Shown here one piece after another: positions 1-23,403 of a DNA stretch of 23,403 bases. The first letter of the stretch is position 1. Each line of letters opens with the position of its first letter. Source of the stretch: a virus. The notes beneath the pieces were generated by a model. That model saw only the letters and a list, made by a program, of their open reading frames with translations, made no database searches and was not told where the DNA came from. Both the position numbers and the translations under genes were made by a program. Location of the stretch: positions 1-23,403 of the IMG/VR virus record IMGVR_UViG_3300025099_000150; one strand, 5' to 3'.

Positions 1-104
1 GGGTCAAACAATGATAAATCAACTGTATTTTCAACCCAGTATGGTTTCCTTCTAGTAGAAGGATGTCCTGCTGTACCGCCAGTAACTTTACTATGAGTCG
101 CCAT
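1..104 (-). CDS. 5' end of an unidentified late gene (partial)
   Basis: An open frame starts with ATG at 102-104 and runs off the left edge, giving 34 residues that begin MATHSKVTGGTAGHPSTRRK. A very strong Shine-Dalgarno (AGGAGGG) lies 7 bases upstream, which fixes the start. The gene follows the major capsid gene by 17 bases in the same late operon. In podoviruses this slot usually holds a tail tubular or head-completion protein, but nothing in the 34 residues identifies it. The reading frame and start are well supported; the function is unknown. Confidence 0.75.
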   Translation of the reverse strand, partial: MATHSKVTGGTAGHPSTRRKPYWVENTVDLSLFD

Positions 105-121
105 TTGTATACCCTCCTATA

Positions 122-1027
122 TTATGTTAAGACAACTGCTGTTCTAGTGATAGCTTCTGGTCTTAAGACCTTACCACCATAAACATGCAATCCTCTAATT
201 ACGTCAGAAAAAGAATCGGGGTCTCTAACTACTTCAGTTTTCGCAATGTGCGAAGCTGTTGCACAAGCAGACATATGTCCACCTATACAAAAGAAAGCAT
301 TAGAAGTACCAGATATTGTTGCAATATCAGTTCCAGACCTATTTAACGCTGTTGTTTTATACAATTTCATACCAGAAACTGTAATGTCGGATACTTGACC
401 ATTAGTCAATGGAGATTGACCGCCTCCCATTACAGACATGTCCATAACTTTTGAAGCCGCCGCACCTAATCCTTCGTAAAAGATTGGAGGTGCTACAAAC
501 CATCTATTTTCTTCTGGTACAGATTGGTCGTCTAATAGACGAGCCGCTTCTGCAATAACACTGTGACACTTGTCACCAGTATCAGCAGTTATAGCTGTTC
601 CTGCATTAATTCCAGACGTAGTAGAAATAGTTTCTAAAATATCTCTATCATACTTTCTTTTAAGAGCGTATGCTCCAGAAGAAGTAGCTAGAGCTTCCCA
701 ATTAACATGAGATTGTCTTTCTTCAATGTCATCTACTTTAAATGCAAAATAGTTAGCTGTGTCCACGACTAAAGTGTCTTGGTCGTCAGCAAGATTTTGT
801 AAGTTAGTAGTTTGACCTTTTGTGTAAGAAGCAACAGAAATTGTTGGTTCTTTAATAATCTTTACGGTGTCGCCGTAATTCTCAATTTCACCCGCATAAT
901 CAGTGTTAGTGATACCCTCAACAACAGAGCTTCTACGGAAATATTTGAGAACTTTTTGCGAATATATCGCCGGTAGCCAATTACCCGAAGGTAAGTTGTC
1001 ATAACCTGCTGATGCACTTATCGCCAT
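122..1027 (-). CDS. Major capsid protein (HK97-fold type, inferred)
   Basis: This 301-residue protein is the likely shell subunit of the phage head. It sits directly downstream of a coiled-coil scaffold-like gene and after terminase and portal, the classic head-gene order. The N-terminus has no long disordered arm (MAISASAGYDNLPSGNW). It is followed by a segment rich in short beta-strand-like stretches (VKIIKEPTISVASY, around residues 54-67) and by FAFKVDDIEERQ (about 94-105), a phrase typical of marine podovirus coat proteins. Length suits a podovirus coat protein. ATG at 1027 follows AGGAGA at good spacing. High expression is expected, but no dedicated promoter was identified. Family assignment is from recognition of pattern plus context. 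Confidence 0.88.
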   Translation of the reverse strand: MAISASAGYDNLPSGNWLPAIYSQKVLKYFRRSSVVEGITNTDYAGEIENYGDTVKIIKEPTISVASYTKGQTTNLQNLADDQDTLVVDTANYFAFKVDDIEERQSHVNWEALATSSGAYALKRKYDRDILETISTTSGINAGTAITADTGDKCHSVIAEAARLLDDQSVPEENRWFVAPPIFYEGLGAAASKVMDMSVMGGGQSPLTNGQVSDITVSGMKLYKTTALNRSGTDIATISGTSNAFFCIGGHMSACATASHIAKTEVVRDPDSFSDVIRGLHVYGGKVLRPEAITRTAVVLT

Positions 1028-1053
1028 AATTATTCTCCTATAAGGTTAAGTTA

Positions 1054-1932
1054 TTAAGCTCGAGTATCAACACGCCCTTCTCTAAAAGCAATATCAATCT
1101 CTTTCTCGAACTTTTCATAAGCCCTTGAACTCATTTTTTGAATCTCGGACTGTTTCCAAATTTTCTTATTAGTGTCGCCAGAAACATTTACAGACTTGGC
1201 CTTTGTCTTTGTCACACTCTGAGCCGCACTAGTATTCGAACTTGGTTTGCTCTTACTTACTCCATTATCCGCTTTGTACAAATCAACAACACGAATTGCC
1301 CATTTAGAATCTTTATTGTTTTTAGTTACACCATCTGATATAGATGCAGGTTGAGTATTCAACCAACCTATAAATTCTTGTGAATCTTTTAATTCAATAA
1401 AGTCTGGGTGGGCATTAACCAATTCTCTATAAGCACTTTGTACAACTAAATCTTCTTCTCGTTTACGAAGAGATTTTACTTCTTCTTGTAAAGATTCTAC
1501 TTGTCTTGATGCTTGTTTTTGAGATATTGTTTCTACCACATCATATACGTCTGGATATTTTTCTTTAAAACTTTTTAATTCATCATCAGTTTTTGGCGGT
1601 GTATAGTTTGCCATAGCTTGATTTTTTTCAGCAAGTCTAAGTTTTGCTTCTAACTCTTCAGTTTTTTGCTTACTTTCGTTTTGCTTTCTGTCATAATGAG
1701 TTTTAAGGTCATCATATCTTTTTTTATAATCATGGTTTGGTTGAGTTTCATTATTAATAAAACCTGTTTCTTGAGGAGTAGCCTCTTGGGTGTCCTCAAC
1801 AGCTTGTCTAGGGTCTTCAACTTCTTTATCTAAATCCTTACGATAAGGGTTTTGATACATTGTTGGTTTACCTTCGTCAACCACATCTTGTTTATTTTGT
1901 ATTTCTGCTTCTTTAGCTTTTGCTTGAGCCAT
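1054..1932 (-). CDS. Head scaffolding protein
   Basis: This 292-residue, highly charged protein is predicted to act as the internal scaffold for procapsid assembly. It is dominated by Lys, Glu, Gln and Asp, with probable coiled coils at about residues 69-105 and 134-164. A compact segment with HPDF (about 175-178) and FIGWLNTQP (187-195) follows, and then a basic, Ser/Lys-rich C-terminus, the part that usually contacts the coat protein. It lies immediately upstream of the capsid gene (26-base gap), where scaffold genes are normally found. AGGAGG just before ATG at 1932 is a strong ribosome binding site. A 120-base gap (1933-2052) separates it from the preceding gene; I see no convincing promoter or terminator there. 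Low sequence complexity means the call rests mainly on composition and position. Confidence 0.8.
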   Translation of the reverse strand: MAQAKAKEAEIQNKQDVVDEGKPTMYQNPYRKDLDKEVEDPRQAVEDTQEATPQETGFINNETQPNHDYKKRYDDLKTHYDRKQNESKQKTEELEAKLRLAEKNQAMANYTPPKTDDELKSFKEKYPDVYDVVETISQKQASRQVESLQEEVKSLRKREEDLVVQSAYRELVNAHPDFIELKDSQEFIGWLNTQPASISDGVTKNNKDSKWAIRVVDLYKADNGVSKSKPSSNTSAAQSVTKTKAKSVNVSGDTNKKIWKQSEIQKMSSRAYEKFEKEIDIAFREGRVDTRA

Positions 1933-2052
1933 TATTTCCTCCTATGGGGTCACATATTGTGAGTAGCCATTTTTGGTTGTTGAGTACATTAGGGGTTATA
2001 CCGATTGTATAAGTAGCCTTGTACTAATCCTAAGTTTTACTTTAGGAAACTT

Positions 2053-4737
2053 TTATCTTCCCATCATTCCTTGTTGCTGTACAACTGGTGTTTGCTGTTG
2101 TATAGGCATCATATCTGGTTTGGGTTTAGGTACTATTTTATTAGTTTCATTAGGTTGTACATTTTGAGTTGTTACATTTTTTAAAAACATATCAGTTGCT
2201 GTTTTCATAGCTTCTGGAGTATAGTATTTAAGTGAATCAGTACCGGAATCAAATCTTGTAATACCCTCAATTAATGAGTAAACATCTTTTTGATTTGTTA
2301 AATCAAATGTATCTTTACCTAATTGCTGTTTAATATAGTTTATTGTGTTTTGAATTTCTTCGGGTTTATTTTCTGTAGAAGGTTTATATATATTAACCAT
2401 TTCAGCTATATCATTAGTTTCATACATTGATAATGTATAAGGTATTGCGGCTAGTCCTTCTTCTTTAGAATTAAATACCGCAAATCTTCCATTATCATAT
2501 GTTTCATTAGGAGTAACTCCAGAAGCAGTTGTATTAGCTTCTATATTACCCGGATTGTTATATATTTTACCACCATTTGCTAATTTAACAGGTTTCATAA
2601 ATCCTTCAAAACTCTGTGACCTATTAGTTAATTCTTTTTCATCATCTTGTGCTTCCGGTGACATAGGAGATAATAATTTACTACCTACAGAACTTTGCCC
2701 TGCAAAACTTTCTTGAGGTACAGCTATAGGTTGATTTTTATTTTCATCTAAACTTACTTGACCACCTACTGCCATCATACCTTGTTGAGGATTTGGTTGA
2801 ATTGGATTTTGAGCCTGTTGTTGTTCTTGTTCCATTTCTTCAACTCTTTTCTTTCCTCTATTATTTATTTTTTCTAATCTGTCATAACCAATTTGTTGAG
2901 CTATTATTTTAGGAATAATCATTTCTTTATTACTAACTAAAGCTTCAACCGTAGAATCTACATCCTCTGCCGCTTGACCAAAATCAAGTTTAACACCTTT
3001 ACGTTGTAATTCTGTTACAGCATTTTTTATCATTTTTTCTACGTCACCTCTTCCTGCCATTTCCATAGCCGGTGCGTTAATAACAAAATCACCTTCATCT
3101 AATTTTCTAGGTACATCATCTGCAATACCAGACATATCTTTATTAGGTTCATTAACCATTTCTAAATTTCCTGCGTCTTGCACAAAACCTTGTTGTTGAC
3201 CCATAGGATTTCCAACTGGGCCACCTGTTTGAAATGTAACTCTACCACCTAGTTTTCTACCTAAAAATGGATTCCCAACAAATGCCGGTGTATTACCACT
3301 AGAACTAGAGCCGCTACTACTAGAACTAGAACCACTGTCTCTTCTATCTTCTCCTCCTCCATAACTGCCACCACTATCTTGACTACTGTCTCTTTGAGAA
3401 AAATCTTGTTGGTTGTAATTATTATTACTTACATTTTGCTGTTGTTGTTGTTGAGCTCTTTCTTGTTCTCTAGATGTTTTTCTTTCTTCTCTAGATTTTA
3501 ACTCTTCTTCTTTAGCTCTTTTTTCTCTTTCTTCTTTTTTCCATTTAACAAATATTGTACCACTTTTAAATGCTGTTCCGGGGGCTATACCATCGGATAT
3601 ATCTACATATACACCTTTGCCTCCTATAGCCATTCCACTAAATTGACCAGTACCGGCAGGGCTATTATTATTTAAATCATTTTGAGACATATTAGCATAT
3701 GCTTGGTTTTTAGCGGCTACACCTTCTGCTGAACCAGAGTATTGGCCTTGATAAGCTGAATAACTTACTGCATTTTGTTCTGCTTGTAATTTAAATGCAT
3801 TTGCTTTTGCTGTTTGTTCATTTATAGCTTCGACATTTAAACCCATATCCCTAGCTTTTTGTCTTCCTTCTTGTGTACTTTGTAAGTAATCATATAAAGC
3901 TTTATTTGCTTCTGCTACCATAATAGCTGATGTAGGATTTTCTTGAAATATAGCACCAAACTGTTTTTGTGCTTGTTTAGCAAACCAACTTTCTGTATCC
4001 TTTATATATTTTGAATTACCCATGTATTTGTCTGGGTTATTTTTAACCCCTTTTATAAAAGCATTTTCTTTTAATGCTTTACCCACCATATACAATGCAC
4101 TTGTCATATTTAATGGAGGAGTTGTAGGTATTCTTTTTCTATATTCTTTTGTATTTCCTACTACTTGTTCTTCTCCAAATCCTGCAACAAAATCTTGTGT
4201 AGACGAAAAATTATAAGGGTCATAAGGCTCTTGACCTGCCATTACTGAATCCATAAAATAATCTGCATCTCCCGGCCCTTGTACTTTTAATCTATTTCTA
4301 TACTCAGCATAAGGTTCTCTAGTTGATGATTTATATGATTCAGTTTTTCCTGTCTGGTCAATTGCGTTAGTTATATTATTATATAATTCTACATCATTAG
4401 AAAAATTTCCATCTGATATAATTTCACCTGTTGATGCATCTGTTTTGTAACTTGGGTTAGTTGTATAACTGCTACTACCAATTAAAGGCGTTTCCTGTAA
4501 AGAACTATTAAAATCAATACCACTATAATTTGATACAGCTTTCATTAATTCTGCATCTGGTAAATCAACAGATAAAGGATTAACGTCAGTTTGACCTGCA
4601 ACTACACTAATCGAAGCACGCTCCGCAGGAATAAAACCCATAGGTTCTTCTAACATTTCTTGGTCTGACCCGTCTGGTAGAGGGTCTTTTATTCCAAGAG
4701 TTACAAATCCTGTTTTACTTAAATCTTCTGTTGCCAT
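2053..4737 (-). CDS. Large virion protein with C-terminal muralytic-like domain
   Basis: This 894-residue protein is probably an internal or ejected virion protein. A low-complexity Glu/Arg/Gln then Ser/Gly-rich stretch (about 400-500) separates two halves. The middle has the phrases DEGDFVINAPAMEMAG and IGYDRLEKINNRGKK, recurrent in marine podovirus virion proteins. The last 176 residues, from LANGGKIYNNPGNIE (residue 719), match the pattern of virion lysozyme-like or P5-type domains: NNPGNI, then RFAVF, SKEEGLAAI, YKPSTENKP and a YIKQQLG helix. I infer that this domain opens peptidoglycan during DNA entry; no catalytic residue is proven. Several internal GG-x-V/I motifs (LGGRVTF, VGGQVSL, NGGKIYN) recall the tails of other late proteins here. 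The start at 4737 follows AAGGGAGAT. Confidence 0.75.
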   Translation of the reverse strand: MATEDLSKTGFVTLGIKDPLPDGSDQEMLEEPMGFIPAERASISVVAGQTDVNPLSVDLPDAELMKAVSNYSGIDFNSSLQETPLIGSSSYTTNPSYKTDASTGEIISDGNFSNDVELYNNITNAIDQTGKTESYKSSTREPYAEYRNRLKVQGPGDADYFMDSVMAGQEPYDPYNFSSTQDFVAGFGEEQVVGNTKEYRKRIPTTPPLNMTSALYMVGKALKENAFIKGVKNNPDKYMGNSKYIKDTESWFAKQAQKQFGAIFQENPTSAIMVAEANKALYDYLQSTQEGRQKARDMGLNVEAINEQTAKANAFKLQAEQNAVSYSAYQGQYSGSAEGVAAKNQAYANMSQNDLNNNSPAGTGQFSGMAIGGKGVYVDISDGIAPGTAFKSGTIFVKWKKEEREKRAKEEELKSREERKTSREQERAQQQQQQNVSNNNYNQQDFSQRDSSQDSGGSYGGGEDRRDSGSSSSSSGSSSSGNTPAFVGNPFLGRKLGGRVTFQTGGPVGNPMGQQQGFVQDAGNLEMVNEPNKDMSGIADDVPRKLDEGDFVINAPAMEMAGRGDVEKMIKNAVTELQRKGVKLDFGQAAEDVDSTVEALVSNKEMIIPKIIAQQIGYDRLEKINNRGKKRVEEMEQEQQQAQNPIQPNPQQGMMAVGGQVSLDENKNQPIAVPQESFAGQSSVGSKLLSPMSPEAQDDEKELTNRSQSFEGFMKPVKLANGGKIYNNPGNIEANTTASGVTPNETYDNGRFAVFNSKEEGLAAIPYTLSMYETNDIAEMVNIYKPSTENKPEEIQNTINYIKQQLGKDTFDLTNQKDVYSLIEGITRFDSGTDSLKYYTPEAMKTATDMFLKNVTTQNVQPNETNKIVPKPKPDMMPIQQQTPVVQQQGMMGR

Positions 4738-4745
4738 ATCTCCCT

Positions 4746-4970
4746 TTACTTATTCTTTAATGTATTGTTTACGTCTTCTCTAAGACGTTCCATCGTTTCC
4801 AGTGAAATTACTTTCCCCTGATTGCGGAACATTTCCAACTCCGATGTTGCCGCCACCAGTGCCTTGTGGGTCATTCGGATTTGCTCCCGGAGGTACGCCT
4901 GTAGGGCTTCCCATACTTCCGGGTTGTTGACCACCTTGGCCATTTTCTGTGCTATTTTCTTGTCCAACAT
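4746..4970 (-). CDS. Small helical protein overprinted on the portal 3' end
   Basis: This 74-residue protein is predicted to be nearly all alpha-helical (PEVWEALQAYLREQIRM, then EMFRNQGK and LETMERLREDVNN). I recall similar small proteins encoded just after portal genes in marine podoviruses; their role is unknown, with head assembly the likeliest setting. ATG at 4970 is preceded by GAGAGGT at good spacing. It overlaps the portal frame by 191 bases (4780-4970) in a different frame on the same strand. In that overlap the portal encodes a Gly/Pro/Asn-rich low-complexity end, while this frame gives an ordered amphipathic protein. The overlap is visibly richer in G+C than its surroundings. Balanced protein-like composition argues it is real. 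Confidence 0.78.
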   Translation of the reverse strand: MLDKKIAQKMAKVVNNPEVWEALQAYLREQIRMTHKALVAATSELEMFRNQGKVISLETMERLREDVNNTLKNK

Positions 4971-6888
4971 TTAAACCTCTCAGCATTTCTGCAAATATTT
5001 GTGCATCATCCATATCATTTACCAGACTATCTGGGTCAATATCTTGTGCTATTGCTAGCTCCCTAATTAAATTTGGTATTTTTATAAACGGTGCTAACAT
5101 TGGATTAGCTACTGTTTGTAATAAAGTAGTTAGTCTTTGAGTTCTAACTTCTTTTTGCATGATACTTGAAACACCTTTTGGTTTTATTTCTAAATCTCCA
5201 ACAACGTCTGGATTATCCATGTCAAACTGCATATTCCATTGAAATAATGATTCACCTAATGGTTTAAGTAAAAAATCATCTATATTTTTCATTACTGTCT
5301 TAATAGATAAATTAGCCCCACCCATTAACATAGATAATCCTGCGGCTGTACGACCAGTTCCCGATACACCTGTCTGTCCATGCATAATAGATGGTATACC
5401 TGTTTCTTCATCTGCAAGTTGTCTTGCTTGCATATACATTTGTAAATTTTCTGGTGCTGTGTTAGGAAATTTTAATCCATTAATTGCAGTTCCTGTAACA
5501 CCACTTTGTCTTCTAAATATTTTGCCCGGAAATATATCCATATTTTGACCCGGTACTAATGATGCTTCATCAACATCAAAAACTAAGTTACCTGCTAAAG
5601 CTAAATTATCAATAGCCATTCTTACATGACCATTCATAAGTAATTGTGCATCTTCCATATTTTCTGGAACACCTATACCAAATAATTGATAAGGATTTAT
5701 TTCATATGGAAAAGCTTGATAAGGTAAACGAGCAGGTGTAAACGGATTTAATACAGTTCGTAAAACTTTGCCATTACATATCCAAGCATTTACTTGTATT
5801 TGGTCTAGTGCATCTGTTTTTTCTGGTAAATCTAAACCAATTAATGAAGCTGTATATAAATCAATTGTTCCCCAGTATTCTAATATTTCGAATCTATCTT
5901 GAGTTGTGCCTTCACCATAGTTTTGTTTATCATAGGTTTGAATAATATCTTCATAGTATTCAGTAGTGTAATTACCACCCATTTCTAAACATTCTATAAT
6001 TGCTTCAGAATCAAAATGAGGCATATTAATTAAATCACGCAATTGAGAACGAGTAAATTTATGTCTTTCAATTACATAATCACAATCATCTAATGAAGTT
6101 GCCGCAGGGTCTGGAAAAAAATCCCAACATGAGACACCTTCTATTTTTGGTACAAGTTTATCATAAGGCTCATATACTTTTTCACCTTCTTCTGTATTAG
6201 ACCATTTGTGAATTGTTTTATTATAACCTAGCGGGCCTTTTATAATTCCTGTTCCTAATAAAACAGATTCAAATATAGAATGACGTAATACGTTAATACC
6301 ATTATTTTGTAATAATTGGTCATGCATTAATCTTTCCATACGTCTTGCTGTTTCTTTTGCAGGACTTATTTGTGGGCCGCCATGCCTACTTTTTCCCTCT
6401 AGTAATGTCATTCCTTCGTACTCAGATGCTAAACCACCTAATCTATTTTTAGGTGTAGCTTCTGTCATTCCGGGCAATAACTCATTATCATCACCTTCAA
6501 ATCCGTAAGGTGATTTAAGTTGTTCTTCTCCCGGTGCAGGGGTATGCATTAAATTAGCAATACCTTCTGGTACAGGTGTCGATTCTACTGTTATAGGAAA
6601 ATTTTTATTAGCAAATAAAACATCAACAATTTGTCCATAAGCGGCTAAAGTTTTTGTTTTTGTTATTTTTATAAAAACTTTACTTTTTTCGCTATCTCTA
6701 AATTGTGTTCCGCTATCATACACACCACGATAGTTTTTATAGGCTCTAAGCCATCGTGATTCATGTGTTTGTCTAGAAGCTTTTGAATCATTATATTTTG
6801 ATTCAATATATCCTACTAATGAAGGTACTTCATCAGATGCTACAGTAGACGTAGCATCAGTTTTTTGATTTACGTCTTCTTGTGCCAT
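4780..6888 (-). CDS. Portal (head-tail connector) protein
   Basis: This 702-residue protein is predicted to form the ring at the head vertex through which DNA is packaged and ejected. Length and order (large terminase, portal, scaffold, capsid) fit podovirus portals. Recognisable portal-like stretches include SRWLRAYKNYRGVY near residue 45, the wing/stem part with CWDFFPDPAATSLDDCDYVI, and a C-terminal core with DEETGIPSIMHGQTGVSGTG followed by RTAAGLSMLMGGANLSIKTV. The final 63 residues (640-702) are a Gly/Pro/Asn/Gln-rich tail that coincides exactly with the overlapping small gene at 4746-4970. The start at 6888 has only A/T bases before it and no clear Shine-Dalgarno, so initiation may be A/U-rich or the start may differ slightly. 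Confidence 0.92.
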   Translation of the reverse strand: MAQEDVNQKTDATSTVASDEVPSLVGYIESKYNDSKASRQTHESRWLRAYKNYRGVYDSGTQFRDSEKSKVFIKITKTKTLAAYGQIVDVLFANKNFPITVESTPVPEGIANLMHTPAPGEEQLKSPYGFEGDDNELLPGMTEATPKNRLGGLASEYEGMTLLEGKSRHGGPQISPAKETARRMERLMHDQLLQNNGINVLRHSIFESVLLGTGIIKGPLGYNKTIHKWSNTEEGEKVYEPYDKLVPKIEGVSCWDFFPDPAATSLDDCDYVIERHKFTRSQLRDLINMPHFDSEAIIECLEMGGNYTTEYYEDIIQTYDKQNYGEGTTQDRFEILEYWGTIDLYTASLIGLDLPEKTDALDQIQVNAWICNGKVLRTVLNPFTPARLPYQAFPYEINPYQLFGIGVPENMEDAQLLMNGHVRMAIDNLALAGNLVFDVDEASLVPGQNMDIFPGKIFRRQSGVTGTAINGLKFPNTAPENLQMYMQARQLADEETGIPSIMHGQTGVSGTGRTAAGLSMLMGGANLSIKTVMKNIDDFLLKPLGESLFQWNMQFDMDNPDVVGDLEIKPKGVSSIMQKEVRTQRLTTLLQTVANPMLAPFIKIPNLIRELAIAQDIDPDSLVNDMDDAQIFAEMLRGLNVGQENSTENGQGGQQPGSMGSPTGVPPGANPNDPQGTGGGNIGVGNVPQSGESNFTGNDGTS

Positions 6889-6903
6889 TATATATATTTA
6901 TTT

Positions 6904-7116
6904 CTAGTATGCTTTTTGTTTATCTGCGTTTAAAACTGAACTGTCTAATGGTGCAGATTTAGCAGGAGATGAAGCTTCAATTAGCTTACTATCCTCTTTT
7001 ATTTCTGGTGTAAAGTCTGGTTTCATTCTAGTTAATGGAGCGTCTGCTCTATCAGCTTTAATTTTATCAGAACTCATTATATAATCTTTACCATAGTTAT
7101 AGTTATTATCTGGCAT
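6904..7116 (-). CDS. Small hydrophilic late protein
   Basis: This 70-residue protein begins MPDNNYNYGKDYIMSSDK and is hydrophilic and probably disordered, with many Asp, Lys, Ser and Ala and no membrane segment or cysteine. A strong GAGGAGG site upstream of ATG at 7116 supports it. It lies between the 355-residue gene (11-base gap) and portal (15-base gap) in the late operon, so it is probably a virion or assembly factor. I do not recognise a family. Confidence 0.7.
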   Translation of the reverse strand: MPDNNYNYGKDYIMSSDKIKADRADAPLTRMKPDFTPEIKEDSKLIEASSPAKSAPLDSSVLNADKQKAY

Positions 7117-7127
7117 AGTGCCTCCTC

Positions 7128-8195
7128 TTATTTAAATTTTGGTTTTCGTACTGAGTTGCCATAGACTTTACCTCCCATAGCGTAAGGTTTTCTTTTTGGT
7201 GGTACTCGACCACCTTTATTCATATAAGGCCCGGGTTTATTAAACGGGTCAAACATTCCTAAAGCTTCTTGCATAGGTGTTTTATTACCACCGCCGCCGG
7301 GAACAACGCCCATGCTTGCTCCAGTTTTTAATTTTTTAGTAAACTTATCAGTAAAACTTGCTTTAGATTTAGATGAACTTTCTGTTGGAGTTACATCTTT
7401 AGGTATTTTAGTAAAAACTTCGTTGTACTGAGTTTGTAAAAATGTGTTAAAAGCTTTTTGAAATTGCGGTGAATAAAATTGTTTTGCTTTATTTATGTCA
7501 CCTATTTGTGCAACTTGCGATTTTATATTAGCTTTACTAAAAAAAGATTTTATATTTTTTGCTTCGGAAGCACTTATTTTATTTTGTTGTACACCTTTAT
7601 CAATATCAGAATCTAAATAACCATGTTGAACAGAGTTTTGTGCAATGTCTTGAATTAACGCAAAACCTTTTAAATTAAAATTAATTTTATCTGGTCTTGT
7701 TGGTATTTTAGCTACTGTTGTTGATGTTGATGTTTCCATTATAGTAGTTGGTGCAACACCTGCAACTTTTTCAGCAGTTCTAATTAAACCTGCTAAAGTA
7801 TTTTTTGATACATCAGAAACATTAGCATTAATTTTTGATGTTGTTTGTACCTGTGATTTTATTTGTTGTTGTTTTAAAGCTTCATTCTTTTTAATTTCTG
7901 CTTTTACTTGTCTCTTAAATTCTTTTGCTTTTTCGTTTTTTACAATTCTATTTTGTGTTGTTACTTTTGTTGTATACTGTGATTTAATATTTGCTACATC
8001 ATTTTGTAACTGATAATATTGTTTTTGTGATAAAGAATCATTATTTAGTAATGCTTTAATTTGTGCATCATATGTATTAAGATGTTTTATTGCCGCTTTA
8101 CTTGTTAAGCTTCTTCTTAACGTAGGTTTATTAAACGTATCTACCGTTAATTTAAAGACTCTATTTTGTAACTCACCAAACTTTACTTCATCCAT
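7128..8195 (-). CDS. Basic late protein with GG/VRKP C-terminal tail
   Basis: This 355-residue, Lys/Gln/Ser-rich protein is of unknown function, encoded between large terminase (2-base gap) and portal. Residues about 60-130 are charged and helix-prone (KEFKRQVKAEIKKNEALKQQ). A Gly-rich loop follows near 300 (MGVVPGGGGNKTP). The C-terminus carries two GG-motifs, KGGRVPPKRK and MGGKVYGNSVRKPKFK. The VRKP ending is shared with three unrelated small proteins at 10216-11188. Position suggests a virion, internal or packaging-associated protein. It could be a podovirus core or ejection protein, but no domain is recognisable. Composition and codon bias match its neighbours. Confidence 0.72.
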   Translation of the reverse strand: MDEVKFGELQNRVFKLTVDTFNKPTLRRSLTSKAAIKHLNTYDAQIKALLNNDSLSQKQYYQLQNDVANIKSQYTTKVTTQNRIVKNEKAKEFKRQVKAEIKKNEALKQQQIKSQVQTTSKINANVSDVSKNTLAGLIRTAEKVAGVAPTTIMETSTSTTVAKIPTRPDKINFNLKGFALIQDIAQNSVQHGYLDSDIDKGVQQNKISASEAKNIKSFFSKANIKSQVAQIGDINKAKQFYSPQFQKAFNTFLQTQYNEVFTKIPKDVTPTESSSKSKASFTDKFTKKLKTGASMGVVPGGGGNKTPMQEALGMFDPFNKPGPYMNKGGRVPPKRKPYAMGGKVYGNSVRKPKFK

Positions 8196-8197
8196 AT

Positions 8198-9856
8198 TTA
8201 ATAACCAAATGTTGCATCGCTAGGCTCATATGCAACTCTATCCTTTATTCTGTTTAGGGTTGTATTTAGTGTAGGTTGATTAGATTGCCTAGTCATAATC
8301 ATATATCGTAATGCATCATATGCATGGTCATCTGCTTTTGTATCTACATCTTCTGGGTTTGTTTTTGATGTAGGTATACTTGACAGTGTTCTTATTAAAT
8401 TTGTACAAGTACTAAATATTTTTAGTTTAGGCTCTGCTGTTCTAGGGTCTATCTGTAATCTTCGATGAACTTCTACTTTACCAGAAATTCTATCTCTATC
8501 AGCAGGTAACCAACGAACACCATTGCGTATCATTGTTTCTGCTATACTAGGGCCTAGACCAACTTTATTCCAACAACTTGTATCTAAAATAGATAAAGAC
8601 ATTGGAGGGTCATTTCTTTCCATTTCTAATATCATTTTAGCTAAATCTTCACCTGTATATCCTGCCGAGTACAATTCACGATAAATATAAATATTACCAT
8701 CAAAATCTACTGTACCCCATAATACACAAGATGGAGAAGCATAACCATAGTCAGCCGCTCTAAATCTTTGCCATCCCGCAGGAACTTCTACTGGTTCCAT
8801 AACATGTAAATGTCTAGAAAACTCTGGAAAAGCCGCACCTTCTGCAACTTCCCAATCACCATCTAACAATCTTTTTCTTTCTACGTCTGGTAGTGAACGA
8901 AGCATTGCTTCATACTGACCATCCAACATTAAGTAAGGATTATCTGTTAATCTAGCAGGAATAAACTTTCTTTGGAAAAGAGGTTGTCCTGCTTTTTCAT
9001 GTTGTTCTGGCCATCTATATACTTCACCAGATTCTATATCACCTGCCGCAAATGGTTCATGTGGCGGTGATGGGTCTATATACATTTTCTTTACCCACCA
9101 TCCTCCTAAACCACCGGGGTTGGCTGTACACCTCATATAGGGCTTTATCTCTTGATTTGTAGTTCTTAATCTAGAGCGTAAGTATTCCCAAACATAAGGG
9201 GTAGGGTAATGCGTTACTTCATCAATACCTATCCAATTAAAAGCTTGACCTTGATATCGGGTTACATCTTTATCTCTATCGAGATACGAGAACCATGCAG
9301 TAGCTCCATTAGGAAATATCCACATTGACTTGGATTCCTTAAATACTGCTCCGGGAAATGCTTTCGGATACAATTGCTTGCTTTTATCAATTAGTTCTGT
9401 TAGTTCGTCTAAGGTTCTTCTAATTAGCAAGGCACGATGGTCTGGCAAATGAGCATATCTTAGCAAATCTGCTAGTAACGCATATGATTTACCGCCACCG
9501 GCGGCTCCCCCATACAAAACATCTCTTTCTGGAGATGCTAAAAAGTCTGTTTGTGGCCCTTCATTAGGTTTAAATACCACATTTTCTTGTTCTACTTGTT
9601 CTTTTACTGCTTTAGGTGCTACTTTTAGGTCATCTTCTGTTAAAACAGCAGGATTTTTACCTGTAAGTGTACCTTCTATCTTTTTTAGACCAGATTCTAT
9701 GTATCTAACCTTATCTCTTTGTGCTTTTACTTGTTTTACCTTGTTTTCAGCAGTTTTTTTAGCTTGTCTTAGCTTTTTTTGTGCCGCTTTTCTAGCTTTT
9801 GTCGCTACACTGTAGTTGTATTGACGTTTTGGCTTCGGCGGTGGTACATCATTCAC
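8198..9856 (-). CDS. terL: Terminase large subunit (packaging ATPase-nuclease)
   Basis: This 552-residue protein is the motor that pumps and cuts phage DNA at the portal. The ATPase domain shows Walker A GGAAGGGKS (116-124, Lys123), Walker B NWIGIDE (207-213, Asp212/Glu213) and the coupling-like CTANPGG (243-249). The C-terminal RNase H-fold nuclease has acidic residues in RAADYG (Asp369), ILDTS (Asp425) and DDHAYDALRY (Asp509/510, Asp514). The first 90 residues are an unusual Lys/Gln-rich, probably coiled-coil extension before the ATPase. The start is GTG at 9856, with AGGAG six bases upstream, and it overlaps the stop of the preceding gene by 8 bases, so translation is probably coupled. Confidence 0.97.
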   Translation of the reverse strand: MNDVPPPKPKRQYNYSVATKARKAAQKKLRQAKKTAENKVKQVKAQRDKVRYIESGLKKIEGTLTGKNPAVLTEDDLKVAPKAVKEQVEQENVVFKPNEGPQTDFLASPERDVLYGGAAGGGKSYALLADLLRYAHLPDHRALLIRRTLDELTELIDKSKQLYPKAFPGAVFKESKSMWIFPNGATAWFSYLDRDKDVTRYQGQAFNWIGIDEVTHYPTPYVWEYLRSRLRTTNQEIKPYMRCTANPGGLGGWWVKKMYIDPSPPHEPFAAGDIESGEVYRWPEQHEKAGQPLFQRKFIPARLTDNPYLMLDGQYEAMLRSLPDVERKRLLDGDWEVAEGAAFPEFSRHLHVMEPVEVPAGWQRFRAADYGYASPSCVLWGTVDFDGNIYIYRELYSAGYTGEDLAKMILEMERNDPPMSLSILDTSCWNKVGLGPSIAETMIRNGVRWLPADRDRISGKVEVHRRLQIDPRTAEPKLKIFSTCTNLIRTLSSIPTSKTNPEDVDTKADDHAYDALRYMIMTRQSNQPTLNTTLNRIKDRVAYEPSDATFGY

Positions 9857-10094
9857 TCTTTTCTCCTAATACTTTTTTTCTAAGCCCTTGTGGGGATATT
9901 TTTCTACCGGTTGTGGCAGTGAGCCAACTAGCAACTTCCCTATAAGAGCAAGACTGAAGATAAGTTTTTGCTTTTGTATAAGCCTCAAGCTCCTCTGTGA
10001 TAGGTAATAACGTCTTGGTGTCTTCATCTAGTTTATATCCAAACGGTATGGTTGATGTTTTTCTTGTATTTTGGGTGGTTGTGCTTGTTTCCAT
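9849..10094 (-). CDS. Small helix-turn-helix-like protein preceding terL
   Basis: This 81-residue protein ends in a segment that reads as a DNA-binding helix-turn-helix: SYREVASWLTATTGRKIS (about 50-67), then PQGLRKKV. The centre, PFGYKLDEDTKTLLPITEEL, resembles the linker domain of serine recombinases, but no catalytic domain is present. Its overlap with terL (8 bases) suggests a packaging role, perhaps binding the DNA packaging site; a second, more typical small-terminase candidate is at 11201-11632. The ATG at 10094 has no clear Shine-Dalgarno and lies inside the preceding frame (67-base overlap), so a later start is possible. Function is inferred. Confidence 0.68.
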   Translation of the reverse strand: METSTTTQNTRKTSTIPFGYKLDEDTKTLLPITEELEAYTKAKTYLQSCSYREVASWLTATTGRKISPQGLRKKVLGEKSE

Positions 10095-10216
10095 GCTAAG
10101 TAAATTATAAATTTGTTGTGTAAATCTATTGGTTTTAATAAGTTAGGGTCTTTCTTGTATTTATCCTGTACCCAGTGTCTAAATTCGTTGCTTCTTGTTG
10201 TTAGTGGTCGTTTCAC
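10028..10216 (-). CDS. Small late protein of unknown function
   Basis: This 62-residue frame starts with GTG at 10216, which overlaps the TAG stop of the preceding gene by one base (TAGTG), a standard sign of translational coupling. It has a balanced composition (NEFRHWVQDKYKKDPNLL, then HNKFIIYLAWKQAQPPK) with no low-complexity stretch. It overlaps the next gene (9849-10094) by 67 bases in another frame, a long overlap for this genome. Either the downstream start is later or the two genes are genuinely nested. No family is recognised. Confidence 0.6.
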   Translation of the reverse strand: MKRPLTTRSNEFRHWVQDKYKKDPNLLKPIDLHNKFIIYLAWKQAQPPKIQEKHQPYRLDIN

Positions 10217-10569
10217 TAGTAGTTAGGTTTCCTTACTCCTCCGCCTTTTGCGTAGGTCTTTATCTTTCCGCCTTTATTAAAATTATATAGTTTAGGCTCT
10301 TTATTTACACTAGCGGCTACTGTTCCTGTAGCAGTTGCTTTTCCAAAATCTTTAACAGGTTGTAAATTTTTTTTAACCTTTTTTTTAGTAGTTTCTTTTA
10401 TAGGGCTTAAAATATATTTTTCTGCATCTTTCATATCTAACTTTGACCAAACACTTTTATCTTTTGTTTTCATTAAATTTTTAGCCGCATCATAAGCTTT
10501 TTTGCCATACTTAGCTACTATTTTAGATTTTGATGCTCCTGCTAATAATAATCTAATTACTAATCCCAT
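10216..10569 (-). CDS. Basic small protein A with KGG/VRKP tail
   Basis: This 117-residue basic protein has three parts. The N-terminal helix, MGLVIRLLLAGASKSKIVAKYGKKAYDAAKN split at about residue 20, is nearly identical in pattern to that of the next gene. A Lys-rich middle follows. The tail is KGGKIKTYAKGGGVRKPNY (99-117). N-terminus and tail mark it as a tandem paralogue of 10572-10850. It lies in the late operon just before the packaging genes, so a virion or DNA-packaging role is possible. The short hydrophobic start could be a membrane-active or amphipathic helix. No known family is recognised. Confidence 0.72.
   Translation of the reverse strand: MGLVIRLLLAGASKSKIVAKYGKKAYDAAKNLMKTKDKSVWSKLDMKDAEKYILSPIKETTKKKVKKNLQPVKDFGKATATGTVAASVNKEPKLYNFNKGGKIKTYAKGGGVRKPNY
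10223..10257 (-). repeat. 35-base direct repeat in tail of gene A (copy 1)
   Basis: These 35 bases are identical to 10591-10625. They encode the KTYAKGGGVRKP part of the tail in two tandem paralogues. Exact identity here, against divergence in the middle of the genes, points to recent duplication, gene conversion or strong constraint. Confidence 0.9.
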
Positions 10570-10571
10570 AT

Positions 10572-10850
10572 CTAATATCCTGCTGTCATTTTAGGTTTCC
10601 TTACTCCTCCGCCTTTTGCGTAGGTTTTTACGGAACCACCTTTTTTCTTTTCTAATTTTTTCTTAATACCACTTCCTTCTACAGCGGCTATAGTTGCTAT
10701 TCCTGCTCCTGTTATTGCTAAACCTTTTAAATCTTCTTTATCAGCTTTTTTTAAATCATTTTTAACAGCATTATAAGCTTTCTTCCCATATTTAGCTATT
10801 ATCTTAGATTTTGATACACCTGCTAATATTAATCTTGCTATTACTCCCAT
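10572..10850 (-). CDS. Basic small protein B with KGG/VRKP tail (paralogue of A)
   Basis: This 92-residue protein starts MGVIARLILAGVSKSKIIAK and then YGKKAYNAVK, matching the 117-residue protein at 10216-10569 over the first 30 or so residues. It has a short Gly/Ala/Ile hydrophobic segment at about 43-60 (LAITGAGIATIAAVEG) and ends KGGSVKTYAKGGGVRKP plus six residues (KMTAGY). The whole tail, including KMTAGY, is shared with the otherwise different 111-residue protein upstream. Two bases separate it from each neighbour. The function is unknown. Duplication followed by divergence of the middle is the simplest history. Confidence 0.75.
   Translation of the reverse strand: MGVIARLILAGVSKSKIIAKYGKKAYNAVKNDLKKADKEDLKGLAITGAGIATIAAVEGSGIKKKLEKKKGGSVKTYAKGGGVRKPKMTAGY
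10591..10625 (-). repeat. 35-base direct repeat in tail of gene B (copy 2)
   Basis: Exact copy of 10223-10257, 368 bases away. A third protein-level copy in gene C (about 10872-10906) differs at many synonymous positions: in GGGVRKP, five of seven codons differ between B and C while the protein is unchanged. Confidence 0.9.
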
Positions 10851-10852
10851 AT

Positions 10853-11188
10853 CTAATACCCTGCTGTCATCTTCGGCTTTCGTACTCCGCCACCTTTTGC
10901 GTAGGTTTTTACAGAACCCCCCTTAGAAAAACCTTGGTTTCCTTGTTTTCCTAGATTTGTTGTCTTAATCATGTCTTTACCAGATTTAGGTCTATTCTTA
11001 TTCATTCTAACACCGCCTGCTACATCTGCCATATTAGGCTTATCAGCAAACTTTTTTATTTCTTCTATTTTATCTTTATCCGTTACTTTTTTAGTGTCTT
11101 TCTTTTTATCTAATCTATTAACAATAGTAGTTATAGCTTCAGCAGTAAGCTGAATACCTAACTGTCCTGCCAATGTTGCTATATCCAT
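10853..11188 (-). CDS. Basic small protein C with the same KGG/VRKP tail
   Basis: This 111-residue protein has an N-terminal part unlike A and B (MDIATLAGQLGIQLTAEAIT, then a Lys/Asp-rich stretch). It has a GGVRMNKNRPK segment (58-68) and then the same last 22 residues as protein B (KGGSVKTYAKGGGVRKP plus KMTAGY, with only the residues before them differing). The conserved tail on a different body suggests the tail is a separable module. It lies 12 bases after the small terminase candidate. No family is recognised; a virion or packaging role is inferred from position only. Confidence 0.75.
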   Translation of the reverse strand: MDIATLAGQLGIQLTAEAITTIVNRLDKKKDTKKVTDKDKIEEIKKFADKPNMADVAGGVRMNKNRPKSGKDMIKTTNLGKQGNQGFSKGGSVKTYAKGGGVRKPKMTAGY

Positions 11189-11200
11189 CGTATTCTCCCG

Positions 11201-11632
11201 TTACTCGTTTATAATCTTTTCTTCTTGTTTACTAGGTAATAAGACCACACCATGAATTGCTGTCACATTGTGGTCTACTGTTTCTCTAGAACCTATACCT
11301 ATACGGTTCAAAAGACTTTCTGCGGCTTTTAATCTAAGCTCGCCCTTGGGGGTTGTTCCGTCTTCATCTAAAGCGTTTATTAAGTTGTTAGCCGCTTTCA
11401 TACCATGAGACGCTAGGTAGTTCTGTGTTCGTTCTACTATCTCGTTAGAAACTGAATTAACTAACCAAGAGCGTGATGTTGGTTCATACCCTGCTGTTTT
11501 CATTGCTTGGGGTACACTTCCGCCGTTTTCCATTAGGGCATCAATAAATGCCTCCTGTTTAGGGGTTAGTTCTTTTTTTTGTTTAGGTTTTTGAGGTAGT
11601 AGGTTCATAAATTTTAGTACACTATGCACCAT
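11201..11632 (-). CDS. terS: Terminase small subunit candidate
   Basis: This 143-residue protein is the first gene of the late operon and is the best small-terminase candidate. The segment LTPKQEAFIDALMENGGSV (22-40) followed by PQAMKTAGY is the N-terminal DNA-binding helix-turn-helix typical of Terminase_2-type small subunits. It is followed by a helical oligomerisation-like part (NEIVERTQNYLASHG, then LRLKAAESLLNRIG) and a short acidic end. In the family, this subunit recognises the packaging site and recruits the large subunit. terL lies 1.3 kb downstream, separated by five small genes. AAGGGAGAT precedes ATG at 11632, with GTG at 11629 as an alternative start at better spacing. Confidence 0.82.
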   Translation of the reverse strand: MVHSVLKFMNLLPQKPKQKKELTPKQEAFIDALMENGGSVPQAMKTAGYEPTSRSWLVNSVSNEIVERTQNYLASHGMKAANNLINALDEDGTTPKGELRLKAAESLLNRIGIGSRETVDHNVTAIHGVVLLPSKQEEKIINE

Positions 11633-11698
11633 ATCTCCCTTTTGTTTTTACTAATTAAAGTGGTGGAGTATGTGCTTGTTTTGTACTCACCTTATTAT

Positions 11699-11726
11699 AT
11701 TATACACGATATCTCCTAGTTGTCAA
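11699..11726 (-). promoter_or_regulatory. Late-operon promoter, leftward (TTGACA-N16-TATAAT)
   Basis: Read on the minus strand, TTGACA (11726-11721) and TATAAT (11704-11699) are both perfect sigma70 hexamers with a 16-base spacer. The expected start is near 11692, giving a leader of about 60 bases before the small terminase gene. It faces away from a second perfect promoter at 11757-11784. The shared inverted repeat TTGTCAAGT/ACTTGACAA (11720-11728 and 11755-11763) brackets an A/T-only stretch that could serve as an UP element. Confidence 0.88.
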
Positions 11727-11756
11727 GTTAATTCTAATAAAAAAATTATTTTTTAC

Positions 11757-11784
11757 TTGACAAAATGGCACACAGGTGTATAAT
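11757..11784 (+). promoter_or_regulatory. Divergent promoter, rightward into non-coding DNA
   Basis: TTGACA (11757-11762) and TATAAT (11779-11784) are both perfect sigma70 hexamers, 16 bases apart, with GTGTATAAT as in the leftward promoter. The predicted start is near 11791. No plus-strand gene follows before the minus-strand genes at 12453, so the product should be a non-coding transcript or the initiation event itself may matter, for example as a replication primer. Confidence 0.85.
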
Positions 11785-12020
11785 AGAACTACCCCCTTAC
11801 CCGGGGGCTTACACCCTGTATACAGATAGACCTATAAGGGTTCCCGCAGGGTCAAGCGTTTACTAGTTTACAGGGTAAATTCTATAAAAATATACTGACT
11901 TTGTATAAAGACTCCCCAGTACCCTAGGGTGGCCCACGCCTGCCCCCCTAATAAATCTATATATTCCGCCATTTTATAAGAGGGTAACAAATGACTAATT
12001 GTGACTAATTACAACTACCT

Positions 12021-12080
12021 GTTACGATAATTACAGTTATCATCTAGGATAAATTTAAGTCTGGTACGATAACAGTTATT
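12021..12080. repeat. Direct repeat with GKTACGATAA core, 42-base period
   Basis: GTTACGATAA (12021-12030) and GGTACGATAA (12063-12072) are each followed within three bases by ACAGTTAT. The same GGTACGATA element forms both arms of the inverted repeat at 16271-16328, so it recurs in both major non-coding regions of the window. It could be a binding site; its protein is unknown. Confidence 0.6.
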
Positions 12081-12106
12081 AACATCCTACAAGCAAAAAA
12101 GGGGCT

Positions 12107-12165
12107 TAATCGGGTACGCCCTCGGGTAAACCCGTTAATAATAAAAACCTAATCGGGTACACCCG
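12107..12165. repeat. CGGGT-type dyads and direct repeats, 43-base period
   Basis: TAATCGGGTAC occurs at 12107-12117 and 12150-12160, exactly 43 bases apart. CGGGTAAACCCG (12123-12134) and CGGGTACACCCG (12154-12165) are 12-base dyads of the form CGGGT-N2-ACCCG. Repeated dyads on one face of DNA in non-coding sequence are typical of operators or origin iterons. No regulator is identified. Confidence 0.65.
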
Positions 12166-12389
12166 CCCACGCATAAAAAGCTTAATGACATTTTTTATTA
12201 TATCTAAGGTATTTTTAAGGTCATCCCCAAACTAGTTTCTAATTTATTCTAGCCTTATCCCCTAGCCCATTTGCGAACACTACGAACCCTAAAAAGCCTT
12301 AGATTTACACATATAAACCACTAATTAAACCTAAATGTAAACTAGGGTTAGAACCTCAATAAAACTAGTAAGAACCGCAATAAAACCCG

Positions 12390-12422
12390 AAATAAAAAAC
12401 CCCGCTTTTTAGGGCGGGGCTA
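12390..12422 (-). terminator. Intrinsic terminator, leftward (copy 1)
   Basis: Read on the minus strand, a CCCCGCCC...GGGCGGGG-like hairpin (CCCCGC paired with GCGGGG, short A/T loop) is followed by TTTTTTATTT. It ends the three-gene operon at 12453-13272. The 33 bases are identical to 13342-13374. Confidence 0.92.
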
Positions 12423-12452
12423 GGAAGGAATAATATGAAAGTTTAATAAATA

Positions 12453-12527
12453 TTATTTAAAGTAAAATGCAAGTAAAAAGATACCTACACACATTAAAAG
12501 CATAAATAGGATAAAATCACTTAGCAC
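12453..12527 (-). CDS. Possible 24-residue membrane peptide (copy next to terminator 1)
   Basis: A 75-base frame starts with GTG at 12527, overlapping the end of the preceding gene by 11 bases, with GGGGG five bases upstream. It encodes MLSDFILFMLLMCVGIFLLA plus FYFK, a single predicted transmembrane helix. It stops 31 bases before an intrinsic terminator. An equally long hydrophobic frame precedes the identical terminator at 13342-13374. Hydrophobic short frames arise easily in A/T-rich DNA, so this is tentative. An internal ATG at 12503 would give 16 residues. Confidence 0.35.
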   Translation of the reverse strand: MLSDFILFMLLMCVGIFLLAFYFK

Positions 12528-12762
12528 TAGAACCCCCAAAAGCTTTATTGAAATTTCTGGTTAAGCTTTCACTTGATACGCTTAAATTGTTACAACCTAA
12601 CTTATATAATCTTTTTTGTATCTCCTCTCTAATTAGATTGTGATTTAAATCACCAGTAGGGGTATTTATAATAAAATCATACATATCTGTTAAGGCTTGG
12701 ATTTTACCATGGTCTGAACCTCTTAGAGAACTGGGTTTATTTAGTTTAAGTTTGTATTCCAT
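12517..12762 (-). CDS. Small protein of unknown function
   Basis: This 81-residue protein (MEYKLKLNKPSSLRGSDHGK at the start) looks soluble and mixed alpha/beta, with no cysteine cluster or membrane segment. Its ATG overlaps the stop of the upstream gene by one base (TAATG), so it is translationally coupled as the third gene of the operon 13272-12453. No family is recognised. Confidence 0.75.
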   Translation of the reverse strand: MEYKLKLNKPSSLRGSDHGKIQALTDMYDFIINTPTGDLNHNLIREEIQKRLYKLGCNNLSVSSESLTRNFNKAFGGSSAK

Positions 12763-13004
12763 TACGCCCCCACTTTCTGAACTTGAGAACGCATTTTTTT
12801 ATCAAAAGCGTTATAGGTTAAATCTATTCTAGCAATGAACTTTTTAACGTTAAACCGCTCATTTGAGGCTTGACAGTATTTAATCATTCTATCCAGTTTT
12901 TCATGGAAAGCGATTAAACTATCATAAAAAAACTTATCTTGGGCTAATTCATCAGCCAAAACCTCAAAATGTTTTTGAGTCATATAAGGGGTAATGTTAG
13001 GCAT
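12762..13004 (-). CDS. Small helical protein with HFE/NERFN motifs
   Basis: This 80-residue protein has the pattern QKHFEVLADELAQDK, then a helix, then NERFNVKKFIARID. I recall this arrangement from small proteins common in marine and other phages (HFE-helix followed by F-x-x-x-K/R-F near the end), whose function is unknown. It overlaps the upstream gene by 8 bases and the downstream gene by one base. A soluble, helical, possibly host-takeover or accessory role is all that can be inferred. Confidence 0.78.
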   Translation of the reverse strand: MPNITPYMTQKHFEVLADELAQDKFFYDSLIAFHEKLDRMIKYCQASNERFNVKKFIARIDLTYNAFDKKMRSQVQKVGA

Positions 13005-13272
13005 TAGAACCCCCTAAAAGTCTTTTAACAGTATTTAATTTATTATAATCAACAATGCTTATATCTAAAATTCCTTGGTTATTATTTTCATCAAATAATA
13101 TGATAGTTCGCATTTCTTTATCATTATGGAATAAAGTCTGCGTAACTGGATAGATATACTTAGGGTTAAGATTTTTTAACTTTTCAGTACTTAAACATTG
13201 GTTTCTATTTTCCTTAATAGATTTATTATTTAATCTGATTAATTCAGATTTAGTATAATATTTAGTTGCCAT
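12997..13272 (-). CDS. Small protein of unknown function, first gene of operon
   Basis: This 91-residue Asn/Lys/Leu-rich protein has a C-terminal part (MRTIILFDENNNQGILDISI) suggesting beta strands. It starts with ATG at 13272; GGGAG ten bases upstream is part of a leader (AACAAAGGGAGTTTTTAAAA) that recurs in front of other genes here. A promoter at 13311-13338 lies just upstream, right after the terminator of the preceding operon. No family is recognised. Confidence 0.72.
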   Translation of the reverse strand: MATKYYTKSELIRLNNKSIKENRNQCLSTEKLKNLNPKYIYPVTQTLFHNDKEMRTIILFDENNNQGILDISIVDYNKLNTVKRLLGGSNA

Positions 13273-13310
13273 TTTAAAAACTCCCTTTGTTAAATGGTTT
13301 ATAATCTAAT

Positions 13311-13338
13311 TTTATACAGAAAATTCATTTATTGTAAA
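13311..13338 (-). promoter_or_regulatory. Leftward promoter (TTTACA-N16-TATAAA)
   Basis: On the minus strand TTTACA (13338-13333) and TATAAA (13316-13311) are separated by 16 bases, the same spacing as the consensus promoters at 11.7 kb. It sits between terminator 2 and the gene starting at 13272, where a new transcription unit must begin. Confidence 0.72.
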
Positions 13339-13341
13339 CAC

Positions 13342-13374
13342 AAATAAAAAACCCCGCTTTTTAGGGCGGGGCTA
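13342..13374 (-). terminator. Intrinsic terminator, leftward (copy 2)
   Basis: This 33-base sequence is identical to 12390-12422: a G/C hairpin with an A/T loop followed on the minus strand by TTTTTTATTT. It ends the transcription unit containing the DUF932-like gene. Only four bases separate it from the -35 box of the next promoter. Confidence 0.92.
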
Positions 13375-13386
13375 CTTTTATGCTTA

Positions 13387-13461
13387 TCAGAATATAAGCT
13401 GTAATAAGGATATTAAGAATAATATTAATAATACCCTATACGCCAAGGCAAATAATTCCAT
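13387..13461 (-). CDS. Possible 24-residue membrane peptide (copy next to terminator 2)
   Basis: A 75-base frame starts with ATG at 13461, preceded by GGAG at good spacing, and encodes MELFALAYRVLLILFLISLL plus QLIF, essentially one transmembrane helix. It ends 13 bases before the terminator, in the 140-base gap after the DUF932-like gene. Its length equals that of the hydrophobic frame before terminator 1. Candidates would be a toxin, small lysis or membrane peptide, or a chance frame. Confidence 0.42.
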   Translation of the reverse strand: MELFALAYRVLLILFLISLLQLIF

Positions 13462-13514
13462 AAGTACTCCATGATTTTTTTGTTAGATTTAATATATTTT
13501 ATCATGGGTAACAA

Positions 13515-14528
13515 TTAGAACTGTAAATTTACCCCTTTAGGAATAACAAAAACACCCGCTAACATATTTTGCCAGTCTTCTGTATTCATAAATTCTCTTA
13601 CTTTATCTTCACGTTTAACTTGGGCTGTGTGCGTTTTACTGCCCGCCCTAGTCATAGACACTTCTGTAATTTCTCCTGTTTTCTCGTTTTCACGCTCAAA
13701 AGTATCGTCAATATGTGTACTCCAATGCGTAAGAGCATTAAACAAATTCCAAACAGTAGAACCAAGATTGCCTTGTTCTCTATCAAACTGGTATAAAAAG
13801 TAATCTAATAATTTTTTATTAACTTCTACTTTTTGCTGTATTCCAAAACGACTTAAACCGCTTTTTTTCTTGGCTATGTTTTCAGCTAAAATATATGCGA
13901 CTTGGTCAAGTGTTACTTCTTGATTAATCATTTTATCCATTAATTCTTTGTTTTCATTAAACATTTGGATAGTCTTAGTTACTTGATTAAGCGTTGCGGA
14001 AACATTTAAACCAGTAGTATGTTTTTGTTTTACATGGTACATTCTTTGGCCGCCAAATACTAAAGAATTACGGCATAAATCCCTATAAGCACCCGCAAAA
14101 GCTTGATACATCCAACTCATATCGACAGAATTAAAAATATCACTTCTCATATTAACCTTGCTATTATCGGGCATAACATGAGTTAAATCTGGATAAGACA
14201 TAGTACGCTTTTGTTTTCTGCCCCCTTCATAAATAGTGTCAGTAACAACAATATTTCTAGGAAGGTTTTTATCTTGCATAACCTTTTCAGCGTGTTTTTG
14301 AAATAAAATAGCGGGTTCAATAATTTTATACTTATTACTTCTTGAACGCCCTAAAATCTCCATTGTATCGGGTCTATAAACAACCACTTGGTCATCCATT
14401 GTAGTTTCGGTTTTAATTCCATTTTCATTATCTAAAATAATTTTTGGGTTAACCGCTTTTTTAATTGGCATTTCAAATAATGATACATCCATTATATTGT
14501 CATGCGTTTTTGTTATCGTATCTTGCAT
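13515..14528 (-). CDS. DUF932-type phage/plasmid protein
   Basis: This 337-residue protein matches the pattern of the DUF932 family, found on phages and plasmids and of unknown biochemical function. Landmarks are SNKYKIIEPAILFQKHA (about 64-80), MRSDIFNSVDMSWMYQAFAG (127-146) and YRDLCRNSLVFGG (148-160), which correspond to the family's conserved N-Y-x-x-I/V-x-P, beta-strand and Y/R-x-x-C-x-N-G/S-L-V region. The rest is helical and charged, ending AGVFVIPKGVNLQF. Cytoplasmic. ATG at 14528 has AAGGGAG upstream. It is followed by a 140-base gap with a tiny hydrophobic frame and then an intrinsic terminator. Confidence 0.85.
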   Translation of the reverse strand: MQDTITKTHDNIMDVSLFEMPIKKAVNPKIILDNENGIKTETTMDDQVVVYRPDTMEILGRSRSNKYKIIEPAILFQKHAEKVMQDKNLPRNIVVTDTIYEGGRKQKRTMSYPDLTHVMPDNSKVNMRSDIFNSVDMSWMYQAFAGAYRDLCRNSLVFGGQRMYHVKQKHTTGLNVSATLNQVTKTIQMFNENKELMDKMINQEVTLDQVAYILAENIAKKKSGLSRFGIQQKVEVNKKLLDYFLYQFDREQGNLGSTVWNLFNALTHWSTHIDDTFERENEKTGEITEVSMTRAGSKTHTAQVKREDKVREFMNTEDWQNMLAGVFVIPKGVNLQF

Positions 14529-14552
14529 AATAAAACTCCCTTTTTTATGCGT

Positions 14553-14741
14553 TTATTTTTTATTGCTTATTTGCAATATATTTTCTTTATATGTTTTTTT
14601 GTTAGATACAAAGTTTTTTTTATTCTTTTTTTTGCGACCTGTTATCCCCGAACCATCACTAAAAATATCTTGGGTAAAATAATAATCTGGGCTTTTAGTG
14701 TCTCTACCAAAAGGATAATTTGATATTCTTTTTTTAGGCAT
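14553..14741 (-). CDS. Small very basic protein
   Basis: This 62-residue protein is strongly basic (MPKKRISNYPFGRDTKSPDY, then GRKKKNKKNF) and could bind nucleic acid. Its ATG at 14741 overlaps the end of the preceding gene by 8 bases, which suggests coupling, but no Shine-Dalgarno is visible. Poly-Lys runs can come from A-rich DNA, so confidence is moderate. Confidence 0.6.
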   Translation of the reverse strand: MPKKRISNYPFGRDTKSPDYYFTQDIFSDGSGITGRKKKNKKNFVSNKKTYKENILQISNKK

Positions 14742-15438
14742 CTAAAACAAATCCAGAAAAATCATTTTTTGCTTTACCCTTGGCAACTAACCCCGCTATA
14801 ATGTTATGACCATCTAAAAATCGCAAGTCGTTTAAGTCAGCGTTGACAATTTTATATCCCATAAATTTTTTAGGTAAACTTTTACGAAACACAACAGAAA
14901 TATTACCACCTTTTTTTAAGATATCAAAAGCTTGTTTTTTATTATCCTCGTTTAAACTGTAGGTTATATGATAATTTTTAGGAAGTTTACCGCTGACAAA
15001 TTTTAACGCCCTTTTGTAAGTCTTAGTATAATCATACCATTGAATACTTTTAAATTCATCTATTAAACCAGTGTTTTCCCATGATATATCAGAAGTACCA
15101 TTTAATCTAATACAAGGCACTAGCCCCTTAGATTTAGCCTTTTTAATAAAAGCGTTTATTTCTTTTCTTAGTTGATTTAAAAAGGTTTTTCTTTCTTGTA
15201 TATACCATAAAGTTTTATTTATACGCCCTAATTTTACGCTAGGATAAGAACCATTACCCGCACTATATAAACAAGCCCTTTTACAACCTTTTGAAGCTTG
15301 CGGGCATACGTTAAAACCCGATTGATTAGAAGGGGCAAGATATAAAATTGCGGTCATAAAACCATATTTTTGCCCCTTAACTGTTTTAGCGTTATTATCT
15401 ATATTAAGTAGTTTTTTTGATTTGGTAAATGCAATCAT
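14734..15438 (-). CDS. gp88/DUF7227-like protein
   Basis: This 234-residue protein matches a phage family often labelled gp88 or, loosely, rolling-circle replication-like; its true activity is not established to my knowledge. Signature segments are AKTVKGQKYGFMTAILYLAP (17-36) and a cysteine cluster CPQASKGCKRACLYSAG (Cys45, Cys52, Cys56). Then come RLNGTSDISWE (111-121), WYDYTKTYKR (134-143) and NADLNDLRFLD (199-209), followed by GLVAKGKAKND. The cysteines suggest a metal site. It overlaps both neighbours by a few bases in the middle operon. Confidence 0.82.
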   Translation of the reverse strand: MIAFTKSKKLLNIDNNAKTVKGQKYGFMTAILYLAPSNQSGFNVCPQASKGCKRACLYSAGNGSYPSVKLGRINKTLWYIQERKTFLNQLRKEINAFIKKAKSKGLVPCIRLNGTSDISWENTGLIDEFKSIQWYDYTKTYKRALKFVSGKLPKNYHITYSLNEDNKKQAFDILKKGGNISVVFRKSLPKKFMGYKIVNADLNDLRFLDGHNIIAGLVAKGKAKNDFSGFVLDA

Positions 15439-15842
15439 TTTTTTTGCTCTTGTTCTATTAAACCAAATCTATAATGTTTCGTATCTATAACAGCAACGTT
15501 AAAAGTTTGTTTATTTACTGTAATTTTTTCTATCGTATTATAATAAATATTTCTATAACCTTTTTTGCTCATATCAAAAGCAATTAAAAATTCGTTAGGG
15601 TCTGTATTTCTTTTACCGCCTTTAAGATTTTTTACTACACCTAACCTAAAATTGCCAGTTCGTAAAATAGCGTATTTATCATAATCTGGATTTACTACAG
15701 GATGACCAAATTCATTGTCGATAAATTGTCGTCTATCTTTTTTCTTCCAACGAATATGGAATATACCATTAGTACCGCAAATTTCTTGTATCTTTTGAGG
15801 AACGCTTTTTTCAACTTTTTTATAGTCATCTACATATAACAT
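15435..15842 (-). CDS. SH3-like beta-barrel phage protein
   Basis: This 135-residue protein has the pattern of a small SH3-like barrel family common in phages: a strand with IFHIRWKKKDR, then FRLGVVKNLKGGKR, then FLIAFDMSKKGYRNI and NTIEKITVN. The family appears in varied phages without a settled function. It overlaps the gp88-like gene by four bases. ATG at 15842 follows AAGGGAGTT, the leader type shared with other genes in this region. Cytoplasmic and soluble; no membrane segment. Confidence 0.75.
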   Translation of the reverse strand: MLYVDDYKKVEKSVPQKIQEICGTNGIFHIRWKKKDRRQFIDNEFGHPVVNPDYDKYAILRTGNFRLGVVKNLKGGKRNTDPNEFLIAFDMSKKGYRNIYYNTIEKITVNKQTFNVAVIDTKHYRFGLIEQEQKK

Positions 15843-15895
15843 TTTTAACTCCCTTGTTTAATGTTTAGTTTATTCTGCATATAAAAAAAAACTAG

Positions 15896-16252
15896 TCAAA
15901 CATTTTTATAATTTATTTTTGATTTTATTTTTAGTGTATCTAATATATTTTTTTCTTGTTTTGTTTTTTGTGTAAATAACCTAAAATTTTTTAATAAGTT
16001 CTTAAATGTGTTAGGGTACTTACGCAAAAGATTTGTTTCATAAGTTGTATTGAAATAGAGGCTAGGTAACGCTGACATTTTTATGCTGACATTTTTTCGT
16101 AAGGCTATGTCATATACGCTGACATTTTTTCTAGCACCTTTTATAAAGTATAGTCTGCCACCCGATTTAAATTTTGTGTGATGATATCTACCAAAATCTG
16201 CATCGACAAGTATCCAATCGGTTGACATTTTATTTTCTGTTGACATTGACAT
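15896..16252 (-). CDS. Lys-rich small protein containing AAAATGTCA repeats
   Basis: This 118-residue basic protein of unknown function begins MSMSTENKMSTDWILVDADF and has a mid-section RLYFIKGARKNVSVYDIALR followed by KNVSIKMSALP. At DNA level TGACATTTT occurs five times in the gene (16073, 16087, 16120, 16223 and 16247), in more than one reading frame, so the repetition is not driven by a repeated peptide alone. The start at 16252 has AAAGGGGG upstream; later in-frame ATGs at 16246 and 16228 are possible. It is the first gene after the 400-base structured gap. Confidence 0.68.
   Translation of the reverse strand: MSMSTENKMSTDWILVDADFGRYHHTKFKSGGRLYFIKGARKNVSVYDIALRKNVSIKMSALPSLYFNTTYETNLLRKYPNTFKNLLKNFRLFTQKTKQEKNILDTLKIKSKINYKNV
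16071..16130. repeat. Three copies of GCTGACATTTTT(T)
   Basis: Copies at 16071-16082, 16085-16097 and 16118-16130 are identical over 12 bases. On the coding (minus) strand two copies read Lys-Asn-Val-Ser and one reads Lys-Met-Ser-Ala in a different frame. Related TGACATTTT copies lie at 16223-16231, 16247-16255 and 12186-12194. Confidence 0.85.
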
Positions 16253-16270
16253 TTTACCCCCTTTGTTAGT

Positions 16271-16657
16271 GTAGGTACGATAGACACGCTTTGTCCGAAG
16301 AGCTTACTAGTAAGATTATCGTACCTACCAAGACAGCACACGCTTTAACACGGCTTATCTTGTTTGTTGTTTAGGGGTAAGGACTTACAGATATATCTAC
16401 CATGCCCACTCCTAAACATGTTGTGAAGTAATTTTGCGACTCGTGGACACTGCATACTTCTTGTGGCATCCGCCATTGGCGTGGAACTTCCACAATTAAA
16501 TGTTACCTACATTTAAACAAGGGCAAGTAGGGAACTAGCACTTGCACTAGAGGTACACTTTGGACTATGCTTATTGCACATTCTAGGTCATACCCGAGCC
16601 TATCTCATTTTTTGTGTTGTTGAGAACAACCACCCAAGCGTTTAGCTTTCACTAAAC
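16271..16657. ncRNA. Candidate structured RNA: chain of nested stems
   Basis: This occupies the roughly 400-base gene-free gap 16253-16651. By eye it is an almost continuous chain of inverted repeats. P1 is a 12-base GTAGGTACGATA/TATCGTACCTAC (16271-16282 and 16317-16328), enclosing palindrome CTTACTAGTAAG (16303-16314). P2 is CAAGA/TCTTG (16329-16333 and 16358-16362). P3 is 11 pairs (16368-16378 and 16408-16418), enclosing GTAAG/CTTAC and AGATATATCT. P4 is GAAGTA/TACTTC (16425-16430 and 16455-16460). P5 is TTGTGG/CCACAA (16461-16466 and 16490-16495), enclosing CGCC-ATT-GGCG. P6 is TTAAATGT/ACATTTAA (16496-16503 and 16509-16516). P7 is GCAAGT/ACTTGC (16523-16528 and 16540-16545). Two further hairpins lie at 16616-16630 and 16640-16657. 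Strand is uncertain. Neighbouring genes would place it in the leftward transcript, while two G-U-compatible pairs favour plus. Confidence 0.6.
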
Positions 16658-16825
16658 ACTATCTCTTTTATCTGCATTGTTTTTTGCCGTCAATAAAATT
16701 TTAGCAAAGTTATCCACAGGATAAAACTTTTTTATGTAACATACAGTACAATACCAAATAGTATCTGTTGCTCTTATTGTAGGTACACTAACTTTACAAC
16801 TCATACACTTTTTGTTATCTGCCAT
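16652..16825 (-). CDS. Small zinc-ribbon-like protein
   Basis: From the ATG at 16825 this is 57 residues, with two CxxC pairs, CMSC (Cys7/Cys10) and CTVC (Cys26/Cys29), the arrangement of a small zinc ribbon. It could bind nucleic acid or a host protein. A GTG at 16834 would add three residues; I prefer the ATG. It overlaps the upstream HExxH gene by 25 bases. The stop codon lies within the last hairpin of the structured gap. Confidence 0.72.
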   Translation of the reverse strand: MADNKKCMSCKVSVPTIRATDTIWYCTVCYIKKFYPVDNFAKILLTAKNNADKRDSV

Positions 16826-17157
16826 ACTAACCACTCTTTTAGTTCACTTCTCATAAATAATTCTGTTGTAAAATTTGCATAAGAATTGACAATAGTTTCT
16901 TCTTCTTTATCTTTTAGTAAGTACTGGTAGAAGCCAAGATGAAAAAACTCATGTATTAAAACATTAACAGCATCCATACCACCATCAGAAATAATTTCTT
17001 CATCTAAAAATATTTTATATGGTGGCTTACCTAAAAAAACTCCTTGAGCATCAGAAATTTCGTAGGCAACTTCATGCGGTATTAAAACTATTTCTACTTT
17101 AAATGCACCTAGAGTGACATGTTTTGGTAACTTAACTAATTTTTTATTCGCTGACAT
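16801..17157 (-). CDS. HExxH zinc-protease-like phage protein
   Basis: This 118-residue protein contains VLIHEFFHLGF, a complete HExxH motif (His69, Glu70, His73), in the centre of a predicted helix. It is followed about 13 residues later by EEETIVNSYANFTTELF, where a Glu could be the third zinc ligand. The size and layout fit minimal gluzincin-like phage proteins that I recall from many phages. The N-terminal half is beta-rich (HVTLGAFKVEIVLIPHEVAY). No signal peptide is present, so it acts in the cytoplasm. Substrate unknown; host-protein cleavage or a structural use of the fold are both possible. It overlaps the upstream gene by 14 bases. Confidence 0.8.
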   Translation of the reverse strand: MSANKKLVKLPKHVTLGAFKVEIVLIPHEVAYEISDAQGVFLGKPPYKIFLDEEIISDGGMDAVNVLIHEFFHLGFYQYLLKDKEEETIVNSYANFTTELFMRSELKEWLVWQITKSV

Positions 17158-17332
17158 TTCCTAAAAACCTCCAACTACCTACAGTATTTTCTGCACTATC
17201 TGTTCTGACAAGTTTACCTTCATCAATTATATTATCCTGTTTTTTTAATAAATCAGCCTCATCTTTAGCGTATACATGATAAATTTTATTTTCTACTACC
17301 ATAACTTCTACTTCGTATTTTCTTTTACTCAT
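17144..17332 (-). CDS. Small protein of unknown function
   Basis: From ATG at 17332 this is 62 residues, MSKRKYEVEVMVVENKIYHV onward: a short beta-rich then helical soluble protein (VYAKDEADLLKKQ). An ATG at 17338 also exists, but AGGAG lies only two bases before it and eight bases before 17332. The 17332 ATG also forms an ATGA overlap with the upstream stop, so I chose it. No family is recognised. Confidence 0.72.
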   Translation of the reverse strand: MSKRKYEVEVMVVENKIYHVYAKDEADLLKKQDNIIDEGKLVRTDSAENTVGSWRFLGNVSE

Positions 17333-17556
17333 CCGCATTTCTCCTCATCTTTTACTTTGCTACAATAAAACTCTCTAGATTTATCTTTCATTGTCTTTTG
17401 TTTTTTTAGTATCTTCTTTTTCTTTTCTGGGTTAGGTTCTTTTTCTAATACCTCATCTAACACTTTAACAGTTTCTTTAGCAACAAAAAAAGTACACCCA
17501 CTACAAGTAGCAAGAAGAATTAAAAGTAATAAGATTATGACAATTATTCTATACAC
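17329..17556 (-). CDS. Small putative lipoprotein
   Basis: This 75-residue protein starts with a hydrophobic segment (YRIIVIILLLLILLATCSGC, residues 2-21) and has lipobox-like cysteines at 18 (LATC) or 21 (CSGC). It is followed by a Lys/Glu-rich soluble tail (EVLEKEPNPEKKKKILKKQK). It is probably a lipid-anchored or single-pass envelope protein. A spanin-like or superinfection-exclusion role is conceivable but not shown; the tail is not proline-rich as in Rz1. The start is GTG at 17556, overlapping the TAG of the upstream gene (TAGTG). Confidence 0.75.
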   Translation of the reverse strand: MYRIIVIILLLLILLATCSGCTFFVAKETVKVLDEVLEKEPNPEKKKKILKKQKTMKDKSREFYCSKVKDEEKCG

Positions 17557-17807
17557 TATACTACTTTAATATCCCAATCCTTATTTATAACAACAGGATT
17601 ATAAGTTTCTATCCATACTCTTGCCCCACAACTTAAAGGTTTATCTGGTCTATAAACAATATCAGAACCCCCTAATATTTTTACTGTATGTGCATAAATA
17701 TTTTTTTTACCTGTCTTAACAGTAATTACAGGTTCATTAGTTCCATTCTTTGCATTGGCTCTAATTTTATGCTGATTAATATGTATTCGTTTTAATCGTT
17801 CTTTCAT
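17556..17807 (-). CDS. Conserved small phage protein (RIHINQH type)
   Basis: This 83-residue protein contains RIHINQHKIRANAKNG, EPVITVKTGKKNIYAH and IVYRPDKPLSCGARVWIETY. I recognise this combination from small proteins in many unrelated tailed phages, all of unknown function. It is beta-rich, basic and cytoplasmic. A good GGGGAG site precedes ATG at 17807. It lies between the GcrA-like gene and the lipoprotein gene in the early operon, consistent with an early host-interaction or DNA-related role. Confidence 0.8.
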   Translation of the reverse strand: MKERLKRIHINQHKIRANAKNGTNEPVITVKTGKKNIYAHTVKILGGSDIVYRPDKPLSCGARVWIETYNPVVINKDWDIKVV

Positions 17808-17809
17808 AG

Positions 17810-18124
17810 TTAACTCCCCACATACATATCAGTTTTTTTACAAGGCATACAAAACCTATCAAACTTACTCTGTATATCAAATTGTTTTTGGCAAAGGTTA
17901 CAAGTTCCCCTACCTATAGTTTTAAAGTAATAGTTATGACTTGCCCCCCTTGTTTGTTTTTTTACTTTGTATCCATCCTTCTTTTTTTGTCTATGTAACT
18001 TACCTAACACAGCATTTTTAGTAGTTCCTAATTCCCTACCTATCTCTGTCATAGTCATATTAGTTTTAGATAACCTAACAGCTTTTTTAAAGTTATCATC
18101 TGTCCATTTAAAAGGTTGGTTCAT
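17810..18124 (-). CDS. GcrA-like regulator with zinc finger
   Basis: This 104-residue protein begins with a GcrA-type DNA-binding domain: FKWTDDNFKKAVRLSKTN, then MTEIGRELGTTKNAVLGKLH (25-44). In alphaproteobacteria GcrA binds sigma70 RNA polymerase and certain methylated promoters to control cell-cycle genes. The C-terminus has CNLC (75/78) and CMPC (92/95), a probable zinc site not required in classic GcrA. As an early phage gene it may redirect host transcription or control phage promoters. AGAGGT upstream of ATG at 18124 supports the start, which overlaps the upstream gene by 17 bases. Confidence 0.82.
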   Translation of the reverse strand: MNQPFKWTDDNFKKAVRLSKTNMTMTEIGRELGTTKNAVLGKLHRQKKKDGYKVKKQTRGASHNYYFKTIGRGTCNLCQKQFDIQSKFDRFCMPCKKTDMYVGS

Positions 18125-18278
18125 ATTCTATACCTCTATCATGTAATGACTTGTAATGTAAATAGATTTTTCTGTATTTATGGTAGTTACCCATTTCCCC
18201 TTCAAACTCTGCGTCATACATTTTATCCTCCCACTTTTTCATTTCGGTAGGTATATGTTCTAGTAATTTATTATGCAT
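18108..18278 (-). CDS. Small early protein, 56 residues
   Basis: This 56-residue frame begins MHNKLLEHIPTEMKKWEDKM and has a charged, aromatic-rich composition (EGEMGNYHKYRKIYLHYKSL) that looks protein-like. AAGGGA lies a few bases before ATG at 18278. It overlaps the GcrA-like start by 17 bases and would be the first gene of the leftward early operon. The function is unknown. Confidence 0.7.
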   Translation of the reverse strand: MHNKLLEHIPTEMKKWEDKMYDAEFEGEMGNYHKYRKIYLHYKSLHDRGIEYEPTF

Positions 18279-18326
18279 AAGTATCCCTTAAAGTAATACG
18301 GTATACCACGGGTAGGGGGGTTCCCC

Positions 18327-18354
18327 TTTTTACTGATAAAAACAAATCTGTCAA
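18327..18354 (-). promoter_or_regulatory. Leftward early promoter candidate (TTGACA-N16-TAAAAA)
   Basis: On the minus strand TTGACA (18354-18349) is followed after 16 bases by TAAAAA (18332-18327), then GGGG. The -10 box is poor by sigma70 standards, but the -35 box and spacer match the other promoters and its mirror-image partner at 18377-18404. Confidence 0.5.
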
Positions 18355-18382
18355 CAAAAAAAAAATAAAAAAATAGTTGACA
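18349..18382. repeat. Inverted TTGACA boxes around a 20-base A-tract
   Basis: TGTCAAC (18349-18355) and GTTGACA (18376-18382) are perfect inverted repeats flanking 20 bases made only of A and T, nearly all A. It forms the core of the divergent control region between the leftward and rightward early operons and could act as a shared UP element or as an operator. Confidence 0.8.
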
Positions 18383-18404
18383 TTAATTTTTGTTAGTTTA
18401 AAAG
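18377..18404 (+). promoter_or_regulatory. Rightward replication promoter candidate (TTGACA-N16-TAAAAG)
   Basis: TTGACA (18377-18382) is followed after 16 bases by TAAAAG (18399-18404) and then GG. The start would fall near 18411, on top of the AGGAG of the primase gene, giving an extremely short leader. The geometry is matched on the other strand, which supports it despite the weak -10. Confidence 0.5.
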
Positions 18405-18419
18405 GGTTTTAGGAGTGGG

Positions 18420-19202
18420 ATGTTACAAAGTTTTTTAAAGAATTTAAATTTAAATGTTAATGAGGCAGTCAGAATAGATTGTCCTATATGCTTTCATAAC
18501 AAAACATTCTCTGCACTAAATACTGGTGAAAAAATAGTTTATAATTGTTTTCATGCTGATTGTAATATTAAAGGTAGAACTCGTAGTGAACTATCTAAAA
18601 GATTATTTAATGAAGTAGAAAAACAAAAAGAACCAGAAATATTCTACTACAGAAATCATTGGGAAGAAAATTTAGAAAACAAGGATTACAGAGAATATGT
18701 TACACACTATGATTTACAAGATTACTATGAGATTATGCGGTATGATAGGCATACCCATAGGGCAGTGTTTTTAGTTAAGAAAGAAGATAAGTTAGTAGAT
18801 GCAGTTGGTAGAGCCTTATACAAAAACAAAAAACCAAAGTGGTATAGATATGGTAATTCTGGTTATCCATTTGTAGCGGGTAAAAGTGATACCGCAATAT
18901 TAGTAGAAGATGTGGTATCTGCACTAACTCTATCTAAATTTTGTACTGGTATAGCTTTATTAGGAACTAACCTTTTACAAACTCATGTTGATGTGTTAAA
19001 GCAATACAAAAGGGTTGGTATAGCACTTGACAAAGATGCAAGTAAAAAAGCTGTTCAATTAGTTGATGACTTAGCTTTAAATATGAACGCTAAGTTTTTA
19101 TTGTTGGAAGAAGATATAAAAGAAATGCTAGACGAAGATATTAAAAAGTTAGTAGATAGAGTAAACAAGAAAGCATGGGGGTGGATGAATGATACATACT
19201 GA
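18420..19202 (+). CDS. DNA primase (zinc finger plus TOPRIM)
   Basis: This 260-residue protein synthesises RNA primers at the fork and resembles the primase half of T7 gp4. The N-terminus has a zinc-binding module, CPICFHNKTF (Cys21/Cys24) and NCFHADC (Cys43/Cys48). The TOPRIM fold follows, with AILVEDVVSALTLSKF (Glu163 as catalytic acid), GIALLGTNL and VGIALDKDASKK (Asp204/Asp206). The helicase is a separate downstream gene that overlaps by 14 bases, so the T7-type fusion is split here. AGGAG lies four bases before ATG at 18420. It is the first gene of the rightward replication operon. Confidence 0.93.
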   Translation: MLQSFLKNLNLNVNEAVRIDCPICFHNKTFSALNTGEKIVYNCFHADCNIKGRTRSELSKRLFNEVEKQKEPEIFYYRNHWEENLENKDYREYVTHYDLQDYYEIMRYDRHTHRAVFLVKKEDKLVDAVGRALYKNKKPKWYRYGNSGYPFVAGKSDTAILVEDVVSALTLSKFCTGIALLGTNLLQTHVDVLKQYKRVGIALDKDASKKAVQLVDDLALNMNAKFLLLEEDIKEMLDEDIKKLVDRVNKKAWGWMNDTY

Positions 19203-20415
19203 GGTACTATCTATTTGTTTAAACCACGAACACTACAACAAAATTCGTAGGTTTATTAATGTTGACATGTTTAATCACGAATATGGCATGGTATACACCC
19301 TAATAGAGAAAATACATGACAAATATCCTGAAAAGGTACTAAATCTGCGAGAATTAAAGGTCATGTATGCTGACCTATATCCCGCAGTACCAAAGGCTAC
19401 TAGGCAGAATATAGTAGATAAAATAGATGAATTGGATGAAAATAGTTCTATATCGGAACTAAATTTTGATGCTATAAAAAACTTTTGGGCTAGGCAACAA
19501 GCAAAAGAAATAGGAGAAAAAGCCGTTGACATTTATACTGGTGCTGACAAAGACATAAGTAGTCTACGAAGATTAGTAGAAATGTTAGACGAACAAAACA
19601 TGGTAGGTAGCGAAACTTATCATTTAGTACAAGAAGATTTAGAAGAATTATTTACATTAAATGGTAATAGTGGAGAGTTTAAACACAGGTTACTAACAAT
19701 AGCTGACAATGTTCCCGCTTTAGAACGAGGACACTTTGCTATTTTATTTGCTAGACCAGAAATAGGTAAGACGACATTTTCTAGTTTTAATGCATCTGGT
19801 TACATACAACAAGGAAAGAAAGTTACATATTGGGCAAATGAAGAACCCGCAGTTAGAATTAAACTTAGAATAGTACAATCATATTTTAATCAAACAAAAG
19901 AACATATTGCTGACAACTTAGAAAATTATAAAGAAGAATACCTAACAAAAATAAAACCTTTGTTAACAGTTTTTGATAGTGTAGGTACACACATTGATGA
20001 AATAAATGAGTACGCAAGAATTTATAAACCCGATGTAATGTTTATAGACCAACTTGACAAAGTTCACATAACTGGTAATTACAATAGAACAGATGAAAAA
20101 CTAAAAGATGTTTACGTTAGGGCAAGAGAAATAGCAAAACGACATGAATGTTTAATGTGGGCTGTGTCACAAGCTAGTTATGAGGCAGAAGGTAAATCAA
20201 TAATAGATTATTCTATGTTAGATAATTCACGAACAGGTAAGGCGGGAGAAGCAGATTTAATTTTAGGCATAGGTAGAGGTGCTGATAACAATGATTTATC
20301 AGACCCTTATCGTTGCATAACAGTAAGTAAAAATAAATTAAATGGTTGGCATGGTTCAAGACATGCAAGAATAAGTATACAGAGGGGAGTTTTTGAAAGT
20401 GATAACGACAGTTGA
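19189..20415 (+). CDS. Replicative DNA helicase (DnaB/T7 gp4 type)
   Basis: This 408-residue protein is a hexameric helicase of the RecA-fold DnaB/gp4 group. Residues 1-135 are a helical N-terminal domain (FNHEYGMVYTLIEKIHDKYP) like DnaB-N. The motor has Walker A ARPEIGKTT (188-196, Lys194), the catalytic Glu in NEEP (218), Walker B VMFIDQLD (283-290, Asp287) and the sensor MWAVSQAS with Gln328. The P-loop is atypical, with Ala-Arg-Pro-Glu-Ile where most have G-x-x-x-x. It overlaps the primase gene by 14 bases and the exonuclease gene by about 17, so translation is likely coupled. Confidence 0.93.
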   Translation: MIHTEVLSICLNHEHYNKIRRFINVDMFNHEYGMVYTLIEKIHDKYPEKVLNLRELKVMYADLYPAVPKATRQNIVDKIDELDENSSISELNFDAIKNFWARQQAKEIGEKAVDIYTGADKDISSLRRLVEMLDEQNMVGSETYHLVQEDLEELFTLNGNSGEFKHRLLTIADNVPALERGHFAILFARPEIGKTTFSSFNASGYIQQGKKVTYWANEEPAVRIKLRIVQSYFNQTKEHIADNLENYKEEYLTKIKPLLTVFDSVGTHIDEINEYARIYKPDVMFIDQLDKVHITGNYNRTDEKLKDVYVRAREIAKRHECLMWAVSQASYEAEGKSIIDYSMLDNSRTGKAGEADLILGIGRGADNNDLSDPYRCITVSKNKLNGWHGSRHARISIQRGVFESDNDS

Positions 20416-20944
20416 TGTAGAAACAACATTTGATGTTGATGACGAAAATAAAATAACATCTAGTCCATTTAACGGAAACAATTTAGTTTCTGTTGGTTAT
20501 AAGATTGATGACAATCCAGTTGAGTATTTATGTTTTTATCATAGAGACGAACCACCAACACCTAATGCACAAAAGATTTTACAAAATGTTTTAGATAAAA
20601 CTGATGTACTTATAGGACATAACATAAAATTTGATTTTAGTTGGTTAGTACAATGTGGTTTTACTTACGATAAAAAATTACATGACACTATGGTTATGGA
20701 ATATATTATGGCAAGAGGTATTAAGTGGGGATTTTCATTAGAAGATTGTTGTAAAAGAAAAGGTGTTGCACTTAAAAAAAGTGAACTAATTCAACCATTT
20801 ATGAAGAATAGAGTATCCTATGAAAGAATACCTTGGAATATTGTTTATGAATATGGTAAACAAGATGTTGAAAGTACTTATCAATTAGCAATAGCACAGC
20901 TAAGTAAATTTAAGATGAGTTGGGGAGATTTATATGACAACTAG
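20399..20944 (+). CDS. 3'-5' proofreading exonuclease (DEDDy)
   Basis: This 181-residue protein is a stand-alone version of the exonuclease domain of family A polymerases. Motif I is TTVDVETT (Asp6/Glu8), motif II is LIGHNIKFDFSWL (Asp79) and motif III is the tyrosine type, YGKQDVEST (Tyr152/Asp156). Proofreading is supplied in trans because the polymerase gene that follows lacks the domain. The GTG at 20399 is preferred: GGAG ends nine bases before it and the product begins MITTVDVET. A TTG at 20393 would add two residues at poor spacing. It overlaps the helicase and polymerase genes. Confidence 0.92.
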   Translation: MITTVDVETTFDVDDENKITSSPFNGNNLVSVGYKIDDNPVEYLCFYHRDEPPTPNAQKILQNVLDKTDVLIGHNIKFDFSWLVQCGFTYDKKLHDTMVMEYIMARGIKWGFSLEDCCKRKGVALKKSELIQPFMKNRVSYERIPWNIVYEYGKQDVESTYQLAIAQLSKFKMSWGDLYDN

Positions 20945-22487
20945 CATTGCACCAACAATACAAATGTCAATGGAACTAACAAAAGTTTTAGCTGACATTG
21001 AAATGAATGGTTTACATATTAACACTGAAATTTTAAATAACATAAAAGTTAAATTTGAAAAAGAGTTAGTAGACTTACAAAAATATTTAAATGAAAAAGT
21101 AAAAATATTTATGGGTGACACTCCTATAAATTTAGATTCACCAGAAGATAGGTCTGTACTTTTTTATTCAATGAAAGTTACTGACAAAAAAATGTGGGCT
21201 AGAAGATTTAATATTGGTTATGAAGAAAGAGGTAATACAAGAAAACCTAAAAGAAGAACTAATTTTGCTAACATAAATGATTTTTATGTAGAAATAAATT
21301 CTTTAGCAAGAGCAGAGTTTAAAACGCATGGCACTATATGTCATAACTGTGAAGGAACTGGTAAGTACACTTACATGAAAAAAGATGGTACACCTAGTAA
21401 TGTAAAAAGACATTGTAAAACTTGTAGTACAAAAGGTTTAATATTTAGAAATACAGATGAAAGAGCGGGGCTTAAATTAAGACCTAGAAATGTTATTGAT
21501 TGTTCTGCTATGGGATTTAAAACTGATAAAGTAGTTTTAGAAAGTTATTTATCAACAACAAAAGGTGTAGTTCACGAATTTTTAAAAAGGTATGTACGCT
21601 ATTCTGCTATAAGAACTTACCTAAGAACTTTTGTTGATGGTATGCAAAAAGCTATTAGTAAAGATGGGATGGTACATCCACAATTTATGCAATGCGTTAC
21701 AAGTACTGGCAGACTATCTTCTCGTAATCCTAACTTCCAAAACATGCCTAGAGGTAATACTTTTCCTGTTAGAGAATGTGTTACATCTAGGTGGGAAGGT
21801 GGAAAGATATTAGAAGGGGATTATTCACAATTAGAATTTAGAGTTGCAGGATTTTTAGCTAATGATGAACAAGTTTTAAAAGACATAAAAAACAAAGTTG
21901 ATGTTCATAGTTATACTGCAAAGATACTTGGAGTGTCACGACAAAAAGCTAAGTCAGATACTTTTAAACCGCTATATGGGGGTATCTTAGGTACTCCAAA
22001 ACAGATGCAATACTATCGTGCTTTTAAAAATAAGTATTCGGGAATAACTAGGTGGCATACTGAGTTACAAAACGAAGCACTTATGTCAAGTAAGATAAGA
22101 TTACCTAGTGGGAGACAGTATTTTTTCCCAAATGTTGAGAGATTACGCAGTGGAAGTGTAACAAATTCTACTGCTATTAAGAATTATCCTGTACAAGGGT
22201 TTGCAACAGCAGATTTGTTGCCACTTGCACTAATTAATTTAAATAAGCTATTGACAAAAAACGAATTAAAGTCTATAGTGTGTAACACAGTACATGATAG
22301 TATCGTTTTGGATGTGTATCCAGACGAAGATAAACAAGCTATCGAAACTTTAAAAGAGGCTATGCTGTCTATTTCAGATGAATGTGAAAAGCGGTATGGT
22401 TTTAAATATACGATGCCAATAGGAATCGAATTAAAAATAGGGGATGATTGGCTGAATATGAAGGAGGTATATAATTCCGATGATTGA
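20934..22487 (+). CDS. DNA polymerase, family A (polymerase domain only)
   Basis: This 517-residue replicative polymerase lacks an exonuclease domain, which is encoded just upstream. Motif A is GDYSQLEFRV (Asp296, Glu301). Motif B is RQKAKSDTFKPLYGG (Arg336, Lys340, Phe344, Tyr348), where Phe344 aligns with E. coli Pol I Phe762. Motif C is TVHDSIVLDV (His454/Asp455), with Ser in place of the usual Glu after HD. Residues 136-168 carry an inserted zinc-ribbon-like element, CHNCEGTGK and HCKTCSTKG, of the DnaJ CxxCxGxG style. GGGGAG precedes ATG at 20934. The overlap with the ssDNA-binding gene is 8 bases. Confidence 0.96.
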   Translation: MTTSIAPTIQMSMELTKVLADIEMNGLHINTEILNNIKVKFEKELVDLQKYLNEKVKIFMGDTPINLDSPEDRSVLFYSMKVTDKKMWARRFNIGYEERGNTRKPKRRTNFANINDFYVEINSLARAEFKTHGTICHNCEGTGKYTYMKKDGTPSNVKRHCKTCSTKGLIFRNTDERAGLKLRPRNVIDCSAMGFKTDKVVLESYLSTTKGVVHEFLKRYVRYSAIRTYLRTFVDGMQKAISKDGMVHPQFMQCVTSTGRLSSRNPNFQNMPRGNTFPVRECVTSRWEGGKILEGDYSQLEFRVAGFLANDEQVLKDIKNKVDVHSYTAKILGVSRQKAKSDTFKPLYGGILGTPKQMQYYRAFKNKYSGITRWHTELQNEALMSSKIRLPSGRQYFFPNVERLRSGSVTNSTAIKNYPVQGFATADLLPLALINLNKLLTKNELKSIVCNTVHDSIVLDVYPDEDKQAIETLKEAMLSISDECEKRYGFKYTMPIGIELKIGDDWLNMKEVYNSDD

Positions 22488-23319
22488 AAATAATACACAA
22501 ACTACTGCTATTACTATACCAAATGATGTAACGTCATTAAGTGATGCAGAACTAATGAAACTAACAGGGCAATTAGATAATAACAGCCAAGAAGGCTCAG
22601 TACTATCGAGATTGTCTATAAACTATCAAACAGAAGATGAGAATGATAATCCTCTACCGAGGGGTCATTACACTCTAAAAGTTGACGGAGATAGTGTATA
22701 CGCTAAAACCGCAAAGTTTAGACCTTTTATGAGGATGTTTGCTTATAGCTATTGGGATAATAATGAGGAGGTTTTTACATCTAGTGTGCAAAGACATTCT
22801 TTAGGAGACCAGTTTCCAGATTCTCATGGAGGTTATAAGTGTGGAAAATTATCTAGAGAGCAACTTGAGGCATTACCCGAAAGTGACCCTCAAAGGGTAA
22901 TTCAGAGCTCTATAAAATGTAACCAAGTTATTTACGGGGTTGCTGATATGGATGGCAAATCATCTGATGGTAAGGATGTTAGCTTAAAACAAATTCCTTG
23001 TGTTGTTTATGCTAAAGGTGTTAATTACATACCTATGAGTACAATACTAAAATCTTTAGCTACTCAAAAGAAACCAATGATAAGAAACACTCTCTTGTTA
23101 TCTACTAAAAAGCAAAAGTCTGGTGGTAACACTTTCTTTGCTATGGATATTAAGATTGGGGAATCAGCAGAGCTTTCTGAAAAAGATGCTGATTTATTAA
23201 AAGAATTTGCGGCTGTAACAAAGTCCGTAAATGAAGGCGTTATGGAGAAACATAGAACTGCTGTTAAACAACAAACTAAAGATGGCGACCACTCCCTAGC
23301 TATTGAGTTAGACGAATAA
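22480..23319 (+). CDS. Probable ssDNA-binding protein
   Basis: This 279-residue protein directly follows the polymerase and is a likely functional counterpart of T7 gp2.5. The central part (residues about 45-215) is beta-rich: LPRGHYTLKVDGDSVYAKTA, then FRPFMRMFAYSYWD and later IPCVVYAKGVNYIPMST, as in an OB-fold with aromatics. The C-terminal end is acidic (SLAIELDE), a hallmark of phage ssDNA-binding proteins that contact polymerase and helicase. Assignment rests on position, tail and composition because the fold is not certain. A strong AAGGAGG site lies 12 bases before ATG at 22480. Confidence 0.65.
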   Translation: MIENNTQTTAITIPNDVTSLSDAELMKLTGQLDNNSQEGSVLSRLSINYQTEDENDNPLPRGHYTLKVDGDSVYAKTAKFRPFMRMFAYSYWDNNEEVFTSSVQRHSLGDQFPDSHGGYKCGKLSREQLEALPESDPQRVIQSSIKCNQVIYGVADMDGKSSDGKDVSLKQIPCVVYAKGVNYIPMSTILKSLATQKKPMIRNTLLLSTKKQKSGGNTFFAMDIKIGESAELSEKDADLLKEFAAVTKSVNEGVMEKHRTAVKQQTKDGDHSLAIELDE

Positions 23320-23338
23320 CAGTATGTTATCTACTCTA

Positions 23339-23356
23339 ATAGAGAATTTTCTCTAT
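23339..23356. other. Palindrome after the replication operon
   Basis: ATAGAGAA and TTCTCTAT flank a TT centre 20 bases after the last replication gene. The stem is perfect but the loop is tiny, so it may act as DNA dyad or as part of a larger terminator with the next hairpin. Confidence 0.6.
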
Positions 23357-23366
23357 GACGCAGTTG

Positions 23367-23391
23367 GGGGAAAGTCTAAACCGCTTTCCCC
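23367..23391 (+). terminator. Probable terminator hairpin of the replication operon
   Basis: An 8-base perfect stem GGGGAAAG/CTTTCCCC (23367-23374 and 23384-23391) with a 9-base loop is followed by TGCTATTATTAA. The U-tract is weak, so termination could be partial. It lies 48 bases after the last gene. Confidence 0.6.
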
Positions 23392-23403
23392 TGCTATTAT
23401 TAA

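Follow-up and report, generated by a model that had tools for sequence, protein, structure and literature searches.

The locus studied here raises a simple question: what is carried by a gap without genes, inside a phage operon, in which inverted repeats follow one another almost without unpaired linkers? The gap lies in a 23.4-kb virus record (IMGVR_UViG_3300025099_000150), analyzed at its full length and called the window below. A first-pass annotation, made from the letters alone, had proposed a structured RNA at 16253-16651. Our analysis leaves little doubt that the locus encodes a noncoding RNA of conserved structure on the minus strand. It is a row of about ten modules joined end to end, which marine phages exchange among themselves as whole units.

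Genomic setting and extent of the array

On the sequences of its terminase, DNA polymerase and primase, the window phage is grouped with the HMO-2011-type podoviruses, and the closest isolate for the DNA polymerase is Pelagibacter phage HTVC033P (47% identity). Structural genes and small early genes point leftward, replication genes rightward. The gap sits in the leftward operon, downstream of a small zinc-ribbon-like gene (16652-16825, minus strand; 57 aa, MADNKKCMSCK...WYCTVC), which is a conserved neighbor found in most window-type relatives, and upstream of a 118-aa gene of unknown function and without family match (15896-16252, minus strand). No ORF of at least 50 aa lies wholly inside it in the ORF list of the window, so that the absence of a gene stood as first described. 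The interval itself had to be redrawn: the array occupies approximately 16660-16271 of the minus strand, in the sense of the operon, its 5' end falling on the stop codon and last codons of the upstream gene, slightly beyond the gap, while 16253-16270 is the ribosome-binding region of the 118-aa gene and stays outside. The G+C content of the array is 0.39, against about 0.30 in the surroundings. A possible promoter seen by eye just upstream of the first module has a short spacer and lies within coding sequence, and is not claimed.

Several other features were observed in the window. Within the 118-aa gene, GCTGACATTTT occurs three times (16071-16128) and is absent elsewhere (0 expected), and AAAAATGTCAGC is repeated in the same gene of relatives. 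On the minus strand, 16801-17157 encodes another 118-aa protein, with a HEFFH (HEXXH-like) motif and no family match, whose homologue in AP013540 is annotated as a peptidase, and 17810-18124 encodes a GcrA-like protein with a Pfam score just under the cut-off. GcrA is a type of cell-cycle regulator of alphaproteobacteria. A terminator-like hairpin of 20 bases, CCCCGCCCTAAAAAGCGGGG followed by TTTTTTATT, has two copies in the leftward operon (minus strand, 12400-12419 and 13352-13371; 0 expected). A second gap without genes (11633-12516, 884 bases), with raised G+C content, contains several palindromes rich in G+C as well as a terminator; just ahead of the terminase-side genes it has a strong sigma70-like promoter that points leftward (TTGACA...TATAAT).

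Modules of the window RNA

Read along the minus strand, the modules follow in the order P1-A-D-F-F2-E1-I-B-C-G. P1 (16637-16660) is a AGTGTTTAG/CTAAACGCT hairpin capped by a GAAA tetraloop, and its 5' arm overlaps the upstream stop codon; relatives have larger domains in place of the loop. Module A (16603-16636) consists of TGGGTGG followed by a predicted H-type pseudoknot with stems S1 (GUUGU/ACAAC) and S2 (UCUCA/UGAGA) and an A-rich third loop. A second pseudoknot is predicted in D (16551-16602), where the GGGUA loop of a UAGG/CCUA hairpin pairs with a downstream UACCU, with the conserved AAUGUGCAAUAAGCAUAGUC between loop and partner. F (16518-16550) is a GCAAGU/ACUUGC stem-loop conserved in six arrays, with so little variation that its structure is weakly tested. 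The short hairpin F2 (16496-16517; UUAAAUG/CAUUUAA), recognized from the sequence, reads UCAAAUG/CAUUUGA in L044 and L066, which makes one two-sided change.

E1 (16461-16495) has a UUGUGG/CCACAA stem and the tip CCACGCC-AAU-GGCGGAUG; a tip of the same kind on a different stem is found in the E2 module of other arrays. The GAAGUA...UACUUC hairpin of I (16425-16460) is present in only three near-identical copies and has no covariation support. B (16368-16418) is the most strictly conserved module, with a GGAGUGGGCAUGGUAG...UAUAUCUGUAAGUCC core enclosed by a UGUUUAGG/CCUAAACA stem and an exact 18-mer present in 17 IMG/VR contigs. C (16329-16362) is a CAAGAUA/UGUCUUG hairpin with a AGCCGUGUUAAAGCGUGUGCU tip, and G (16271-16328) a 12-bp GUAGGUACGAUA/UAUCGUACCUAC stem with variable interior. 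All the stems and butt-joined borders first described were recovered in our sequence and repeat analysis: C starts at 16329 directly after G, E1 at 16461 after I, and F2 at 16496 after E1.

Considered alone, the window sequence is moderately unusual. Folded as RNA it gives z-scores of -1.9 (plus strand) and -2.2 (minus strand), with 3 of 100 shuffles folding as well, and folded as DNA a z-score of -3.4, reached by none of 100 shuffles. The 12-bp perfect stem was equalled in 1 of 500 shuffles; three perfect stems of at least 7 bp were observed against a shuffle mean of 1.1, a number reached by 51 of 500 shuffles. Folding against shuffled controls on both strands, a check proposed from the start, is thus modest for the window (z near -2) and mostly strong in relatives, where z-scores range from about -4 to -7 (lowest, near -7, in L062 and L085), with L052 and L066 as modest as the window. 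These z-scores leave the RNA strand undecided. It is the relatives that decide the case.

Module shuffling among relatives

Homologous loci were gathered by searches with the flanking genes. Besides the window, the element is present in 26 IMG/VR contigs, some of them near-identical. The B core pattern was found in 17 contigs, the A pattern in the same set minus one, and the D pattern in 12 contigs, 8 of them new; L085 was found in addition. In 84,980 bacterial and archaeal genomes, the B core gave 13 matches in unrelated taxa, about the number estimated for chance, and these were taken as such. The window RNA had no credible match in collections of phages and plasmids, and the other arrays matched only HTVC105P among phages. 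The unannotated gap of this cultured SAR11 phage (Autographiviridae; L095 1905-2050) contains one module of 46 bases (87% identity, E = 1e-5), shared with L064, in which the stem changes keep pairing. Large hairpins also occur in unannotated gaps of HTVC033P (L092 2160-2250 and 4250-4370), but these only look alike and homology was not shown.

The arrays vary in length from about 200 to 840 nt. In a probe map of 23 of them, modules are gained or lost from array to array, and some are present twice (A in L010, D in L065) or in a different order; pairwise comparison finds the same modules in other order and company. T is the first module in L063 and the last in L062, L064, L055 and L066; Q precedes D in L064 and L067 but comes after it in L063; and M-type and N modules lie ahead of D in L062 and L064 and behind a D in L065. 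Tips, too, change stems: the C tip caps the terminator stem in L085, and two hairpins of L065 carry one common tip on different stems. Blocks common to arrays break 11.7 predicted pairs, against 19.7 for random blocks. This automatic test of the break points favors intact helices, although not cleanly, since MFE structures and BLAST ends are imprecise. The distance from B to C takes values of 58, 98, 111, 121 and 215 nt, and such variation by non-multiples of three indicates that the region is not protein-coding. The conserved open frame that would have refuted an RNA was therefore not met, and a protein-coding reading was rejected on this irregular spacing and the lack of an ORF in the gap.

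The first-pass annotation had likened the locus to large ornate phage RNAs of the GOLLD or ROOL kind. The structured RNA stood, but it does not look like a single fixed fold; it looks rather like a chain of shuffled modules that fold separately. One large fixed RNA, a scaffold or cage with a P1-A-B-C core and variable peripheral helices, could account for the constant P1-A-B-C-G order in window-type arrays, and GOLLD, too, combines a conserved region with one that is less so (PMC12286853). We regard it as improbable, given that arrays upstream of the primase mostly lack A and B or keep only parts of them, that module order is not fixed, and that no Rfam family was matched.

Covariation and the RNA strand

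Compensatory changes, sought in another check proposed with the first description, are present in the homologue set. In P1, compared over 7 loci, 61 of 63 cells are paired and 6 of 9 pairs show two-sided changes; the L052 copy keeps the pairing with an almost entirely different sequence. With both stems of A considered, 99% of cells are paired and two S2 pairs show two-sided changes; its covariation score was reached by none of 500 shuffles, and pairing falls to 27-56% when the partners are slid. The second stem of A reads UCUCA/UGAGA in the window, UCUAG/CUAGA in L013, UCUCG/CGAGA in L007 and UCUCG/CGGGA in L019. Both helices of D have two-sided changes (UAGG/CCUA vs AUGG/CCAU; GGGUA/UACCU vs GGAUA/UAUCC). 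All 96 cells of G are canonical over 8 loci, with 7 of 12 pairs changed on both sides. When the 3' strands were permuted, the observed pairing was reached in 44 of 1000 cases for P1, in none of 1000 for G, in 115 of 1000 for the second stem of A alone, and in about a quarter for D, for which only four rows were available.

For P1, D and G, the paired strands were cut out of the loci and matched by hand, so this is not a blind test, and the evidence for P1, D and A rests on few distinct sequences. A further stem set, "H", had been chosen as hairpins; its pairing is by construction and it was excluded from the evidence. B and C are nearly invariant and therefore untestable by covariation. At the level of sequence, the comparison demonstrates that stems are kept by compensatory mutation while the tips stay strictly conserved, that is, selection on structure. 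In a hand tally of the departures from Watson-Crick pairing in the P1, A, D and G helices, 16 G.U stand against 3 A.C, an excess that points to the minus strand as the RNA.

Insertion sites and predicted promoters and terminators

Modules are found at more than one site, in the leftward as well as the rightward operon, and the neighboring genes vary from site to site. The leader of the primase gene has no modules in the window (18380-18419), L044, L046 and L058. Other relatives fill it differently: L053, L088 and L089 have a single S module there and L047 a variant of S, L052 combines R with a D-like module, and L055, L062, L064, L066 and L085 carry whole arrays. In L054, the rightward strand bears an S module and the leftward strand a B array; in L055, one strand bears them all. 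Matches to modules lie in the sense of transcription on either strand, except two that resemble chance matches in genes. Since modules follow transcription and not genome orientation, this is the main argument for their acting as RNA. A third site, empty in the window, lies in the interval that separates the 118-aa gene from the next gene; L058 (9375-9485) and L052 (3615-3715) have single long hairpins there.

The same orientation speaks against a reading of the gap as a DNA element, such as a replication origin, the main alternative at first, or operators. The DNA-strand folding (z = -3.4) and a perfect TTATCCACA at 16710-16718 could be cited for it. We consider this reading very improbable and rejected the origin, as this box is in a coding frame, DnaA-type boxes are within chance (3 found vs 1.8 expected, a single DnaA box likewise within chance) and form no cluster, and the covariation tolerates G.U; phage-specific initiator sites were outside this test.

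Filled and empty sites, modules lying within the loops of other modules and recurrent AAGTTTA-type joints would also suit selfish or mobile hairpin elements that spread by recombination or homing without benefit to the phage. In L056 the array is directly followed by an ORF (1855-2300) whose match to HNH is weak, and the L019 array has the start of a similar ORF at its end. That match is below the Pfam cut-off and such ORFs stand beside only two arrays, while compensatory stem evolution and strict tips imply selection on the fold; with the sense-only orientation and the apparent promoters and terminators, these points make a selfish origin unlikely in our opinion. The small ORF of L056 could drive homing of its region.

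Promoter-like sequences of the sigma70 type, strong by consensus, precede the array in five relatives: TTGACA-17-TATAGT in L055, L066 and L085 (11/12), TTGACA-17-TATAAA in L067 (11/12) and TTGACA-16-TATAAT in L063 (12/12). In L055, L066, L085, L062, L064 and L065 the array ends with a strong hairpin and a T-rich tract, a predicted intrinsic terminator. TTGACT lies in the 3' arm of this hairpin and, together with a TATA-type hexamer 17 nt beyond it, forms a putative primase-side promoter. Terminator and primase promoter occur together in six phages, three of which also have the upstream promoter-like site; the arrays of L062 and L064 begin near a contig end, which leaves any promoter of their own out of view. 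From matches to consensus promoters and terminators, without mapped transcripts, we infer that some relatives are arranged to make the array as a transcript of its own. After the window array, no terminator was found.

These arrangements weigh on a role in cis, by which the modules would shape stability, processing or translation of the neighboring mRNA (5' protection, handling by RNase III/E, attenuation). The window array is intercistronic and ends a few nucleotides ahead of the next ribosome-binding site, and the single S or R modules lie in the primase 5' leader directly behind the promoter, which fits such a role. On the other hand, neighbor genes differ among sites, in six phages the array is cut off from the gene by an apparent terminator and a new promoter for the primase, and generic stabilizers would not need strictly conserved tips. 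We therefore find this explanation doubtful, if less so than a selfish origin; because the window has no dedicated terminator, a cis role there is not excluded.

Possible function of the array

A trans-acting role of the array RNA seems to us possible but remains short of an even chance, with no expression data, binding partner or phenotype to support it. We suggest that the array could work in trans as a polyvalent docking RNA, in which each conserved tip would bind one host or phage factor and the stems would serve as exchangeable handles. A phage might then alter the displayed set by gain, loss or re-ordering of modules. The window array would travel in the mRNA of the leftward operon. The purpose would most likely be to neutralize host functions or defenses early in infection. 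Use against host or defense is only the guess that we favor: the module content shows the turnover of an accessory island, and there are known phage RNAs that imitate RNAs of host defense (PMC3475682, PMC10651486); no tip has been paired with a known defense target. Somewhat more tentatively still, the arrays may represent a class of phage RNA not described before: combinatorial arrays whose cassettes fold independently, bear conserved recognition tips and are recombined to change the RNA-protein repertoire.

Accessory diversity of phages has mostly been studied as proteins, and here the shuffled units are RNA folds. If the proposal is true, marine phages would carry an accessory or anti-defense island at the RNA level, and, should every tip bind a host factor, the list of modules would be a ready natural set of RNA ligands. 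The arrays occur in relatives of HMO-2011 and of pelagiphages, which infect very abundant marine bacteria. The presence or absence of modules across phages makes function testable, and the module in the cultured HTVC105P makes experiments possible.

Comparison with known systems

The expectation of a structured RNA outside described families was borne out by the covariation among homologues and by Rfam. At gathering thresholds, no family was found in the window or in 18 related loci, GOLLD, ROOL and the IMES/Ocean motifs included, and up to E = 10 no family, preQ1-I included, matched window 16200-16700; a preQ1-I riboswitch was accordingly rejected for module A. Permissive matches were to unrelated eukaryotic families or weak (freshwater-2, 20 bits with a cut-off of 50; hairpin ribozyme, 15.6 bits with a cut-off of 65) and were taken as chance. 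A tRNA or tmRNA reading was discarded, ARAGORN finding no tRNA in the window or in 13 loci. A ToxI-like type III toxin-antitoxin system was also discarded, since almost every array has only one A (L010 has two) and no toxin family was found among the neighbors. The literature searched has no description of such arrays, with thin coverage of subscription papers and preprints.

GOLLD resembles the array as a large phage noncoding RNA of marine samples with pseudoknots, a conserved beside a variable part and unknown function (PMC12286853). The array differs in having no Rfam match, in modules exchanged and re-ordered between sites, and in lacking tRNA neighbors. GOLLD is often near tRNA islands. 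ROOL is similarly a large multi-helix phage RNA with pseudoknots and unknown function, while the array lacks its Rfam match and any single conserved architecture, at about 200-840 nt.

Pseudo-ToxI is a pseudoknot RNA by which a phage acts against a host system (PMC3475682). Its likeness to module A, as that of ToxI, is only an analogy of working as a pseudoknot RNA, since the array has no tandem repeat of one unit, no shown similarity to ToxI and no toxin gene identified nearby. The Racr RNA anti-CRISPRs are small phage noncoding RNA units occurring as separate elements (PMC10651486) and in this are like the modules; similarity of the array to CRISPR repeats is not established, without a comparison to host repeats.

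Mobile hairpin elements are known, for example, as the double-hairpin elements of fungal mitochondria. They share with the array the filled and empty sites and the insertion of hairpins into hairpins, whereas the array is set apart by its strict tips, its sense-only orientation and, in some phages, an apparent promoter and terminator of its own.
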